Below are positions 1 through 64,000 of a stretch of DNA of 64,000 nt, piece by piece. The translations under genes were made by a program, and so were the position numbers. This DNA comes from Solirubrobacter deserti (lineage in GTDB: Bacteria; Actinomycetota; Thermoleophilia; Solirubrobacterales; Solirubrobacteraceae), in the NCBI RefSeq assembly GCF_027587175.1, contig NZ_JAPCID010000005.1, positions 1 to 64,000 on the forward strand, in the 5' to 3' direction. Numbering within the stretch: position 1 is the stretch's first letter; each line of letters begins with the position of its first letter. The notes under the pieces are model-generated. The model did no database searches. It was not told where the DNA came from and saw only the letters and a list, made by a program, of their open reading frames with translations.

Positions 1-97
1 CTCCCGAGGCCGACCCTCGCCGCCCGCGCCGGACGGCCTCGGTGCGGGGCGGTTGCGGGTGGGCGGGGCGGGACCGTGGCGGTCGGGGGGCGGCGGC

Positions 98-850
98 TCA
101 TGCCGGGGTCCTCCAGGCGAGCACGCGGCGGCGGCGCCGCGTGCGTCCGGTCGCGGGGCGGGGTGGGATGTCCTCGTCGGCGAGGATCGCCGCGGGGACG
201 GAGCGGCCGAGCCACTCGGCGAGCGCCTCGTCGCCGACCGCGGCCAGGCCGCGGGACATGGTCGCGGAGCGGTCCAGCGGGCGGTGGGCGTCGCCGGCGA
301 CGAGGTGGGCGAGGCCCTCCTGCAACAGCACGCGTGCGGTGCGTTGGGCGGTCGCTCCGCGGCGGCCGGTCAGCGAGCCGGCCGTCAGCTGCGCGAGCGC
401 GCCCGCCTCGACGAGCTCGCGCAGGCGGGACGGGTCGGCCTGCACGTCCGGGTTGCGCTCCGGGTGGGCGATGATCGGCACGAAGCCCGCGAGGCGCAGC
501 AGGAACAGGGTCGTGCCGGCGTTCAGCGGCAGACCGGTGTAGGGCGGCTCGACGAGCAGGTAGCGCGAGCCGGCGATCGCGAACGGCGCGAGGTCGTCGG
601 GCGGCAGCGCAGCGGCGACTTCGAGGCTCACCTCGCCGCCCCGGACCACGTCGATCGGCAGCGGCGGCAGCGCGCGCAGCCCGGCGTCCAGCTGCGAAGC
701 CGTCGTCGGGTAGTCCGAGCGCACGTGCGGGGTGGCCGCGAGCACGCGGACGCCGTCGGCGCACGCCGCCCGCGCGATCGCGACGGCCTCCTCCGCGGAC
801 GCGGCGCCGTCGTCGAGCCCCGGCAGCACGTGCGAGTGCAGGTCAAGCAC
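98..850 (-). CDS. CpsB/YwqE-type polymer tyrosine phosphatase
   Basis: A PHP-superfamily phosphatase of 250 aa, the normal length for CpsB/CapC/YwqE proteins. These remove phosphate from the tyrosine kinase that controls capsule or exopolysaccharide export. Metal-ligand clusters are visible: HSH at residues 5-7 of MLDLHSHVLPGLDDG, TPHVR around residue 42, AHPER around 129 and GDAHR around 186-190. The GTG start at 850 overlaps the end of the polymerase gene by 8 nt, so translation is probably coupled. It is the last gene of a leftward methyltransferase-kinase-polymerase-phosphatase operon, which supports the assignment. The C-terminus ends in an arginine-rich tail. The 97 bases to its left, up to the window edge, show no gene I can support. 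Confidence 0.85.
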   Translation of the reverse strand: MLDLHSHVLPGLDDGAASAEEAVAIARAACADGVRVLAATPHVRSDYPTTASQLDAGLRALPPLPIDVVRGGEVSLEVAAALPPDDLAPFAIAGSRYLLVEPPYTGLPLNAGTTLFLLRLAGFVPIIAHPERNPDVQADPSRLRELVEAGALAQLTAGSLTGRRGATAQRTARVLLQEGLAHLVAGDAHRPLDRSATMSRGLAAVGDEALAEWLGRSVPAAILADEDIPPRPATGRTRRRRRVLAWRTPA

Positions 851-2312
851 GGCGCACCAGCCCGCGGTAGGCAGCGAACACGAGCGCGCTGCTCAGCGCC
901 CAATAGGTCACGGAATGGAACGCGTCGCCGCGGATCAGCGTGATCACGTACGGCAGCGTCACGGCCCACCAGAGCACGGGCCAGACGCTCGTCGCCGCCA
1001 CGACGCGGCGGTACACGGCGGCCAGCACGAACCCCAGCGCGAAGCAGGCGGCCACGACGCCGCCGGGCCCGAAGTTCGCGTACGACTCCCCCAGCATCGA
1101 CAGCGACGCCTCCGTTCCTGCACCCGCGGATTGGTAGTAGTACGCCGGATACAGCTCGCGGGTGAACCACGTGTTCCCGCCGCCGACCGGCTTGTCGGCC
1201 CACACGAAGCGCGGCACCGGGAACGTGAAGATCGGCAGGTAGGTGCGCCCGTACTGCCACTCCAGCCCGGTCGAACGCGCGCGCACGACCATCGCCAGCG
1301 CGTCGTAGGGCGTGGCGTCGCGCCCGCCGAGCGTCGTCTCCGGCAGCGTGCGCAGCTGGGCGGTCGTCAGCTCGACCACAGAACCGCCGGCGCCCTCGTA
1401 GGTCGAGTCGCGGGTGGCCACGCGCGCGCCCACGAAGAAGATCAACGCCGCGCCCACCACCCACACGAGCGTCCGCACCCGCAACGGCGCGCGCAGGTAG
1501 TGGAACAGCAGCACCATCGGCAGGAACGTGCCGATCAGCAACGCCGCCCGCCCGCCGGTCAGGAAGTCGCCGAACATCACGAGCACGAACGCGCCGCCGA
1601 GGATCATGCGCCACGCGCCCGCGCGCGGCGGCCGCCGCACCAGGAAGGCCGCCAGCAGGACAAGCGCGACGGCCTTCACCGGCAGCCCGATCTGCGCGAG
1701 ATAGCCGCGGCCGAAGAACACCGACGCGCGCTCGGACAATGACGACACGTACGCGCCGAGCCCGCCCGTCTCGGCGATCAGCGTCCCGTAGCCCCACAGC
1801 TCCAGTGCGGCGCACACGGCCAGCGCGAGCAGCGCCGACCCACCGACCACGACGCGCCGGTCCAACGCGCTGATCCGCGCCGTCGTGGCCCGGAACGCCC
1901 CTCGGCCCACCGGATCGACGAAGTGGTAGGACGCGTGCCCGAGCGCCAGGCACGCGAGCCCCAGCAGCACCAGCCCGCACGCGCCCTGCATCGCCGCGTA
2001 CAGCGGCCCGCTCACGAGCTCGTCGTCGATCCGCCGCGTCGGCCCGATCCGCCCCGAGGCCAGGATGTACGCCGGCCGCAACACGTACAGCACGCACAGG
2101 ATCGCGCTGAGCACCACCAGCGGCGAGAGCGGATCGCGCGTGGTCGCGAACCCGTAGGCCGCGAGCGCCACGCAGGCGCCCGCGGTCGCGACGACGAGGA
2201 ACGCGACGCCCGGATCGGGCACCGCGACCTGCGCCGTCAGCCACCCGGCCGCCACGGCCAGCGCCGCGCACGCGGCCAGGACCAGCGGCGCGCTGCTGAC
2301 GCGGGCGGTCAA
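843..2312 (-). CDS. O-antigen/exopolysaccharide repeat-unit polymerase (Wzy-like)
   Basis: An integral membrane protein of 489 aa with about a dozen hydrophobic helices and few charged residues between them. This is the pattern of Wzy-type polymerases, which join lipid-linked oligosaccharide repeats on the outer face of the membrane. The longest non-membrane stretch, about residues 310-400, is rich in Tyr, Trp and Gly, as in the periplasmic loop of this family. The family is too divergent for catalytic residues to be named with confidence. The start is TTG at 2312, and its TTGA overlaps the stop of the tyrosine kinase by 4 nt. Its place between the kinase and the phosphatase supports the call. 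An O-antigen ligase-like role is the alternative. Confidence 0.7.
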   Translation of the reverse strand: MTARVSSAPLVLAACAALAVAAGWLTAQVAVPDPGVAFLVVATAGACVALAAYGFATTRDPLSPLVVLSAILCVLYVLRPAYILASGRIGPTRRIDDELVSGPLYAAMQGACGLVLLGLACLALGHASYHFVDPVGRGAFRATTARISALDRRVVVGGSALLALAVCAALELWGYGTLIAETGGLGAYVSSLSERASVFFGRGYLAQIGLPVKAVALVLLAAFLVRRPPRAGAWRMILGGAFVLVMFGDFLTGGRAALLIGTFLPMVLLFHYLRAPLRVRTLVWVVGAALIFFVGARVATRDSTYEGAGGSVVELTTAQLRTLPETTLGGRDATPYDALAMVVRARSTGLEWQYGRTYLPIFTFPVPRFVWADKPVGGGNTWFTRELYPAYYYQSAGAGTEASLSMLGESYANFGPGGVVAACFALGFVLAAVYRRVVAATSVWPVLWWAVTLPYVITLIRGDAFHSVTYWALSSALVFAAYRGLVRRA

Positions 2313-3856
2313 CCGCGCAGACCCGCGAGCCGCCGCTCCGGCCGTACCGGCTCGCCGTAGCCGTATCCGTAGCCGTACCCGTCACCCGCGACCGACTCGT
2401 CGCCGGTGAGCACGAACCCGAGCTTGTCGGCCGGCATCGCGTCCGTCAGGCGCGCGAGCTCCTGCATCATCGGCCGCCGGATCAGGTTCATGCGCGCGGC
2501 GACGAGCACCGCGTCGGCCTGCGTGGAGAGCGTCATGCCGTCGCTGACCTTGAGCACCGGCGGCGTGTCCAGCAGCACGAGATCGGCGCGCTCCCGCAGC
2601 TCGCGCAGGATGCTCGCCAGCCGGCGCCCGCCGACGAACTCGCCGACGTCCGGCGGCAGCGCGCCCGCGGTCAGCACGCCCAGCGAGCCGACCGGCTCGT
2701 CCGCGCCGTACTCGACCCCCAGCGGCACCGGGACGATCGCGTCGTCGAGCCCGTGCTCACCCAGCGCGACCTCGGTCACGCCGGGCCGGCCGGCGGCGTC
2801 GAAGAAGCGCGCCAACGTGGAACGGCGGAAGTCGAGGTCCACCAGGACCACGCGCTTTCCCGACCGCGCCAACGCCACCGCCAGGTTCGCGATGATCGTC
2901 GACTTGCCCTCGCCCTGGACGGCGGACGTGACCATGATGGTCCGCGCGCCGCGGTCCAGGTTGAGGAACTCGACGTTGGACCGCAGCAACCGCAGCGGCT
3001 CGGCGGCGGCGCCGTTCGGGTACTCCATCATCACGAGCTTGTGCGACTCGCGCAGCCGCCGCGGGGGTTCGGGCAGGCGCGCCACCAACGGCAGCCCGAG
3101 GACCTCCGTGAGCTCCTCGGCCGAGCGCACGCGCGTGTCCAGCGCCTCGCGCAGGAACGCAAAGGCAAGCCCGAGCGCGAGGCCCAGCGCGATCCCGAGC
3201 GGCAGGTTGCGCAGCGGCCGCGGCGCGACCAGCGCCGCCTCGTCCGCCCGGCGCGCGACGCTCACGTTGGAGCCCTGCAGCGCCTGGATCGTCGACAGCT
3301 GCTCGTCCTTGGCCACGAGCTCGTCGTACAGCTCGCCGCGCGGCTCGTCGAGCTGCTCCACCCGCCCGCGGATGCCGCGCCGGGCGATCTCGAGCGCGCC
3401 GTTGTCGAGCGTCCGCCGGTAGGCGACGAACGACTCGGCCCACGCGGTCGCGAGCGCGACCGTCGCCGGCTCGTCGACGTCGGTCACGCGGAACTCGAGC
3501 AGGTCGGCGTTCGGCAGCACCGTGATCTGCGTGCGGTCCAGCAGCTCGCGCGGGGTCATCCCGGTCTCGCGGGACCGCTGCAGCACCAGCGCGGCGACCT
3601 CGGGCGAGCGCGCGAGCTCGGCCTGCGTCTGCGCGATCCGCTGGAAGTCGTTGCCGATCTGCTGATCGCCCAGGCCGGACAGCAGGTTGGCCAGGTTCTG
3701 GCGGCCGAGCAGCACCTGCGACGCCGCCTGGTAGGTCTTCTCCTGCAGCAGCGAGTAGCCGAGCGCGGCGGCCGTGACGAGCACCACGGTCGCCACGATC
3801 ACCCACTTGCGGCGGACCACGACGTGCAGGTAGTCCCGAAGGCTCTTGTGGTCCAT
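2309..3856 (-). CDS. Wzz-domain tyrosine autokinase for polysaccharide export
   Basis: A 515-aa fusion of a Wzz chain-length domain and a bacterial tyrosine kinase. The N-terminal cytoplasmic segment is followed by a membrane helix (about 18-37), a coiled extracellular part and a second membrane helix (about 220-235, PLGIALGLALGLAFAF). The kinase domain has a Walker A motif QGEGKST with Lys318, a Walker A' motif VVLVDLDF (about 338-345) and a Walker B LVLLDTPP (about 446). The C-terminus carries an alternating Gly-Tyr cluster (Tyr494, 496, 498, 500), the usual place for autophosphorylated tyrosines. A clear GGAGGT ribosome site lies 6 nt before the ATG at 3856, inside the end of the methyltransferase gene. 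CpsB, two genes downstream, is the expected partner phosphatase. Confidence 0.88.
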   Translation of the reverse strand: MDHKSLRDYLHVVVRRKWVIVATVVLVTAAALGYSLLQEKTYQAASQVLLGRQNLANLLSGLGDQQIGNDFQRIAQTQAELARSPEVAALVLQRSRETGMTPRELLDRTQITVLPNADLLEFRVTDVDEPATVALATAWAESFVAYRRTLDNGALEIARRGIRGRVEQLDEPRGELYDELVAKDEQLSTIQALQGSNVSVARRADEAALVAPRPLRNLPLGIALGLALGLAFAFLREALDTRVRSAEELTEVLGLPLVARLPEPPRRLRESHKLVMMEYPNGAAAEPLRLLRSNVEFLNLDRGARTIMVTSAVQGEGKSTIIANLAVALARSGKRVVLVDLDFRRSTLARFFDAAGRPGVTEVALGEHGLDDAIVPVPLGVEYGADEPVGSLGVLTAGALPPDVGEFVGGRRLASILRELRERADLVLLDTPPVLKVSDGMTLSTQADAVLVAARMNLIRRPMMQELARLTDAMPADKLGFVLTGDESVAGDGYGYGYGYGEPVRPERRLAGLRG

Positions 3857-3859
3857 CGG

Positions 3860-4594
3860 TTACCTCCGAGCGACGACGAAGTAGTGCGTGGCCAGGTTGT
3901 CGAGGCCGCGGTCGGCCGCGAAGCTCTCGTAGGCGAGGTACGCCCGCTGCACCAGCGCCGAGAAGTGGAAGTAGACGGCGCCGCGGTAGTGCGGCTCGAT
4001 CGACACCTCGCTCCAGCCCGCGAACAGCGGCCGCAGCGCACTCGCGTGGCAGCGGTCGTAGTAGGCGGGGAAGACGGGATGCAGGCCGTCGGACGGGCGC
4101 CGCATGACCTTGGAGACCACCGCGTGGCCGACCCGGTCCGGCAGCACCCGGTTGACGATGCCGAACGCCGAGTAGCCGCCGCTGAAGAGCGCGAGGAACT
4201 CGCCGCCGGGCTTCAGGTAGGAGTAGACGTTGTCGAGCGCGCGGCCGAGCGGTTTGACGTGCTCGAGCACCTGCCAGGAGACGGCCAGGTCGACCGTTCC
4301 GGCCAGCGACGGCACGCGCCGGCTGAGGTCCGCGACGACGTGCTCCTGGTAGGCGCCGTCCGGGGCGCGGAGCAGCTCGTCCTCGGAGATGTCGAGCCCC
4401 ACCCAGCGCGTGTCGGCGCGCTCGCCGGCCGGGAGGCTGGGGTGGCGGCCGGCGCCGATGTCGAGCACGGTCGCGCCGGGGCGCAGCCGCTCGCGGATCG
4501 CGTCCTGGAACATGGGTCGCCAGGCGGTGGCGTAGCGGGGCGGGAGCGGGACGCGGGCCTCGCGCTCGCTGACGGGCAGCACAGTGGAGCTCAC
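3860..4594 (-). CDS. class I SAM-dependent methyltransferase
   Basis: A 244-aa Rossmann-fold methyltransferase. The SAM-binding motif I is [13 protein letters not shown] near residue 45, followed by the acidic motif II in [10 protein letters not shown] and the [12 protein letters not shown] segment around 106. The latter resembles the methyltransferase_11/23 type that acts on sugars or lipids. I chose the GTG at 4594, giving a protein that begins SSTVLPVSE; a TTG 18 nt upstream is also open. It is the first gene of the leftward exopolysaccharide operon, so modification of the polysaccharide or its lipid carrier is the likely role, though the substrate cannot be read from sequence. No strong ribosome site is seen ahead of either start. 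Confidence 0.75.
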
Positions 4595-4606
4595 GGGGGC
4601 ACGGTT

Positions 4607-4629
4607 GCCCAAACCCGGCCCGGGTGGGC
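4607..4629. other. GC-rich imperfect inverted repeat in divergent promoter region
   Basis: GCCC-AA-ACCCGG-C-CCGGGT-GGGC forms two stacked perfect stems (4 and 6 bp) interrupted by a two-base bulge. It lies just upstream of the methyltransferase start, inside the 119-bp gap between divergent genes. It may be an operator or simply a GC-rich palindrome. No T-tract follows. Confidence 0.3.
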
Positions 4630-4713
4630 GCGTTGATCCCTGATCGGCACGGTCGCTGGCGGAACGGGGATGGCGGGCGCGGACCCGGCGGAGCGCGGGC
4701 AGGGTGGGGCGCC

Positions 4714-5781
4714 ATGGGGACAGTGATCGTGACCGGGTCGGGCGGGCTGATCGGCTCCGAGGCCGTACGCCACTTCATCGAGACGGGCTTCGACGTGATC
4801 GGGCTCGAGAACGACATGCGCGCGCAGTTCTTCGGGGACGAGGCGTCGACGTCGAGCACCACGCAGCGCCTCGTCGACCGCTACGACGAGTTCCGCCACG
4901 TCGCGCTGGACATCCGCGACCGTGACGGCATCGACCGCGTCGTGCGCGAGGCGCCGGATCTGGCCGCGATCGTCCACACCGCGGCGCAGCCCTCACACGA
5001 CTGGGCGGCGAGCGACCCGCACACCGACTTCGGCGTCAACGCGCTCGGCACGCTGAACCTGCTGCAGGCCGCGCGCGACCACGCGCCCGACACGCCGTTC
5101 ATCTTCATGTCGACGAACAAGGTCTACGGCGACCGCCCGAACTTCCTGCCGCTGATCGAGACCGACACGCGGCTCGAGCTGCCGGAGGATCACGAGTGGC
5201 ACCGTGGCATCGACACGACGATGTCGATCGACACGTGCCTGCACTCGCTGTTCGGTGTGAGCAAGGCCGCGGCGGACCTGATGGTGCAGGAGTACGGGCG
5301 CTACTTCGGCATGCCGACCGTGTGCTTCCGCGGCGGCTGCCTGACCGGCCCGTCGCACCGCGGCGCACGCCTGCACGGCTTCCTGTCCTACCTGATGCGC
5401 TGCACGATGACCGGCGAGCCGTACACGGTCTACGGCTACGGCGGCAAGCAGGTGCGCGACAACCTGCACTCGCGTGACGTGGTCGCGGCGTTCGAGCGCT
5501 TCCGTGCGGCGCCGCGCTCGGCCGCCGTCTACAACCTCGGCGGCGGGCGGGCCTCGAACGTCTCCATGCTCGAAGCGATCGCGCTGTGCGAACAGATCGC
5601 GGGGCGCCCGCTCAACTACGCGCTCTCCGACGACGCCCGTGCCGGCGACCACCGCTGGTGGATCAGCGACGTCAGCGCGTTCGAGCGCGACTACCCCGGC
5701 TGGAAGGTCACGGTCGGCGTGCGCGACATCCTCGAGGAGATCCACGCGGTCAACGCCGCCGAGTGGGCGGTGCCCGCCTAG
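4714..5781 (+). CDS. NAD-dependent sugar epimerase/dehydratase (CDP-tyvelose-epimerase-like)
   Basis: An extended SDR sugar-nucleotide epimerase of 355 aa. The NAD-binding motif is [12 protein letters not shown] (residues 6-17). The segments [23 protein letters not shown] and [11 protein letters not shown] match the CDP-tyvelose/paratose epimerase-like subgroup. In the position of the catalytic YxxxK the protein reads F180-GVS-K184, so the tyrosine is phenylalanine. I recall relatives with the same LFGxSK motif, so this seems to be a subgroup trait rather than a lesion. ATG at 4714 is chosen because the Rossmann strand starts directly after it. The gene is divergent from the exopolysaccharide operon and could supply a modified sugar to it. 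The exact substrate is not known. Confidence 0.8.
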
Positions 5782-7409
5782 CGGCGCGGGCGGGCGGTGT
5801 ACGTTCGTCCGGCGCGCACGATCACGTTGCGGCCGCGGACCTTGTCGCGCACGAGCACGCTGCCCTGCGTCACGCGCGTGAGCGTCCCGCGGCAGGAGTC
5901 CTGGACGAGCCAGCGGGTGCCGCGGACGGTCGCCGCGCTGTACTTGCCGCTGGTGCGGAACGCGCCCTTGCCGTCGCCCCACAGCTTGCGTGACTTGGCC
6001 TTCTTCTGCGCGGCGCTGCCGCGCCGCCCGCAGGAAGCGAGCGGCTCGTTGAGCGTGAAGTTCACGACGTTGCCGCTCTGGCTGATGCGGAACATCCCGT
6101 CGAAGAGGCGGACGGTCTCCACCGGGCCGCCCCGGCGGGGGACGGCGCGCAGGACCACGGAGCCGCGCCTGGCGTCGATGGTCGCGCCGAACGGGACGTC
6201 GTCGAGTGCCGTGAGGGCGACGAAGCGCGAGCTGCCGGGCAACCGGACCCGCACCGTGCCGGTCGGGCTGACGACCACGCTGCGGTTGAACTGCGGCTGC
6301 GGATCGGGCGGCGGCTGGGTGGGTGGCGGCGGCAGTGGGGGCGGCGGCGGCGCTTGAGCGACCGGGATGGCCGAGACGTGGATCTGGGGGCCGTTCTCCC
6401 ACACGGCGACCCCGACATGATCCGCGGCGGCGGCCACGCGCATGCTGCCCGGCTGCACGCTGAAGCCCGTGTCCGCGAGGACGGTCGCCGCGCCGGGCAC
6501 GCCGTTGTCGGACACGACGTGGACGGCGTGATAGCCCGCGGCGTCCAGCGTCGGGTAGACGGCGTGCAGGCGGCCGGCGGGGTCGCCGGCCAGGTGGGAC
6601 TCGCTCGAGTCGCCCGGCCCGAGGTTGACCGGCGCGCCGAACCCGGCGCCGGTGAAGCGCCGGAGGACCATGGTGCCGGCCGCGTCGCCGGCCAGCATGG
6701 TCAGCCCGAACGGGCCGCCCGCGAGCCGGGGGTAGGTGGCGTAGCCGATCTCCACGGGCTCGGACCAGTTGGCGGCCACGTTGATGTCGCCCGTGCCGAG
6801 GTAGCGGCGGAAGCGGACCTGGTCGCCGAGCGCGGTGCCGAACACCGTCACCGGGTTGGCGCCGTCCAGCCCGACCGCGCCGTAGTAGGGCCGCTCGGCG
6901 TCGAGCGTCGCGATCGGCGTTGCGCTGCCGCCGCTCAGCGGCACGTTCTGGAACAGCCCGCCGCGGCCGTCCGCGTCAGTCACGACCGACACCGTGTCGC
7001 CCGGCCCGTCGGCGGACTCGTGGATCGGGACGTTGCCGCCGACGACGCGCGCGGTGAAGCTCGCGCCGCCGTCCGTGGACACGTACTGCGTGATGCCGAC
7101 CGCCTGGCCGGTCCGCCACACCAGGACCGACACGCGCCCGCCGAGCAGCGACACGTGCGGGCGGCTGGTGGAGATCGTCCCCGGCGTGATCGGGAGCGTC
7201 AGCGCGACGTCGCAGGCGGTCGCCCCGCGCGGCAGCCGGCAGAACTGCGGCGTGTCCTGCGCGTCCGCGCCGTTCCAGGCGATGTACGCGGTGCCGGCGC
7301 TGTCCACGGCGACGGCGGGCGTGTCTCCGGTGCCGACCGCGAACGGCGCGGCGCTCGCGCCGCCCGCCAGCGCGAAGAAGGCGAGGACGGCGACGACGGC
7401 GATGCGCAC
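5778..7409 (-). CDS. secreted beta-propeller-like protein with FecR-like C-terminal domain
   Basis: A 543-aa exported protein. The GTG at 7409 has a GAGGG site 7 nt upstream and gives a clean signal peptide ([20 protein letters not shown]). Residues about 25-365 are made of short beta repeats with [14 protein letters not shown]- and DADGRGG-like motifs, as in BNR/sialidase-type propellers. A proline-rich linker follows (about 365-380). The last 165 residues form a FecR-like region: [14 protein letters not shown], a [18 protein letters not shown] stretch with two cysteines, and a basic end. This tail is, to my knowledge, common in Solirubrobacterales secreted proteins. The function is unknown. 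The stop overlaps the epimerase stop by 4 nt on the other strand. Confidence 0.75.
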
Positions 7410-7451
7410 AGGGCGACCCTCGCAGACGAGGGCCGCCCGGTGCAACCCCTC

Positions 7452-9047
7452 CTACCCCAGGACGTGGCTCAGCTCGCCCGAACGGATCAGCTCCACCACG
7501 GCCGCGATGTCGCGGTCCATGCGGCGGTCCCGGTCCAGCGGGGCGACCCGCGCGCGGATCAGCGCGTGCGCCTCGCGGACCTTCGGGCTGGCCTGCTCGA
7601 TCCCGCGCAGGTCCAGGGCCTGCGCGAGCGCGATCAAGTGGATCGCTGCGATGTGCTGGGCGATCTCCACGATCGAGCGCGCGTCACGCGCGCTGATCGT
7701 CCCCATGGAGACCTTGTCCTGGTTGTGGGCCTCGGTCGAGCGGCTGTGGATGCTCGCCGGGTTGCACAGCTTCATCGCCTCGGCGGTCAGCGCCGAGCAC
7801 GAGAGCTGCATGCCTTTGAAGCCGTGATGGAGCCCGGCCTCGAAGTCGTCGGGGGCGAAGTAGGGGATCAGGTTCGGCGTCAGGCCGGCGTTGAACTTCT
7901 CGTCCACCACCAACTCGAGCTGGCGGTCCATCAGGTCGCACAGGTTGGCCAGCGCGATCTTGAGCGCGTCCATGCCCTGGGCCATGTGGCTGCCGTAGAA
8001 GTTGCCGCCGCTCTGGACGCGGCCGGCGCCGACGTCGAACAGCGGGTTGTCGTCGGACGAGTTGATCTCGATCTCGATCCAGCGGTCCACCCACTCGAGC
8101 GTGTCGCGCAGCGCGCCCGTGATGTGCGGCGCGCAGCGGATCGAGTACTTGTCCTGGACGGAACGTGTGAGCTCGCGGAAGCCGGCGCCGTCGAGCGGGA
8201 CGATCTCCTCGGCGTCGTGCGTGAGCTCGGAACCGCCGAGCAGGGAGCGGATGTTCGTCGCGCTCTCGATGATCCCGGGGTGCGGCTTGGCCTCGAACAG
8301 GAAGGCGTTGAAGTGGCCGTGGTTGCCCAGCAGCGCCTGGCTGGCCATCGCCGTGCACAGGTCCACCGTGAAGGCGAGCTCGCGCGCGTCGGCGGCGGCC
8401 AGCACAGCGAAGCCGGACATGAACGACGTGCCGTTGGTGAGCGCGAGCCCTTCCTTGGCTTCGAGCTCGAGCGGCTCGAGGCCGAGCTCGGCGAGCACGT
8501 CGGACGCCTCGCGGGTGGCGCCCTCGTACGCCACCTCGGTCTCGCCCACGAGCGCGCGGCCGACATAGGACAGCGGCACGAGGTCACCGGACGCGCCGCA
8601 CGACCCCCGCTCGGGGATCAGCGGCAGGATGTCGTGGTTGAGCAGCGTCAGCAGCTGCTCGATCAGCTCGCGGCGGACGCCCGAGTTGCCCTTGGCCAGG
8701 CAGTTGGCGCGGAACAGCATCGTGAGCCGCGTCACTTCGGGCGAGGCGACCGGCCCCGTCCCGGCGCCGAGGAAGCGCAGCATGTTCTGCTGCAGCTGGG
8801 CGGCCTTCTCCGGCGCGATCTGACGATGCGCGCTGTCGCCGAACCCCGTGGTCACGCCGTAGATCGGGATCTCGCGGGCGATCAGGTCCCCTTTGAGCGC
8901 GCGCGCTGCTTCGACGCGGCGCGTGGCCGCGGTCGACAGCGTCGCGCGGCCGCCATGACGGGCGAACCGCACGGCGTCGGCGATCGTGAGCGAGCCGCCA
9001 TCGAGGTCGATGTGCACGCCCGTGTCCTGATGCAGCAGGTCCGTCAT
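7452..9047 (-). CDS. aromatic amino acid ammonia-lyase, probably phenylalanine-type
   Basis: A 531-aa member of the MIO-cofactor lyase family, which removes ammonia from His, Phe or Tyr to give the acrylate. The Ala152-Ser153-Gly154 triad of GSCGASGDLVPLSY makes the MIO group, and the catalytic Tyr63 is in IYGVTTGFG. The selectivity pair is Phe92-Leu93 (LRFLGAG), as in phenylalanine ammonia-lyases, where histidine lyases have Ser-His. The C-terminal EAHNQDKVSMG also resembles the HNQD of phenylalanine lyases. No other hut gene is nearby. ATG at 9047 is chosen because homology starts soon after; an upstream in-frame start exists at 9086. Cinnamate would feed aryl-CoA genes such as those at 14-20 kb. 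Tyrosine lyase or aminomutase activity cannot be excluded. Confidence 0.85.
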   Translation of the reverse strand: MTDLLHQDTGVHIDLDGGSLTIADAVRFARHGGRATLSTAATRRVEAARALKGDLIAREIPIYGVTTGFGDSAHRQIAPEKAAQLQQNMLRFLGAGTGPVASPEVTRLTMLFRANCLAKGNSGVRRELIEQLLTLLNHDILPLIPERGSCGASGDLVPLSYVGRALVGETEVAYEGATREASDVLAELGLEPLELEAKEGLALTNGTSFMSGFAVLAAADARELAFTVDLCTAMASQALLGNHGHFNAFLFEAKPHPGIIESATNIRSLLGGSELTHDAEEIVPLDGAGFRELTRSVQDKYSIRCAPHITGALRDTLEWVDRWIEIEINSSDDNPLFDVGAGRVQSGGNFYGSHMAQGMDALKIALANLCDLMDRQLELVVDEKFNAGLTPNLIPYFAPDDFEAGLHHGFKGMQLSCSALTAEAMKLCNPASIHSRSTEAHNQDKVSMGTISARDARSIVEIAQHIAAIHLIALAQALDLRGIEQASPKVREAHALIRARVAPLDRDRRMDRDIAAVVELIRSGELSHVLG

Positions 9048-9224
9048 TTGTGGCAACGGTAACGCGCTGTGCGGACCTTGCAACAAAGTTGGGCGTTCTG
9101 CCTGAAACTGCGCAGACGCAACCGTTTGGCACTACGCAACATGACCAGATCTGCGGCTCGACCCCGGGCGTGTGTGGCGGTCGAACCTCGGTGAACCGGG
9201 TCCGGCGCGGGTAGCCTCGATCTC

Positions 9225-9497
9225 ATGTTCGTTGGTCTGGTCAAAGATCCCGGTGCAGGGTGGGGGCTGCCCGACGAACCCGCTGAAGAGCCGCGTCGGC
9301 GCAAGCCGGCGCTGTCGCTCATCCCGTGGCGTCCGCTGGTCTGGATCGCCGCGTTCGTGTTGGCCTTCGCTGTCAGCCGCACGGTCGGCGGCCCGGCGGG
9401 ATACGCGTTGATGCTGGTCGCGCTCGCGGCCGGCAGCCTGCTGCTCGACCGTCAGCTGGGCCCGGTGCCGCGCGGACTGCGCGAATACCAGTCCTGA
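9225..9497 (+). CDS. small membrane protein of unknown function
   Basis: A 90-aa protein that I do not recognise. A 30-residue proline/arginine-rich N-terminal part is followed by a helix at about 36-53 (WIAAFVLAFAVSRTV) and a second at about 57-73 (GYALMLVALAAGSLLL), with a short polar tail. Two membrane passes are likely, with both ends inside. It starts with ATG at 9225, has actinobacterial codon use, and is divergent from the ammonia-lyase across a 177-bp gap in which I see no other gene. A bipartite hairpin follows its stop codon. Confidence 0.55.
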   Translation: MFVGLVKDPGAGWGLPDEPAEEPRRRKPALSLIPWRPLVWIAAFVLAFAVSRTVGGPAGYALMLVALAAGSLLLDRQLGPVPRGLREYQS

Positions 9498-9500
9498 TCC

Positions 9501-9538
9501 GGTGTAGGCGCTCCGATCAGGAGGAGCGGCACTACACC
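9501..9538 (+). terminator. bipartite hairpin after the small membrane gene
   Basis: GGTGTAG at 9501-9507 pairs with CTACACC at 9532-9538, and GCTCC at 9510-9514 pairs with GGAGC at 9523-9527, around an 8-base loop. It begins 3 bases after the stop codon of the upstream gene and ends 62 bases before the response regulator. There is no T-tract, which is common in high-GC actinobacteria, so either a terminator or a structured leader is possible. Confidence 0.45.
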
Positions 9539-9600
9539 ATTCGTCGGCGTCTGGACGAACGTCGAGTTGCGTCCGGACCTTGTGGTCCCATTATCTGGCT

Positions 9601-9966
9601 ATGACGCAGCACCGAATCCTCGTCGTCGATGACCGGCCGGACCTCGCGGTCACCCTCCGAATGCTCCTGGAGCGCGCGGGGCACGAGGTGCTCACGGCCG
9701 AGAACGGCCGCCAGGGGCTGCGGACGTTCTTCGAGGCGCGGCCCGACCTCGTCGTGCTCGACGTGATGATGCCCGAGCTCGACGGCTGGCAGACGCTGGA
9801 GCGCCTGCGTGATCTCAGCGACGTGCCCGTGCTCATGTTCAGTGGGACCAAGCCGGCGCCCGAGCAGCTCGAGCGGCTGCGCCCGGGGCGCGACGCGTTC
9901 CGCTCCAAGCCGTTCTTCGGCCAGGACCTCGTCGGCGTGGTCGGCGAGTTGCTCGAAGCCGCCTAA
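9601..9966 (+). CDS. single-domain response regulator (CheY-like)
   Basis: A 121-aa receiver domain with no output domain. The acidic pocket is in ILVVDDRPD, the phospho-acceptor Asp is in LVVLDVMMPELDG (about residue 53), the switch residue is in VLMFSGTK (Ser/Thr), and the conserved Lys is in RSKPFF (about 101). Such proteins accept phosphate from a histidine kinase and act by binding a partner. No kinase is nearby, so the partner is unknown. ATG at 9601 gives the expected receiver start. Its 3' end overlaps the convergent TetR gene by 4 bases. Confidence 0.85.
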   Translation: MTQHRILVVDDRPDLAVTLRMLLERAGHEVLTAENGRQGLRTFFEARPDLVVLDVMMPELDGWQTLERLRDLSDVPVLMFSGTKPAPEQLERLRPGRDAFRSKPFFGQDLVGVVGELLEAA

Positions 9967-10529
9967 GCGGCGGCGACGAGCGTCTCGAAACGGCCGACGG
10001 CCTCGCGGATCACGTCCGCCAGCGGCCGCTCTTCGCCGGCGTCCAGCCATCGCTCCCACGCGACCCGGAACACCGCGATCCCGGTCTCGGCGGCGAGGCT
10101 CGCCTCGGGCTCGGGGACGCCGCGGCGCCGGAGTGCGGCGCCGAGCGCCGCGCTCAGCGTCGCCAGCTTGATCAGCTCGCGCTCCTGCAGCTCGGGGGTC
10201 GCCGTGATCAGCGCCTGGCGCCGCCGCGAGTGGGGCTGATCCTGGCCAAGCGGCTCGGCCGTGGCCTCGAGCGCGGCGATCACGGCCCGCATCGGCGGCG
10301 CGTCCGCGGGGACCGCCTCCGCGGCCGCGACCATCAGCTCCTCGAGCTGCAGCGAGCCGCCGAACAGCACCTCGCGCTTGTCGGCGAAGTGGCGGAAGAA
10401 CGTGCGCGCGGTCAGCCCGGCGCGCTCGGCGATGTCCGCGACCGTCGTCTGCTCGTAGCCGCGCTCGGCGTACAGGTCCATCGCGGCGTCCCGGAGCCGT
10501 CCGCGGGCGTTCGGCTCCCAGCGGGCCAT
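9963..10529 (-). CDS. TetR-family transcriptional repressor
   Basis: A 188-aa TetR regulator. The helix-turn-helix spans about residues 20-50 (ERGYEQTTVADIAERAGLTA then RTFFRHFADK), and the C-terminal ligand domain is helical and divergent. The start at 10529 (MARWEPNARG) fits family length. It is divergent from an SDR gene across 79 bases containing two copies of a 19-bp near-palindrome (10545-10563 and 10577-10595). It therefore probably represses itself and the SDR. The inducing ligand is unknown and may be the SDR substrate. Confidence 0.85.
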   Translation of the reverse strand: MARWEPNARGRLRDAAMDLYAERGYEQTTVADIAERAGLTARTFFRHFADKREVLFGGSLQLEELMVAAAEAVPADAPPMRAVIAALEATAEPLGQDQPHSRRRQALITATPELQERELIKLATLSAALGAALRRRGVPEPEASLAAETGIAVFRVAWERWLDAGEERPLADVIREAVGRFETLVAAA

Positions 10530-10542
10530 GCATGGGAGTGTA

Positions 10543-10564
10543 GTGATGACACAGCGTGACATCG
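10543..10564. promoter_or_regulatory. TetR operator, copy 1
   Basis: Contains GATGACAC-AGC-GTGACATC at 10545-10563, an imperfect palindrome (7 of 8 arm positions pair). The same arms recur 32 bp to the right. It lies between the divergent tetR and SDR genes, close to the tetR start, where binding would block its own promoter. Confidence 0.6.
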
Positions 10565-10574
10565 CCGTGCTACG

Positions 10575-10596
10575 GTGATGACACGCTGTGACATCG
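10575..10596. promoter_or_regulatory. TetR operator, copy 2
   Basis: Contains GATGACAC-GCT-GTGACATC at 10577-10595. The arms are identical to copy 1 and the central triplet is its reverse complement. The 32-bp spacing is about three helical turns, so two dimers would sit on the same DNA face. The site abuts the AGGAGG ribosome site of the SDR gene. Confidence 0.6.
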
Positions 10597-10608
10597 AAGG
10601 AGGAAGAC

Positions 10609-11514
10609 ATGCGGTTCTTCGTCACCGGAGCGTCGGGCTGGATCGGCTCGGCCGTCGTCCCGGAGCTGCTGCAAGCCGGGCACGAGGTGGTGGGGCTGGC
10701 GCGCTCGGACGCGTCGGCGGAGCGGATCGCGGCGCTCGGCGCGGCCGTGCGCCGGGGTGGGCTGGACGACCTCGACGGCCTGGCCGCGGGCGCGGCCGAG
10801 TCCGACGGCGTCGTGCACCTCGGCTACAACCACGACTTCTCGCGCATGGCCGAGGCGGCGCAGACCGACCTCGCGGCGGTCACCGCGATGGGCGCGGCGC
10901 TGGAGGGCAGCGACCGGCCGCTGCTGATCGCGTCGGGCACGCTCGGGCTCGCCCCGGGCCGGGTCGCGACCGAGGCCGACGACGCCGACCCGGCCTCACA
11001 CCCGCGGATCGCGACCGCGCAGGCGGCGCTGGCGATGGCCGAGCGCGGTGTGCGCTCGATCGTGGTGCGCTTCGCGCCGACCGTCCACGGCTCCGGCGAC
11101 CCGGGCTTCGTCTCCGTCCTGGTCAAGACCGCGCTGGAGAGCGGGGTCTCCGGCTACGTCGGCGACGGCTCCAACCGCTGGCCCGCCGTGCACCGGCTCG
11201 ACGCGGCGCGGCTCGTGCGGCTGGCGATGGAGGGCGCGCCGGCCGGCTCGGTCCTGCACGCGACGGCGGAGGACGGCGTGCCGGCGATCCAGATCGCCGA
11301 GGCGATCGGGCGCGCGCTCGGCCTCGAGACGGCGTCGGTGGCGCCGGAGCACTTCGACTGGCTGGGGCAGTTCTTCGCCGCCGACATCCCCGCGTCCAGT
11401 GCGCTGACGCGCGAGCGGCTGGCGTGGGAGCCGGCCGGACCGGGCCTGATCGAGGAGCTCGAAGCGGGTGTCTACAGCCCGCCGGAGACGCGCAGGATCG
11501 CGCCGGTCGTGTAG
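10609..11514 (+). CDS. NAD(P)-dependent SDR oxidoreductase (extended/atypical)
   Basis: A 301-aa extended-type SDR. The nucleotide-binding motif is FFVTGASGWIGSAVV at the N-terminus. The segments VVHLGYNHDFSRMA, LLIASGTLGLAPGR and VVRFAPTVHG match the class annotated as NAD-dependent epimerase/dehydratase or 3-beta-HSD-like. A clear YxxxK is not visible; the position holds RIATAQAALAMAE, so this is an atypical member. The ATG at 10609 follows a strong AGGAGG site. It is transcribed away from the TetR gene through the two operators and is probably induced when TetR binds its ligand. The substrate is unknown; detoxification of a small carbonyl compound is a reasonable guess only. Confidence 0.8.
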   Translation: MRFFVTGASGWIGSAVVPELLQAGHEVVGLARSDASAERIAALGAAVRRGGLDDLDGLAAGAAESDGVVHLGYNHDFSRMAEAAQTDLAAVTAMGAALEGSDRPLLIASGTLGLAPGRVATEADDADPASHPRIATAQAALAMAERGVRSIVVRFAPTVHGSGDPGFVSVLVKTALESGVSGYVGDGSNRWPAVHRLDAARLVRLAMEGAPAGSVLHATAEDGVPAIQIAEAIGRALGLETASVAPEHFDWLGQFFAADIPASSALTRERLAWEPAGPGLIEELEAGVYSPPETRRIAPVV

Positions 11515-12206
11515 CTCGCGTCGGGGCTGAGCAGCCACGCGACCGCGCCGGCGATCTCCTCTGGCTCGCCGGCGCGGCCCAGCGGCGCCTTCGCCGCGAT
11601 CCTGTTCGGCCGGTCAGGGTCGGCGTGGATCTCGGTCCAGATCGTGCCGGGCGCGACGCAGTTGACGCGGATGCCGTCCGGCCCGAGCTCCTTCGCCAGC
11701 CCGATCGTGATCGTGTCCACGGCGGCCTTGGAGGCGGCGTAGTGGACGTACTCGCCCGGGCTGCCGAGGGTGGCCGCGCCGGAGGAGAGGTTCACGATCG
11801 CGCCGCCGCGGCCCTGCATGTCGCGGATCGCGCGGCGCGCGCACAGCAGGACGCCGACGACGTTGACGGCGAAGACGCGCTCGACCGCCGCGACGTCCTC
11901 GAGGTCCGCCAGCCGGCCGACCGGCCCGACGATGCCCGCGTTGTTGACCAGCCCGGTGATCGGGCCGAGCTCGGCCGCGGCGTCGAACAGGCGCTCCACG
12001 TCGTCCGGGTCGGCGGTGTCCATCTCGACGGTGAGCGCGCGGGCGCCGGCCGCTTCGACGGCTTCCCTGACCTGCTGCGCACGTGCGGCGTTGGAGCGGT
12101 ACCCGATGACGACGTCATGGCCCTCGCTCGCAAGCCGCGTGCAGATGGCGGCGCCGATGCCGCGTCCGCCGCCGGTGACGACCGTGATGTTGCGCGTAAC
12201 CCCCAT
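11472..12206 (-). CDS. classical SDR oxidoreductase (FabG-like)
   Basis: A 244-aa classical short-chain dehydrogenase. Motifs in order are TGGGRGIG (cofactor binding), LVNNAGIVG, IVNLSSGAAT (catalytic Ser) and YAASK (catalytic Tyr and Lys), with a C-terminal SGGL end as in 3-oxoacyl reductase-like SDRs. Arg at YRSNAAR after the second strand suggests NADPH preference. ATG at 12206 is chosen out of three nearby in-frame ATGs because it directly precedes the first strand. Its 3' end overlaps the convergent SDR gene by 43 bases, so the two mRNAs would be complementary there. The substrate is unknown. Confidence 0.82.
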   Translation of the reverse strand: MGVTRNITVVTGGGRGIGAAICTRLASEGHDVVIGYRSNAARAQQVREAVEAAGARALTVEMDTADPDDVERLFDAAAELGPITGLVNNAGIVGPVGRLADLEDVAAVERVFAVNVVGVLLCARRAIRDMQGRGGAIVNLSSGAATLGSPGEYVHYAASKAAVDTITIGLAKELGPDGIRVNCVAPGTIWTEIHADPDRPNRIAAKAPLGRAGEPEEIAGAVAWLLSPDASYTTGAILRVSGGL

Positions 12207-12266
12207 AGCGGCCATCATCACGCACGCCCGCCGCCGCGACCTGATTCGAACGGGTACAAGGCGCGG

Positions 12267-12551
12267 ATGACCCGCGCCCTCGCCGTGCTCACCGCGCTCG
12301 TGTTGGGCCTCGCCGCGCTGGCCGTGGCGTTCGTCGGCGTGTTCGTCGCCGCGGACGCCGCCGACCCGGCGAGCGAGCCGCAGCCCGCGGCCGTCGGGTT
12401 CGGCTTCGCGCTCGTCGAGGGCGTGCTGCTCGGGGCGGTGCTGGCGCTCGTGGTCTACGCCGTCGCCGGGCGATTCGCGGCCTGGGGATGGCTGGTCGCC
12501 GCGCCCGTGGCGGTCGCGCTGGGGCTCGCCGGGCTGCTCACGCTCGCGTGA
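12267..12551 (+). CDS. small three-helix membrane protein
   Basis: A 94-aa protein of unknown function, almost entirely hydrophobic. Helices lie at about 5-28 (preceding an acidic AADAADPASEP loop), 44-66 and 70-93. The same reading frame stays open after its TGA stop and encodes a diverged copy of its second and third helices (see next entry). ATG at 12267; no clear operon partner. Confidence 0.55.
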   Translation: MTRALAVLTALVLGLAALAVAFVGVFVAADAADPASEPQPAAVGFGFALVEGVLLGAVLALVVYAVAGRFAAWGWLVAAPVAVALGLAGLLTLA

Positions 12552-12803
12552 AACCTGCCCGGAACCTGCACAGCGTCTGCGCAGCGGGTCGCGGGAACGC
12601 TGCTGGCCGTCGCGCTCGCCTCGACGGCCTACGCGGCGATCGGGCGCTGGCTGCGTTGGCGGTGGCTGGCCGTGATCCCGGTCGCCGGCGTCCTCGTCAT
12701 GGGCGGGCTGCTGGGCGCCGCGCTGCTGGACGCGACGCCCCCGCGCGACGGATTCAGCTGGAGCAGCCCACCGCCGTCACCTTCGACCAGTCCCCCGCGC
12801 TGA
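12552..12803 (+). pseudogene. start-less remnant similar to the C-terminal half of the preceding membrane protein
   Basis: In frame with the preceding gene, separated only by its TGA, lies an open stretch encoding GTLLAVALASTAYAAIGRWL then RWRWLAVIPVAGVLVMGGLL. It aligns with GVLLGAVLALVVYAVAGRFA and AWGWLVAAPVAVALGLAGLL of the preceding protein. There is no ATG/GTG/TTG start at its head, so it looks like a decayed tandem duplicate or a second half lost to a stop mutation. Its last 50 bases run antisense over the 3' end of the DUF1963 gene. Read-through of the TGA is a less likely alternative. Confidence 0.4.
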
Positions 12804-14502
12804 GCGCGGCGGGCGGGATCCGGAACTGGATCGAGCCGCCGTCGCCGTACATGAAGTTGAGCTCGTCGTCATCGTCGAGGTGCAGGAGCAGGACGGTGCC
12901 CGCCGGCTCGGGCGGGTCGCTCTGGATGCCCGTGTAGAGCCCGCCGAACCAGTGCCAGCCCTCCGGCCACTGGTCGATCATGCGGTCGCACAGCTCCGAG
13001 TACGCCTCGTCCTGGGCGTCGTCGAGGCCGAGCTCCTCACGGGCCGTGTACCAGCTCGGCAGCTGCAGCAGCGGCCGGAACGCGAGCGCGCGCGACCCGA
13101 TGCACGGACCGTCGGCCACGACCGGCTCCGCGCACGCGAACACGCGGATCGTCGTGCCCGGGCGATTGTGGTCCATCCACTCGAACCGGTCGAGGTCGGC
13201 GAAGAACAGCAGCCAGCCCGTCCCGCGGCCGGCCTCGGTGAGGTCGATCGCGGCCAGGAACGTGTGCCCGTCCGGCCACGCCTCACCGGGCGGGAGCAGC
13301 GCGGGCGCGCCGAAGTGCGAACGCCCGTCGCCCGGCACGAGCGCGAGCCCTTCCTCGGCCACGTCGTACGCCAGCTGCGCGTCCAGCCCGCTCGCGTCGA
13401 GCAGCGCGGCCAGCGCGTCCCGGTCCGTCATCGCCGCCTGCACCGGCTCGACCGAAACCGGGCCGCCGAGCGCGCGCCGGAACGCGTCGACGTCGGCGCC
13501 GCCCGTGTGACCGCTGAGGGCGTCGGCACCGTGGCTCGCGTCGACCACGGCGAGCCGGCCCGCGCCCGGCTCCAGCCGCTTCGCGAGCCGCAGCTGCACC
13601 TCGGCCAGCATGTCCCACGCCTCCGGGTGCTGGACCGACAGCAGCGCGCACGCGCGCAGCGCGTCGGTGTCGAGCCGGTCCTTGACGGACAGCTCCGCGA
13701 CCAGCCCGCGCTCGACGCCCTGCCACAGGTTGCGTGCGGCGGTGTCGCCACGCTGCGCACGCCACGCCGCACCCGCGAGGTACGCGGTCGGCGGCAGCGC
13801 CGGACCGCGGACAGGCGTTACGACGTGCAGCAGGAACGGGTCCTCGATCGCGCTCTCGGCGGCGGCGTCGCGGAACGCCCGGTCGAGCGCCTCCGTGAGC
13901 GGCTCGACGAGCGCGCGCGCCGCGTCAAGCCCCGGCCACACGAGCGGCCCCGTCGCCGTCCAGTGGACCTCGACCGGGAACAGGCGGGCCGCCGCCGTCA
14001 GCCCGGCCTCGAAATCCCCCTCGGCGTTCGCGTGGACCCGGCGCACCTGCTGCACCGTGCCGTCGCGTCCGGTGAACGCCCGCCGCGCGACGTCGGTCCC
14101 GCCACCCTCCCAGCGCACCGCCTCGTCCGCGCGCACCGCCACGTCGCCGTCCCAGGTGATGCGCTGCACGCTCTCGCGGCGCCCGGACAGGTCGACGCTC
14201 ACGATCGCGTCACGGCGGATCAGCTGCACCCGCGGGCCGAGCGGGAGCTGCGCGCGCTCGAGTACGGACCCGTCGGCTCGCCACTCCCAGGCGAACGAGG
14301 AGCTGCCCGAGGTCGCCGCCACGGGCCGGCCTTGCGCGTCGAACCCGATCTCGCCCGGGTCGGCGGGGACCATGTCGTGCGCGACGATCGGCAACGGCAG
14401 CAGCGCGGGATCGAACGGCCGCGTCGTGGCCACGGGTAACGGCGCGCCCGGCTCAGCGGCGTACTGCCGTCGGACCTCCTCCAGGTCCTGGTCCCAGCTC
14501 AT
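12754..14502 (-). CDS. DUF1963 (YwqG-like) domain protein with unknown N-terminal region
   Basis: A 582-aa soluble protein. Residues about 370-580 look like a DUF1963/YwqG domain: FGAPALLPPGEAWPDG, FLAAIDLTEAGRGTGWLLFF, an HNRPGTTIRVF strand, HWFGGLYTGIQSDP and an acidic LHLDDDDELNFMYGDGG loop. The first 360 residues include a beta-rich part (WEWRADGSVLERAQL, LIRRDAIVSV) and a helical part with no domain I can name. There is no signal peptide, so it is likely cytoplasmic. Its start (ATG, 14502) overlaps the 3' end of the zinc-ribbon gene by 50 bases in another frame. It may therefore be co-transcribed with the Paa-like operon, without obvious functional connection. Confidence 0.7.
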   Translation of the reverse strand: MSWDQDLEEVRRQYAAEPGAPLPVATTRPFDPALLPLPIVAHDMVPADPGEIGFDAQGRPVAATSGSSSFAWEWRADGSVLERAQLPLGPRVQLIRRDAIVSVDLSGRRESVQRITWDGDVAVRADEAVRWEGGGTDVARRAFTGRDGTVQQVRRVHANAEGDFEAGLTAAARLFPVEVHWTATGPLVWPGLDAARALVEPLTEALDRAFRDAAAESAIEDPFLLHVVTPVRGPALPPTAYLAGAAWRAQRGDTAARNLWQGVERGLVAELSVKDRLDTDALRACALLSVQHPEAWDMLAEVQLRLAKRLEPGAGRLAVVDASHGADALSGHTGGADVDAFRRALGGPVSVEPVQAAMTDRDALAALLDASGLDAQLAYDVAEEGLALVPGDGRSHFGAPALLPPGEAWPDGHTFLAAIDLTEAGRGTGWLLFFADLDRFEWMDHNRPGTTIRVFACAEPVVADGPCIGSRALAFRPLLQLPSWYTAREELGLDDAQDEAYSELCDRMIDQWPEGWHWFGGLYTGIQSDPPEPAGTVLLLHLDDDDELNFMYGDGGSIQFRIPPAALSAGDWSKVTAVGCSS

Positions 14503-14632
14503 CGTCGTAGTCCTCCCTGACCGCCTCGAAGTAGGAGGCGCAAGTTCTACACCGCCACTGGGCCGTGATGATCTGCCCGCCCCACTGGGCGACGCGTTCG
14601 ACGTCGGCCGAGTCGCAGAACGGGCAGGTCAC
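14453..14632 (-). CDS. PaaD C-terminal-type zinc ribbon as a separate 59-aa protein
   Basis: A 59-aa protein with Cys3-x2-Cys6 and Cys28-x2-Cys31, the pattern of the zinc beta-ribbon that normally forms the C-terminal part of PaaD. Here it stands alone; the MIP18-like N-terminal part of PaaD is encoded separately at 15467-15778. The GTG start at 14632 overlaps the stop of the paaC-like gene by 4 nt (GTGA), so the frame is certainly used if paaC is. An acidic, glycine-rich tail (EDYDDELGPGPGGGP) follows. In known systems PaaD helps assemble the metal centres of the epoxidase. An upstream in-frame GTG at 14641 is possible. Confidence 0.72.
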   Translation of the reverse strand: MTCPFCDSADVERVAQWGGQIITAQWRCRTCASYFEAVREDYDDELGPGPGGGPTAVRR

Positions 14633-15294
14633 GCTTGCCACCGGCGGCGGTCGGCGTCCCAGCCTTCCCAGGTCAGCTCGGGCAGCTCGATGGCCACGCC
14701 CTCGGCGGCCAGCAGGTCGACCAGCCACGCACGCACCAGCTCGCGCTGCGCGGGGCCGTCGCGCGTGACCTCGCCGGTCTGCAGCGCGGCCGTGAGCTCG
14801 GCGTCGTCGTCCGGGCCGAGCCAGCGCCCGGCGTGCTCCCACGTCTCCCGCAGCCGTGCGACGAACGCGTCCCGGTCCTCGCCGCGGCACAGGCGTCGTG
14901 CCCACGCCTCGCCGTGCGCGCGGTGTGAGCCCTCCTCCTGCAGGATCTTGCGGGCGCGCGCGGCCATCGGCTCCAGCGAGGAGTCCACGCACGAGGCGAC
15001 GAACGTCGTCAGCACGCCGTCCACGAGCAGGTTCGCGGCGATGAACGCGTTCCAGTCGGGCAGCTCGTCGTCGAGCAGCGCGAGCCGCTTGTCGCCCCCG
15101 AAGCCGTCCTCGTTGGCGTCCACGCCCAACCCCTTCAGCACGGGGTACGTCGAGCGCGAGTGGCCGAGCTCGTCCTGCGCCATCGCGGCCGCCGCGACCG
15201 CGCTCTCGAGCGTCGGGGCGCTCACCGCCCACTCCGCGTAGCGCCGGCCCAGCGCCGCCTTGTTGTCGGCCAGCGAGGCCACCAGCGTCTTCAT
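14629..15294 (-). CDS. PaaC-like ferritin-fold subunit of an aryl-CoA epoxidase
   Basis: A 221-aa helical protein aligning with PaaC: LADNKAALGRRYAEWAV near the N-terminus, then a hydrophobic helix pair and LEPMAARARKILQEEGSHRAH. Textbook PaaC subunits lack iron ligands, but here both ExxH motifs are present: Glu42-x2-His45 (DELGH) and Glu121-x2-His124 (EEGSH). Iron binding in this subunit is therefore possible. ATG at 15294 overlaps the paaB stop by 4 nt. PaaA and PaaC normally form the epoxidase core that oxygenates phenylacetyl-CoA. A ferritin-like protein of another function is less likely given the operon. Confidence 0.75.
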   Translation of the reverse strand: MKTLVASLADNKAALGRRYAEWAVSAPTLESAVAAAAMAQDELGHSRSTYPVLKGLGVDANEDGFGGDKRLALLDDELPDWNAFIAANLLVDGVLTTFVASCVDSSLEPMAARARKILQEEGSHRAHGEAWARRLCRGEDRDAFVARLRETWEHAGRWLGPDDDAELTAALQTGEVTRDGPAQRELVRAWLVDLLAAEGVAIELPELTWEGWDADRRRWQA

Positions 15295-15470
15295 GGCTTG
15301 ATCGCCTCCCGGATCGCCTCGCGCGGCACGATGATCATGTGGATCCACGGCTGCTCGTCGTAGATCGAGCGCGCCGACACGAGCGCGAGGTCCTCGTCGG
15401 ACTCGGTCACGGTCCCCACGTGGTGCAGCGGGTCCTCGTAGGCCTTGCGGGCGAAGACCTCCCAGATCAC
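15291..15470 (-). CDS. short PaaB-like protein
   Basis: A 59-aa protein beginning MIWEVFARKAYEDPLHHVG and continuing TESDEDLALVSARSIYDEQ. It matches the first two thirds of PaaB, including the WEVF.R..... HVG and A...AR..Y elements. E. coli PaaB is about 95 aa, so this is a short form. The GTG at 15470 overlaps the upstream stop by 4 nt (GTGA) and its own stop overlaps the paaC ATG, so it is translationally locked into the operon. PaaB is thought to bridge the PaaAC core in the larger complex. Start and length are set by the overlaps. Confidence 0.75.
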   Translation of the reverse strand: MIWEVFARKAYEDPLHHVGTVTESDEDLALVSARSIYDEQPWIHMIIVPREAIREAIKP

Positions 15471-15778
15471 GCGACGATCCCCAGCTCGCGCATGCGCCCG
15501 CGGGCCTCCTCGCGGATCATCTTGCGCGTCCACACCGGGTTCCAGACGACCTCGATGTCGACTCGCTCCACGTCCGGCTCCCGCAGCAGGCGCTCGCGGA
15601 TGTCGTCCTGGATGAAGTCCATCGCGGGGCAGCCCATCGCGGTGAACGTGAGCTTGAGGTCCACGACGCCGGCGTCATAGGAGATCGCCACGATCAGGCC
15701 CATGTGCACGACCGAGATCGGGATCTCCGGATCCTCGACCTCCGTCAGTGCCTCCCACAGCCGGGCCTCGACCGTCAT
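15467..15778 (-). CDS. PaaD N-terminal-type MIP18/DUF59 protein
   Basis: A 103-aa MIP18 (DUF59) protein. The family signature DPEIPISVVHMGLI is at residues 16-29, and the likely metal-binding cysteine is Cys50 in FTAMGCPAMDF. It corresponds to the N-terminal domain of PaaD but lacks the zinc ribbon, which is encoded two genes further on. ATG at 15778 overlaps the paaA stop (ATGA). The role is likely iron-centre assembly for the PaaA/C-like oxygenase. General SufT-like Fe-S maturation is the alternative, but the position between paaA and paaB favours the first. Confidence 0.8.
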   Translation of the reverse strand: MTVEARLWEALTEVEDPEIPISVVHMGLIVAISYDAGVVDLKLTFTAMGCPAMDFIQDDIRERLLREPDVERVDIEVVWNPVWTRKMIREEARGRMRELGIVA

Positions 15779-16719
15779 CCCCGGTAGCCCTTCTGCAGCC
15801 TGGCGACGTACGTCTCGTTCATCGGCCCGCGCGCCTTCCAGCGCACGAGCACGTCGTCCCAGGAGATCTCCGTGCCGCCCCAGGCCTTCTTCTCGGAGTC
15901 GAACTGCTGCGGGAACGGGCAGTCGATGACGTAGCGCTGCGTCTGTTCGTCGAAGTGGGCCGGGACGTGCAGCCCGACCTCCTCCACGAACGGCACGACG
16001 TGCCCCATCCAGTCCTGACGCAGCTCGTCGTTGGACTTGCCCTTGAAGCCGTACTCGAGCTGGATGCCGTGCTTCTTGCGCTCGTCCGGCAGCCCGAACC
16101 ACTCGAGCGTGAGGATGAACATCCAGTCCAGCGACGCCTGCAGCTTGACCTTGTGGTCCGGGTCGGCGGCGAACTTCTTCACCCACGTCCGCCCGTGGCG
16201 CAGGTGGAACGTCTCCTCCTTGTCCACCTTGGCCAGCGCGCGCTTCCACGGCCCGAACGTGGAGGACTGGTGCACGTCGCTCAACAACACGAACCCGGCC
16301 TGGTCGTACAGCGCGTTGGCCAGCACGAGCTCGTACCAGGAGTCCAGCGGGACGTCGAACGCGTACGGGTACTTGAAGGCGTTCGGCTCGCGCTCGTAGA
16401 TCAGCGCCGGCATGTCCACGCCGAGGTCGCCGAGCAGGCGGTAGCCGATGTGCGCGTGCGCGAGCTCGTCCTGGATGATCGAGACCGCCGAGCCGAAGTT
16501 GTTCAGCGCGGGCGCGTGCGCGGCCGCGCGCAGGTAGGCCGGGGCGGACACGAGCTCGGTGTCGGCCGACACGGTGAGGATCCGGCGGATGCCCTTCAGG
16601 TACTCGGGCGACATGTGCTGCAGCCCTTCGACCAGCTTGCCGGCGGCGAGATGCGCGCGCACCTCGTCCTCGGTTCGTGGCGCCAGCTCCTCCACGGCTC
16701 CTCCAACGTGAGACATCAT
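15775..16719 (-). CDS. PaaA-like catalytic subunit of an aryl-CoA oxygenase
   Basis: A 314-aa ferritin-fold oxygenase subunit. Two diiron motifs are visible: Glu85-x2-His88 in IIQDELAHAH and Glu169-x2-His172 in KEETFHLRHG. PaaA-type proteins use this centre with O2 to epoxidise the ring of phenylacetyl-CoA. The sequence is distant from E. coli PaaA (different N-terminus, WFGLPDERKKHG insert), so another aryl-CoA substrate is possible. I chose the ATG at 16719 (16716 is equivalent) and not the TTG at 16761, because the bases between form a -35/-10 promoter. First gene of the paaA-D(N)-B-C-D(C) operon; no PaaE reductase gene is in the window. Confidence 0.8.
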   Translation of the reverse strand: MMSHVGGAVEELAPRTEDEVRAHLAAGKLVEGLQHMSPEYLKGIRRILTVSADTELVSAPAYLRAAAHAPALNNFGSAVSIIQDELAHAHIGYRLLGDLGVDMPALIYEREPNAFKYPYAFDVPLDSWYELVLANALYDQAGFVLLSDVHQSSTFGPWKRALAKVDKEETFHLRHGRTWVKKFAADPDHKVKLQASLDWMFILTLEWFGLPDERKKHGIQLEYGFKGKSNDELRQDWMGHVVPFVEEVGLHVPAHFDEQTQRYVIDCPFPQQFDSEKKAWGGTEISWDDVLVRWKARGPMNETYVARLQKGYRG

Positions 16720-16720
16720 G

Positions 16721-16749
16721 TTGACGGGCGAGAGCGTATCGTCTAACTT
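16721..16749 (+). promoter_or_regulatory. promoter for the aldehyde dehydrogenase gene
   Basis: TTGACG at 16721-16726, a 17-nt spacer, and TAACTT at 16744-16749 (actinobacterial TANNNT -10). The start ATG follows 11 bases after the -10, so the transcript would be leaderless or nearly so. The element overlaps the opposite promoter completely. Confidence 0.5.
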
Positions 16750-16761
16750 GAGCCGGGTCAA
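16733..16761 (-). promoter_or_regulatory. promoter for the paaA-like operon
   Basis: On the lower strand TTGACC (16761-16756), a 17-nt spacer, and TACGCT (16738-16733, TANNNT). The -35 element overlaps the ATG of the divergent aldehyde dehydrogenase. The paaA ATG follows about 13 bases after the -10. The two polymerases could not bind at once. Confidence 0.5.
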
Positions 16762-18137
16762 TGACCAGTCTCGAAATCGTCAACCCCGGAACGGGTGAGC
16801 CGGTCGCGTCCGTCCCGGCCGCCACCCCCGAGGACGTCGACCGCGCGGTGCGGGCCGCGCACACGGCGCAGCGCGAGTGGGGTCGGCTGGCGTACGGCGA
16901 ACGCGGGAAGCACCTGCACGCGCTGGCGCAGACGTTCGAGGCGCACGTCGACGAACTCGTCCCGATCCTCGTCGCCGAGCAGGGCAAGACGATCCGTGAG
17001 GCCAAGATCGAGCTGCACAAGGCCGCGGACACGCTCGAGCACTACGCGGGCCTCTCCCGTCAGGTGCGCGCGGTCTCGATCCACAACGTGGACTCCGGTG
17101 TCGACGCGCGCGTCCTGCGCCGTCCACTCGGCGTCGTGGCCGCGATCGTCCCGTGGAACTTCCCGACGACGCTGCTGTGCAACAAGCTCGGCCCCGCGCT
17201 GCTGTGCGGCAACACGGTCGTGGCCAAGCCCGCCGACAGCACCCCGCTGACGACGCTGCGTCTACAGGAGCTGTTCGCCGAGGCGGGCCTGCCCGAGGGT
17301 GTCTTCCAGGTGCTGCCGGGGACGGGAGCCGTGACCGGCGAGGCGCTCGTCACGCACCCGCTCGTGCGCAAGGTCGCCTTCACCGGCTCGACGCCCGTGG
17401 GGGAGCGGGTGAGCGCGCTGGCGGCGGTCGGCTCCAAGCGCGTCACGCTCGAGCTGGGCGGAAGCGACCCGATGATCATCTGCGACGACGCCGACCTCAA
17501 GGCCGCCGCGTCCGCCGCCGCCATGGGCCGCTTCTACAACTGCGGGCAGGCGTGCCTGGCGATCAAGCGCCTGTACGTGTTCGAGGCCGTGGCGGACGAG
17601 ATCATCGAGGCGGTCGCGGCCAAGGCCAAGCGGCTGCGGCTCGGCGTGGGGGACGACCCGAACGCGCAGATGGGGCCGCTCCACAGCTTCAAGCAGCGCG
17701 ACCAGCTCGAGCGCCAGATCGCCGAAAGCGGGGGAGAGATCGTCGCGGGCGGCGGGCGGCCGGACGGCCTGGACTCGGGGTGGTTCCACGAGCCCACCGT
17801 GGTGGTGGAGCCGGGCAAGGACTCGCCGATGGCCGTCGAGGAGGTGTTCGGCCCCGCGCTCCCGATCTGGCGGGTGCGCGACATGGACGAGGCGATCGAG
17901 CTGGCCAACGCGTCGCCCTTCGGACTCGGGTCCAGCGTGTGGACGAGCGACCTCAACCGCGCCGAGCGAGCCGCGGCGGAGCTCGACTGTGGCTACACGT
18001 GGATCAACTCGCGCACGAAGGTCTACGACGAGCTGCCGTTCGGCGGGCTCAAGGCCTCGGGCTACGGGAAGGAGCACGGCTCGGAGGCGCTCGACTACTA
18101 CACCGACCAGAAATCGGTAGTGGTTCGACGGGCCTGA
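16761..18137 (+). CDS. NAD(P)-dependent aldehyde dehydrogenase
   Basis: A 458-aa ALDH-superfamily enzyme that oxidises an aldehyde to the acid. Visible residues are the VPWNFP motif near 130, the general base Glu231 in LELGGSDP, the nucleophile Cys265 in FYNCGQACLA, and a C-terminal PFGGLKASGYGKEHG. It resembles succinate-semialdehyde and aromatic aldehyde dehydrogenases. Next to a feruloyl-CoA synthetase it could serve as vanillin dehydrogenase, but that is an inference from position. It is divergent from the paaA-like operon and followed after 52 bases by the synthetase; that gap contains an 8-of-9 imperfect inverted repeat (18133-18141 with 18160-18168). Confidence 0.85.
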   Translation: MTSLEIVNPGTGEPVASVPAATPEDVDRAVRAAHTAQREWGRLAYGERGKHLHALAQTFEAHVDELVPILVAEQGKTIREAKIELHKAADTLEHYAGLSRQVRAVSIHNVDSGVDARVLRRPLGVVAAIVPWNFPTTLLCNKLGPALLCGNTVVAKPADSTPLTTLRLQELFAEAGLPEGVFQVLPGTGAVTGEALVTHPLVRKVAFTGSTPVGERVSALAAVGSKRVTLELGGSDPMIICDDADLKAAASAAAMGRFYNCGQACLAIKRLYVFEAVADEIIEAVAAKAKRLRLGVGDDPNAQMGPLHSFKQRDQLERQIAESGGEIVAGGGRPDGLDSGWFHEPTVVVEPGKDSPMAVEEVFGPALPIWRVRDMDEAIELANASPFGLGSSVWTSDLNRAERAAAELDCGYTWINSRTKVYDELPFGGLKASGYGKEHGSEALDYYTDQKSVVVRRA

Positions 18138-18189
18138 GGGCACGCGGGCTGTATGTTCGGCCCTGAGGTAGGAAACAGGAGGGAGAGAG

Positions 18190-20010
18190 ATGACGATCGT
18201 CCAGCCGGCGCTCGCCCCGCCGCGGATCAAGACCCGCACCGAACCCGACGGCAGCCTCGTCCTGCGGTCGGAGATCGAGCTCGAGCCGTCCGAGGCCAGC
18301 CTGGGACTGCTGCTGCGGCACTGGGCGCGTGAGGCCCCTGACCGCGTATTCCTCGCTGAACGCGGGCCGGACGGCGAGTGGATCGAGCTGACGTGGGGCG
18401 AGGCCGGCCGCAAGGCCAACGGTGTGGCCCAGGCGCTGCTCGACCGCGACCTCGGTCCTACGCGGCCGCTCATGATCCTGTCCGGCAACGGGATCGACCA
18501 CGCGCTGCTGACCTTGGGCGCGTTCCTGGCCGGCGTGCCGGTCGTGCCCGTCTCGCCGGCGTACTCGTTGATGAGCCAGGACTTCGGCAAGGTCAAGCAC
18601 ATCGCGGCGCTGGTGAAGCCGGGGCTCGTGTACGCGGCCGCCGCCGGGCCGTTCGAGGGCGTGTTGAGCGCGGTCGACTTCGGCGGGGCCGAGCTCGTGC
18701 TCGCGGGCGGGAACGGTGCGACGCATTTCTCCGACCTCGTCGAGACGGCGCCGACGATGGCCGTCGAGGACGCGCTGCGCGCGGTCGGGCCCGACAGCGT
18801 GGCCAAGATCCTGTTCACGTCGGGCTCGACGGCGATGCCCAAGGGCGTGATCAACACGCACGGGATGTTGTGCGCCAACCAGCAGTCGCTGGCGCAGATC
18901 TGGCCCTTCACGCGCGACACGCCGCCCGTGCTCGTGGACTGGCTGCCGTGGAACCACACGTTCGGCGGCAACCACAACTTCAACCTCATCCTCAAGCGCG
19001 GCGGGACGCTCTACATCGACGCCGGCCGCCCGGCGCCGCCGCTGATCCCGATCACGGTCAAGAACCTCACGGAGATCGCGCCGACGATCTACTTCAACGT
19101 GCCCGCGGGCTACGGCGCGCTGCTGCCGTTCCTGGAGCGCGACGAGGCGTTGCGCGCGAAGTTCTTCGAGCGCCTGGACCTGATCTTCTACGCCGCCGCT
19201 GCGCTGCCGCAGGACCTGTGGACGCGGCTCGAGAATGTCGCGCGCGAGGCCCGCGGCGAGCCGGTGATGATGACCTCGTCGTGGGGGCTGACCGAGACGT
19301 CGCCGCTGGCGACCGCGGCGCACTTCCCGATCGACCGCGCGGGCGTGATCGGCGTGCCGGTGCCGGGCGTCGAGATCAAGCTCACGCCGGTCGAGGACAA
19401 GCTCGAGATGCGCGTGAAGGGCCCGAACGTCACGCCGGGCTACCTTGGGCAGCCGGACCTGACCGCGAAGGCGTTCGACGCGGACGGCTGGTACCGCACC
19501 GGCGACGCGGGCAAGCTCGAGGACCCTGAGGACGCGAACAAGGGGCTCGTGTTCGACGGGCGCGTGGTCGAGGACTTCAAGCTGATGACGGGCACGTTCG
19601 TGTCGGTCGGCAACCTGCGCGTGAAGGCGCTGGCGGCCGCTTCGCCGCTGCTGATGGACGCGGTCGTGTGCGGCGAGGGACGCGACTACGTCGGGCTGCT
19701 GGCGTGGCTGAACCTGGGTGCCGCGCGCGAGATCGCGGGGCAGCCCGACGGCGAGCTCGAGGCGCTGGTCGAGTCCGAGCGCGTCCACGCGTTCGTGCGC
19801 GAGCGGATGCAGGCCTACAACGCCGAGCACCCGGGGTCCTCGACTCGGGTGCAGCGCGTCGTGCTGCTGGCCGAGCCGCCGTCGCTGGACGCCAACGAGA
19901 TCACCGACAAGGGCTACGTCAACCAGCGCGCCGCGCTGCAGCGCCGCCACGCGTTCGTGGACGGGCTGTTCGCCGAGAAGCCGACGGCCGAGGTGATCGT
20001 CTGCCCGTAG
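18190..20010 (+). CDS. feruloyl-CoA synthetase-like acyl-CoA ligase
   Basis: A 606-aa ANL-superfamily ligase. The ATP-binding loop is FTSGSTAMPKGVINTH (about 213-228). The long motif DWLPWNHTFGGNHNFNLIL (about 248-266) is characteristic of feruloyl-CoA synthetases. DGWYRTGDAG and the late lysine of EITDKGYVNQ complete the active site. It would activate ferulate or a related hydroxycinnamate with ATP and CoA. A GGAGGGAGAG ribosome site precedes the ATG. It sits between an aldehyde dehydrogenase and a hotdog thioesterase. The enoyl-CoA hydratase/aldolase that usually completes ferulate to vanillin conversion is not adjacent. Confidence 0.85.
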   Translation: MTIVQPALAPPRIKTRTEPDGSLVLRSEIELEPSEASLGLLLRHWAREAPDRVFLAERGPDGEWIELTWGEAGRKANGVAQALLDRDLGPTRPLMILSGNGIDHALLTLGAFLAGVPVVPVSPAYSLMSQDFGKVKHIAALVKPGLVYAAAAGPFEGVLSAVDFGGAELVLAGGNGATHFSDLVETAPTMAVEDALRAVGPDSVAKILFTSGSTAMPKGVINTHGMLCANQQSLAQIWPFTRDTPPVLVDWLPWNHTFGGNHNFNLILKRGGTLYIDAGRPAPPLIPITVKNLTEIAPTIYFNVPAGYGALLPFLERDEALRAKFFERLDLIFYAAAALPQDLWTRLENVAREARGEPVMMTSSWGLTETSPLATAAHFPIDRAGVIGVPVPGVEIKLTPVEDKLEMRVKGPNVTPGYLGQPDLTAKAFDADGWYRTGDAGKLEDPEDANKGLVFDGRVVEDFKLMTGTFVSVGNLRVKALAAASPLLMDAVVCGEGRDYVGLLAWLNLGAAREIAGQPDGELEALVESERVHAFVRERMQAYNAEHPGSSTRVQRVVLLAEPPSLDANEITDKGYVNQRAALQRRHAFVDGLFAEKPTAEVIVCP

Positions 20011-20012
20011 GC

Positions 20013-20417
20013 ATGCCGCCCGTCGGCGGTGAACAGGTCGCCGAGGAGGACTGCCTCGACGGCGTCCTCGGCTTCCAGGTGGTGTCGATCGGCGACGGGG
20101 AGGCGGTGGCCCGCTTCCCGGTCGCCGACCGCGTGCGCCAGCGCTTCGGGCTCGTCCACGGCGGCGCCTACGCGGCGCTGGCGGAGATGATCGCGACCGA
20201 GGCGACGGTCGCGATCGTCCACCCGGACGGGTTCGCCGCGATGGGGTCGTCCAACGACACGAGCTTCCTCAAGCCCGCGCGCGGTGAGTGGATCACCGCG
20301 CGCGCCCGCGCCCGCCACCGGGGGCGCACGACGTGGGTGTGGGAGGTCGACCACACCGACGGCGAGGACCGGCTCGTGGCGGTGAGCCGCGTGACCATCG
20401 CGGTGCGGCCCCGCTAG
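20013..20417 (+). CDS. PaaI-family hotdog thioesterase
   Basis: A 134-aa hotdog-fold acyl-CoA thioesterase. The signature FGLVHGGAYAALAEMIAT (about 48-65) includes the HGG loop and the catalytic-position Glu of the PaaI/4HBT family. The second half has the expected strands (TSFLKPARGEWITARARA, WVWEVDHTD). It begins 3 bases after the stop of the feruloyl-CoA synthetase gene, so it probably hydrolyses stalled aryl-CoA esters from that pathway. Its stop overlaps the convergent SDR stop in the shared CTAG. Confidence 0.8.
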   Translation: MPPVGGEQVAEEDCLDGVLGFQVVSIGDGEAVARFPVADRVRQRFGLVHGGAYAALAEMIATEATVAIVHPDGFAAMGSSNDTSFLKPARGEWITARARARHRGRTTWVWEVDHTDGEDRLVAVSRVTIAVRPR

Positions 20418-21169
20418 CGCGGCTTGGTCAGCAGGCCGCTCACGCGCGCCGTCACGGCATCCGGAAGGAACCGGCTCACGAGGTGGGTCGCCTTGGTCAG
20501 CGTCGAAGCCGCGACGACCGTCTCGCGCCCCGCCATCAGCGCCTCGAACGCCTGCTGGGCCACCTCGGACGGCTCGTCCTTGGGCATGTCGCCCCCGAGG
20601 ATCGTCGTCTCCTGGCCGGCCTTGGCGAAGATCGGCGTGTCGGTGGCGCCCGGCTCGAGCACGGTCACGGACACCCCGTGGTCGCGCAGCTCGTGGCGGA
20701 GGCTGATCCCGAACGAGCGCGCGAACGCCTTGCTCGCGTTGTAGGCCGCCTGGTGTGGACCGGGGAAGGCTTCGACGATCGAGGCCGTGATCAGCACGCG
20801 TCCGCGCCCCGCGGCCGCCATCTCGGCGGTCAGCAGGCGGGCGAGGTGCACGAGCGAGCGGCAGTTGAGATCGACGAGCTCGAGCTCGCGGTCGAGATCG
20901 TCGCTGCGGGCCGTGATGCCGGCGTTGAGTGCGAGCGCCGTGACGTGCCGGTGGCGCACGCGCGCGTGCAGTTCCTCGACGCCCGCAGGCGTAGCGAGAT
21001 CGACCTGCACGCCCTCGGCACCGAGCGCGTCGGCGACGGCGCGCAGGCCGTCGTCCTCGGCCGCCACCACGAGCTCGAACCCGTGGCGCGAGAACTCCCT
21101 TGCCAGCTCCAACCCGATACCGCTCGAGGCGCCGGTCACGACCGCCAGCGGGCGGTGTGGTTCCGTCAT
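20414..21169 (-). CDS. SDR oxidoreductase
   Basis: A 251-aa short-chain dehydrogenase. VVTGASSGIGLELA is the cofactor motif, ALALNAGI replaces the common NNAG, and ITASIVEAFPGPHQAAYNASK holds the catalytic Ser, Tyr and Lys. The C-terminal extension (LVSRFLPDAVTARVSGLL) resembles DltE/YbbO-like SDRs. ATG at 21169 is chosen; a longer in-frame start lies at 21187. It stands alone, convergent with the thioesterase. The substrate is unknown. Confidence 0.8.
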   Translation of the reverse strand: MTEPHRPLAVVTGASSGIGLELAREFSRHGFELVVAAEDDGLRAVADALGAEGVQVDLATPAGVEELHARVRHRHVTALALNAGITARSDDLDRELELVDLNCRSLVHLARLLTAEMAAAGRGRVLITASIVEAFPGPHQAAYNASKAFARSFGISLRHELRDHGVSVTVLEPGATDTPIFAKAGQETTILGGDMPKDEPSEVAQQAFEALMAGRETVVAASTLTKATHLVSRFLPDAVTARVSGLLTKPR

Positions 21170-21269
21170 ATGAACCGCGTTACCCATTTGCTGCACGTAT
21201 GTGACTCGACCGTCGTCGGGTAGGGCCTCAACCAATGTCGCGTGTGATCGAGTCGGGAGCGGGGCACTG

Positions 21270-21698
21270 ATGTACGGCGACTGCCGGACCGAGGAGATCG
21301 ACGCGCCGCCGCAGGCGTGCTTCGACGCGCTCACGGATTTCGAGGCGCTGCCGACGTGGCAGGGCGCTGTGAAGTCGGTGCGCGTGCTCGAGCGGGACGC
21401 GACCGGGAGGGCCCGCGTGGTCGAGTTCGAGGTCGACGCGAAGGTCAAGCGCGTCAAGTACCGGCTGCGCCAGGTCTACGACGAGCCGCACCGGATCGGC
21501 TCGGAGTACGCAGGCGGCGACTTCCGCGACATGACCGGTGAGTGGCGCTTCGTCGACCTCGGCGACGGCCGCACCCGCGCCGAGCTCGACCTCAACATCG
21601 ACCCGGGCCGCTTCGTGCCCGGCCCGATCCGATCCGCGATCGCCGACGCGGTCATGCGCCGGTCGCTCGCGGACCTCAAGCGCCACCTCAGTCGCTGA
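21270..21698 (+). CDS. SRPBCC (START-like) family protein
   Basis: A 142-aa protein of the polyketide cyclase/dehydrase SRPBCC fold. It has the typical opening (EEIDAPPQACFDALTDFEAL with PTWQ) and central strands VVEFEVDAKVKRVKYRLRQV and RTRAELDLNIDPGRFVPGP. These proteins bind hydrophobic ligands in a deep cavity; no catalytic residue is obvious. ATG at 21270 after a GGGAGCGGGG site. Its end overlaps the convergent Rieske oxidoreductase gene by 11 bases. The function is unknown. Confidence 0.75.
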   Translation: MYGDCRTEEIDAPPQACFDALTDFEALPTWQGAVKSVRVLERDATGRARVVEFEVDAKVKRVKYRLRQVYDEPHRIGSEYAGGDFRDMTGEWRFVDLGDGRTRAELDLNIDPGRFVPGPIRSAIADAVMRRSLADLKRHLSR

Positions 21699-23142
21699 GC
21701 GGCTTGGTCTCCAGGCGGTGGACGGCCGGACCCTGCAGGACGGTGCCGTCGACCGCGTAGCGCGAGCCGTGGCACGGGCAGTCCCACGACGTCTCGGCGG
21801 TGTTGAAGTTGACCTGGCAGCCGAGGTGGGTGCACACGGGGGAGACGGCGTAGAGCTTGCCTTCGGGGTCGCGGTAGCCGGCGACGCGCTCGCCGTTGTG
21901 GCGCACGATGTCGCCCTCGCCCGGAGCCAGCGACTCGAGCGGGCGCCGGCCCCGGTGCCGGACGCGGTCGGCGACGAAGCGCGCGCCGGTCACCGCGTTG
22001 TCCTTGATCAGCCTTGGGCCGCCGACGCGCACGTTGAAGCGGTTCGGGTCGAAGAGCGCGGCGTAGGGGTTCTCGCGCCCGAGCACGAGATCGGCGAGCA
22101 GCTGCGCGGCCGCGGTCCCGCCCGTCATGCCCCACTTGGCGAAGCCGGTGGCCATCAGCACGCGCTCCTCGAACGGGGTCATGTGGCCGACGAACGGCAG
22201 GCCGTCGATGGTCACGTTGTCCTGCGAGGACCAGCGGTGGTCGACGGACCGCACGCGCCAGTGCTCGCGCGCGAACGCCTCCAGCGCGGCGTAGCGCTCT
22301 TCGGTGTCCCCACCCGTGCCGGTGCGGTGGCCCTCGCCGCCGACCAGCAGCTTGTCGTCGACGACGCGCACGGAGCGGGTCGGCGAGTCACCCGAGATGA
22401 ATATGCCGTCGGGCAGCTCGCCCTCGATGTCGCACACGATCGCGTACGAGCGCATCGGGTGCGCGCGCGCGAACGCGAGCGAGCGATCCGGGAACGGGAA
22501 GTGGGTCGCGACGATCGTGTGCTCGGCGCTGATGTTGCCGCCGGGCGTGCGCACGAACTCGCCGACCTGGATCGCGTGCGTGTGCTCGTAGACCTCGGGC
22601 AGGTCGCGCACGAGCCCGTACAGGTACTTGAGCGGGTGGAACTCGGCCTGGTCGTCGAAGCGCACCGCGGCGGCGACCGGGAGCGGCAGCGGGACCTCGC
22701 TCACGAGGGTCGCGGGCAGGCCCGCACCGGCTGCGGCCCGCGTCTCGTCGATCACCTTCTGGCGCTCGGAGTCGGAGGTCACGTACGCGTAGGACGCGCG
22801 GCGCCGGAAGTCGGAGTGCTCGCCGGCGTGCGCGGCGACCCACTCCAGCGCGGCCTCGTTCGCGCCCCCGTACGCGGCCGCCGCCTGCGGCCCGTGCTGG
22901 TCGCGCAGCTGCGCGTAGATCAACCCGTGCTGGGAGGAGACCTTGGCCGTGGTGTGCCCGGTCACGCCGTGCCCGACCCGGTTGGCGTCGATCAGCACGA
23001 CCCGCGCGCCCGCCTCCTGCAGCAGCCACGCGGCCGTGACGCCGACGATGCCGCCGCCGATGACCGCGACGTCCGCGCTGACGTCGCCATCCAGGCGCCC
23101 GAACGACGGCGCCGGCTCCTCGAGCCAGATCGAGCCCTTCAT
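21688..23142 (-). CDS. FAD-dependent oxidoreductase with C-terminal Rieske domain
   Basis: A 484-aa two-domain protein. Residues 1-370 form a DAO-type flavoprotein: AVIGGGIVGVTAAWLL binds FAD, followed by VTGHTTAKVSSQHG and a DGLPFVGHM.. GFAKWGMTGG segment. Residues about 395-480 form a Rieske [2Fe-2S] domain with Cys-x-His (CTHLGC) and Cys-x2-His (CPCHGS). Proteins of this layout are known in bacilli and actinobacteria, but their substrate is not established. The ATG at 23142 overlaps the stop of an upstream SRPBCC gene (ATGA), so the two are coupled and may act on the same small molecule. Confidence 0.85.
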   Translation of the reverse strand: MKGSIWLEEPAPSFGRLDGDVSADVAVIGGGIVGVTAAWLLQEAGARVVLIDANRVGHGVTGHTTAKVSSQHGLIYAQLRDQHGPQAAAAYGGANEAALEWVAAHAGEHSDFRRRASYAYVTSDSERQKVIDETRAAAGAGLPATLVSEVPLPLPVAAAVRFDDQAEFHPLKYLYGLVRDLPEVYEHTHAIQVGEFVRTPGGNISAEHTIVATHFPFPDRSLAFARAHPMRSYAIVCDIEGELPDGIFISGDSPTRSVRVVDDKLLVGGEGHRTGTGGDTEERYAALEAFAREHWRVRSVDHRWSSQDNVTIDGLPFVGHMTPFEERVLMATGFAKWGMTGGTAAAQLLADLVLGRENPYAALFDPNRFNVRVGGPRLIKDNAVTGARFVADRVRHRGRRPLESLAPGEGDIVRHNGERVAGYRDPEGKLYAVSPVCTHLGCQVNFNTAETSWDCPCHGSRYAVDGTVLQGPAVHRLETKPLSD

Positions 23143-23576
23143 TCGGCCTCCCGCAGCGCGAGGTCCTCGAGCCGCATCAGCGTCTCCGCGTTGCGCACGC
23201 GCGTCGCGAGCTGCACCAGCGGGATGTACTTGAGGGGGGTGTAGATCTGATCCGGGTCCTCGATGATCCGCACGCGCGTGCCGCCGTCCACCGGCTCCAG
23301 CTCCAGCTCGATCGACGCGGTGCCGAGCGGCCGCCCCTTCGCCCGCAGCTTCAGCCGCCGCCCCGGCTCAGCCTCCAGGACCTCGGTGTGGTCGCTGAGC
23401 GTCAGCGGACCGAAACCGATCGTGTGGTGCAGCTTGGTCCCGACCGCCGGGAAGTCGGCGTCGGCGTCACGGATGTACTTCGAGCCCACGACCCAATAGC
23501 CGTAGGACCCGGCCCGGGCCAGCACCGCCCAGACGGCCGCGGGCGGAACCGGCATGAAGCGCTCGTTCTTGGCCAC
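23139..23576 (-). CDS. SRPBCC (polyketide cyclase-like) family protein
   Basis: A 145-aa START-like protein with the N-terminal PVPPAAVWAVLARAGSYGYW motif, strands around LTLSDHTEVLEAEPGRRL and RVRIIEDPDQIYTPLKYIP, and a long C-terminal helix. No ligand can be predicted. It is the first gene of a two-gene leftward unit with the Rieske flavoprotein (4-nt overlap). The 168 bases upstream, to the divergent FRG gene, show no other gene. Confidence 0.75.
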   Translation of the reverse strand: MAKNERFMPVPPAAVWAVLARAGSYGYWVVGSKYIRDADADFPAVGTKLHHTIGFGPLTLSDHTEVLEAEPGRRLKLRAKGRPLGTASIELELEPVDGGTRVRIIEDPDQIYTPLKYIPLVQLATRVRNAETLMRLEDLALREAE

Positions 23577-23744
23577 GAGACCTCACTCCCCCCTCACGCG
23601 CGACACGAACCTCGCCGTCACCGACGTGACGCCGCGTCCGCGCCAGCTCGCGCGCCCGGGCAGCACCCAGGCATGGCCGACGATCACCCGACACGCATGC
23701 GCGCGCTCGCGCGAACGAGCGGCCGCGGCGAGTAGGTTTGCAGC

Positions 23745-24563
23745 GTGGAACGGATCACGTCCTGGCGCGAGTTCGACGACGCGGTGGCGGCGGCGGCGTC
23801 GGCCGGGTCCGACGAGCGGGTGCACTCCTCGCTGGTGTTCCGGGGGTTGGCGCGCTCGCGCTATTCGAACCTCCCGAGCCTCGCCCGCCTGGGTGAGAAC
23901 TCCGCCCGCCTCGAGCGGCACCTGATCCGCAACTTCCGCAAGTACGCGCACCGCGAGCGGCCCGGTCCGACGCTGTGGGACTGGTTGTCGCTCGCCCAGC
24001 ACCACGGGCTGCCGACGCGGCTGCTGGACTGGACGTTCTCACCGTTCGTGGCCGCGCACTTCGCCACCGCCTCGCACCCCGAGGAGGACGGCGTCGTGTG
24101 GGCCGTGGACTGCGCGGCGGCCCACGAACGGCTGCCGGTGCCGCTGCAGTCCGCGCTGCACCAAGAAGGCGCGACGGTCTTCACCACCGAGCTGCTGGCC
24201 GCGCACGCCCCGACGCTCGACGCGCTCGACCACTTCAACGAGACCGAGCCGTTCGTGCTCTTCTTCGAGCCGCCTTCGCTGGACGACCGGATCGTCAACC
24301 AGTCCGCGGTGCTGTCGACGATGTCTGACCCGTGCAGCGGCATGGACGAGTGGCTGGACGCCAACGAGGACCTCCACCACGCGTGGCGGCTGACGCCCGA
24401 GGCGAAGGCCGACATCCGTGAGCGCCTGGATCAGGCCAACATCACCGAGCGCGTGCTGATGCCCGGCCTCGACGGCCTGGCCGCGTGGCTGCGCCGCTAC
24501 TACGGCCCGTCCCTGCGCACGTCGTCCGACGGCCAGGAAGAGGGCGCCGCGATGGCCGGGTGA
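23745..24563 (+). CDS. FRG-domain protein
   Basis: A 272-aa protein with an FRG domain over most of its length. The naming FRG is seen at about residues 33-35 (LVFRGLARSRYSNL), followed by LWDWLSLAQHHGLPTRLLDW (about 78-97) and SPFVAAHFAT. This domain is found in phage-related, toxin and abortive-infection proteins and in stand-alone chromosomal genes; its reaction is not firmly established. GTG at 23745 is the only plausible start. There is no partner antitoxin, phage or repeat nearby. It converges tail-to-tail with the HD-GYP gene with only 3 bases between them. Confidence 0.75.
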   Translation: MERITSWREFDDAVAAAASAGSDERVHSSLVFRGLARSRYSNLPSLARLGENSARLERHLIRNFRKYAHRERPGPTLWDWLSLAQHHGLPTRLLDWTFSPFVAAHFATASHPEEDGVVWAVDCAAAHERLPVPLQSALHQEGATVFTTELLAAHAPTLDALDHFNETEPFVLFFEPPSLDDRIVNQSAVLSTMSDPCSGMDEWLDANEDLHHAWRLTPEAKADIRERLDQANITERVLMPGLDGLAAWLRRYYGPSLRTSSDGQEEGAAMAG

Positions 24564-24566
24564 GAA

Positions 24567-25775
24567 CTAGTCGCGCGCCTGCAGCAGGGCCTGCTGCAGG
24601 GAGGTGAACAGCCGCCGCGTCGAGGCGATCTCGTTGCGGTTCGCGCCGGCCTGGACCAGCGTGCGCACCGACACCTGGCCGAAGCGCTCCAGGAACGCGT
24701 GCCGCTCGAGCAGGCTGGCCGCGTGCGACTGGGCGCGCCGCATCAGCGCGTCCGACGCTTGCAGCACGGGCGTGTAACGGCCGGTTTCGCAGCTCGCCTC
24801 GAGCGTGTCCAGCCACTCCTCCAGGTCGCTCTTGGCGCCCTCGGACGAGAACCAGCCGGGCGGGCCCTCGCGATACACGGCCGCGGCCGCGGCGGCGGCC
24901 ATCTTGCTCCCGTGCGCGCTCACCTGCTGGCGCAGCACCGGCAGCGGCTCTTGGGGCGGATCGACCGGGCGCACGTTCGGGCGCACGCCCCGCTCGGCCG
25001 CGAGCTTGCGGACGGCCTCGATCGGGAAGCGCCGGTGCCCGCCTGCCGTGCGCACGACGGTGATGCGCCCCTCGTCGGCCCAGCGCCGAAGCCGCGAAGG
25101 AGAGATGGCGAGCGTCGCCGCGGCCGCCTGCAGCGTCATCGGCGCGCCGTCGACGAGCGGCGCGGGCTCGGGGCGTCCGGTGGCCGGGCTCGGGAACTCC
25201 TCGAGGATCGCGACGACCTCGTCCAGCCGCTCGAGCAACGCGTCCACGACGGCCGGGTCGAGCTGGTGACCGCGCTCGTCGCGCAGGATCTCCGCCGCCG
25301 CGTCGACCGTACCCGCCGGGCGGTACGGACGGTCGGTGGTGAGCGCGTCGAAGGTGTCGGCGACCGCGACGACCCGTGCTGCGAGCGGGATCTCCTCGCC
25401 CGCCAGGCTGCGTGGGTAGCCCTTGCCGTCCCAGCGCTCGTGGTGCGCCAGGGCGATCTCGGCCGCGGTCTCCAGCGGCTCCACGCCGGCGCCGGCGAGC
25501 AGCGCGCAGCCCAGCTCCGCGTGCTCCTCCATCTCCCGCCGCTCGTCGGCGGTGAGCGAGCCCGGCTTGTTGACGATCGCGTCCGGCACGCCGGCCATCC
25601 CGACGTCGTGCAGGCGGCTGGCGACCCGCAGCACATCCACGTCCAGGTCAAGCGCTTCGGCCAGAAGCGCGCTGTACGCGCTCACGCGCTGCAAGTGCGA
25701 GCTGCTCGCCATGCTGCGAGCCGTCAACGTACTCCTCGTGTCGGTGGGCTGTCGGGGGGTGTAGAGGTCAGGCAT
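24567..25775 (-). CDS. HD-GYP phosphodiesterase fused to a MerR-type DNA-binding domain
   Basis: A 402-aa protein. Residues 25-190 are an HD-GYP domain: HLQRVSAYSALLAEAL, SRLHDVGMAGVPD, HHERWDGKGYP and VADTFDALTTDRPYRP, the residues that bind metals and cleave cyclic di-GMP. The usual Lys of HDxGK is Met here. Residues about 218-270 are a MerR/excisionase-like helix-turn-helix (TLQAAAATLAISPSRLRRWA, then DEGRITVVRTAGGHRRFP). The last 100 residues are helical with no named domain. ATG at 25775 gives a sensible start. It is divergent from a TetR gene across 113 bases holding two CGCAA-N2-TTGC palindromes. It may be a regulator whose DNA binding depends on a nucleotide signal. Confidence 0.82.
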   Translation of the reverse strand: MPDLYTPRQPTDTRSTLTARSMASSSHLQRVSAYSALLAEALDLDVDVLRVASRLHDVGMAGVPDAIVNKPGSLTADERREMEEHAELGCALLAGAGVEPLETAAEIALAHHERWDGKGYPRSLAGEEIPLAARVVAVADTFDALTTDRPYRPAGTVDAAAEILRDERGHQLDPAVVDALLERLDEVVAILEEFPSPATGRPEPAPLVDGAPMTLQAAAATLAISPSRLRRWADEGRITVVRTAGGHRRFPIEAVRKLAAERGVRPNVRPVDPPQEPLPVLRQQVSAHGSKMAAAAAAAVYREGPPGWFSSEGAKSDLEEWLDTLEASCETGRYTPVLQASDALMRRAQSHAASLLERHAFLERFGQVSVRTLVQAGANRNEIASTRRLFTSLQQALLQARD

Positions 25776-25826
25776 TTCAGCGCGGTCATCGCTTCGGTAC
25801 CGGGAGGATAGAACGCTGCACCGGGT

Positions 25827-25856
25827 CGCAAAGTTGCAGTAGCTCGCAAACTTGCG
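25827..25856. promoter_or_regulatory. two CGCAA-N2-TTGC palindromes between HD-GYP and tetR
   Basis: CGCAA-AG-TTGCA at 25827-25838 and the perfect CGCAA-AC-TTGCG at 25845-25856, offset by 18 bp. They lie in the divergent promoter gap and are good candidate operators for the adjacent TetR protein or for the MerR domain of the HD-GYP protein. Confidence 0.5.
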
Positions 25857-25888
25857 TCGAATTGCGCTCACCGGGTAATATCCGGACT

Positions 25889-26584
25889 GTGTCGTCCCCC
25901 GGGCTACGTGAGCGAAAGAAGGACCGGACACGCGCCACCATCACCCGCGTGGCGCTCGAGCTCTTCGCGCGTGACGGCTTCCACGCCACGACGATTCCCG
26001 ACATCGCGGAGGCGGCGGACGTTGCGCCGCGCACGGTTTCGACGTATTTCCCGAGCAAAGAGGGGATCGTGTTCGAGGAGTACGAGACAGCAATCGAACG
26101 GTTCAGGAGGCGTTTGAGTCAGCGCGCGGACACCGAGCGGGTGCTCGACGTGCTCCGCTCCTGGCTGCACGACGAAGAACAGACCCAGCACGGCCCGACG
26201 CGCGGCCTCGTGCTGCGTCCCGATCAGGACGGCGACGACTTTGCGCGCCTGCGGGAGACGGCGATCGCCGCCGATCCCGACCTGTGGGCGCTGCAGCGGC
26301 GGTACCTGCTGCCGATGGTCCGGCTCGTGGCCGAGGGCGTCGCCGCCGACCTCGGCGTCGACCCCCAGTCCTTGCAGGCGCAGGTGGCGGGGGAGAGCGC
26401 CGTCGCGGTGCTGCTCGCCGTCAACGCCCGCGCGGCGCGCAACGGCTCCGCGGCCACGGCGGAGTTCGAGGTCGCGTCCGAGTTCCTGCGCGCCGGCCTC
26501 GACACGGTCAGACCTAGAGACGCCCACCGGCGGCGCGGGGAAGGGGCGATGTCCGCCGCACATCGCCCCCCAATGGAGGCTTAA
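25889..26584 (+). CDS. TetR/AcrR-family regulator
   Basis: A 231-aa TetR protein. The DNA-binding domain covers about residues 8-60: [40 protein letters not shown] and FPSKEGIVF. The C-terminal domain is helical, as in the MftR-like group. GTG at 25889 is in frame and gives the usual short N-terminus. A low-complexity tail rich in Arg and Pro follows residue 210. It is divergent from the HD-GYP gene and probably controls that promoter. Its TAA overlaps the convergent isomerase TAA (TTAA). Confidence 0.83.
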
Positions 26585-27579
26585 CGGCGTTCGAACGCCG
26601 CGTCGAACGCGACGTCTGACGGCGCGAAGTCCGTCCGGCGCACGAACGCGAGCGCGTCCGGCGCGCCCCAGTCGCGGTCCATGCCCGAGTCCTCCCACTC
26701 GATCGAGAGCGGGCCCTGGTAGCCGATCCGGTTCAGGGTGCGGAACAGCGCCTCGAAGTCGACGTCGCCGTGGCCGGGGGAGACGAAGTCCCAGCCGCGC
26801 GCCTCCTCGCCGAAGTTCAGGTGGCCGCCGAGGATCGAGCGGCGCCCGTCCAGGCGCTTGATCGAGTCCTTGACGTGCACGTGGTAGATCCGGTCGGCGA
26901 ACTCGGTGACGAACGCCGAGCTGTCGAGGAATTGGTGCGCGAAGTGGCTCGGATCGAAGTTGATCCCGAAGCCGGGGCGGTTGTCGAGCGCGTCCAGCGT
27001 CTTGCGGGTGGTGACGAAGTCGTACGCGATCTCGGTCGGATGGACCTCGAGCGCGAAGCGGACGCCCTCGGCGTCGAAGACGTCGATGATCGGCGCCCAC
27101 TGCTCGGCGAACTGCTCGTAGCCGCGCTCGATCTCGGCGAAGTCGTTGGGCGGGAACGAGTAGAGCATGTGCCAGATCGGCGAGCCGGTGAAGCCCGTGA
27201 CGACGTCCACGCCCAGCTTGGCCGCGGCCCGCGCGGTGTCCTTCATCTTCTCGGCGGCGCGCTGCTGCACGCCCTTGGGGTCGCCGTCGCCCCAGACGTC
27301 CGGCGGCACGACGGCCTGGTGGCGGCTGTCGATCGGGTCGCTGACCGCCTGCCCGAGGAGGTGATTGGCGATCGCCCACACGTTGAGGCCGTTGCGCTCG
27401 AGGATCTCGCGCCGGCCCTTGACGTAGCTGTCGTCGGCGAGCGCCTGGTCGACGTCGAAGTGGTCGCCCCAGCAGGCGATCTCGATGCCGTCGAAGCCCC
27501 AGTTGCCCAGCTTCTTTGCGAGCGTCTCGAACGGCAGATCGGCCCACTGGCCGCTGATCAGAGTGACGGGTCTAGCCAT
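26581..27579 (-). CDS. sugar phosphate isomerase/epimerase-family TIM barrel
   Basis: A 332-aa AP-endonuclease-2-type TIM barrel, as in xylose isomerase-like and IolE/IolI proteins. The metal-site residues are visible in order: Glu in [13 protein letters not shown], Asp/His in [12 protein letters not shown], His in IYHVHVKDS and Glu in [11 protein letters not shown]. It begins at ATG 27579 with [12 protein letters not shown] near residue 33. No sugar operon surrounds it, so the substrate remains open (inositol-type keto sugars are a common case). It is cytoplasmic; no signal peptide. Confidence 0.8.
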
Positions 27580-27596
27580 GTGGGGCGCAAGGATAT

Positions 27597-27618
27597 GGCC
27601 CGCGCTCGCGCGCGGGCC
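27597..27618 (-). terminator. GC hairpin between the secreted pair and the isomerase
   Basis: A perfect 9-bp stem, GGCCCGCGC (27597-27605) with GCGCGGGCC (27610-27618), and a 4-base loop. It lies 16 bases past the stop of the leftward secreted-protein pair and just upstream of the isomerase start. A leftward terminator is the likely role. No T-run. Confidence 0.5.
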
Positions 27619-27633
27619 GATCTCAGGCCGTGG

Positions 27634-28239
27634 CTAAGGCGTGTAGTTGACGACGAGCTGGATCGCGCCGCTCGCGGTGGTGGTCCCATACGCATACGCG
27701 CTGGGCTTGAACAGCTCGAACCCGTAGTTCGCCAGCGCCCCGCTGTGCCAGTCCTGGACCAGGTCGGTCAGGTCGAACAGCGCCGTGGTGGAGTCGCACC
27801 CGGACTCGAGGAAGACCGTCGAGGGCAGCCACGTCGAGATGCCGCCGTTCCACGACGTCGTGCCGCCGTCGGGAGAGGCCCAGGTCGGCGTGGTGCTCAG
27901 CCAGTCCGCGCCCTGCCCGATCCCCCACAGGTTGAGGCCGCAGGCGGTCCCGCCCGGGAGCCCGAGCTTCGGCAGCCGCAGCGTCGCGGACGTGACCGTC
28001 GCCGTCGCCGGCACGTTGCCCGCAACGTCGAACCGGTAGAGCCCACGGAACTCCTGATAGTGCGAGACGCCCGACAACGCCAGCCCGCAGCCGCTCGCGC
28101 CGTCGACGTTCTCGATCCAACACGCATGCAGGTCGGTTGGGCCGGAGAGCGTCACGGTGGCCGCGCTCGCCGAAGCGGCAGCGGTGGCGCCGACGACCAC
28201 GCTCGCGGCGAGCGCCAGCAGCGCGCGTCGCGTGCTCAT
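27634..28239 (-). CDS. secreted DNRLRE-like protein, second of a tandem pair
   Basis: A 201-aa exported protein with a signal peptide (RRALLALAASVVVGATAAAS). The mature part resembles DNRLRE-type beta domains: YRFDVAGNVPATATVTSATL, LSTTPTWASPDGGTTSW and ALFDLTDLVQDWHSGAL. It carries four cysteines in the same positions as its neighbour. The ATG at 28239 overlaps the stop of the paralogous gene upstream (ATGA). DNRLRE-like domains occur in cell-surface and carbohydrate-associated proteins; no enzyme motif is seen. Confidence 0.7.
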   Translation of the reverse strand: MSTRRALLALAASVVVGATAAASASAATVTLSGPTDLHACWIENVDGASGCGLALSGVSHYQEFRGLYRFDVAGNVPATATVTSATLRLPKLGLPGGTACGLNLWGIGQGADWLSTTPTWASPDGGTTSWNGGISTWLPSTVFLESGCDSTTALFDLTDLVQDWHSGALANYGFELFKPSAYAYGTTTASGAIQLVVNYTP

Positions 28240-28850
28240 TCGTAGCTCACGAACAGTTGCGGGATCGCGCCCCAGTTGTTGCTGACGGCGAACTGCGTGC
28301 CGTCGCCGTTGACCAGTGACCAGCCGAGGTTGTACTCGGGGTTGGCCGCCAGATCGCCCACCGGCCCGGTCAGGTCGAAGATGACGCCGCTCTCGTCGCA
28401 GGTGCTGGCGTAGTGCGAGATGTGGCTCCACGTGGAAGAGCCGCCGTCCCACAGGGTCGTGCCGTCGGGCGTGGTCCAGGTCGGCGTCTGGGTCAGCCAG
28501 TCCGCGGACTGCGCGCGCAGATGGAGCCCGCTGCCGCAGACGTCCTCCTCGTCGTAGCCACCGAGCGGCAGCTTCAGGTAGGCGTCGGTCACGAGCGCGG
28601 TGTCCGGCACGTACGCGGCGATGTCGAACCACAGCAGGCCGCGGAACTCGTACGCACCCGACTGGCCGATGTAGGCCGAGTTGCAGTCCTCGAACTCCGT
28701 GACGCCGTTCGACGCGACCCAGCAGTTACGTGAGTCACTGCCCGAGATCTCGACGGTCTGCGCGGCTGCGGGTGCGGCCGCGCCCAGGGTCACCAGCACC
28801 GTCGCAGCGAACGTCCGCAGCGCGCGTCGCGCCGCTCCATGGTCCGGCAT
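28236..28850 (-). CDS. secreted DNRLRE-like protein, first of a tandem pair
   Basis: A 204-aa exported protein, signal peptide ending at about residue 30 (APAAAQ). It shares with its downstream neighbour the cysteine spacing, the EFRGL.(W/R)FDIA.YVPDTA motif and the LTQTPTWTTPDGTTLWDGG motif, so the two are a tandem duplication. ATG at 28850 lies 3 bases after GGAGG, which is close. A 184-bp gap without a recognisable gene separates it from the divergent anthranilate-type operon. The function is unknown. Confidence 0.7.
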   Translation of the reverse strand: MPDHGAARRALRTFAATVLVTLGAAAPAAAQTVEISGSDSRNCWVASNGVTEFEDCNSAYIGQSGAYEFRGLLWFDIAAYVPDTALVTDAYLKLPLGGYDEEDVCGSGLHLRAQSADWLTQTPTWTTPDGTTLWDGGSSTWSHISHYASTCDESGVIFDLTGPVGDLAANPEYNLGWSLVNGDGTQFAVSNNWGAIPQLFVSYE

Positions 28851-29034
28851 AGGCCTCCTCCTGTCGCGTCGCCGCCCGGGTCGGACGGCGCTCGGCCGGG
28901 AAGCTAAAGGAAACCGGCAGAGCGATGTGCCGAATTCAACGCGGTTGTAGTAGCCAGAACAATCCGGATTCAGCGAGAACGGCGCCGGCCCACCGCGCGG
29001 CGCCCGGCGCGCCGCACGGGAGTAGGGTCCGGAC

Positions 29035-31176
29035 ATGCGGATCGCCATCGCGGGTGGAGGACCCGGCGGGCTGTATCTCTCGATCCTGCTCAAGCGGCTG
29101 GATCCGTCGCACGAGGTCGTCGTGCACGAGCGCAACGCGCCCGACGACACGTTCGGCTTCGGCGTCGTGTTCAGCGACGAGACGCTGGCCGCGTTCGAGG
29201 CCGCCGACCCGGAGTCCTACGCGGAGATCGCGGCGGCGTTCGTGCGCTGGAGCGAGATCGACGTCCACTACCGCGGCGAGGTCGTGACCAGCGGCGGGCA
29301 CGGGTTCAGCGCGATGGGCCGCAAGGACCTGCTCGGCATCCTGCAGCGGCGGGCGGCGGGGCTCGGCGTCGAGCTGCACTTCCGGTCCGAGGTCGCGGAG
29401 CTCGAAGGCGACCTCGTCGTGGCGGCGGACGGCGTGAACAGCACGCTGCGCGCCGCGTACGGCTTCGAGCCCCGGCTCGACCGCCGCCGCGCGACCTACG
29501 CCTGGTTCGGCACCGACCACGTCTTTGACGCCTTCACGTTCATCATCGCCGAGACGCCGCGCGGCGTCGTGCAGGTGCACGCGTACCCGTACTCCGACAC
29601 GCGTTCCACGTTCATCGTCGAGAGCACCGGCGTCCAGCTCGACCGGGCGCAGTGCGAGGACCTCTTCGGCTACCGGCTGATCGAGAACCGCACGCGCTGG
29701 ATCAACTTCGTCACCGTGCGCAACCCGTTCTGGCGGCGCGAGCACGTCGTCCTGCTCGGGGACGCCGCGCACACCGCGCACTTCTCGATCGGGTCGGGCA
29801 CCAAGCTCGCGATGGAGGACGCGATCTCGCTCGCGTGGGCCGTGCGCGAGGGTGACATCGACGCCTACGAGGCCGAGCGCCGGCCGATCGTGGAGTCCAC
29901 GCAGCGCGCGGCGCAGGGGTCGCTGGAGTGGTTCGAGGGGATCGGGCGCTACGTGCACCAGGAGCCGCGCCTGTTCGCGTTCAACCTCCTCACGCGCTCG
30001 CGCCGGATCACCTACGGCGAGCTCCGTAAGCGCGACCCGGACTTCGTGGCCTCGGTCGCGGCGGACCCGCCGATGTTCACGCCGTTCACGCTGCGCGGGT
30101 TGACGTTGCGCAACCGCGTGGTCGTCTCGCCGATGGACATGTACAGCTCCGTGGACGGCACCCCGGGCGACTTCCACCTCGTGCACCTGGGGGCGCGGGC
30201 GCTCGGCGGCGCCGGGCTCGTGATGACGGAGATGATCTGCACGTCGGCCGCGGGGCGGATCACGCCGGGGTGCGGCGGCCTGTACGCCGAGGAGCACACC
30301 GCGGCGTGGAAGCGCATCGTCGACTTCGTGCACACGCACTCGCGCTCGGCGATCGGCTGCCAGCTCGGGCATTCGGGCCGCAAGGGCTCGACGAAGCTGA
30401 TGTGGGAGGGCGACAACGAGCCGCTCGACGAAGGCAACTGGCCGCTGATCGCGCCGTCGCCGATCCCGTGGGACGACGCGCACCAGACGCCGCGCGAGAT
30501 GACGCGCGCGGACATGGACGACGTGCGCGACCAGTTCGTCGCGGCGACGCGGCGGGCCGCGGCCGCCGGCTTCGACCTGCTCGAGCTGCACATGGCGCAC
30601 GGCTACCTGCTCTCCAGCTTCCTCTCGCCGAGGACCAACGTGCGCGAGGACGAGTACGGGACCGACCGCGCGAAGTTCCCGCTCGAGGTGCTCGCCGCGT
30701 GCCGCGCCGTGTGGGATGGGCCGCTTTCGGTACGCATCAGCGCGACGGACTGGGTGGACGGCGGCTTCGACGGCGACGCCGCGGTCGCGTTCGCGCGCCG
30801 GCTGCAGGCCGCGGGCTGCGACATCGTCGACGTCTCGACCGGCCAGGTCGTGCCCGACCAGCAGCCCGCCTACGGGCGCTCGTACCAGACGCCCTACGCC
30901 GACCGCATCCGCAACGAGGTGGGCATGCCGGTCATCGCCGTGGGCGCGATCTCCAGCTACGACGACGTGAACACGATCATCCTCGCCGGCCGCGCCGACC
31001 TGTGCGCGCTCGCGCGCCCGCATCTGTGGGACCCGCACTGGACATTGCACGCGGCCGCCGAGCAAGGAGTGGAGATGGAGTGGATCCCGCAGTACCGGTC
31101 CGGCGCGCGCGAGCCGCAGACGGGCAAGGACGTGCGGCGGATGCCGCTGCGGCGCTTCGACGAGGTGCACGCGTGA
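29035..31176 (+). CDS. 2-aminobenzoyl-CoA (or salicylyl-CoA) monooxygenase/reductase
   Basis: A 713-aa bifunctional flavoenzyme. Residues 1-345 are an FAD hydroxylase ([52 protein letters not shown]). Residues about 345-713 are an Old Yellow Enzyme-type FMN reductase ([49 protein letters not shown]). This fusion is characteristic of 2-aminobenzoyl-CoA monooxygenase/reductase and of salicylyl-CoA 5-hydroxylase. It hydroxylates and then partly reduces the ring of the CoA ester. The ligase, dehydrogenase, hydratase and RidA genes behind it favour the anthranilate substrate. First gene of a six-gene operon; GTG of the next gene overlaps its stop. Confidence 0.87.
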
Positions 31177-31844
31177 GGCGGGTGGTGGTCACCGGCGGCA
31201 AGCGCGGGATCGGCGCCGCGATCTCGGCCGCGTTCGCCGGCGACGAGGTGCTCGCGCTCGGCAGCGCGGACATGGACGTGACCGACGAGGCGGCGGTCGC
31301 TTCGGTGCTCGGCGAGCTCGAGGTCGACGTGCTGGTCAACAACGCCGGCGTGTCCTCCAGCGCACCCGTGCACCGGACGACGCTCGAGGAGTGGGAGCGT
31401 CAGCTGCGCGTGAACGCGACCGGCGCGTTCCTGTGTTCGCGCGCCGTCCTGCCGGGGATGCGCGAGCGCGACCGCGGGCGGATCGTGACCGTGGCGAGCG
31501 TCGCTTCGGTGCACGGCTCGCGCTACACGAGCGGCTACACGGCGTCCAAGCACGCGGTGCTGGGGTTCACGCGCGCGCTCGCGAGCGAGGTGGCGGGCAC
31601 GGGCGTGACCGCGAACTGCGTCTGCCCCGCCTACGTGCGATCTGGCATGACGGACACCACGATCGCGAACATCGAGGCGCGCACGGGCAAGGACGGGGAG
31701 GCGGCGCTGACCGCGATGACGCCGCTGGGGCGGCTGATCGAGCCGGAGGAGGTCGCGTTCGCGGTGCGGTTCTTCGCAGCCGACGAGGCGGGCGCGATCA
31801 ACGGCCAGAGCCTGCTGATCGACGGAGGCGGCGTGCATGGCTGA
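31173..31844 (+). CDS. SDR, probable 3-hydroxyacyl-CoA dehydrogenase of the pathway
   Basis: A 223-aa classical [42 protein letters not shown] with YTASK, and a C-terminal [12 protein letters not shown] as in FabG-like enzymes. GTG at 31173 overlaps the previous stop by 4 nt, and the last 8 bases overlap the hydratase start. In the anthranilate-CoA route a hydroxyacyl-CoA dehydrogenase is needed after ring reduction, and this gene fits that step. The exact substrate is inferred from position. Confidence 0.8.
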
Positions 31845-32619
31845 GTTCGGCTGGGAGGTCCGCGACGGCGTCGGGTTCGTCACGCTCGTCGGCGCCGAGC
31901 GCAAGAACCCGCTGACGTTCGCGTCCTACGCGGCGCTGCGCGACCACTTCCGCGCGCTCGCGTACGACCAGGAGGTGCGCGCCGTCGTGATCGCGGGGGA
32001 GGCGGGCAACTTCTGCAGCGGCGGCGACGTGCGCGACATCATCGGCCCGCTGACCGAGATGGACATGCCCGGGCTGCTGCGCTTCACGCGCATGACAGGG
32101 GACCTGGTGAAGGCGATCAAGGGCTGCGGCCGGCCGGTGATCGCGGCGGTCGACGGCGTGTGCGTGGGCGCCGGCGCGATGATCGCGACGGCGAGCGACC
32201 TGCGGTTCGGGTCGCCGCGCGCGAAGGTCGCGTTCCTGTTCACGCGCGTGGGGCTCGCGGGCTGCGACATGGGCGCGTGCGCGATGCTGCCGCGGATCGT
32301 CGGCCAGGGGAGGGCCGCCGAGCTGCTCTACACCGGCCGCTCGATGGGCGCCGAGGAGGCCGAGCGCTGGGGCTTCTTCAATCGCGTCACCGAGGACGTC
32401 GAGGCCGCGGCCGCCGAGCTCGCGGCGTCGTTGGCCGCGGGCCCGGGCTTCGCACACGCCATGACCAAGACGATGCTCGACCACGAGTGGGACCTGTCGC
32501 TGCCGGCCGCGATCGAGGCCGAGGCGCAGGCCCAGGCCATCTGCATGCAGACGCAGGACTTCGAGCGGGCGTACCGCGCCTTCCTGGCCAAGGAGCGGCC
32601 GGTGTTCGAGGGCAACTGA
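31837..32619 (+). CDS. enoyl-CoA hydratase/isomerase-family protein
   Basis: A 260-aa crotonase-fold enzyme. The oxyanion-hole segments are [13 protein letters not shown] (about 57-69) and [19 protein letters not shown] (about 107-125), and [19 protein letters not shown] follows. It starts with ATG at 31837, overlapping the SDR by 8 nt. In this operon it would hydrate an enoyl-CoA or hydrolyse/open the alicyclic ring intermediate. The reading as hydratase or ring hydrolase cannot be settled from sequence. Confidence 0.82.
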
Positions 32620-32620
32620 C

Positions 32621-33697
32621 GTGCTCGACTGGCCGTTCTTCGAGGACCGCCACCGCGCGTTCGCCCGCTGGGCCCGCGAGCAGGTGCCGCACGTCCCGGA
32701 GACCGACGCTGTCGACGCCCGCTGCCGCGCGCTCGTGCACGAGCTCGAGCCGTGGCTACCGCACACGGTCGCGGCGCCCCTCGACGTGCGCACGCTGTGT
32801 CTCGCGCGCGAGACGCTCGCCTACCACGACGCGCTCGCGGACTTCGCGTTCGCCATGCAGGGGCTCGGGGCCGGCCCGATCACGCTGTTCGGCGACGACG
32901 CGCTGCGCGAGCGCTACCTGCCGGGCGTCGCCGCGGGGAAGCGGATCGCCGCGTTCGCGCTCTCGGAGCCCGAGGCCGGCTCGGACGTCGCGGCGATGAC
33001 GACCCGCGCGGAGGGGAACCGCGTCACCGGCACCAAGACGTGGATCTCCAACGGCGGGATCGCGGACTTCTACACGGTCTTCGCGCGCGCGAGCGAGGGC
33101 ATCAGCGCGTACGTCGTCGACGCCGAGCACGTCGAGGTCGTCGAGCGCATCGACGTGATCGCGCCGCACCCGCTCGCGACGCTGCGCTTCGACGGCGCGC
33201 CCGCGACGCCGATCGGGGCACCCGGGAAAGGGATGCGGATCGCGCTCGGCACGCTCGACGTGTTCCGCTCGACGGTTGGTGCCGCGGCGCTCGGCTTCGC
33301 CCGCCGCGCGCTCGACGAGGCGCTCGCGCGCGTCAAGGAGCGCCGGCTGTTCGGCGCGCCGATGGCCGAGCTCCCGCTCGTGCAGGCCAAGCTCGCCGAC
33401 ATGGCGCTCGGCGTCGACGCCAGCGCCCTGCTCGTCTATCGCGCAGCCTGGACCAAGGACACCGGCGCCGAGCGCGTCACCCGCGAGGCCGCGATGGCCA
33501 AGCTCCACGCCACCGAGACCGCCCAGCGGGTCATCGACGCCGCCGTGCAGGTCTTCGGCGCCTTCGGGGTCACGTCCGGTCAGGTCGTGGAGCGCCTGTA
33601 CCGCGAGATCCGCGCGCTGCGGATCTATGAGGGCGCGTCCGAGGTCCAGCAACTCATCATCGCCCGGGAGGTGTTACGTGGACACGTTCGCCCGTGA
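32621..33697 (+). CDS. acyl-CoA dehydrogenase
   Basis: A 358-aa flavoprotein of the acyl-CoA dehydrogenase family. The FAD/substrate motif [16 protein letters not shown] lies near residue 115, [16 protein letters not shown] near 140, [20 protein letters not shown] near 210, and [17 protein letters not shown] at the C-terminus. The N-terminal helical domain is a little short. GTG at 32621 begins 1 base after the hydratase stop. It would introduce a double bond in the reduced ring or opened chain of the CoA ester. Its last 20 bases overlap the ligase gene. Confidence 0.83.
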
Positions 33698-35132
33698 AGG
33701 GCTGCCGCCGCGCGAGCGGTGGCCCGACCTGCTGCTGCTCGACTACCCACCACGCCTGAACGCGGCCGAGGAGCTGCTCAAGCACGAGGGCACCGCGATC
33801 GCCAATGGCTGGTCCTATGCGGAGCTGGCCGAGCGCGCGGACGCGATCGCGGGCGCGCTCCACATCGAGCCGGGCGCGCGTGTGCTGCTGCATTCGCCCA
33901 ACACACCGGAGGCGATCGCGGCGTGGCTCGGCATCCTGCTCGCGGGCGGGATCGTCGTCGCCACGATGCCGCTGCTGCGCGCGCGGGAGATCGACAAGGT
34001 CGTCGCCAAGGCGCGGGTCGACAAGGCGGTCGTCGCCCGCGAGCTGGCCGCGGAGGTCAACGTCAAGGAGAGGTTGATCCTCGAGGACCTGCCGACCCAG
34101 GGCTGGTTCGACGCGTGCGACACGGCCGCCGACGATGTCGCGATCATCGCCTTCACGAGCGGGACCACGGGCGAGCCGAAAGGCTGCGTGCACTTTCACC
34201 GCGACCTGCTCGCGTGCTGCGACACGTTCGCCGCCCGCGTGCTGGACCCGCAACCGTCGGACGTGTTCAGCGGCTCGCCGCCGATCGCGTTCACGTTCGG
34301 GCTCGGCGCGTCACTGCTGTTCCCGCTGCGCTTCGGCGCGGCCACCGCACCCACCTCTCCGCCGCAGCTGCTCGAGACGCTGCACACGCAGCGGGTGACG
34401 ACGCTGTTCACCGCGCCGACGGCCTACCGCGCGCTGCTGCGCGAGCCGCTGCCGGACTCGCTGCACACGTGCGTGTCCGCGGGCGAGCCGCTCCCCGCCG
34501 GCGTGTCCGACGCGTGGCTGGAGAAGACCGGCATCCGGATCGTCGACGGGATCGGCTCCACCGAGATGCTGCACATCTTCATCGCCTCGCCGGCGAGCGA
34601 GGCGAAGGCCGGCTCATGCGGGCGGCCCGTGCCCGGCTATGAGGCGCGGATCGTCGACGACGCGATGCGCACGCTGCCGCCGGGCGAGGTGGGCCGGCTC
34701 GCCGTGCGCGGCCCGACCGGTTGCCGGTACCTCGACGATCCGCGTCAGACCGCGTACGTGCGTGACGGCTGGAACCTCACCGGCGACGCGTTCTCGATGG
34801 ACGCCGACGGCTACTTCTGGTTCCAGGCGCGCACGGACGACATGATCATCAGCGCCGGGTACAACATCTCCGGCTTCGAGGTCGAGGCGGCGCTGCTCGA
34901 GCATCCGTCCGTGAAGGAGTGCGCGGTCGTCGGCGTGCCCGACGAGCAGCGCGGGCACGTCGTCAAGGCGTGGGTCGTCCCGGCCGCGCCGGTCGAGGTC
35001 GGCGCGCTGCAGGACTTCGTCAAGGCGCGGATCGCGCCCTACAAGTACCCGCGCCGCGTCGAGTTCCTGGACGCGCTCCCGCGCACGCCCACGGGCAAGG
35101 TGCAGCGCAACGTCCTGCGGGAGCGCGGATGA
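33678..35132 (+). CDS. 2-aminobenzoate-CoA ligase-like (benzoate-CoA ligase family)
   Basis: A 484-aa ANL ligase. The ATP loop [20 protein letters not shown] (about 158-177) has the CxHFHRD feature of benzoate/2-aminobenzoate-CoA ligases. [41 protein letters not shown] and the final [11 protein letters not shown] with the catalytic lysine complete the domains. It activates the aromatic acid with ATP and CoA, the entry step of the pathway. GTG at 33678 is preceded by GGGAGG at 7 nt and overlaps the dehydrogenase by 20 bases. Benzoate or salicylate as substrate remains possible. Confidence 0.83.
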
Positions 35133-35515
35133 GGCGCCTGCAACCGCCGGGGTGGCCCCAGCCGCGCGGCTACGCCAACGGCATCGAGGCGTCCGGCCGG
35201 CTCGTATTCGTCGCGGGACAGATCGGTTGGGACGAGACGGGAACGCTCGTGTCCGACGCCCTTCCCGCACAGGTCGGGCAGGCGCTGCGCAACGTCCTCG
35301 CTGTGCTCGCGGAAGCGGGCGCCGGACCCGAGCACGTGGTCCGCTTGACGTGGTTCGTCACCTCTCGCAACGAATATGTAGCCTCGTTGAAGGCGATCGG
35401 CGTCGAGTACCGCGACGTGATGGGACGTCATTTTCCGGTCATGGCCGTCGTCGAGGTCAGCGGTCTCGTAGAGTCCGACGCGAAGGTCGAGATCGAGGCC
35501 ACGGCGGTCGTCTGA
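35129..35515 (+). CDS. RidA/YjgF-family enamine/imine deaminase
   Basis: A 128-aa RidA-fold protein. GYANGIEASGRLVFVAGQIG is the typical opening, VVRLTWFVTSR is central, and HFPVMAVVEVSGLVESDAKV carries the C-terminal part; the conserved active-site Arg appears replaced by Met in FPVMAVV (usual form P.RT.V), so catalysis is uncertain. The ATG overlaps the ligase stop (ATGA), making it the last gene of the operon. RidA proteins hydrolyse enamines and imines to carbonyls and ammonia. The reduced 2-aminobenzoyl-CoA product is an enamine, so a role in its deamination is a reasonable inference. Confidence 0.8.
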   Translation: MRRLQPPGWPQPRGYANGIEASGRLVFVAGQIGWDETGTLVSDALPAQVGQALRNVLAVLAEAGAGPEHVVRLTWFVTSRNEYVASLKAIGVEYRDVMGRHFPVMAVVEVSGLVESDAKVEIEATAVV

Positions 35516-35593
35516 GCCGCGTCCGCCGGAATCGTTGGACGAACATCTGAAATCAATCGACGAAAGTGCGGGTCACCGGTCGATCGAAGTGGG

Positions 35594-35623
35594 TTGACTT
35601 CCGACCGCCGTCCGTCATAGGGT
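35594..35623 (+). promoter_or_regulatory. promoter of the secreted copper-protein operon
   Basis: TTGACT at 35594-35599, an 18-nt spacer and TAGGGT at 35618-35623 (TANNNT form). The first start codon of the 13-kb operon lies 45 bases further on, after GGGGGAGAG. No terminator is evident between the RidA gene and this element, so some read-through is possible. Confidence 0.55.
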
Positions 35624-35668
35624 GTGAGCCTCCGGTCCAGGGTTTCGAGGGGGAGAGACGGTCGAGGG

Positions 35669-38600
35669 ATGAGGAAGTCGGTCCTGCCATGGCTGGCGTG
35701 CGTAATCGTGGCGTTGATCGCCATTCCAGCGTTCGCGTCAGGCGCCGCGGTGCGCAACGCGCCCGTGCCTACGAGTGCACCTCAACCGCCGGCCGCCGCG
35801 CCGACGGTCACCTTCAAGACCTCCGCGGCTGAGACGGGCTTCACGGCGGCCGCCGCACCCGAGGCCGACCAGGCCTTCCTCGTCCGCGACAACTTCTTCC
35901 AGGACGCGTCCGGTGACGACCCCCAGGACAACCGGGTCACGATCAACGCTGGTGAGAAGGTCAGCTTCGCGCAGCTGCAGGCGGGCATGCCGCACAACGT
36001 CGCGTTCAGCAACGCGCAGCCCACGTCGTGCACCCAGCTGACGGGCAACCCGATCGACACCAACACCTCGCCCCCGATGCCCGACCTGGCGACCAACGAG
36101 GACTGGACCGGCGAGTGCCGGTTCAACACCGGCGGCACCTACAACTTCTTCTGCACCCAGCACGAGGGCATGGAGGGCACGATCGAGGTCGAAGGGGGCA
36201 CGGCGACGCCGACCCCGACGGTCACGGTCACGCCGACCCAGACGCCGAGCGGGCGTCCGCACATCGTCGCCAAGGACGCGCCGTTCAGGTTCGAGCAGGC
36301 CGCCGGCGGGGCCCCCAGCGTCACGATCAAGGTCGGTCAGACGGTCGACTTCAGCTATCCGGCGAGCCCGACGCCCAACGTCCACAACGTCGACTTCCGG
36401 CGCGACCTGACCAAGCCGACGAACGGTCCGCAGCCGACCTGCGTGCAGACCGCCGGCATCGGTCCGTATCCCGCGCCGCCGCTGCCGCAGTTCTCGCTGC
36501 CACCCGGATGGGCGGGCAACTGCACGTTCAACGAGGCGGGCCGGTTCACGTTCGTCTGCGCCGCGCACCCGGTGGAGATGCAGGGCGTGGTCGTGGTCGA
36601 GACCGACCAACCGACCGAGCCACCGGACACGACGATCACCGGCGGCCCCACCGGGTCGACGACGCAGACGTCGCACAACTTCACCTTCACGTCGGACAAG
36701 CCGGCCGCGACGTTCGAGTGCAAGCTCGACCGCCCGGGCACGCCCGGCACCTACGCCGCGTGCACCACGCCGGCCGCGTTCACCACGACCACCGACGGCG
36801 CGTACACGTTCACGGTCCGCGCGGTGCTCAACGGAACCCCCGACCCCTCGCCCGCGACACGAAGTTTCACGGTGGACAGACAACCACCGGACACCTCGAT
36901 AAACAGCGGGCCGAGCGGGACCGTCACCACGACGTCCAACGCGTTCCAGTTCGCCGGCAACGAAACGGGCGTGACGTTCGAGTGCCGCCTGGACACGCCG
37001 GCCGGCAACGGCTCCTTCGCCGCGTGCACGTCGCCGCAGAGCTATACGACGACGGCCAACGGCGCCTACACGTTCCACGTCCGCGCGCGTGACGCCGCGG
37101 GCAACGTCGACCCCGAGCCCGCCACCCGCACGTTCACCGTGGACACCGCGGCGCCGGACACGACGATCACGAGCGGCCCTACGGGCACGACCAACAACGC
37201 GTCACCGTCCTTCGGCTTCACCGCCGAGACCGGCGCGACGTTCGAGTGCCGCCTCGACGGTCCGGGCTCGACGGTCGGGACGTGGGTGGCCTGCACGTCG
37301 CCGCGCGCGGTCGGTCCGCTGACCGACGGCACCTACACGTTCAACGTGCGCGCCCGCGACCTCGCGGGCAACACGGACGCCTCGCCCGCGACGCGCACGT
37401 TCACGGTCGAGACGGCGGCGCCCGACACGAACATCACGGGCGGGCCGACCGGCACGACCAACAGCACGTCGGCGTCGTTCACGTTCACCTCGACCAAGCC
37501 CAACTCGACCTTCGAGTGCCGCCTGGACACGCCGGCGGGCAACGGCACCTTCGCCGCGTGCACGTCGCCGCAGACGTACACGACGACCGCCAACGGCGCC
37601 TACACGTTCCACGTGCGCGCCATCGACGGCGCGGGCAACCCGGACGCCTCCCCGGCGACCCGGACGTTCACGGTCGACACGAGCGCCCCGGACACGACGA
37701 TCGACTCCGGCCCGACCGGCACGATCACCAACAACTCGCCGCAGTTCACCTTCTCCAGCTCGGAGACCGGCTCGACGTTCGAGTGCCGCCTCGACGGGCC
37801 GGGCGCGACGCCCGGCACGTGGCAGACCTGCACGTCGCCGCGCATCCTCGGCTCGCTGGCCGACGGCGCGTACACGTTCAACGTGCGCGCGACCGACGGC
37901 GCCGGCAACGTCGACGCGACGCCCGCGACGCGGACGTTCACGGTCGACGCGGCGGCCCCGGACACGACGATCGACTCCGGCCCGACCGGCACGATCACGA
38001 ACGCCTCGCCGCAGTTCGCGTTCTCGAGCTCGGAGACCGGCTCGACGTTCGAGTGCCGCCTGGACGGCCCCGGCTCGGCGACGGGCACCTACCAGTCCTG
38101 CACCTCGCCGCGCACGCTCGGCCCGCTGGCCGACGGCACCTACACGTTCCTGGTGCGGGCGGTCGACGCCGCCGGCAACGCCGACGGCACGCCCGCCTCG
38201 CGGACGTTCACGGTCGACGCGACGGTGCCGAACACGACGATCGACTCCGGTCCGACCGGCACGATCACCAACGCGTCGCCGCAGTTCACGTTCTCCTCGA
38301 GCGAGCCGGGCTCGAGCTTCGAGTGCCGCCTGGACGGCCCGGGCTCGACGACGGGCACCTACCAGTCCTGCACCTCGCCGCGCACGCTCGGCCCGCTGGC
38401 CGACGGCACCTACACGTTCTCCGTCCGCGCCCTCGACGCGGCCGGGAACACGGACGCGACGCCCGCCACGCGGACGTTCACGGTCGAGACCTCGCTGCCG
38501 GACACGTCGATCACCGGCGGTCCCGTGGGCACCACGAGCAACGCGTCGCCGTCCTTCACGTTCACGTCCACCAAGCCGGGCTCGACCTTCGAGTGCCGCC

Positions 38601-41323
38601 TGGACGGCCCGGGCTCGGCGACCGGCACGTTCGCCGCCTGCACGTCGCCGCACGCGGTCGGCCCGCTGGCCGACGGCAGCTACACGCTGCAGGTCCGCGC
38701 GCGTGACGGCGCCGGCAACCTGGACCCGACGCCGGCCACGCGCCAGTTCACGGTCGACACCGCCGCGCCGAACACGACGATCGACTCCGGCCCGACCGGC
38801 ACGATCAACACGACCTCGGCGAGCTTCACGTTCTCGGGGTCCGAGCCGGGCTCCACGTTCGAGTGCAAGCTCGACACGGGCGAGTTCACCGCCTGCACGT
38901 CGCCGCAGGCCTACACGGACCTGGCGGTCGGCGAGCACACGTTCTCGGTCCGCGCCAAGGACGCGGCCGGCAACGTCGACGCGACGCCCGCCACGCGCAC
39001 GTTCACGGTGGACGCGGCGGCGCCGGACACGACGATCGACTCCGGCCCGACCGGCACGATCAACGGGACCTCGGCCACGTTCACGTTCTCGGGCTCCGAG
39101 CCGGGCTCCACGTTCGAGTGCAAGCTCGACCGCCCCGGCACGCCGGGCACCTACGCGGCCTGCACCTCGCCGCAGGCCTACACGGGCCTGGCGGCCGGCG
39201 AGCACACGTTCTCGGTCCGCGCCAAGGATGCGGCCGGCAACGTCGACGCGACGCCCGCCACGCGGACGTTCACGGTGGACACGGCCGCGCCGGACACGAC
39301 CATCACGGGCGGCCCGACGGGCGCGACGAACAACGGCTCGCCGCAGTTCACCTTCGAGTCCTCCAAGCCGGGCTCGACGTTCGAGTGCCGCCTGGACGGC
39401 CCGGGCTCGGCCACCGGCACCTGGGTGGCCTGCACGTCGCCGCGGGCGGTCGGTCCGCTGGCGGACGGCGCGTATACGTTCAACGTCCGTGCCAAGGACG
39501 CGGCGGGCAACGTCGACGACTCGCCGGCGACCCGCCAGTTCACGGTCGACACGGCCGCGCCGGACACGACGATCGACTCCGGCCCGACCCACACGGAGAC
39601 GACGTCCGCGTCGTTCACGTTCTCCAGCACGGAGGCCGGCGCGACGTTCGAGTGCAAGCTCGACCGCCCGGGCACGCCGGGCACGTTCGCCGCCTGCACC
39701 TCGCCGCAGAACTACACGGGCCTCGCGAACGGCGAGTACACGTTCTCGGTCCGCGCGAAGGATGCCGCGGGCAACGTGGACCCGACGCCCGCGACCCGGA
39801 CGTTCACGGCCGACATCAGCGGGCCGGACACGACCATCACCGGCGGTCCGACCGGCACGATCACCAACGCCTCGCCGCAGTTCACGTTCGAGGCCTCGCG
39901 ACCGAACTCGTCGTTCGAGTGCCGCCTGGACGGCCCCGGCACGGCGACCGGCACGTACGCGGCCTGCACCTCGCCGCGCACGCTCGGCCCGCTCGCCGAC
40001 GGCGAGTACACGTTCCGCGTCCGCGCCAAGAACGCCAGCGGGACCGTGGACGAGACGCCGGCGACGCGGACGTTCACGGTGGACACGACGGCGCCGAACA
40101 CGACGATCGAGTCCGGGCCGACCGGCACGGTCAGCTCGACCACGGCGACGTTCACGTTCTCCGGCTCCGAGACCGGCTCGACGTTCGAGTGCAAGCTCGA
40201 CGGGGGTGAGTTCACCGCCTGCACGTCGCCGCAGACCTACACCGGGCTGGCGGCCGGCGAGCACACGTTCTCGGTTCGCGCCAGGGACGCGGCCGGCCAC
40301 GTCGACGCGACGCCCGCGACGCGGACGTTCACCGTCGACACGACCGCGCCGGACACGACGGTCGAAGGCCCGACGGGCACGATCACGACCCCGTCGGCGT
40401 CCTTCACGTTCACCTCGACGAAGCCCAACTCGACGTTCGAGTGCAAGCTCGACCGTCCCTCGGGCGCCGGCACCTACGCCGCATGCACGTCGCCGCAGGC
40501 CTACACCGGCCTCGCGAACGGCGCGTACACGTTCTCCGTCCGCGCCAAGGACGCGGCCGGCAACGTCGACGCCACGCCCGCCACGCGCACCTTCACGGTG
40601 CAGGTGGCGGCGCCGGACACGACCATCACGGGCGGCCCGACCGGCACGATCAGCGAGACCACGCAGACGTTCACCTTCAGCGGTGACGCCGGCGTGACGT
40701 TCGAGTGCCGCCTGGACACGCCGGCCGGCCAGGGCGAGTTCTCGGCCTGCACGTCGCCGAAGACCTACACCGCGTCCACCTCCGGCAACTACACGTTCTG
40801 GGTGCGGGCGAAGGACGCGAACGGCACGGTCGACCCGACGCCCGCGAGCCGGACCTTCACCCTGCAGGCCGGGACCCCGACGGAGACGTCGGTGGACGCC
40901 GAGGTGTCCGGCATCGTGCCCACCGTCCTGGGCCTGACGCTCAACGGCCCGGCGGCCTTCCCGCCGTTCATCCCGGGCGTCGGCACGACCTACGAGGCGA
41001 CGCTCGGCGCGACGATCACGAGTTCCGCCGACAAGGCCGAGCTCGCGGTGGTCGACCGAACCGGCGTGCAGCCCGGGCGGCTGGTCAACGGCACTTACGT
41101 GCTGACCGATCCGCTGCAGGTGCGGGCGCTGCGAGCCGGCCAGGACAACCCGCTGTGGAACCCGGTCAGCGCCACCCCGGTGCGCCTGCTCGCGTACCCC
41201 GCCTACATCGCCTCCGACCAGGTCACGATCGCGTTCCGCCAGACCGTGAGAAACAACGAGGCGCTGCTCGCCGGCGAGTACACCAAGACCCTGACGTTCA
41301 CGCTCTCCTCGACTCAGCCATGA
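35669..41323 (+). CDS. giant secreted protein: two cupredoxin domains plus 16 Ig-like repeats
   Basis: A 1,884-aa exported protein with a signal peptide (SVLPWLACVIVALIAIPAFA). Two cupredoxin domains follow, each with a full type-1 copper set: His109, Cys162, His165, Met168 (FFCTQHEGM), then His239, Cys297, His300, Met304 (FVCAAHPVEM), joined by a Thr/Pro linker. Residues about 319-1735 are 16 tandem repeats of about 88 aa, each opening PDTTI.SGPTGT and containing TFEC.LD and ACTSP, a cysteine pair that should form one disulfide per repeat. The last 150 aa match the C-terminus of the next gene's product. No membrane anchor or sortase motif is seen. First gene of a five-gene operon; the next ATG overlaps its stop. 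Confidence 0.85.
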   Translation: MRKSVLPWLACVIVALIAIPAFASGAAVRNAPVPTSAPQPPAAAPTVTFKTSAAETGFTAAAAPEADQAFLVRDNFFQDASGDDPQDNRVTINAGEKVSFAQLQAGMPHNVAFSNAQPTSCTQLTGNPIDTNTSPPMPDLATNEDWTGECRFNTGGTYNFFCTQHEGMEGTIEVEGGTATPTPTVTVTPTQTPSGRPHIVAKDAPFRFEQAAGGAPSVTIKVGQTVDFSYPASPTPNVHNVDFRRDLTKPTNGPQPTCVQTAGIGPYPAPPLPQFSLPPGWAGNCTFNEAGRFTFVCAAHPVEMQGVVVVETDQPTEPPDTTITGGPTGSTTQTSHNFTFTSDKPAATFECKLDRPGTPGTYAACTTPAAFTTTTDGAYTFTVRAVLNGTPDPSPATRSFTVDRQPPDTSINSGPSGTVTTTSNAFQFAGNETGVTFECRLDTPAGNGSFAACTSPQSYTTTANGAYTFHVRARDAAGNVDPEPATRTFTVDTAAPDTTITSGPTGTTNNASPSFGFTAETGATFECRLDGPGSTVGTWVACTSPRAVGPLTDGTYTFNVRARDLAGNTDASPATRTFTVETAAPDTNITGGPTGTTNSTSASFTFTSTKPNSTFECRLDTPAGNGTFAACTSPQTYTTTANGAYTFHVRAIDGAGNPDASPATRTFTVDTSAPDTTIDSGPTGTITNNSPQFTFSSSETGSTFECRLDGPGATPGTWQTCTSPRILGSLADGAYTFNVRATDGAGNVDATPATRTFTVDAAAPDTTIDSGPTGTITNASPQFAFSSSETGSTFECRLDGPGSATGTYQSCTSPRTLGPLADGTYTFLVRAVDAAGNADGTPASRTFTVDATVPNTTIDSGPTGTITNASPQFTFSSSEPGSSFECRLDGPGSTTGTYQSCTSPRTLGPLADGTYTFSVRALDAAGNTDATPATRTFTVETSLPDTSITGGPVGTTSNASPSFTFTSTKPGSTFECRLDGPGSATGTFAACTSPHAVGPLADGSYTLQVRARDGAGNLDPTPATRQFTVDTAAPNTTIDSGPTGTINTTSASFTFSGSEPGSTFECKLDTGEFTACTSPQAYTDLAVGEHTFSVRAKDAAGNVDATPATRTFTVDAAAPDTTIDSGPTGTINGTSATFTFSGSEPGSTFECKLDRPGTPGTYAACTSPQAYTGLAAGEHTFSVRAKDAAGNVDATPATRTFTVDTAAPDTTITGGPTGATNNGSPQFTFESSKPGSTFECRLDGPGSATGTWVACTSPRAVGPLADGAYTFNVRAKDAAGNVDDSPATRQFTVDTAAPDTTIDSGPTHTETTSASFTFSSTEAGATFECKLDRPGTPGTFAACTSPQNYTGLANGEYTFSVRAKDAAGNVDPTPATRTFTADISGPDTTITGGPTGTITNASPQFTFEASRPNSSFECRLDGPGTATGTYAACTSPRTLGPLADGEYTFRVRAKNASGTVDETPATRTFTVDTTAPNTTIESGPTGTVSSTTATFTFSGSETGSTFECKLDGGEFTACTSPQTYTGLAAGEHTFSVRARDAAGHVDATPATRTFTVDTTAPDTTVEGPTGTITTPSASFTFTSTKPNSTFECKLDRPSGAGTYAACTSPQAYTGLANGAYTFSVRAKDAAGNVDATPATRTFTVQVAAPDTTITGGPTGTISETTQTFTFSGDAGVTFECRLDTPAGQGEFSACTSPKTYTASTSGNYTFWVRAKDANGTVDPTPASRTFTLQAGTPTETSVDAEVSGIVPTVLGLTLNGPAAFPPFIPGVGTTYEATLGATITSSADKAELAVVDRTGVQPGRLVNGTYVLTDPLQVRALRAGQDNPLWNPVSATPVRLLAYPAYIASDQVTIAFRQTVRNNEALLAGEYTKTLTFTLSSTQP
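36623..40873 (+). repeat. 16 tandem repeats of about 255-270 bp, coding
   Basis: All units keep the reading frame and vary between about 85 and 90 codons. Units 5, 6 and 7 (starting near 37690, 37960 and 38230) are the most alike, with long shared stretches of DNA, which suggests recent duplication or gene conversion. Units 9 and 14 lack the RPGTPGTY loop. Because the period is a multiple of three, long antisense reading frames appear as by-products. Confidence 0.9.
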
Positions 41324-44300
41324 TCACCGCCTTGCACAAGACAGCTGGACGGCGCGCGATGCTCCGCGTCGCCCTGGCCACCGTGGCGACGTGCCTTCTC
41401 GGCGCGGCGCCCGCGGCGGCCGACGCGGGCAAGGTGCTCGTGTTCACCGGCACCGCCGGTACGACCAACGGCGCCACCGCACCCGCGGCGGCGGCGATCC
41501 AGTCGCTGGCGACCGCCAACGGCTTCAGCGTCGACGTGACCAACGCCGCCACGGCGTTCACGCCGGAGGGCCTCGCGCAGTACCGCGCGGTCACGTTCGT
41601 GCACTCCGCCGGCGACGTCCTCAACGTCGATCAGCAGGAGGCGCTGCGGACGTACGTCGAAGGCGGCGGCGGCTTCGTCGGCATCGGCGAGACGGCCAAG
41701 CTCGAGGAGGGTGAGGCGTTCTTCGACACGCTCATCGGCCTGACCGGGGCCGAGCGCACCGCGGGCGTCGACACGACCTCGCAGGACGTGGAGTTCCTGG
41801 ACCGCGTGCACCCCGCCACGCGCGGCAACGCGCTGGTGTGGGAGGACCACACGGACGCGTACTACAAGTGGACGGCGAACCCCACCGGCAAGGTGCACAC
41901 CGTCGCGCGCGTGCGCTTCGGCGCGCTGCCGGACGGGACCTCGGTCACCAACGACGCCGTCACCCGCTTCGCGGGCGGCGAGAACCGCATCCAGCCCCAG
42001 CAAGAGCGCGCGGTCTCCTGGTGCCGCGACGTCGGCCAGGGCCGCTCGTTCTACACGGCCCTCGGCGGCACCGCCGCGGCCTATCAGCAGAACGCGGTCA
42101 CCCGCCAGCTGCTCGGCGCCATCCAGTGGGCGGCGGGCATGTCGCGCGGCAACTGCAAGGCGACGATCGACGCCAACTACACCGCGACGCGCGTGACGCC
42201 GCCGAACCCGGCGGGCCTGACCTCCTACACGGGTGAGATCGACGCGCTCGCGATGGCGAAGGACGGCCGCGTCTTCTACGCCGGCCGCGCGAGCTGCTTC
42301 GCCGGCATGCCGCAGGTCGTCGACTGGCAGGCGGCGGACGTCGGCAAGGGCTGCGGCACCATCCACGTCTTCGATCCCAACGTCGCCGGCAGCGACGACC
42401 AGAACCCGGCCAAGATCGCCAAGGTCGCCGAGCTGACGGTCTTCGGCGCGCGCGGGGAGGGCTCCGAGCACGGCGTCCTCGGCCTCGCCGTCGACCCCGA
42501 GTTCACGACGGGCCGTCCGTACCTCTACGTCCAGTACCACCCGTACTACAAGGGCGAGGGCGGCGCGGCCACCAACGATCCCGCCAAGCAGCTCGGCCCC
42601 GGCCTGGACCGCAAGGCGCTCATGGGCGAGCGGCGCGTGTCGCGCTTCACCTACGACCCCGCGACCAAGGCGATCGTGCCCGGGTCCGAGAAGGTCATCT
42701 TCCACTGGATGACGCAGGTCTACTCGTGCTGCCGGGTCGGCGGCTCGATGGACTTCGACTCCGACGGCAACCTGTACATCGGCACCGGCGACACGATCTC
42801 GGGCGCCGCCAACGCGTACCGCGGCGGCTACACCAACGACCACCCGAACTACACGGTCCCGGTCGACGGCCAGCCGCGCGCCAACCACGACGAGACGCCC
42901 GGCGGCGGCGAGCTCTCCTTCGCCGACGCGCGCCAGACCGCGGCCAACACCAACGCCTACGAGGGCAAGCTGCTGCGAATCAAGCCGCTGGCGAGCCCCG
43001 GCAGCGTCCCCGGCAACGGCACCACGTACACGATCCCGGGCGAGGACGCTCCGAACGGCCCGAACCTGTTCGCGCCGACGAGCGACGCGGTCAAGAACCG
43101 CCTGGCCAAGCCGGAGGTGTTCGCGATGGGCATCTCCGACCTGCGCTCGCTGGACATCGACACCGAGACGGACAAGATCTCCGCCGCATGGTCGGGCACC
43201 GAACAGCAGGCCAACTCGGTCGTGTGGGGTCCGGCGAAGACCGAGACCGCCGCGAAGATCACCGGCGCCGGCAACTACGGCTGGCCCTACTGCGCGGCCG
43301 GCAACCGCTTCAGCTACCGCTCGACGCTCGGCGCGATCGGCGGCGGGGGCGCGGCCAACCTCGGCCGGGTCGACACGCCGCGCGGCACGATCGCCGGCGG
43401 TGAGAACGAAGGCCAGGGCGCGTTCTGGGACTGCTCGAAGGCGCTTCCGAACGACTCTCGGTTCAACACCGGCCTCTCCGACATCCCCGCGCCGAAGGCC
43501 GCGAACGTCTGGTACGGCCCGCAGGGCGGTTGCTACGACTTCGCGCGTCAGGCCAACGGCGTGCCGGTCTACAACGACACGAACACGAGCATCGGCGCCG
43601 ACACCGCGCGGCACTGCCCGTGGGCGCTCGGCGGCGGCCAGTCGATCGTGACCGGCGGCACCTACCGGCGCCCCGCGCAGGCCAAGGCCGGCGCCTGGCC
43701 CGCCTACTGGGAAGGCCGCTGGTTCCTCGCGGACTTCGCCGGCTCGGGCAACGTGCGCCACGCGCTGCTGATGGACCCGGAGACCGAGGACGAGGGCGGC
43801 CAGCCCGTCTCCGCGGACTCCCTGTACGGGATCATCCCGGCGAGCCTGCTCGGCGCGCACCGCCTGATCGACCTCGACTTCGGGGCCGACGGTGCGCTGT
43901 ACGTCGCGGCCGCCTCCGGCAGCCGCCTCGGCCTGGGCAGCCAGACCGGCGTGTGGCGCTTCAGCTACACCGGCGGCACCGACACGCCCGGTCCGGACCC
44001 GGTCTGCGCGGTCCGCCCCAACAGCTCGACCGTCGACTGCAACGTGGGCCGCTCCGGCGGTGTCAGCTACGAGTGGACGTTCTCGGACGGCGGCACCGCG
44101 ACCGGCACCAACGTCAGCTACGCGTTCCGCCGCGACGGGACCCAGCAGGCGACGCTGACGGTCGTCTACGCCGACGGCGAGCGCGTGAACAAGACGATCG
44201 ACGTCGAGATCCCGCCGCTGCCCAGCGACGAGGAAGACATCGACATCATCGCCGAGGTGCCGCTGACGCTCGGGCTCACGCTCGGGACGCCGGCCACGTT

Positions 44301-44664
44301 CGAGCCGATGATCCCGGGTGTCGCCGCGACCTACACGGCGACAACGACGGCCAAGGTGCTCTCGACCGCCGGTGACGCCGCGCTGAGCATCGTCGACCGC
44401 TCCACGGTCTCGCCCGGCCACTTGGTCAACGGGCCGGCCGTGATGCCGCAGGCGTTGCGGGCCCGCGCCACCACCCCGGAGAGACCCGACGGGGCCTACC
44501 GCGCGATCTCCGGCACGCCGCTGAACGTATTCAGCTGGACGGGGCCGGTGGCCAACGAAACGGTGACGCTGGGCTTCCAGCAACCCGTCGCGACGACCGA
44601 CGCCCTGCGCGGCGGCAAGTACGCGAAGACCCTGACGTTCACGCTCTCCACCACCACGCCATGA
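41320..44664 (+). CDS. secreted ThuA / sugar-dehydrogenase-like propeller / PKD protein
   Basis: A 1,114-aa exported protein (signal peptide ending near residue 35). Residues about 38-265 are a ThuA-like glutamine-amidotransferase fold (KVLVFTGTAGTTNGATA, YVEGGGGFVGIGE). Residues about 300-890 resemble PQQ-dependent sugar dehydrogenases (GSEHGVLGLAVDPEF, GGSMDFDSDGNLYIGTGD, GNYGWPYC). In that family an H-x-GG motif precedes the FGPDG-like strand; here it is Arg472 (CCRVGG), so the catalytic His seems absent. A PKD domain (about 905-970, YEWTFSDGGTATGTNVSYAF) and a tail shared with the preceding protein follow (about 972-1114). ATG overlaps the upstream stop by 4 nt. It may bind sugars or glycans without oxidising them. 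Confidence 0.8.
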   Translation: MITALHKTAGRRAMLRVALATVATCLLGAAPAAADAGKVLVFTGTAGTTNGATAPAAAAIQSLATANGFSVDVTNAATAFTPEGLAQYRAVTFVHSAGDVLNVDQQEALRTYVEGGGGFVGIGETAKLEEGEAFFDTLIGLTGAERTAGVDTTSQDVEFLDRVHPATRGNALVWEDHTDAYYKWTANPTGKVHTVARVRFGALPDGTSVTNDAVTRFAGGENRIQPQQERAVSWCRDVGQGRSFYTALGGTAAAYQQNAVTRQLLGAIQWAAGMSRGNCKATIDANYTATRVTPPNPAGLTSYTGEIDALAMAKDGRVFYAGRASCFAGMPQVVDWQAADVGKGCGTIHVFDPNVAGSDDQNPAKIAKVAELTVFGARGEGSEHGVLGLAVDPEFTTGRPYLYVQYHPYYKGEGGAATNDPAKQLGPGLDRKALMGERRVSRFTYDPATKAIVPGSEKVIFHWMTQVYSCCRVGGSMDFDSDGNLYIGTGDTISGAANAYRGGYTNDHPNYTVPVDGQPRANHDETPGGGELSFADARQTAANTNAYEGKLLRIKPLASPGSVPGNGTTYTIPGEDAPNGPNLFAPTSDAVKNRLAKPEVFAMGISDLRSLDIDTETDKISAAWSGTEQQANSVVWGPAKTETAAKITGAGNYGWPYCAAGNRFSYRSTLGAIGGGGAANLGRVDTPRGTIAGGENEGQGAFWDCSKALPNDSRFNTGLSDIPAPKAANVWYGPQGGCYDFARQANGVPVYNDTNTSIGADTARHCPWALGGGQSIVTGGTYRRPAQAKAGAWPAYWEGRWFLADFAGSGNVRHALLMDPETEDEGGQPVSADSLYGIIPASLLGAHRLIDLDFGADGALYVAAASGSRLGLGSQTGVWRFSYTGGTDTPGPDPVCAVRPNSSTVDCNVGRSGGVSYEWTFSDGGTATGTNVSYAFRRDGTQQATLTVVYADGERVNKTIDVEIPPLPSDEEDIDIIAEVPLTLGLTLGTPATFEPMIPGVAATYTATTTAKVLSTAGDAALSIVDRSTVSPGHLVNGPAVMPQALRARATTPERPDGAYRAISGTPLNVFSWTGPVANETVTLGFQQPVATTDALRGGKYAKTLTFTLSTTTP

Positions 44665-46412
44665 AGCGATCACTGCCCTGGATCCTCTGCGCGCTGATCG
44701 CGCTCATCGCCGCGCCGGCCTTCGCGCTCGGCACTGCCGCCGACCCGGTTCAGACGGCCGACATGGTCGTCTCCGACAGTGGCTTTCGTGACTCCGGCTC
44801 CACCGACCCGGAGGACCGGACCGTCGACATCCTCGCCGGCGGCCGCGTGAACTTCAGCTACCCCGCCGGCACCGGCGAGTACAACGTGGTCTGGGACCGC
44901 GGCAGCCTCGTCCCGGACACCTGCGAGCAGACGGCCGGCCCGAACTGGGGTCACGGCACCACGCTCCCGTGGTGGACGCAGGGCCCGGGCTGGGCCGGAC
45001 ACTGCACGTTCTCCAAGCCGGGGACCTACACGTTCCACTCGGGCGTGGACCCGAACGGCTTCAAGGGCACCGTCGTCGTGCACGGGGACGCGACCCCGAC
45101 GCCGACGGTCACCGTCACCCCGACGGTCACGGCCGCGCCGACCACGGGCAAGATCAGCGCCCGCGACACGGCGAGCCCGGCCCGCAACTGGTTCCAGGAC
45201 GCGTCGAGCTCGAACACCAACGACAACTCGGTGACGATCCAGGCCGGCGGGAAGGTCACGTTCGACTACCCGACGGGGACGAACGTCCACAACGTCGACT
45301 TCCGCGAGGCGCTCAAGCCGACGAGCTGCATCAAGACCAAGTCGTCGCCGCAGATCCCGGTCCCGGACGCCGACCAGGTGTCCCCGATGCCGGACTTCGC
45401 GCAGACGCCCGGCTGGGAGGGCGAGTGCACGTTCACGACCCCCGGCACGTACTCCTTCGTGTGCGGTTCGCACCCGGTGGAGATGACGGGCACGGTCGTG
45501 GTCGTCCCGGCCACGGGTGAGCCGACGCCGACGCCGACGGCCACGGCGACCCAGACGCCCACGCAGACGCCGACCGCGACCCCGACGACCGAGCCGACAC
45601 GACCGGGCATCGTCGCGCGCGACACCGCGGAGCCGTTCAAGAACTGGTTCCAGGACGCGGCGAGCTCGGACCCGGCCGACAACTCGGTCACGGTCGCTCC
45701 GGGCAGCACGGTGGACTTCAGCTTCCCCGTGGGCGCCGGCACGAACGTGCACAACGTCGTCTTCGCGCAGGCACCGACCTCGTGCGTGCAGAAGACCGGC
45801 CTCGTCGTCGGCCCGGCCCCGCCACTGCCGCAGTTCGCGCAGCCGGCGGGCTGGTCGGGTGAATGCAAGTTCGACACGCCCGGCACATACACGTTCATCT
45901 GCTCCACGCACCCGGCGGAGATGACGGGCAGCGTGGTCGTGAGTTCCGGGGAGGAGCCGACCCCCACGCCGACGGCGACGCCTGAGCCGCCGCGCGACAC
46001 GGTCCCGGCCAAGGTGCCCAAGCCTTGGGCGGCGATCGACAAGCCCAAGCACGCGCAGATGACCGTGGCGCGGTTCCTCGAGGGCAAGCTCACCATCACG
46101 GCGCGCTGCGTGTCCGCGGGCACGGGCGAGCTGACGATGAACGTCGGCAACCAGCTGGCCGCGAAGCGCCTGCGGGTGAAGGTCCGCCAGCAGAGCACGT
46201 TCGAGATCTCGGCCGCTGCCGCGACGTGCAACCAGTTCGGGCGCTTCACGGTCCGGCTGAAACCGAACGCGCAGGCGCGAAAAGCGCTCAAGAACTACAC
46301 GAAGTCCCTGCCGGTGACGCTCACGCTCACGCTCGCCGGGCCGATCGGGACGACCACCACGACACGGACGATCACCTTGAAGGGCACGAAGGTCAAGAAG
46401 GGGCGCGTGTGA
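44661..46412 (+). CDS. secreted protein with three cupredoxin-like domains
   Basis: A 583-aa exported protein; its signal region (MKRSLPWILCALIALIAAP) resembles that of the giant protein. Domain 1 (about 33-150) keeps the fold but lacks copper ligands: the usual HNV is YNVV and no Cys-x2-His is present. Domain 2 (about 165-285) has VHNVDF with FVCGSHPVEM, and domain 3 (about 315-430) has VHNVVF with FICSTHPAEM, both complete type-1 sites. Thr/Pro linkers separate them. The last 120 aa form a basic beta domain ending KVKKGRV, of a type repeated in other secreted proteins here. Start ATGA overlap upstream; stop overlaps the oxidase start (TGATG). Probable electron carrier for the oxidase. Confidence 0.82.
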   Translation: MKRSLPWILCALIALIAAPAFALGTAADPVQTADMVVSDSGFRDSGSTDPEDRTVDILAGGRVNFSYPAGTGEYNVVWDRGSLVPDTCEQTAGPNWGHGTTLPWWTQGPGWAGHCTFSKPGTYTFHSGVDPNGFKGTVVVHGDATPTPTVTVTPTVTAAPTTGKISARDTASPARNWFQDASSSNTNDNSVTIQAGGKVTFDYPTGTNVHNVDFREALKPTSCIKTKSSPQIPVPDADQVSPMPDFAQTPGWEGECTFTTPGTYSFVCGSHPVEMTGTVVVVPATGEPTPTPTATATQTPTQTPTATPTTEPTRPGIVARDTAEPFKNWFQDAASSDPADNSVTVAPGSTVDFSFPVGAGTNVHNVVFAQAPTSCVQKTGLVVGPAPPLPQFAQPAGWSGECKFDTPGTYTFICSTHPAEMTGSVVVSSGEEPTPTPTATPEPPRDTVPAKVPKPWAAIDKPKHAQMTVARFLEGKLTITARCVSAGTGELTMNVGNQLAAKRLRVKVRQQSTFEISAAAATCNQFGRFTVRLKPNAQARKALKNYTKSLPVTLTLTLAGPIGTTTTTRTITLKGTKVKKGRV

Positions 46413-47884
46413 TGGACTTCGAACGCGACGGCATCACGCGCCGCTCGGCGATGTACTACGGGGCTTCAAGCCTCGCGCTGGTGTGCTCGTTCGACTTCGA
46501 CAAGCGGGCTCGCGCCGCGCGCGGCAAGACCAGCGCCGCGCTGCGCTCCGCCGCGTCGGGGCCGTTCGAGCCGTTCCAGCGGGACGTCCCGATCCCGGCG
46601 GTCGCCCGGCCCGTGCGCTCGAGCAAGAAGCTCGAGGAGTACGTGATGGACATGCAGCCCGGCATGGCGGAGATCCTGCCCGGGTACGAGACGCCGATCC
46701 TCGGCTACAACGGCAGCTTCCCCGGCCCGACGGTCCGGGCGCGCCGCGGGCGTGAGGTGCAGATCCTCCAGCGCAACCGCACCAACCGCTCGCTCAACGT
46801 GCACCTGCACGGCGGCGTGACGATGCCGCAGTACGACGGGCATCCGCACGACGCGATCCCGGCGGGTGAGGAGCGGCTGTACAAGTATCCGAACGTCGCC
46901 CACTCCTCGACGCTCTGGTACCACGATCACGCGCACGGCGAGACGGCGCAGACGCTGTTCGCCGGGCTCGCGGCGTTCTACCTGCTCGACGATCCCGACG
47001 ACAACCACCTGGATCTGCCGCAGGGCGACTTCGACGTCCCGCTGATGATCACGGACCGCTCGTTCAACAAGGACGGGTCCTTCCGCTACCGGCTGGACCT
47101 GGACCGCGGCTTCCGCGGCGACACGATCCTCGTCAACGGCGCGGTCGCGCCGCGGATGAAGGTCGAGCGGCGTCTGTACCGGCTGCGGTTCCTGAACGCG
47201 TCCAACGCGCGCGCCTACAACCTGGTGCTCGGCAACGACCGGGACATGATCCAGATCGGCTCCGACGGCGGCCTGCTGCCGGCGCCGGTCAAGCGCAAGA
47301 TCATCCCGATGGAGCCCGCCGAGCGCGTGGACGTGATCGTCGACTTCCGCCAGTTCGGCGTCGGCTCGAAGGTCATCCTCCACAACCAGGGCGGCGAGCC
47401 GTCGACGAGCGCCGTCATGCGCTTCGACGTCGTGCGCGGCACCGCCGAGGAGGCGCGGATCCCGAAGCTGATGCGCGAGGACGACGAGCTGCCCGAGCCC
47501 AACGCGGAGCGTTCGTGGCCGTTGACGTTCCAGGGCCTGGCCGGCGGCGCGTCGGTGTGGCAGATCGGCGGCGGCGGGTTCAGCGAGATGCGGATCGACT
47601 GCCGCCCGCGGCAGGGCTCGACCGAGCTGTGGACGTGGCGCAACCTGTCCAACCGCACGCACCCGATGCACATCCACGGCTACCACTTCAAGATCGTCAG
47701 CATGAACGGCAAGACGCCGCATCCGGCCGATCAGGGGTGGAAGGACACGGTGGCGGTCTATCCGAACGAGACCGTGGTCGTGATGCCGTACTTCGACTAC
47801 TTCCCCGGAAGGTACGTCTTCCACTGTCACGCCGCCGAGCACGGCGACATGTCGATGATGGGGCAGATGGAGGTCGTGGCATGA
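46412..47884 (+). CDS. multicopper oxidase (laccase-like)
   Basis: A 490-aa three-domain multicopper oxidase. All four copper motifs are intact: HLHGG (about 131-135), WYHDHAH (about 170-176), HPMHIHGYHF (about 418-427) and HCHAAEHGDM (about 471-480), giving the type 1, 2 and 3 sites that couple one-electron oxidation to reduction of O2 to water. A twin-arginine motif near residue 10 (ITRRSAMYYGASSLAL) suggests export by the Tat route in folded form. The substrate is unknown; bilirubin-oxidase and CotA-like enzymes look similar. It sits between two cupredoxin genes with overlapping starts, so these proteins are the most likely electron donors or copper partners. Confidence 0.88.
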   Translation: MDFERDGITRRSAMYYGASSLALVCSFDFDKRARAARGKTSAALRSAASGPFEPFQRDVPIPAVARPVRSSKKLEEYVMDMQPGMAEILPGYETPILGYNGSFPGPTVRARRGREVQILQRNRTNRSLNVHLHGGVTMPQYDGHPHDAIPAGEERLYKYPNVAHSSTLWYHDHAHGETAQTLFAGLAAFYLLDDPDDNHLDLPQGDFDVPLMITDRSFNKDGSFRYRLDLDRGFRGDTILVNGAVAPRMKVERRLYRLRFLNASNARAYNLVLGNDRDMIQIGSDGGLLPAPVKRKIIPMEPAERVDVIVDFRQFGVGSKVILHNQGGEPSTSAVMRFDVVRGTAEEARIPKLMREDDELPEPNAERSWPLTFQGLAGGASVWQIGGGGFSEMRIDCRPRQGSTELWTWRNLSNRTHPMHIHGYHFKIVSMNGKTPHPADQGWKDTVAVYPNETVVVMPYFDYFPGRYVFHCHAAEHGDMSMMGQMEVVA

Positions 47885-48669
47885 GGCTTCGTCTGCTCGT
47901 GGCCACGCTGCTGGCCTTCGCCCTGATGCCGGCCGCGACCGCGAACGCCGCGGTCGAGCGGTTCATCCAGGCCTACGACTCGCCGACGTACAAGTCGGTG
48001 TTCTGGCCGAAGACGATCCCGGCGCAGGTCGGGGATACCGTCACGTGGCGGCTGACCCAGCCGGGGAACCCGCGCGCGGCCACCCACGACGTGTGGGTCG
48101 TTCCGCCCGGCACGTCCGCGCCGGGCACGCGGCTCGGCATCTCTTTCGAGACCCCGACGGTCAGCCAGGTCGTGGACGCTCCGGGTTCCTGGTTCTTCTA
48201 CTGCTCGATCCATGCCGGGCTCACGCCGGAAGGCATGAACGGCACGGTCGAGGTGGGAACGACGGACCCCGGTCCGCCGGTCGATCCGGGCAAGCCGTGG
48301 GAGACGGGCGAGGAGCCGCCGGACCCCAACGCGCTGCCCAACGACACGACCGCACCGACGGCGTGGGAGGAGGGCGACAACGTCCCGCCGACGCTCAAGC
48401 TCGTGCGGGCGACCGCGACCGACACGGGCGCCCGCGCGCGGGTCACGGTCGAGGAGCCGGTCACCGTCACGGCGCGGCTCAAGAAGGGCAAGAAGATCGT
48501 CGCGACCAAACGCGTCGTGGTGAGCGAGCCGGGGACGTTGAACGTCAACGTGAACCTGCCCGCGCGTTTGCGGGACAAGGCCGCTCGGTACCGACTCCAG
48601 GTATGGGCGACCGACGGCGTGGATCTTGACTCGAAGGTCGCCGCCGCCTGGATCGACTTCAAGCCGTAG
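47881..48669 (+). CDS. secreted cupredoxin-domain protein
   Basis: A 262-aa exported protein with a signal peptide (LLVATLLAFALMPAATANAA). Residues about 30-130 are a cupredoxin-like domain with His in ATHDVWVV and Cys, His and Met in YCSIHAGLTPEGM; the Cys-to-Met loop is longer than in the other operon members. A Pro/Glu-rich linker (about 130-165) leads to a beta domain (TLKLVRATATDTGARARVTV). ATG at 47881 overlaps the oxidase stop. It is the last gene of the operon, followed by a strong hairpin. Confidence 0.8.
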   Translation: MRLRLLVATLLAFALMPAATANAAVERFIQAYDSPTYKSVFWPKTIPAQVGDTVTWRLTQPGNPRAATHDVWVVPPGTSAPGTRLGISFETPTVSQVVDAPGSWFFYCSIHAGLTPEGMNGTVEVGTTDPGPPVDPGKPWETGEEPPDPNALPNDTTAPTAWEEGDNVPPTLKLVRATATDTGARARVTVEEPVTVTARLKKGKKIVATKRVVVSEPGTLNVNVNLPARLRDKAARYRLQVWATDGVDLDSKVAAAWIDFKP

Positions 48670-48676
48670 GTGTTGA

Positions 48677-48704
48677 ACGGCCGCGGGCTCCGGCCCGCGG
48701 CCGT
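48677..48704 (+). terminator. terminator hairpin of the copper operon
   Basis: A 12-bp perfect stem (48677-48688 with 48693-48704, core GGCCGCGGGC) and a 4-base loop TCCG, starting 8 bases after the stop codon at 48669. The stem is nearly all G and C and has no T-run, as is usual in high-GC actinobacteria. Confidence 0.65.
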
Positions 48705-48778
48705 CGACATCACCATCCGCGATCTCGAGGCCACGGACTGGAGTGGCACCCATGGGCGGCGCTCGACAGGCTCCAGCC

Positions 48779-49600
48779 ATGCGCACGGAGATCACGGTCG
48801 ACGGCACCCGCATCAGCTTCTTGAGCGCGGGTGAGGGCCCGCTCCTCCTGCTGCTGCACGGCACGTATTGGAGCCGGGTGTGGGAGCCCGTGCTGGACAC
48901 GCTCGCCGGGCACGGGCTGCGCGCCGTGGCGGTCGACCTGCCGGGCGCCGGGCGCTCCGGCGGGCAGCTGACGCTCGAGACCGGCGCGGTCCCGGCGCTC
49001 GCCACGTGGGTCGAGCGCTTCGCCGACGCGCTCGAGGCCGGTGACGAGCTGCTGGTCGCGGGGCACGACATCGGCGGCGCGGTCACCCAGCATCTGGCCG
49101 TCCATGGCGGGCGGGCGGTGCCGCGCTTCGCGCTCGTGAACTCCGTCACCTACGACTCGTGGCCCGTGCCCGGCGTCAAGCGCTTCCGCGACCCGGAGGT
49201 GGCCGCGGCGGTGAGCGTCGAGGAGTTGCTGTCGTGGCGCGAGACGGCGATCACGGCCGCGATCGCGCGCCCGTTCGCGGACGGCGAGCTCGACGACTAC
49301 CTGTCCCCGTGGCGTGACGAGCGGCGTGCGCGGTCCTGGCTCGCCCTGGCCGGCGCGGCGGACTCGAAATACACCGAGGCGCTGATGCCCGCGCTGCGCG
49401 AGTCCGAGGCGCCGAAGCGGCTCGTGTGGGGCGAGGACGACGCGTTCCAGCCGGTCAGCTACGCCGAGCGCTTCGCCGCGGAGGTCCCGGCCTGCGAGCT
49501 CGTCCGCATCCCGCGCGCCGGCCACATCCCGATGGAGAACGACCCGCACGCCGTCGGCGACGCGCTCGGCCGCTTCTTCAGCGCCCGATCTCCGTCCTGA
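48779..49600 (+). CDS. alpha/beta hydrolase (dehalogenase/epoxide-hydrolase-like)
   Basis: A 273-aa alpha/beta hydrolase. [16 protein letters not shown] holds the oxyanion loop, GHDIGGAV the nucleophile elbow with Asp in place of Ser (as in haloalkane dehalogenases and epoxide hydrolases), [12 protein letters not shown] the acid, and [11 protein letters not shown] the catalytic His. ATG at 48779 matches the domain start; ATG at 48752 has a better GGAG site and would add nine residues. It is monocistronic after the copper operon terminator. Its 3' end overlaps the convergent tryptophan dioxygenase gene by 23 bases. The substrate is unknown. Confidence 0.8.
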
Positions 49601-50426
49601 CGTCCAGCAGCTCCGGGAAGAACGTGAGGTCCAGCGCCGCACGCAGGAACCCCACGCCGGACGACCCGCCCGTCCCACGCTTGTAGCCGATGATCCGCTG
49701 GACGGTCTTCATGTGCCGGAAGCGCCACAGCTGGAAGCTCTCCTCGACGTCCACGAGCTCCTCGCACAGCTCGTAGGCCTCCCAGTCGCGCTTGGGCGCG
49801 TCGTAGATCGCCTTGAACACGGGGATCAGGTCCTCGCGCCGCCGGTGCGGCTCGGAGAAGTCCCGCGTCAGCAGATCCGCCGGCACCGGGTAGTCGCGCC
49901 GCGCGAGGTGGCCGAGGAACGCGTCGTACAGCGACGGCGCCTCGAGCACCGCCGCCAGCCGCGCGAGGTCCTCGTCGGAGTGCCGGAAGACCGCGAGCAT
50001 CTGCCGGTTCTTGTTGCCGAGCTGGAACTCGATGATCCGGTACTGCAACGACTGGAACCCGCTCGCGTCCCCGAGCACACCGCGGAACTTCACGTACTCG
50101 GACGGCGTCAGCGTCGCGAGCACGCCCCACTGCTCGAACAGCTGGCGTTGGATCTGCTTGACGCGCGCGAGCCCTTTCTGCGCCGGCCCGAGGTCGTCGA
50201 TCGCGAGCGCGCTCAGCACCGCGTCCAGCTCGTGGATGATCAGCCGCATCCACAGCTCGCTCGTCTGGTGCTGGATGATGAACAGCAGCTCGTCGTGGTG
50301 CTCGGGCTGCGACAGCGGGTGCTGTGCGTCCAACAGCCGTTCCAGGTGCAGATAGCCGGCGTACGTCTGGCGCCCGCGCAGGTCGCGCGTCACGCCCTCC
50401 TCGACGTCGCGCAGGTTCTCGCTCAC
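49578..50426 (-). CDS. kynA: tryptophan 2,3-dioxygenase
   Basis: A 282-aa heme dioxygenase that opens the indole ring of L-tryptophan to N-formylkynurenine, first step of the kynurenine route. Family motifs are [51 protein letters not shown], the heme-ligand region [15 protein letters not shown] and the C-terminal [12 protein letters not shown]. The GTG start at 50426 overlaps the stop of the upstream acyltransferase gene (GTGA). Formamidase and kynureninase are not in the window. The product chain can lead to anthranilate, the likely substrate of the operon at 29-35 kb. Confidence 0.92.
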
Positions 50427-51841
50427 AGCGCCTCCAGCTCCTCGCGGATGTAGTCGAGCAGCGTGTCCACGTCCGGCATCTGGTCGCGGTCGGCGACGAT
50501 CCCGAAGTCCATGTGGCCCATGTACGACATGACGGTGATGTTGAGGCCCATGCCGTCCAGGATCACCGAGACCGGGTAGTTCGCCACCAGCTTCGCGCCC
50601 GCCATGTAGAGCGGGAACTGCGGGCCGGGCACGTTGGAGATGACGAGGTTCCAGGCCGACCGCCCGGGCCGCGACGTCGAGTACGCGAACGTCAGCCGCG
50701 CCGCGCGCGCGAAGACGGCCGGCGGGATGAAGTTGTTCGCGTCGCGCAGCAGCATCGCGGGCAGCGCGCCGCGGCGCTCCTTCATGTCCGCCAGCGCTTC
50801 GTGCGTCCGTTGCAGCCGCTCCACCGGGTCGGCGATGTCGGTGTACAGCGGCGCCGCCATCAGCAGGATCCGGTTGCCGAACGTGCCGAACTCGTCGCCC
50901 GTGCGGACGCTGACCGGCACCTGTGCCACCAGCGGCGCCTCCGGCAGGTCGTCGTGCGCGATCAGCCACCGCCGCACCGCGCCCGCGCACACGCTCACCA
51001 CGACGTCGTTGACCGTGGTCTGATGCTTGTCCTTGGCGGCCTTGACCGCGTCCAGCTCGATCTGCCCGAACGCGAACCGCCGGTGCGGCGAGATGCGCCC
51101 GCTGAACTTGGTCTTCGGCGCCACCAGCTCGGGCCGGTCGACGCCGTCGCGCAGGAGCATCGCCGCCACGCGCGAGACCGTCCCCATCCCGGGGAGGACG
51201 CCGAACGCGGTCTGGTCCAGGTTCGGGATCGCCTTCGGGATCGCGCGCAGCATCCGCAGCGGGTAGCGCGGCACGCCCAGCAGCCCGAGCCCGAGCATCT
51301 GCAGCGTCGAGGGCGACGGGTCCGCCAGGTCCTCCTCGGGCGGCTCCACCTCGCGCCCCTCGGGCGTCAGATCCAGCAGCAGGGCCATGATCTCGGCGCC
51401 GGATAGCCCGTCGATCACGGCGTGATGGATCTTGGTGAGCACGGCCACGAGCCCCGACTCGTGGCCCTCGATCACGTACAGCTCCCACAACGGCCGCGCG
51501 CGGTCCAGCGGCCGCGCCATGATCCGCGCCACCTGGTCGGCGAGCTGCTGATCGGTGCCCGGCGACGCGAGCGCCATCTCGCGCACGTGATAGCCGAGGT
51601 CGATCTCGGCCTCCTCCACCCAGTACGGATGGTCGAGCCCGAGCGGCACCTCCGCCAGCCGCCAGCGCAGCGGCGGAAGCTGTGCGCCGCGCTCGGAAAT
51701 CAGCTGCGTGACCTCTCCGCACCCGAACGACCCGCCCGGCGCGGTGGACGGATCGAGCATCGCCAGGCTCCCCACGTGGCCCGTCTGACGCGCGTTCTCC
51801 AGTGCCAGGAACTGTGCGTCGAGGGACGTGAGCTGCCGCAT
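50423..51841 (-). CDS. wax ester synthase/diacylglycerol acyltransferase (WS/DGAT)
   Basis: A 472-aa acyltransferase that makes wax esters or triacylglycerol from acyl-CoA. The active-site motif HHAVIDG (about 137-143) is intact, as are [10 protein letters not shown] and the C-terminal [16 protein letters not shown]. These enzymes make storage lipids in actinobacteria. Start ATG 51841 ([15 protein letters not shown]) is standard for the family. It is translationally coupled to the tryptophan dioxygenase gene downstream, an unusual pairing. It is divergent from the glycogen operon across only 38 bases. Confidence 0.9.
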
Positions 51842-51879
51842 GCGCGCACCCTAGCGCTGCACGTGTAATCGTTCGCCGC

Positions 51880-53436
51880 GTGAGCCCTTCCGCCGGAAGC
51901 CGTCCAGGCGCCTCGCAGCTCGTCGATCTCGACGAGCTGATCGCCGCGTACCACCGTCCACCGTCCGGCCCGGTCGCCTTCGGGACGTCCGGCCATCGCG
52001 GCACGTCCCTCAAGGGCACGTTCACCGAAGCGCACGTGAAGGCCATCAGCGAGGCGATCGCGCGCCACCGAAAAGCGGAGGGGATCACCGGGCCGCTGTT
52101 CGTCGCGCGCGACACGCACGCGCTCTCGGAGCCCGCGTTCCACACGGCGATCAGCGTCTTCAGCGCGCACGGCCTGGACGTGCGCGTCGACGCCGACGGC
52201 GGCTACACGCCCACGCCCGCGCTCAGCCACGCGATCCTCACGCACCCCGGCAGTGACGGCATCGTGCTCACGCCGAGCCACAACCCGCCCGAGGACGGCG
52301 GCTACAAGTACAACCCGCCGTCGGGCGGCCCGGCCGGCACGGACATCACCAAGCAGATCGAGCGGATCGCGAACGAGCTGCTCGAGGCCGAGGTCGAGAC
52401 GGCCGATCCGCAGACGACGCCGCACGACTATGTGTCCGCGTACGTCGACGACCTGCCGAACGTCATCGACATCGACGCCATCCGTGAGGCGAACGTGCAC
52501 ATCGGCGTGGAACCGCTCGGCGGCGCGTCGGTCGCGTACTTCAAGGCGATCGCGGAGCGCCACCAGCTCAACCTCGAGGTGGTCAACGAGGAGGTCGACC
52601 CGACGTTCCGCTTCGTCCCGCTCGACCACGACGGCAAGATCCGGATGGACTGCTCGAGCCCGTACGTGATGAGCGGGCTGATCGAGTACCGGGACCGCTT
52701 CGACGTGGCCGTCGCCTGCGACCCGGACGCCGACCGCCACGGGATCGTCACGCCCACCTCCGGCCTGATGAACCCGAACCACTATCTCGCGGTCGCGATC
52801 CACTACCTGTTCGGTGGCGCGCGCGACTGGGGGCAGGACGTCGGGATCGGCAAGACCCTGGTGTCCAGCACGATGATCGACCTCGTCGCGCGCGAGCTCG
52901 GCCGCACGCTCGTCGAGGTGCCGGTCGGCTTCAAGTGGTTCGTCGACGGCCTGATCGACGGCACGCTCGGGTTCGGCGGCGAGGAGAGCGCCGGCGCCTC
53001 GTTCTTGCGCAGGGACGGCACGCCCTGGTCCACCGACAAGGACGGTCTGCTGCTCGCGCTGCTGGCAGCGGAGATCACGGCCACGACCGGCAAGGACCCG
53101 GGGCAGCACTACACCGAGCTCACCGAGCGCCACGGCGCGCCCGCCTACAAGCGGGTGGACTCGCCGATCGACGCCGAGCGCAAGGAGAAGCTGCTCGCGC
53201 TGAACCCGGAGGACATCAGCGCCACGGAGCTGGCAGGGGATCCCATCGCGGCCAAGCTCACGCGCGCCCCCGGCAACGATGCCCCGATCGGCGGCGTGAA
53301 GGTCGTCACCGAGAGTGGCTGGTTCGCGGCGCGCCCATCGGGTACCGAGGACATCTACAAGCTGTACGCGGAGAGCCTGAAGGGCGAAGACCACTTGCAG
53401 CAGATCATCGAAGAGGCACGGGGGATCCTCGGATGA
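51880..53436 (+). CDS. pgm: alpha-D-glucose-phosphate-specific phosphoglucomutase
   Basis: A 518-aa phosphoglucomutase interconverting glucose 6-phosphate and glucose 1-phosphate. [15 protein letters not shown] opens the first domain, the phosphoserine is Ser133 in [11 protein letters not shown], the metal loop is DPDADRHG (about 286-293), the sugar-binding loop is [10 protein letters not shown] (about 365), and the phosphate loop is [10 protein letters not shown] (about 484). It is a little shorter than E. coli Pgm because the N-terminal extension is reduced. GTG at 51880. The next gene, glgC, starts in its stop (ATGA), tying it to glycogen synthesis. Confidence 0.92.
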
Positions 53437-54662
53437 GCAAAGTCCTGACCATGGTGCTGGCCGGCGGCGAGGGCAAACGACTCGCGCCGCTGACCGCCGA
53501 CCGTGCCAAGCCCGCCGTGCCGTTCGGCGGCAACTATCGGCTGATCGACTTCGCGCTCTCGAACCTCGTCAACGCGAACTTCCATCAGATCGTGGTGCTG
53601 ACGCAGTACAAGAGCCACTCGCTCGACCGGCACGTCACCACCACGTGGCGTCTGTCGCCGCTGCTGGGCAACTACGTCACGCCGGTGCCGGCGCAGATGC
53701 GGCTCGGGCCGCGCTGGTTCGTCGGCAGCGCGGACGCGATCTATCAGAACTACAACCTGATCGCCGACGAGCGCCCGGAGCACATCATCGTCTTCGGCGC
53801 CGACCACATCTACCGCATGGATCCGCGCCAGATGCTCGAGCAGCACATCGCCTCGGGCAAGGGCGTGACCGTCGCGGCGCTGCGCGCGCCGATCGAGCAG
53901 GCCGACCAGTTCGGCGTGATCGAGACCGCCGCGAACGGGCGCGACATCGCGCGCTTCCGCGAGAAGCCCAAGGACGCCGTCGGGCTGCCGGACTCGCCCG
54001 ACGAGGTCTTCGCCTCGATGGGCAACTACATCTTCTCGACCGAGGCGCTGATCAACACCGTGTCCGCGGACGCCGCCGACGAGACGTCCAAGCACGACAT
54101 CGGCGGCAACATCATCCCGGCGCTGGTCGAGCAGGGCGACGCGCAGGTCTACGACTTCTCGACCAACGAGGTTCCCGGCGCGACCGAGCGCGACCGCGGC
54201 TACTGGCGCGACGTCGGCACCATCGACGCCTACTACGACGCGCACATGGACCTGATCTCGGTCCACCCGATCTTCAACATGTACAACCACGACTGGCCCA
54301 TCCACACGTGGCCGGGGATCACGCAGCCCGCGAAGTTCGTGTTCGACGAGGAGAACCGGCGCGGCCAGGCGATCGACTCGATGGTCTGCGCCGGCGTGGT
54401 GATCAGCGGCGGCACCGTGCGCCGCTCGATCCTGTCGCCGCTCGCGCACGTGCACTCCTACTCGCTCGTGGAGGACTCGATCGTCATGCACGAGACGGAG
54501 ATCGCGCGCAACGCGGTCGTCCGGCGCGCGATCCTCGACAAGAACGTCTACGTCGGCGAGGGCGTGGAGATCGGCGTCGATCCGGCCAAGGACGCCGAGC
54601 GCTTCCACGTGTCCGCGGGCGGCATCGTGGTCGTGCCGAAGGGCATGCGGGTCACGGAATGA
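53433..54662 (+). CDS. glgC: glucose-1-phosphate adenylyltransferase
   Basis: A 409-aa ADP-glucose pyrophosphorylase, making ADP-glucose from ATP and glucose 1-phosphate. The nucleotide loop is [20 protein letters not shown] (about 8-27), followed by [29 protein letters not shown], the substrate loop FREKPKDA and [15 protein letters not shown]. The C-terminal left-handed helix repeats (about 300-400) are present. ATG at 53433 overlaps the pgm stop; its own stop overlaps the synthase start. It is the committed step of glycogen synthesis and usually under allosteric control. Confidence 0.95.
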
Positions 54663-55834
54663 GGGTGGCGCTGATGACCCGCGAGTACCCGCCGGAGGTC
54701 TACGGCGGAGCGGGCGTGCACGTCGAGTACCTGGCGCGCGAGCTGCGCGCGTTCGAGGACGTCACCGTGCACGCGTGGGGCGTGGGGGACGTGTCGCACG
54801 CGGCCTGGGAAGCGCTGTCGGGCGACGCGCCGGAGCTCGCGGCGCTGCGGTCGCTGTCGATCGACCTGACGATGGCCGCGAAGGCCCAGGGCGCCGAGCT
54901 CGCGCACACGCACACCTGGTACGCGCAGTACGGCGGCCATCTCGCGAAGCTCGTGTGGGGCATCCCGCACGTCGCGACCGTGCACTCGCTCGAGCCGCTG
55001 CGGCCGTGGAAGGAGGAGCAGCTCGGCGGCGGCTACCGCCTGTCGTCGTACGCCGAGAAGACCGCGCTCGAGCACGCGGACGCGGTGATCGCGGTGTCCA
55101 ACGGCACGCGCGGCGACATCCTGCGCGTGTACCCGGACATCGACCCGGATCGCGTGCACGTGATCTACAACGGGATCGACACCGACGAGTACCAGCCCGA
55201 CACCGGCACCGACGTGCTGGAGAAGTACGGCATCGACCCGGGCAAGCCGTCCGTCGTGTTCGTCGGCCGGATCACGCGCCAGAAGGGCGTCGTCTACCTG
55301 CTGGAAGCGGTCAAGCAGTTCGCGCCGGATGCGCAGCTCGTGCTCTGCGCGGGCTCGCCCGACACGCCGGAGCTCGGCGCCGAGATCGCGCGCCGCGTGG
55401 AGGAGCTCAAGGCCACGCGGGAGGGCGTGTTCTGGATCCAGGAGATGATCCCGAAGCCCGAGGTCATCCAGCTGCTCAGCCAGGCGACCGTGTTCGCCTG
55501 CCCGTCGATCTACGAGCCGCTGGGGATCGTCAACCTCGAGGCGATGGCGTGCGAGGCCGCGGTCGTGGCCACCGCGACGGGCGGGATCGTCGAAGTCGTC
55601 GTGGACGACGAGACCGGCTTCCTGGTCCCGATCGAGCCCGGCGAAGACGGCACGGGCGCGCCGCGCGATCCGGCCAAGTTCGCCGCGGACTTCGCCGAGC
55701 GCGTCAACACGCTGATCGCGGATCCGGAGCGCGCGAAGGCGATGGGGCGGGCCGGCCGCCAGCGGGCGATCGAGTCCTTCTCCTGGCCCGCGATCGCCCA
55801 GCAGACCTCGGAGCTCTACCGCTCGCTTGCTTGA
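54659..55834 (+). CDS. glgM: GT4 glycogen synthase / alpha-maltose-1-phosphate synthase
   Basis: A 391-aa GT4 glycosyltransferase of the actinobacterial glycogen synthase type, which uses ADP-glucose; mycobacterial members make maltose 1-phosphate (GlgM). [20 protein letters not shown] opens the acceptor domain, [15 protein letters not shown] follows, and the donor domain has [17 protein letters not shown] and the E-x7-E signature in [20 protein letters not shown] at 54659 overlaps the glgC stop. The position pgm-glgC-glgM supports the role. Whether the acceptor is glucose 1-phosphate or a glucan end cannot be read from sequence. Confidence 0.88.
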
Positions 55835-56762
55835 CGCCGTGACGTTCGGCGAGGCGCTCGCCACGTTCGTCGCCCTGGACGAGGGCGACCTGGCGAGCGT
55901 GAGCCGCTACGAGCGCATCCTCGCGGGCGCGGAGGTCAACGTGGCGATCGGGCTCGCGCGGCTCGGGCATACGGCCGGCTACGTGACCCGGGTGGGGGAC
56001 GACCCGTTCGGGCGCTTCGTGCGCGCGGCGATCGCCGACGCGGGCGTGGACGCGTCGATGATCGAGACCGACCGCGACGCGCCGACCGCGTTCCAGCTGA
56101 AGGCGCACGCCGGTGGGGGCGACCCGGAGACGCACTATTTCCGGCGCGGCTCGTCCGGCACGCGGCTGGCCCCTTCGCCCGCGACCGACGCCTACGTGCG
56201 CGCCGCGCGCCACCTGCACGTGACCGGCATCCCGCTCGCGCTCTCCGACACGGCACGCGCGTTCGCCGCCCGCGCGGTGGAGGTCGCGACGGGGACGATC
56301 TCGTTCGACCCGAACCTGCGGCCGGTCCTCTGGGGCAGCGAGGCGGAGATGGTGCGCGAGATCAACGGGCTCGCCACCCGCTCGCACTGGGTCCTGCCGG
56401 GCCTGACCGAGGGCGAGCTCCTGACCGGCGCACCCGACGCCGCCGGCATCGCGGCCTTCTACCTCGAGCGCGGCGTCCAGCTGGTGGCGGTCAAGTGCGG
56501 CGCGCGCGGTGCGGAGCTGTTCACCGCCGACGGCGCGCACCACACGGCGGGCGCGTTCGACGTGGACACCGTCGACACGGTCGGCGCGGGCGACGGCTTC
56601 GCCGCGGGCCTGATCTCCGCCGGCCTCGACGGCCTCGACCCGGCGGCGGCGCTCCAGCGCGCCGCGGCGGTGGGCGCGCTGGCCACGACGAGTGCGGGCG
56701 ACTCCGACGGCCTCCCGACCCGCGCCGAGCTCGACGCCTTCATCGCCCGAGCGTGCGCATGA
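55827..56762 (+). CDS. PfkB-family sugar kinase (KdgK-like)
   Basis: A 311-aa ribokinase-fold kinase. AVTFGEALATFV is the first strand, ILAGAEVNVAIGLARLG the first PfkB signature, and DTVDTVGAGDGFAAGLI (about 249-265) the second, with the catalytic Asp. It resembles 2-keto-3-deoxygluconate kinases and fructokinases. TTG at 55827 overlaps the synthase gene by 8 nt; GTG at 55839 is equally possible and would leave a 4-base gap. Last gene of the glycogen operon, so it may feed hexose phosphate to pgm. The sugar is not certain. Confidence 0.8.
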   Translation: MLDAVTFGEALATFVALDEGDLASVSRYERILAGAEVNVAIGLARLGHTAGYVTRVGDDPFGRFVRAAIADAGVDASMIETDRDAPTAFQLKAHAGGGDPETHYFRRGSSGTRLAPSPATDAYVRAARHLHVTGIPLALSDTARAFAARAVEVATGTISFDPNLRPVLWGSEAEMVREINGLATRSHWVLPGLTEGELLTGAPDAAGIAAFYLERGVQLVAVKCGARGAELFTADGAHHTAGAFDVDTVDTVGAGDGFAAGLISAGLDGLDPAAALQRAAAVGALATTSAGDSDGLPTRAELDAFIARACA

Positions 56763-57192
56763 AGCCGTCCGAGGCCCCGCGGGCCTGGGCGACCAGCGCG
56801 CGGACGTCGGCGAGGCCGGCCCGCAGCTCAGGGTCCCCGTACGTGACGGGCATCATCGAGTCCTGGAGCTCGATCAGGCGCTCCTCGCCCTCCGCGATCG
56901 CCTCGATGGCGCGCTCGAGGTAGACCCGCGGGTCACGCACGTGCGTGCCCGGGGAGGGCTCGGTCCACGTGCGGGTGGGCAGCGAGCGGCGTTCCGCGAA
57001 CGCGTTGTAGGTGCGCTGTGCGCGGCCGTAGGCCTTCTGGACGGGGCCGAAGAGGTCGTCCTCGAGCCGGTCCTGGCTGCGCTCGTCCAGCAGCTCGTAG
57101 GCCTCGCCGAGCGTGGTGAGCGCCAGCCCGAGCTCGTCGATGCCCTCCGAGAGGGCGTCGAGCAGGTCTTGGCGGGCGTCGGCGTCGCTCAT
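56740..57192 (-). CDS. helical protein of unknown function
   Basis: A 150-aa soluble, acidic, mostly alpha-helical protein that I do not recognise. Helices at about 3-45 and 80-105 are amphipathic (DLLDALSEGIDELGLALTTL, ERAIEAIAEGEERLIELQDS). Between them lies a basic turn, FAERRSLPTRTWTEPSPG. ATG at 57192 shares its A with the stop of the SET-domain gene (TGATG), so both are made from one mRNA and may act together. The 3' end overlaps the convergent sugar kinase by 23 bases. Confidence 0.6.
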   Translation of the reverse strand: MSDADARQDLLDALSEGIDELGLALTTLGEAYELLDERSQDRLEDDLFGPVQKAYGRAQRTYNAFAERRSLPTRTWTEPSPGTHVRDPRVYLERAIEAIAEGEERLIELQDSMMPVTYGDPELRAGLADVRALVAQARGASDGFMRTLGR

Positions 57193-57548
57193 CAGTCGGG
57201 CTCCCGGTTGCGCGTCGACCACCATTCCTCGCCGTAGTCGATGAACAGCTCCTCGCCGGCCTTCACGGGCCGGAGCGTCTGGAACATGATCACCCGCGGC
57301 GCTTCCTGGATGTACTCGCAGTTCGGCTCGGAGGAGTGGTTGTAGAGCATGCCGTAGCCGAGCAGGAGGATCACATCGTCCTCGTTCTCGTTGGAGCCGA
57401 AGACGTAGTCGCCGAGCTGGCCGACGACCTCGTCACCGGGCAGCTCGAGCGTCGGGCAGTGCTCGAGCGTCTCGCCCTCCGCGAAGTCGCGCGTGGCGAA
57501 GACGCCGCGCCCGTACGGCCCTTCCTTGATCTGCAGACCTTCCGGCAT
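57192..57548 (-). CDS. small SET-domain protein
   Basis: A 118-aa protein consisting of a minimal SET domain. GPYGRGVFATRDFAEGETLE is the opening strand set, LYNHSSEPNCEY (about 73-84) contains the NHS..PN motif that binds S-adenosylmethionine, and VKAGEELFIDYGEEWW (about 96-111) the pseudo-knot with the conserved Tyr. SET domains transfer methyl groups to lysine, mostly in eukaryotes; small bacterial versions exist with largely unknown targets. ATG at 57548. The coupled helical protein downstream is a possible partner or substrate. Confidence 0.8.
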   Translation of the reverse strand: MPEGLQIKEGPYGRGVFATRDFAEGETLEHCPTLELPGDEVVGQLGDYVFGSNENEDDVILLLGYGMLYNHSSEPNCEYIQEAPRVIMFQTLRPVKAGEELFIDYGEEWWSTRNREPD

Positions 57549-57587
57549 GTCGGCGGGTGACCTTAGCTCAGGCGGTACGGTCCCGGG

Positions 57588-58238
57588 GTGCTGCGCTTCA
57601 TCAAGCGAGAACCATCCGCCGTGCTGCTGGGCGTCCAGCTCGCGGGCGTCCTCATCTACCCGTTCCTGGAGGGCGACGGCGTCAGCCGCGCCGTCTTCAG
57701 CGCGTTCGGGGTCGTCGTGCTCGCGCTCGTCGTGCTCGCCGTGCGCGCCTCGCCGACGTGGACCTGGTTCGCCCTCATGCTCGGGGTCCCCGCCACGATC
57801 CTGCTGATCATCCAGGCGGTGATGAATTCGGACGCGCTGTTCCCGTACAGCGCGGCGCTCGAGGCGGTCCTGTACTTCTACGCCACCTACGGCCTGATCC
57901 GGTACATGCTGGCCGACCACGAGATCACCCGCGACGAGCTGTTCGCGGTGGGTGCGACGTTCACGCTCGTGGCCTGGGGCTTCGCCTACGTGTTCGTCGT
58001 CTGGCAGGCGATCGAGCCCGGGAGCTTCACCGCGGCGGTGGACCCGGAGGCGGATCGCACCTGGATGGAGCTGCTGTTCCTGAGCTTCACCACGCTTTCC
58101 AGCACCGGGCTCAGCGACGTCGTGCCGATCGACCCGTTCGCCCGCGCGCTGGTGATGATCGAGCAGCTCGTCGGGGTTGCCTACATCGCGGTCGTCGTGT
58201 CGCGCCTCGTCGCGTTGACGGTGCCGCGCGCGCAATGA
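57588..58238 (+). CDS. ion-channel-like membrane protein with altered selectivity filter
   Basis: A 216-aa protein with about six membrane helices and a pore-loop region before the last one. The segment FTTLSSTGLSDVVP (about 167-180) aligns with the potassium-channel filter TxTTVGYGD, but the central Gly-Tyr-Gly is Gly-Leu-Ser, so potassium selectivity is doubtful. Helices lie at about 10-27, 34-52, 58-77, 85-103, 117-142 and 184-210. GTG at 57588. The GH127 gene begins inside its stop (ATGA). An orphan membrane protein of other function is the alternative. Confidence 0.6.
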   Translation: MLRFIKREPSAVLLGVQLAGVLIYPFLEGDGVSRAVFSAFGVVVLALVVLAVRASPTWTWFALMLGVPATILLIIQAVMNSDALFPYSAALEAVLYFYATYGLIRYMLADHEITRDELFAVGATFTLVAWGFAYVFVVWQAIEPGSFTAAVDPEADRTWMELLFLSFTTLSSTGLSDVVPIDPFARALVMIEQLVGVAYIAVVVSRLVALTVPRAQ

Positions 58239-59785
58239 CCGTCGAGGCGACGATCGACGGCGGCCTGTGGGCCGAGCGGCGCCGCTTCAACCGCGAAGTG
58301 CTGATCCCGGACGGCGAGCAGCGCATCCGCGAGGCCGGGACCTTCGACAACCTGCGCGCGGCCGCCGCCGGCGGCGGCGAGCACCGCGGGCTCGTCTACC
58401 AGGACTCCGACCTGCACAAGTGGGTGGAGGCGCTCGGGTGGGAGCTGCGCACCGCGCCGTCGCCCGCGCTGCAGCGCATGGCGGACGAGGTCACCGCGTT
58501 GCTGACCGCCGCGCAGGCGTCCGACGGCTACCTCGACACGGCGTTCCAGGTCACGGGCCACGAGCGCTACCGCAACCTCGCCGACGAGCACGAGATCTAC
58601 TGCATGGGGCACCTGATCGAGGCCGGGCTCGCGCACGCGCCGCTGCTGGGAGTCGCCCGCCGCGCCGCCGACCACCTCGTGGCCACCTTCACCGACCGCT
58701 GGGGCGTGTGCGGGCACCCCGAGGCCGAGCTGGCGCTCGTCAAGCTCTACCGCGCGACGGGCGAGCGCGCGTACCTGGAGCTGGCGGCGCGCTTCGTCGA
58801 CCGCCGCGGCCACCGCCGGCTGCCCGAGCGCTTCGGCTCCTCCACCTACCTCGTCGATCGCGTCCCGGTGCGTGAGCAGACCGAGGTGGAGGGCCACGCC
58901 GTCCGCCAGCTGTACCTCAACTGCGGCGCCACCGACGTGTTCGTGGAGACGGGCGAGCCGCTGGACCCGCTGCTCGCGGCGTGGACGGACATGGTCGAGC
59001 GCAAGCTCTACATCACCGGCGGCGTCGGATCCGACGGGGCGCACGAGGCGTTCGGGGCGCCGTTCGCGCTGGACCCGGCCACGGCCTACGTCGAGACATG
59101 CGCCGCGATCGCCTCCGTGTTCTGGAGCTGGCGGCTGCTGCAGGCCACGGGCGAGGCGCGCTTCGCGGACCTGATCGAACGCACGCTCCTGAACGCCGTG
59201 CTCGCCGGCGTCGCGCCCGACCGCTCCGATTACGCGTACGCGAACACGCTCCATGGCACTCCGGACCGGCGCCCCTGGTACGCCTGCGCGTGCTGCCCGC
59301 CGAATCTGATGCGGCTGCTCGCCTCGCTGCACACGTACCTCGCGACCGAGGACGACGGCGTGCTCACGCTGCACCAGTACGCGACGGGCACCGTCGGCGG
59401 CGTCCGGGTCCGCACGGACTACCCGTGGGAGGGCCGGATCGAGATCGAGGCCGACCGTCCGGTGCGTCTGCGCGTGCCCGGCTGGAGCGCACGCTCGCGG
59501 CTCGACGGCGCGCCCGTCGCGCCCGGCTACGTCGTCGCCGGGCCCGGCGCCCACACCCTGGAGCTCGACCTGCGCCTGCGCGTCGTCGAGCCGGACCCGC
59601 GAGTGAGCTCGATCCGCGAGTGCGTCGCGTTCGAACGCGGACCGCTGGTCCTGTGCCTGCAGGACGAGGCGCTGGTGCCGTACGCGTTCGCCGAGCGCGC
59701 CCTGCGCGTCTGGATTCCTCAGAAGGTCAGCCGGCAGAGCGTGTGGGCGGCGTCTTCGCCCTCCACCGCGAGCGCGCCCACGTAG
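58235..59785 (+). CDS. GH127-family glycoside hydrolase, shortened C-terminus
   Basis: A 516-aa protein of the GH127 (beta-L-arabinofuranosidase-like) family. The zinc/nucleophile residues known from HypBA1 are visible: Glu287 and Cys289 in AYVETCAAIASVFWSW, and Cys353-Cys354 in YACACCPPNLMRLL. The earlier part has DGYLDTAFQ, EIYCMGHLIEAGLAH and YITGGVGSDGAHEAF. Family members are usually above 600 aa; here RGPLVLCLQDE runs directly into PYAFAERALRVWIP, so a stretch of some tens of residues common at this point seems missing. The last 67 bases run antisense over the phosphopantetheinyl transferase. ATG at 58235 overlaps the channel gene. No signal peptide. Confidence 0.78.
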   Translation: MTVEATIDGGLWAERRRFNREVLIPDGEQRIREAGTFDNLRAAAAGGGEHRGLVYQDSDLHKWVEALGWELRTAPSPALQRMADEVTALLTAAQASDGYLDTAFQVTGHERYRNLADEHEIYCMGHLIEAGLAHAPLLGVARRAADHLVATFTDRWGVCGHPEAELALVKLYRATGERAYLELAARFVDRRGHRRLPERFGSSTYLVDRVPVREQTEVEGHAVRQLYLNCGATDVFVETGEPLDPLLAAWTDMVERKLYITGGVGSDGAHEAFGAPFALDPATAYVETCAAIASVFWSWRLLQATGEARFADLIERTLLNAVLAGVAPDRSDYAYANTLHGTPDRRPWYACACCPPNLMRLLASLHTYLATEDDGVLTLHQYATGTVGGVRVRTDYPWEGRIEIEADRPVRLRVPGWSARSRLDGAPVAPGYVVAGPGAHTLELDLRLRVVEPDPRVSSIRECVAFERGPLVLCLQDEALVPYAFAERALRVWIPQKVSRQSVWAASSPSTASAPT

Positions 59786-60300
59786 CCGCCGCTCAGCTCC
59801 AGGTCAGTGAGCGTGTAACCCTCGACCGCGGTCGTGTCGAACCGCTCCGGCGCCCACCCGAGACCGCCGCCGATCGCCTTCGCCCACGCCTCCTTGCGGC
59901 ACCAGATCTGCAGGTGACCGTGGCCGCTCGCGTGCTCGCCGGGCGACAGCGTCCGCTCGATCGCCGCGACATTGCGGCCGGGCCGCTCGACGTCCACGCC
60001 CACTTCGAGGTCCTCGGAGAGCGCGATCAGCGCCAGCTCCCCCGAATGGCTCAAATTGAAGCGCAGCGGCGTCCCGGGCACGCACGGCTTGCCGTGCTCG
60101 GCGGTGTGGAAGTGGATCTCCTCGGGCGTGCAGCCGAGCCGCGCGCACAGCAGGATCCGCAACGCGGCGCGCGAGACGGTCCAGCGAGCGCCCTGTTCCG
60201 GGCGGATGAGCCGATCCGCGCGGGCCCGTTCGTCTGCGGACAGCAGGCCGCGAAGCCGCGCCACGAGCGGCTCGTCCTGTCCCAGCCCGACCATCCACAC
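59719..60300 (-). CDS. Sfp-type 4'-phosphopantetheinyl transferase
   Basis: A 193-aa enzyme that loads coenzyme A-derived phosphopantetheine onto carrier proteins. FNLSHSGELALIALSEDLEV (about 83-102) with the following GVDVE holds the CoA and Mg sites; WCRKEAWAKAIGGGL (about 133-147) is the second signature. GTG at 60300 (VWMVGLG) is chosen; ATG at 60294 is nearly equivalent and codons upstream resemble the family's VEVW start. A possible promoter lies upstream on this strand: TTGCCA at 60345-60340, 16-nt spacer, TAATAC at 60323-60318. No polyketide, peptide or fatty-acid synthase gene is nearby, so its carrier is elsewhere. Confidence 0.85.
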   Translation of the reverse strand: MWMVGLGQDEPLVARLRGLLSADERARADRLIRPEQGARWTVSRAALRILLCARLGCTPEEIHFHTAEHGKPCVPGTPLRFNLSHSGELALIALSEDLEVGVDVERPGRNVAAIERTLSPGEHASGHGHLQIWCRKEAWAKAIGGGLGWAPERFDTTAVEGYTLTDLELSGGYVGALAVEGEDAAHTLCRLTF

Positions 60301-60445
60301 CTCGACATTGCGCAGGTGTATTAGACTACGCCCGTCAGTTGGCAAGGATGCTTGACAACGAGGGGGAAGGGCGCCTGGCACCGCGGGCGTCGACTCCTGT
60401 TCCCACAAAGTCCTCGGGCCGCAGGCCCACGAGTCGGAGCAGTCA

Positions 60446-62011
60446 ATGAGACGACGCATTTTGCTTGTTCCCGTCGCGGCGCTGGCGGCGGTAGTCGCCA
60501 CGAGCCCGGCGGCCGCGATGGAGGGCAACGGCTGGTCGTGCATCAGCCCGTTCGCCAACTTCACCAACGGCGCGTACCCGGATGATCCGCCCGCCAAGGA
60601 CCACATCCTGGACTCGTTGGCGATCTCGGTGACGCGCACCGACTCATCGCCGTTGACGGCGGTCCCGGGCCAGAAGGTTGCCCTCAACGACCTGCGGCTC
60701 GACCTCGACTTCAAGGACACGCGTCCGGCCGAGCAGATGTACCGCCGCACCGGTGCTGTCGCCTCCAGCTTCAGCGGCATCCCGTACGAGCAGACCGAGG
60801 ACACCAACCGCACCTTCTCGCTGCGCACGAACCCGGCCGACAACAAGAGCTACTGGTCCTACAACACCGGGACCAACGCCGCGCCGAAGTGGGAGTACTC
60901 ACCCGAGCAGCTGGTCGAGACCGCCGGCCAGCCGCCGAAGGTCCGCGCGGCCGACGTCGACGCCAAGACGACGTGGACGTACGCCACGCCCACGCTCTCG
61001 CTCGAGCACCGCTACATCTCGCACACGGGCAACAGCCAGTTCCCGCTCGACGCGTGGGTGACGATCGCCGCCTCCAACACCGTCGAGGGCGTCCAGACGA
61101 TCCCGGTCAAGGGCTACTGGACCGTCAACATCAAGGACGCCACGCCGGGCGCGCCGGGCAACAAGGCCGGCTACAACGACGGCCCGGTCACGGCCACCGT
61201 CCCGCCGGTCTCGCTGAACCTCGCGACCACCCGCTGGACCCCGACGGGCGCCGGCGCCGTGGAGTTCACGGTCGCGCCGCCGCGCAACATGGGCGTCGTC
61301 CAGATCGAGTCCAAGGGCTACGACGTGGTCGGCTACAACACGCCGCTCAACGTCCGCCCGTTCGGCAGCGTCTACGTGCGCGCGCAGTCCGAGTCCTACG
61401 GCTCGAGCAACGACTGCATCCCGGGCCAGATCTCGCTGGTCCCCAACTCGGGTGTCGGCACCGGTGGCCTGTTCTTCGGTGACGCCGATCCGACCGTCCC
61501 GGACCCCGCGCTGGGTGACCCGGCGACACCCGGCAAGTACGCCTCGCGCTCGAACGTGAACAACGCCGTCGGCGTGCGTGGCCGCTTCGCGTTCGCCTAC
61601 ACGCCGCTGCCCGCGATCGCCACGGCCCCGCTGCCGGCACCGGCGCCGATCCCGCAGCCCGCCCCGATCGTGGGCAAGGCCGCCGAGATCACGGCCCCGA
61701 GCACGCTCAAGCCGTCGAAGGCCGGTTCGGTCAAGCTGTCGCTGCGCAACCCGAACACCGCCGTCACGCGCTACAAGCTGACGGCCAAGACCGTCAGCAA
61801 GTACAAGGTCGGCAAGACCAAGAAGGTCGTCACGGTGGCGGCCGGCAAGACCGTGTCGCTCAAGCCGGGCGCGTCGGACGTGAGCTTCCCGCTCAGCAAG
61901 GCGGCCAAGTCGCTGCTCGCCAAGCACAAGTCGCTCAAGGTCAAGGTCACGCTCGCGCCCGTGGGTGGCGGCTCCACCGTCACGAAGACGATCACGCTCA
62001 AGCGCTCCTAG
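60446..62011 (+). CDS. secreted protein of unknown function, first of a diverged pair
   Basis: A 521-aa exported protein; signal peptide RRRILLVPVAALAAVVATSP with cleavage near AAAMEG. The mature part is beta-rich with NTVEGVQTIPVKG, RWTPTGAGAVEFTVAP and FGSVYVRAQSESYGSSNDC, motifs also found in diverged form in the next protein. A Pro/Ala linker (about 385-405) precedes a C-terminal basic beta domain (KPSKAGSVKLSLRNPNTAVT, ending TKTITLKRS) like the tails of other secreted proteins here. No enzyme motif. ATG at 60446; only 4 bases separate it from the next gene, so they form an operon. Confidence 0.75.
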   Translation: MRRRILLVPVAALAAVVATSPAAAMEGNGWSCISPFANFTNGAYPDDPPAKDHILDSLAISVTRTDSSPLTAVPGQKVALNDLRLDLDFKDTRPAEQMYRRTGAVASSFSGIPYEQTEDTNRTFSLRTNPADNKSYWSYNTGTNAAPKWEYSPEQLVETAGQPPKVRAADVDAKTTWTYATPTLSLEHRYISHTGNSQFPLDAWVTIAASNTVEGVQTIPVKGYWTVNIKDATPGAPGNKAGYNDGPVTATVPPVSLNLATTRWTPTGAGAVEFTVAPPRNMGVVQIESKGYDVVGYNTPLNVRPFGSVYVRAQSESYGSSNDCIPGQISLVPNSGVGTGGLFFGDADPTVPDPALGDPATPGKYASRSNVNNAVGVRGRFAFAYTPLPAIATAPLPAPAPIPQPAPIVGKAAEITAPSTLKPSKAGSVKLSLRNPNTAVTRYKLTAKTVSKYKVGKTKKVVTVAAGKTVSLKPGASDVSFPLSKAAKSLLAKHKSLKVKVTLAPVGGGSTVTKTITLKRS

Positions 62012-62015
62012 TCGT

Positions 62016-63620
62016 ATGCGTCGGGCAGTTGCGCTCCTCTGCTTCGCCGGTGCCCTCGCGGCACCGGCCACTGCAGCCGCTTTTCCGAACACGACGTTCG
62101 AGAACCAGTGTCAGTACTTCGATCCGTTCTGGCGTCCGGTGCCTCTGGTGTTCGGCGGGCAACTCACGACTGGCTCAGGGACCGAGCTACCCCCGGGAGC
62201 GCAGCTTTCGGTTGGAGACACGGTGCAGCTGGAAGGCGGCACCGTGTCGGCGCTCCTGCCGTCCTGGATGGCGGAGTTCGCCTACACGAACAACATGATC
62301 CCGCTCGGTGACGGGTCGCTCGACGTGCGGGCGTGGCTCGCGCTGGAGGCAACCAACACCGCGGAGGGCGTCAAGTCGCCGATCGTGCTCGACACCGTCG
62401 CGCGCAGCCACGTCGAGCTCGGGCCGAGCGGCGTGGTCGACGAGTCCCGGTCGTGGATCGGGGTCGAGAACGCGCAGCTGCCGGCGCTGAAGTGGACGGC
62501 GACCGGCGGCGAGGTGGCGGTCCGCCAGGCGGTCGCCGAGAGCCTGGGCCCCGTCACGCTCGACGACGGCCGCACGCGTCGCCCGCGCGGGAGCCTGTTC
62601 GTCGACGCGCGGCTTCCCATCGGCGACGGCGGGTCCGCGCACCTGTACATGGACTGCCTGCAGGGCAAGCAGGTACGGGACGGCGAGACGCACACGGACG
62701 AGCTCCCGGGCACGTTCGGGACCTTCTCCGTGCCGGGCTTCGCCGGCAAGGTCGGCGACACGTCGCTGCCGGAGCCGGTCGACGCCGACCTGCTCACCAA
62801 CGCCGGGCCGCCCCGTGCCGGCGCCGGCCAGGCGGCCGTGCTGTCCTCGAGCTCGTTGCGGCTGCGGCTCACCGACGCGCAGCGGGACCTGTGGTTCGGC
62901 AACGCGACGGACATCACGGTGTCCGGAACCCTCCGGCTTGCCGGTGCGCGCAGCGCCGAGGGCACGCAGGAGGTCGAGGTCGAGCGGACGGCGACCGTGC
63001 CGGCCGACGGTGCGGTCACGCTCACGCTGCCGCTCCCGAACTCCACCTGGACGCCGACGGGGACCGACGGCGTGGACGTCCGGGGCGCGCGCACGCTCGC
63101 GCTCGACGCGACGGCGGGTGGCGTCACCAAGCAGCTCACGCTCACGCGGATCACCGAGGGTGAGCCGTATCCGTTCGCGCGCATCCTGCGTCCGGGCGCT
63201 CCGCCCGCGAGCGTGACGCCGACGCCGACCGCCACGCCGACCCCGGTGGCGACCGCCGCGCCCGTGGTCACGCCGACGCCGACGCCGACGCCAACGCCGA
63301 AGGCCGGTGTGGCGGGCGTCGCGTCCAAGTCGCTGAAGGTCAAGTCCAACCGCGTGTCGGCTTCGCTGTCGTGCACGGGGCAGACCACCTGCCGTGGCAC
63401 CGTGCAGCTGCGCAGCGCGACCAAGGTGAAGAAGAAGTTCGTCACCTTGAGCAAGTCCGTGAAGTACACGGTCGCCGCCGGTAAGAAGGCGACGGTGCGG
63501 CTCACGCTCTCGAGCGCGGGCAAGAAGTTCGTGCGCTCCAAGAAGCGCGTGTCGGTGGTGCTGGACGTCAAGCCCGCCTCGGGCAAGACGGTCTCGAAGA
63601 AGCTGACGCTCTCGCGCTAG
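62016..63620 (+). CDS. secreted protein of unknown function, second of a diverged pair
   Basis: A 534-aa exported protein with signal peptide RRAVALLCFAGALAAPATAA. Its central part shares an order of motifs with the preceding protein: NTAEGVKSPIVLDTV, KWTATGGEVAVRQAVAE and RGSLFVDARLPIGDGG followed by DC..G. A second copy of the same layout seems to lie at about 300-390 (SAEGTQEVEVERTATVPADG, TWTPTGTDGVDV). A Thr/Pro linker (about 405-430) leads to a lysine-rich beta tail with two cysteines (SASLSCTGQTTCRGTVQLRS). Function unknown, cell-surface or extracellular. Its stop overlaps the convergent FhuF-like gene in a shared CTAG. Confidence 0.75.
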   Translation: MRRAVALLCFAGALAAPATAAAFPNTTFENQCQYFDPFWRPVPLVFGGQLTTGSGTELPPGAQLSVGDTVQLEGGTVSALLPSWMAEFAYTNNMIPLGDGSLDVRAWLALEATNTAEGVKSPIVLDTVARSHVELGPSGVVDESRSWIGVENAQLPALKWTATGGEVAVRQAVAESLGPVTLDDGRTRRPRGSLFVDARLPIGDGGSAHLYMDCLQGKQVRDGETHTDELPGTFGTFSVPGFAGKVGDTSLPEPVDADLLTNAGPPRAGAGQAAVLSSSSLRLRLTDAQRDLWFGNATDITVSGTLRLAGARSAEGTQEVEVERTATVPADGAVTLTLPLPNSTWTPTGTDGVDVRGARTLALDATAGGVTKQLTLTRITEGEPYPFARILRPGAPPASVTPTPTATPTPVATAAPVVTPTPTPTPTPKAGVAGVASKSLKVKSNRVSASLSCTGQTTCRGTVQLRSATKVKKKFVTLSKSVKYTVAAGKKATVRLTLSSAGKKFVRSKKRVSVVLDVKPASGKTVSKKLTLSR

Positions 63621-64000
63621 GCGTTGCTGGTCAGTGCCCGCCGCTCATCGTCGCTGAGCAGCGGGCACCCCCAGCACTTGGCCTTGGGGATGCGGTAGTA
63701 CAGACAGCAGCCCGAGCGCACGTGCACCGTCAGCGCGTACCCGGGCAGCTCGAGCGTCCGCAGGTCGATGTCCGGGTACGCCGCGCGCGCCAGCTCGCAG
63801 CCGCGCGCCTCCTCGCCGCGGGTCTGCGCGACGTGGATCAGCGCCGCGGCGACGCGGTCGTCCACGCCGCGCCAGAGCGCCTTCGCGGGGCGCCGCGTGC
63901 GCTCGGAGGCGGCGCTCACCAGCGGCGCCAGGTGGGCCTCGACCAGCGCGTCCAGCGCCGTGGTGGTCTCGCGGTCCTCGAGGACCAGCGTGCCGATCCC
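63617..64000 (-). CDS. FhuF-like ferric-siderophore reductase, partial (5' end beyond window)
   Basis: The 3' 127 codons of a gene that enters from the right edge; the frame is open to base 64000. LALDALVEAHL-like and RPAKALWRGVDDRVAAALIH segments match the FhuF/IucA-type iron-transport fold. The C-terminal GCCLYYRIPKAKCWGCPLL holds the C-C-x10-C-x2-C cluster that binds the unusual [2Fe-2S] centre of FhuF-type reductases. Such proteins release iron from ferric siderophores in the cytoplasm. A GTG at 63919 is an internal valine, not the start, because homology continues upstream of it. Confidence 0.75.
   Translation of the reverse strand, partial: GIGTLVLEDRETTTALDALVEAHLAPLVSAASERTRRPAKALWRGVDDRVAAALIHVAQTRGEEARGCELARAAYPDIDLRTLELPGYALTVHVRSGCCLYYRIPKAKCWGCPLLSDDERRALTSNA

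What the first reader, a model, noticed from the sequence alone, without database searches (positions are those of the whole stretch)
35594..48704. A 13-kb operon of five exported copper and glycan-type proteins ending in a multicopper oxidase
From a TTGACT-N18-TAGGGT promoter to a 12-bp hairpin there are five genes, each start overlapping the previous stop. They encode two-cupredoxin + 16 Ig repeats (1,884 aa), ThuA/sugar-dehydrogenase-like/PKD, three cupredoxins, a complete multicopper oxidase, and one more cupredoxin. In total five or more type-1 copper sites plus one laccase-type enzyme are made together and all are exported. I know of no described pathway with this set. A working idea is an extracellular electron-transfer or oxidative-polymer system in which cupredoxins shuttle electrons or copper to the oxidase and the giant repeat protein acts as scaffold.
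Basis: partly seen in the sequence, partly recalled or inferred. Interest (0 to 1): 0.78.

Follow-up and report, generated by a model that had tools for sequence, protein, structure and literature searches.

The report
Secreted copper–sugar oxidation gene cluster
A soil bacterium (Solirubrobacter) carries a five-gene operon for secreted copper proteins and an oxygen-using copper enzyme beside a sugar-dehydrogenase-like protein; related sets recur across several actinobacterial families, including next to a well-studied Streptomyces laccase, which suggests, but does not prove, that such laccases are the oxygen-consuming end of an extracellular sugar-oxidation chain.

Summary
The operon is real. 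Five overlapping genes (35669-48669) follow a TTGACT-N18-TAGGGT element conserved in S. taibaiensis and unique in the genome, and end at a strong hairpin. There are five intact type-1 copper sites plus a complete multicopper oxidase (MCO); a sixth cupredoxin domain has lost its ligands. Gene order g2-g3-g4-g5 is kept in all six Solirubrobacter species compared (an MMPL gene intervenes in two).

The main result lies outside the window. In 71 of 72 Streptomyces genomes that carry a related ThuA-GSDH protein, a two-domain laccase gene is divergent and adjacent, and in 71 a secreted cupredoxin gene follows directly; all eight of those proteins scanned end in a 3-keto-disaccharide hydrolase domain. 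Similar sets occur in three more actinobacterial families, in other orientations. I infer an extracellular chain: sugar dehydrogenase, cupredoxin, MCO, O2, with 3-keto-sugar cleavage alongside. No electron transfer was tested.

In the window itself the dehydrogenase domain keeps its propeller fold but has lost the catalytic His (now Arg) and Arg-Asn (now Ser-Asp), here and in three relatives. The window operon is therefore a derived member whose electron donor must be elsewhere. Genomes of this genus mostly lack pqqE, so cofactor supply is open.

The parts
35594..35623 (+). promoter-like element TTGACT-N18-TAGGGT
   Evidence: conserved between this genome and S. taibaiensis while flanks diverge; pattern occurs once in 7.1 Mb; not called by the generic sigma-70 scan
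35669..41323 (+). g1: secreted protein, 1884 aa, two type-1 cupredoxin domains, 16 Ig repeats, C-terminal shared domain
35876..36196 (+). g1 cupredoxin 1 (His109, Cys162, His165, Met168); domain limits approximate
36296..36613 (+). g1 cupredoxin 2 (His239, Cys297, His300, Met304); domain limits approximate
36623..40873 (+). 16 Ig-type repeats of about 88 aa (Big_13)
   Evidence: end approximate
41320..44664 (+). g2: secreted ThuA + GSDH propeller + PKD + C-terminal shared domain, 1114 aa
42154..43998 (+). g2 GSDH beta-propeller, catalytic residues lost: Arg472 (codon 42733) for His, Ser606-Asp607 (codons 43135-43140) for Arg-Asn
   Evidence: fold (model of mixed confidence, mean pLDDT 66); residues
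44661..46412 (+). g3: secreted protein, three cupredoxin domains (first without ligands) + C-terminal domain
44766..45086 (+). g3 cupredoxin-like domain 1 without copper ligands (EYNVV ... FHSGVDPNGF); limits approximate
45153..45509 (+). g3 cupredoxin 2 (His210, Cys268, His271, Met275); limits approximate
45609..45944 (+). g3 cupredoxin 3 (His364, Cys414, His417, Met421); limits approximate
46412..47884 (+). g4: Tat-like signal (ITRRSAMYYG), three-domain multicopper oxidase of the CotA/bilirubin oxidase/CueO type
47881..48669 (+). g5: secreted protein with one type-1 cupredoxin (His69, Cys108, His111, Met119) + C-terminal domain
48670..48710 (+). hairpin after g5, possible terminator (no T-run)

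Best explanation
The operon is a derived member of a recurrent actinobacterial gene set that couples extracellular sugar oxidation to O2 through copper proteins. Proposed working of the general set: a secreted GSDH-type (PQQ-family) propeller oxidises a sugar or glycoside; the electrons pass to secreted type-1 cupredoxins; these feed a secreted multicopper oxidase that reduces O2 to water; a 3-keto-disaccharide hydrolase domain in the same set cleaves the oxidised sugar. In the window species the cupredoxins and the MCO are intact, but the operon's own propeller has lost its catalytic residues. It probably serves as a binding or scaffold part, and the electron donor would be one of the intact ThuA-GSDH proteins encoded elsewhere in the genome. 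Shown: gene sets, linkage, ligands, fold, residue losses. Inferred: every electron-transfer step, the C3 position of oxidation, PQQ as cofactor, donor in trans.
For: Order g2-g3-g4-g5 in 6/6 species. All 17 Solirubrobacter MCOs form one clade of three paralogous families; loci of the other two families also carry cupredoxin and ThuA-GSDH genes. Paralogous giants carry GSDH, 3-keto-disaccharide hydrolase and cupredoxin domains in one polypeptide (L035; L204). In the own genome 6 of 11 copper-bind loci lie within 5 kb of a ThuA gene, against 3% of the sequence (p about 2e-7; that list held 21 of the 23 ThuA matches). Streptomyces: 72 of 121 genomes with a close ThuA-GSDH orthologue, 71 with a divergent adjacent two-domain laccase, 71 with a cupredoxin gene directly downstream; all eight downstream proteins scanned end in PF06439. 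Three further families: 12 of 16 fetched laccase loci have an adjacent ThuA-GSDH gene, in divergent and codirectional orders; all 12 proteins scanned, 11 carry PF06439, the twelfth (L316) is cut by the contig end. Two different MCO architectures take the same place. The active-site His is present in every other GSDH member where the motif was read.
Against: The window's GSDH domain lacks the catalytic His and the Arg-Asn pair, so the operon on its own should not oxidise sugars by that route. No pqqE above the curated cut-off in 6 of 7 genomes of the genus; PQQ would have to be taken up, or another cofactor used. The window operon has no PF06439 domain. Among 64 named MCO homologues outside the genus none had cupredoxin or ThuA-GSDH neighbours, and some two-domain laccases lack the set (L319, L326; three Streptomyces genomes). 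Linked inheritance makes the Streptomyces counts non-independent. No biochemical data.
Confidence: 0.42

Rival explanations
1. Copper handling: the MCO is a CueO-like cuprous oxidase and the cupredoxins bind or carry copper outside the cell; the ThuA-GSDH link is incidental or regulatory.
For: NCBIfam's best model for g4 is CueO, below its cut-off; many copper-binding domains in one operon; a paper reports SCO6710, two locus tags from the S. coelicolor laccase SCO6712, as putatively repressed by the copper sensor CsoR (PMC6414726).
Against: The cupredoxin sites have complete type-1 (electron-transfer) ligand sets; the most constant neighbour is a sugar-dehydrogenase/3-keto-disaccharide hydrolase protein; no palindromic TACCC-GGGTA site between laccase and ThuA genes in the Streptomyces loci (motif from memory, so weak).
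Confidence: 0.2
2. Laccase for phenols, humic matter, lignin or pigment, with cupredoxins as protein mediators and the Ig protein as surface scaffold.
For: g4 is nearest to bilirubin oxidase and CotA among solved structures; S. coelicolor SLAC oxidises phenols in vitro (PMC3918160).
Against: Does not explain the linkage to ThuA-GSDH and 3-keto-disaccharide hydrolase domains across families.
Confidence: 0.2
3. The window operon has lost its part in sugar metabolism and now serves a surface or adhesive function; the MCO acts independently.
For: Loss of GSDH residues and of one cupredoxin site; 16 Ig repeats; g2 is less constrained than g4.
Against: All MCO ligands and five cupredoxin sites are kept; g4 is the most constrained gene of those compared (dN/dS 0.19-0.31 against the three nearest species); gene order and the promoter element are kept.
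Confidence: 0.12

Closest known systems
Two-domain small laccase SLAC of Streptomyces (SCO6712 in S. coelicolor; PDB 3cg8 family)
   Same: secreted MCO; in Streptomyces its gene sits beside a ThuA-GSDH gene and a cupredoxin gene
   Different: two-domain type; g4 here is a three-domain MCO; the Streptomyces GSDH active-site residues are intact
CotA / bilirubin oxidase / CueO three-domain MCOs
   Same: sequence relationship and copper ligands of g4
   Different: 64 named homologues outside the genus have no cupredoxin or ThuA-GSDH neighbours
Soluble PQQ aldose sugar dehydrogenases (PDB 2ism, 3das, 2g8s)
   Same: propeller fold, VIA Z about 29-33
   Different: catalytic His and Arg-Asn replaced in the window protein
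HHIP, a GSDH-fold propeller in animals that binds ligands
   Same: GSDH fold, used for binding and not as a dehydrogenase (from general knowledge)
   Different: unrelated context; only an analogy for a catalytically silent propeller
Fungal AA12 pyranose dehydrogenase with cytochrome domain (CcPDH, PMC4332668)
   Same: extracellular GSDH-type propeller joined to an electron-transfer domain (abstract)
   Different: haem b domain instead of cupredoxin; no MCO in the same gene set known to me

Membership tests
Three-domain multicopper oxidase (CotA/CueO/BOD type) | all type-1, type-2 and type-3 copper ligands | tested here: met
   four HxH motifs and HCHxxxHxxxxM invariant in 17 homologues
Three-domain multicopper oxidase (CotA/CueO/BOD type) | substrate oxidation and O2 reduction | not testable with these tools
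   no biochemistry
Type-1 cupredoxin (plastocyanin/azurin-like) | His-Cys-His-Met ligands | tested here: met
   five domains (g1 x2, g3 x2, g5); g3 domain 1 fails
PQQ aldose sugar dehydrogenase (GSDH, PF07995) | propeller fold | tested here: met
   Pfam above cut-off; model Z 32.7 to 2ism
PQQ aldose sugar dehydrogenase (GSDH, PF07995) | catalytic His and PQQ-contacting Arg-Asn | tested here: not met
   Arg472 and Ser606-Asp607 in window g2; role of these residues from general knowledge of s-GDH
ThuA (PF06283) | curated Pfam score | tested here: met
   142 bits, cut-off 33.4
Actinobacterial MCO + ThuA-GSDH + cupredoxin gene set | MCO, cupredoxin and ThuA-GSDH genes adjacent | tested here: met
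   window operon; conserved in six species
Actinobacterial MCO + ThuA-GSDH + cupredoxin gene set | intact GSDH active site | tested here: not met
   intact in the S. soli and S. pratensis orthologues
Actinobacterial MCO + ThuA-GSDH + cupredoxin gene set | 3-keto-disaccharide hydrolase domain in the locus | tested here: not met
   no PF06439 hit in g1-g5; present in other loci of the genome

The most novel reading that the evidence does not exclude
A widespread, so far undescribed extracellular oxidation chain of actinobacteria in which secreted quinoprotein sugar dehydrogenases pass electrons through secreted cupredoxins to laccase-type oxidases, so that the natural reductant of bacterial laccases such as SLAC is a sugar-fed cupredoxin and not a phenol; Solirubrobacter has multiplied and partly rewired it.
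Probability: 0.3. Interest if true: 0.82.

Novelty: new variant of a known kind. Interest (0 to 1): 0.66.

Why it matters
Bacterial laccases, SLAC above all, are studied for their chemistry, and I found no paper in the searched library that ties them to a sugar-oxidation gene set. The linkage found here gives a concrete, cheap test of their natural electron donor in Streptomyces laboratory strains, and a possible reason why secreted cupredoxins occur in these organisms.

Tried and rejected
MCO homologues outside the genus as evidence of synteny: none in 64 named loci. c-type cytochromes as partners: no CxxCH protein in the clusters (one hit in flanking locus L215). Pfam name for the shared C-terminal domain: none; Foldseek gives only weak pilin-like matches. 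Copper-sensor operator in the Streptomyces laccase-ThuA intergenic regions: no hit with a motif recalled from memory, inconclusive. Literature: no paper holding both laccase and 3-keto-disaccharide hydrolase; ThuA with cupredoxin only incidental; only open-access papers are held. The S. coelicolor locus tags of the neighbours could not be checked. dN/dS values are crude (NG86, high G+C) and used only as relative constraint.

Full report
What is there. The window belongs to Solirubrobacter sp. CPCC 204708 (100% match of g4). Five genes run from 35669 to 48669 on the + strand with start/stop overlaps of 4, 4, 1 and 4 nt. Upstream, TTGACT-N18-TAGGGT (35594-35623) is kept in S. taibaiensis within diverged flanks; the pattern occurs once in the genome, though the generic promoter scan does not call it. 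A strong hairpin without T-run follows g5. The first of three cupredoxin domains in g3 has no copper ligands, so five intact type-1 sites remain beside the MCO. The GSDH domain of g2 has lost its active-site residues.

Conservation in the genus. Gene calls come from a small codon-usage script of my own. g2-g3-g4-g5 keep their order in all six species; in S. soli and S. pratensis an MMPL transporter gene lies between g2 and g3. g1 varies: in two species its place is taken by a giant ThuA-GSDH protein. The MCOs of the genus fall into three paralogous families in one clade; the loci of the other two also carry cupredoxin genes beside the MCO and ThuA-GSDH giants nearby. The genus holds 9 to 31 ThuA matches per genome. 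In the own genome copper-bind domains lie near ThuA genes more often than chance allows, and some giants combine ThuA, GSDH, PKD, 3-keto-disaccharide hydrolase (PF06439) and cupredoxin domains in one chain (L035; L204).

Outside the genus. None of 64 named MCO homologues has such neighbours. The ThuA-GSDH protein led further. Streptomyces carries a relative about 50% identical to the C11 paralogue. Of 121 genomes, 72 have a close orthologue of it; in 71 a two-domain laccase gene lies divergently upstream, and in 71 a secreted cupredoxin gene lies directly downstream on the same strand. Eight of these downstream proteins were scanned and all end in PF06439; the Pfam copper-bind score of the same proteins is weak, near the cut-off or below it. 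A search of 297 actinomycete genomes found two-domain laccases in 42. I fetched 16 laccase loci from non-Streptomyces genomes of three further families: 12 have an adjacent ThuA-GSDH gene and 13 a cupredoxin gene, some divergent, some codirectional. All 12 ThuA-GSDH proteins were scanned: 11 carry PF06439; the twelfth, L316, is cut by the end of its contig. The active-site His motif is intact in all twelve. So two different MCO architectures sit in the same kind of set, and the linkage has survived rearrangement. Genomes within one genus inherit the locus together, so the counts are not independent events.

Active site of g2. Sequence alignment and a model of mixed confidence (mean pLDDT 66; VIA Z 32.7 to 2ism, 29.7 to the S. 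coelicolor enzyme 3das) place the domain in the GSDH fold. At the position of the catalytic His the window and three relatives (S. taibaiensis, S. phytolaccae, G001) have Arg; the Arg-Asn pair is Ser-Asp. The S. soli and S. pratensis orthologues and the intact paralogues keep His, with Arg-Asn or Arg-Gln. The frame is open and dN/dS is below 1, so this looks like a silenced enzyme and not a dead gene. pqqE above its cut-off is found in one of seven genomes of the genus.

How it most likely works. Intact sets: sugar or glycoside to GSDH, to secreted cupredoxin, to MCO, to O2, with cleavage of the oxidised sugar by the PF06439 domain. In the window species the oxidase and its cupredoxins remain, and the donor would have to be another ThuA-GSDH protein. 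Rivals are copper handling, a phenol laccase and a surface role; a reported CsoR link of SCO6710 (PMC6414726) keeps the copper reading alive, though I could not confirm which gene that tag denotes.

Known or new. All parts are known families. I found no paper in the held open-access library that describes the set, which is a limited search. I rate it a new variant of a known kind: a sugar dehydrogenase to cupredoxin to oxidase chain, outside the cell.

Noticed in passing
window 40895-41320 and 44236-44661: A C-terminal domain of about 140 aa ending in KTLTFTLSTTTP is shared by g1, g2 and more than 20 other secreted Solirubrobacter proteins; confident beta model (pLDDT 91), no Pfam family, weak pilin-like fold matches. 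Possibly a surface-attachment domain.
   Followed up: partly
window g2 around 42724-42735; L268, L313-L325: Most intact ThuA-GSDH proteins of the laccase-linked type have adjacent Cys-Cys just before the catalytic His (SCCH), reminiscent of the vicinal disulfide of quinoprotein alcohol dehydrogenases (from memory); the window keeps the cysteines but not the His.
   Followed up: no
L040 (G000:C33), L043, L044, L046, L049: The second MCO family lies beside an MMPL transporter and a small membrane-anchored protein of unknown family; in L040 a sugar-binding-protein gene and a TIM-barrel gene (AP_endonuc_2) lie close by.
   Followed up: partly
own genome G000 and genus: ThuA genes are expanded to 23-31 matches per genome in most of the genus, but only 9 in S. 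pratensis (G002).
   Followed up: no
L313-L325: ThuA domains of the laccase-linked proteins of three families are split by an inserted F5/8 type C (galactose-binding-like) domain, absent from the window protein.
   Followed up: no
window 2801-2879: ARAGORN reports a tRNA with a two-base anticodon, probably a false positive.
   Followed up: no
L319 and L326: Second two-domain laccase genes in two genomes lie without ThuA-GSDH or cupredoxin neighbours.
   Followed up: no
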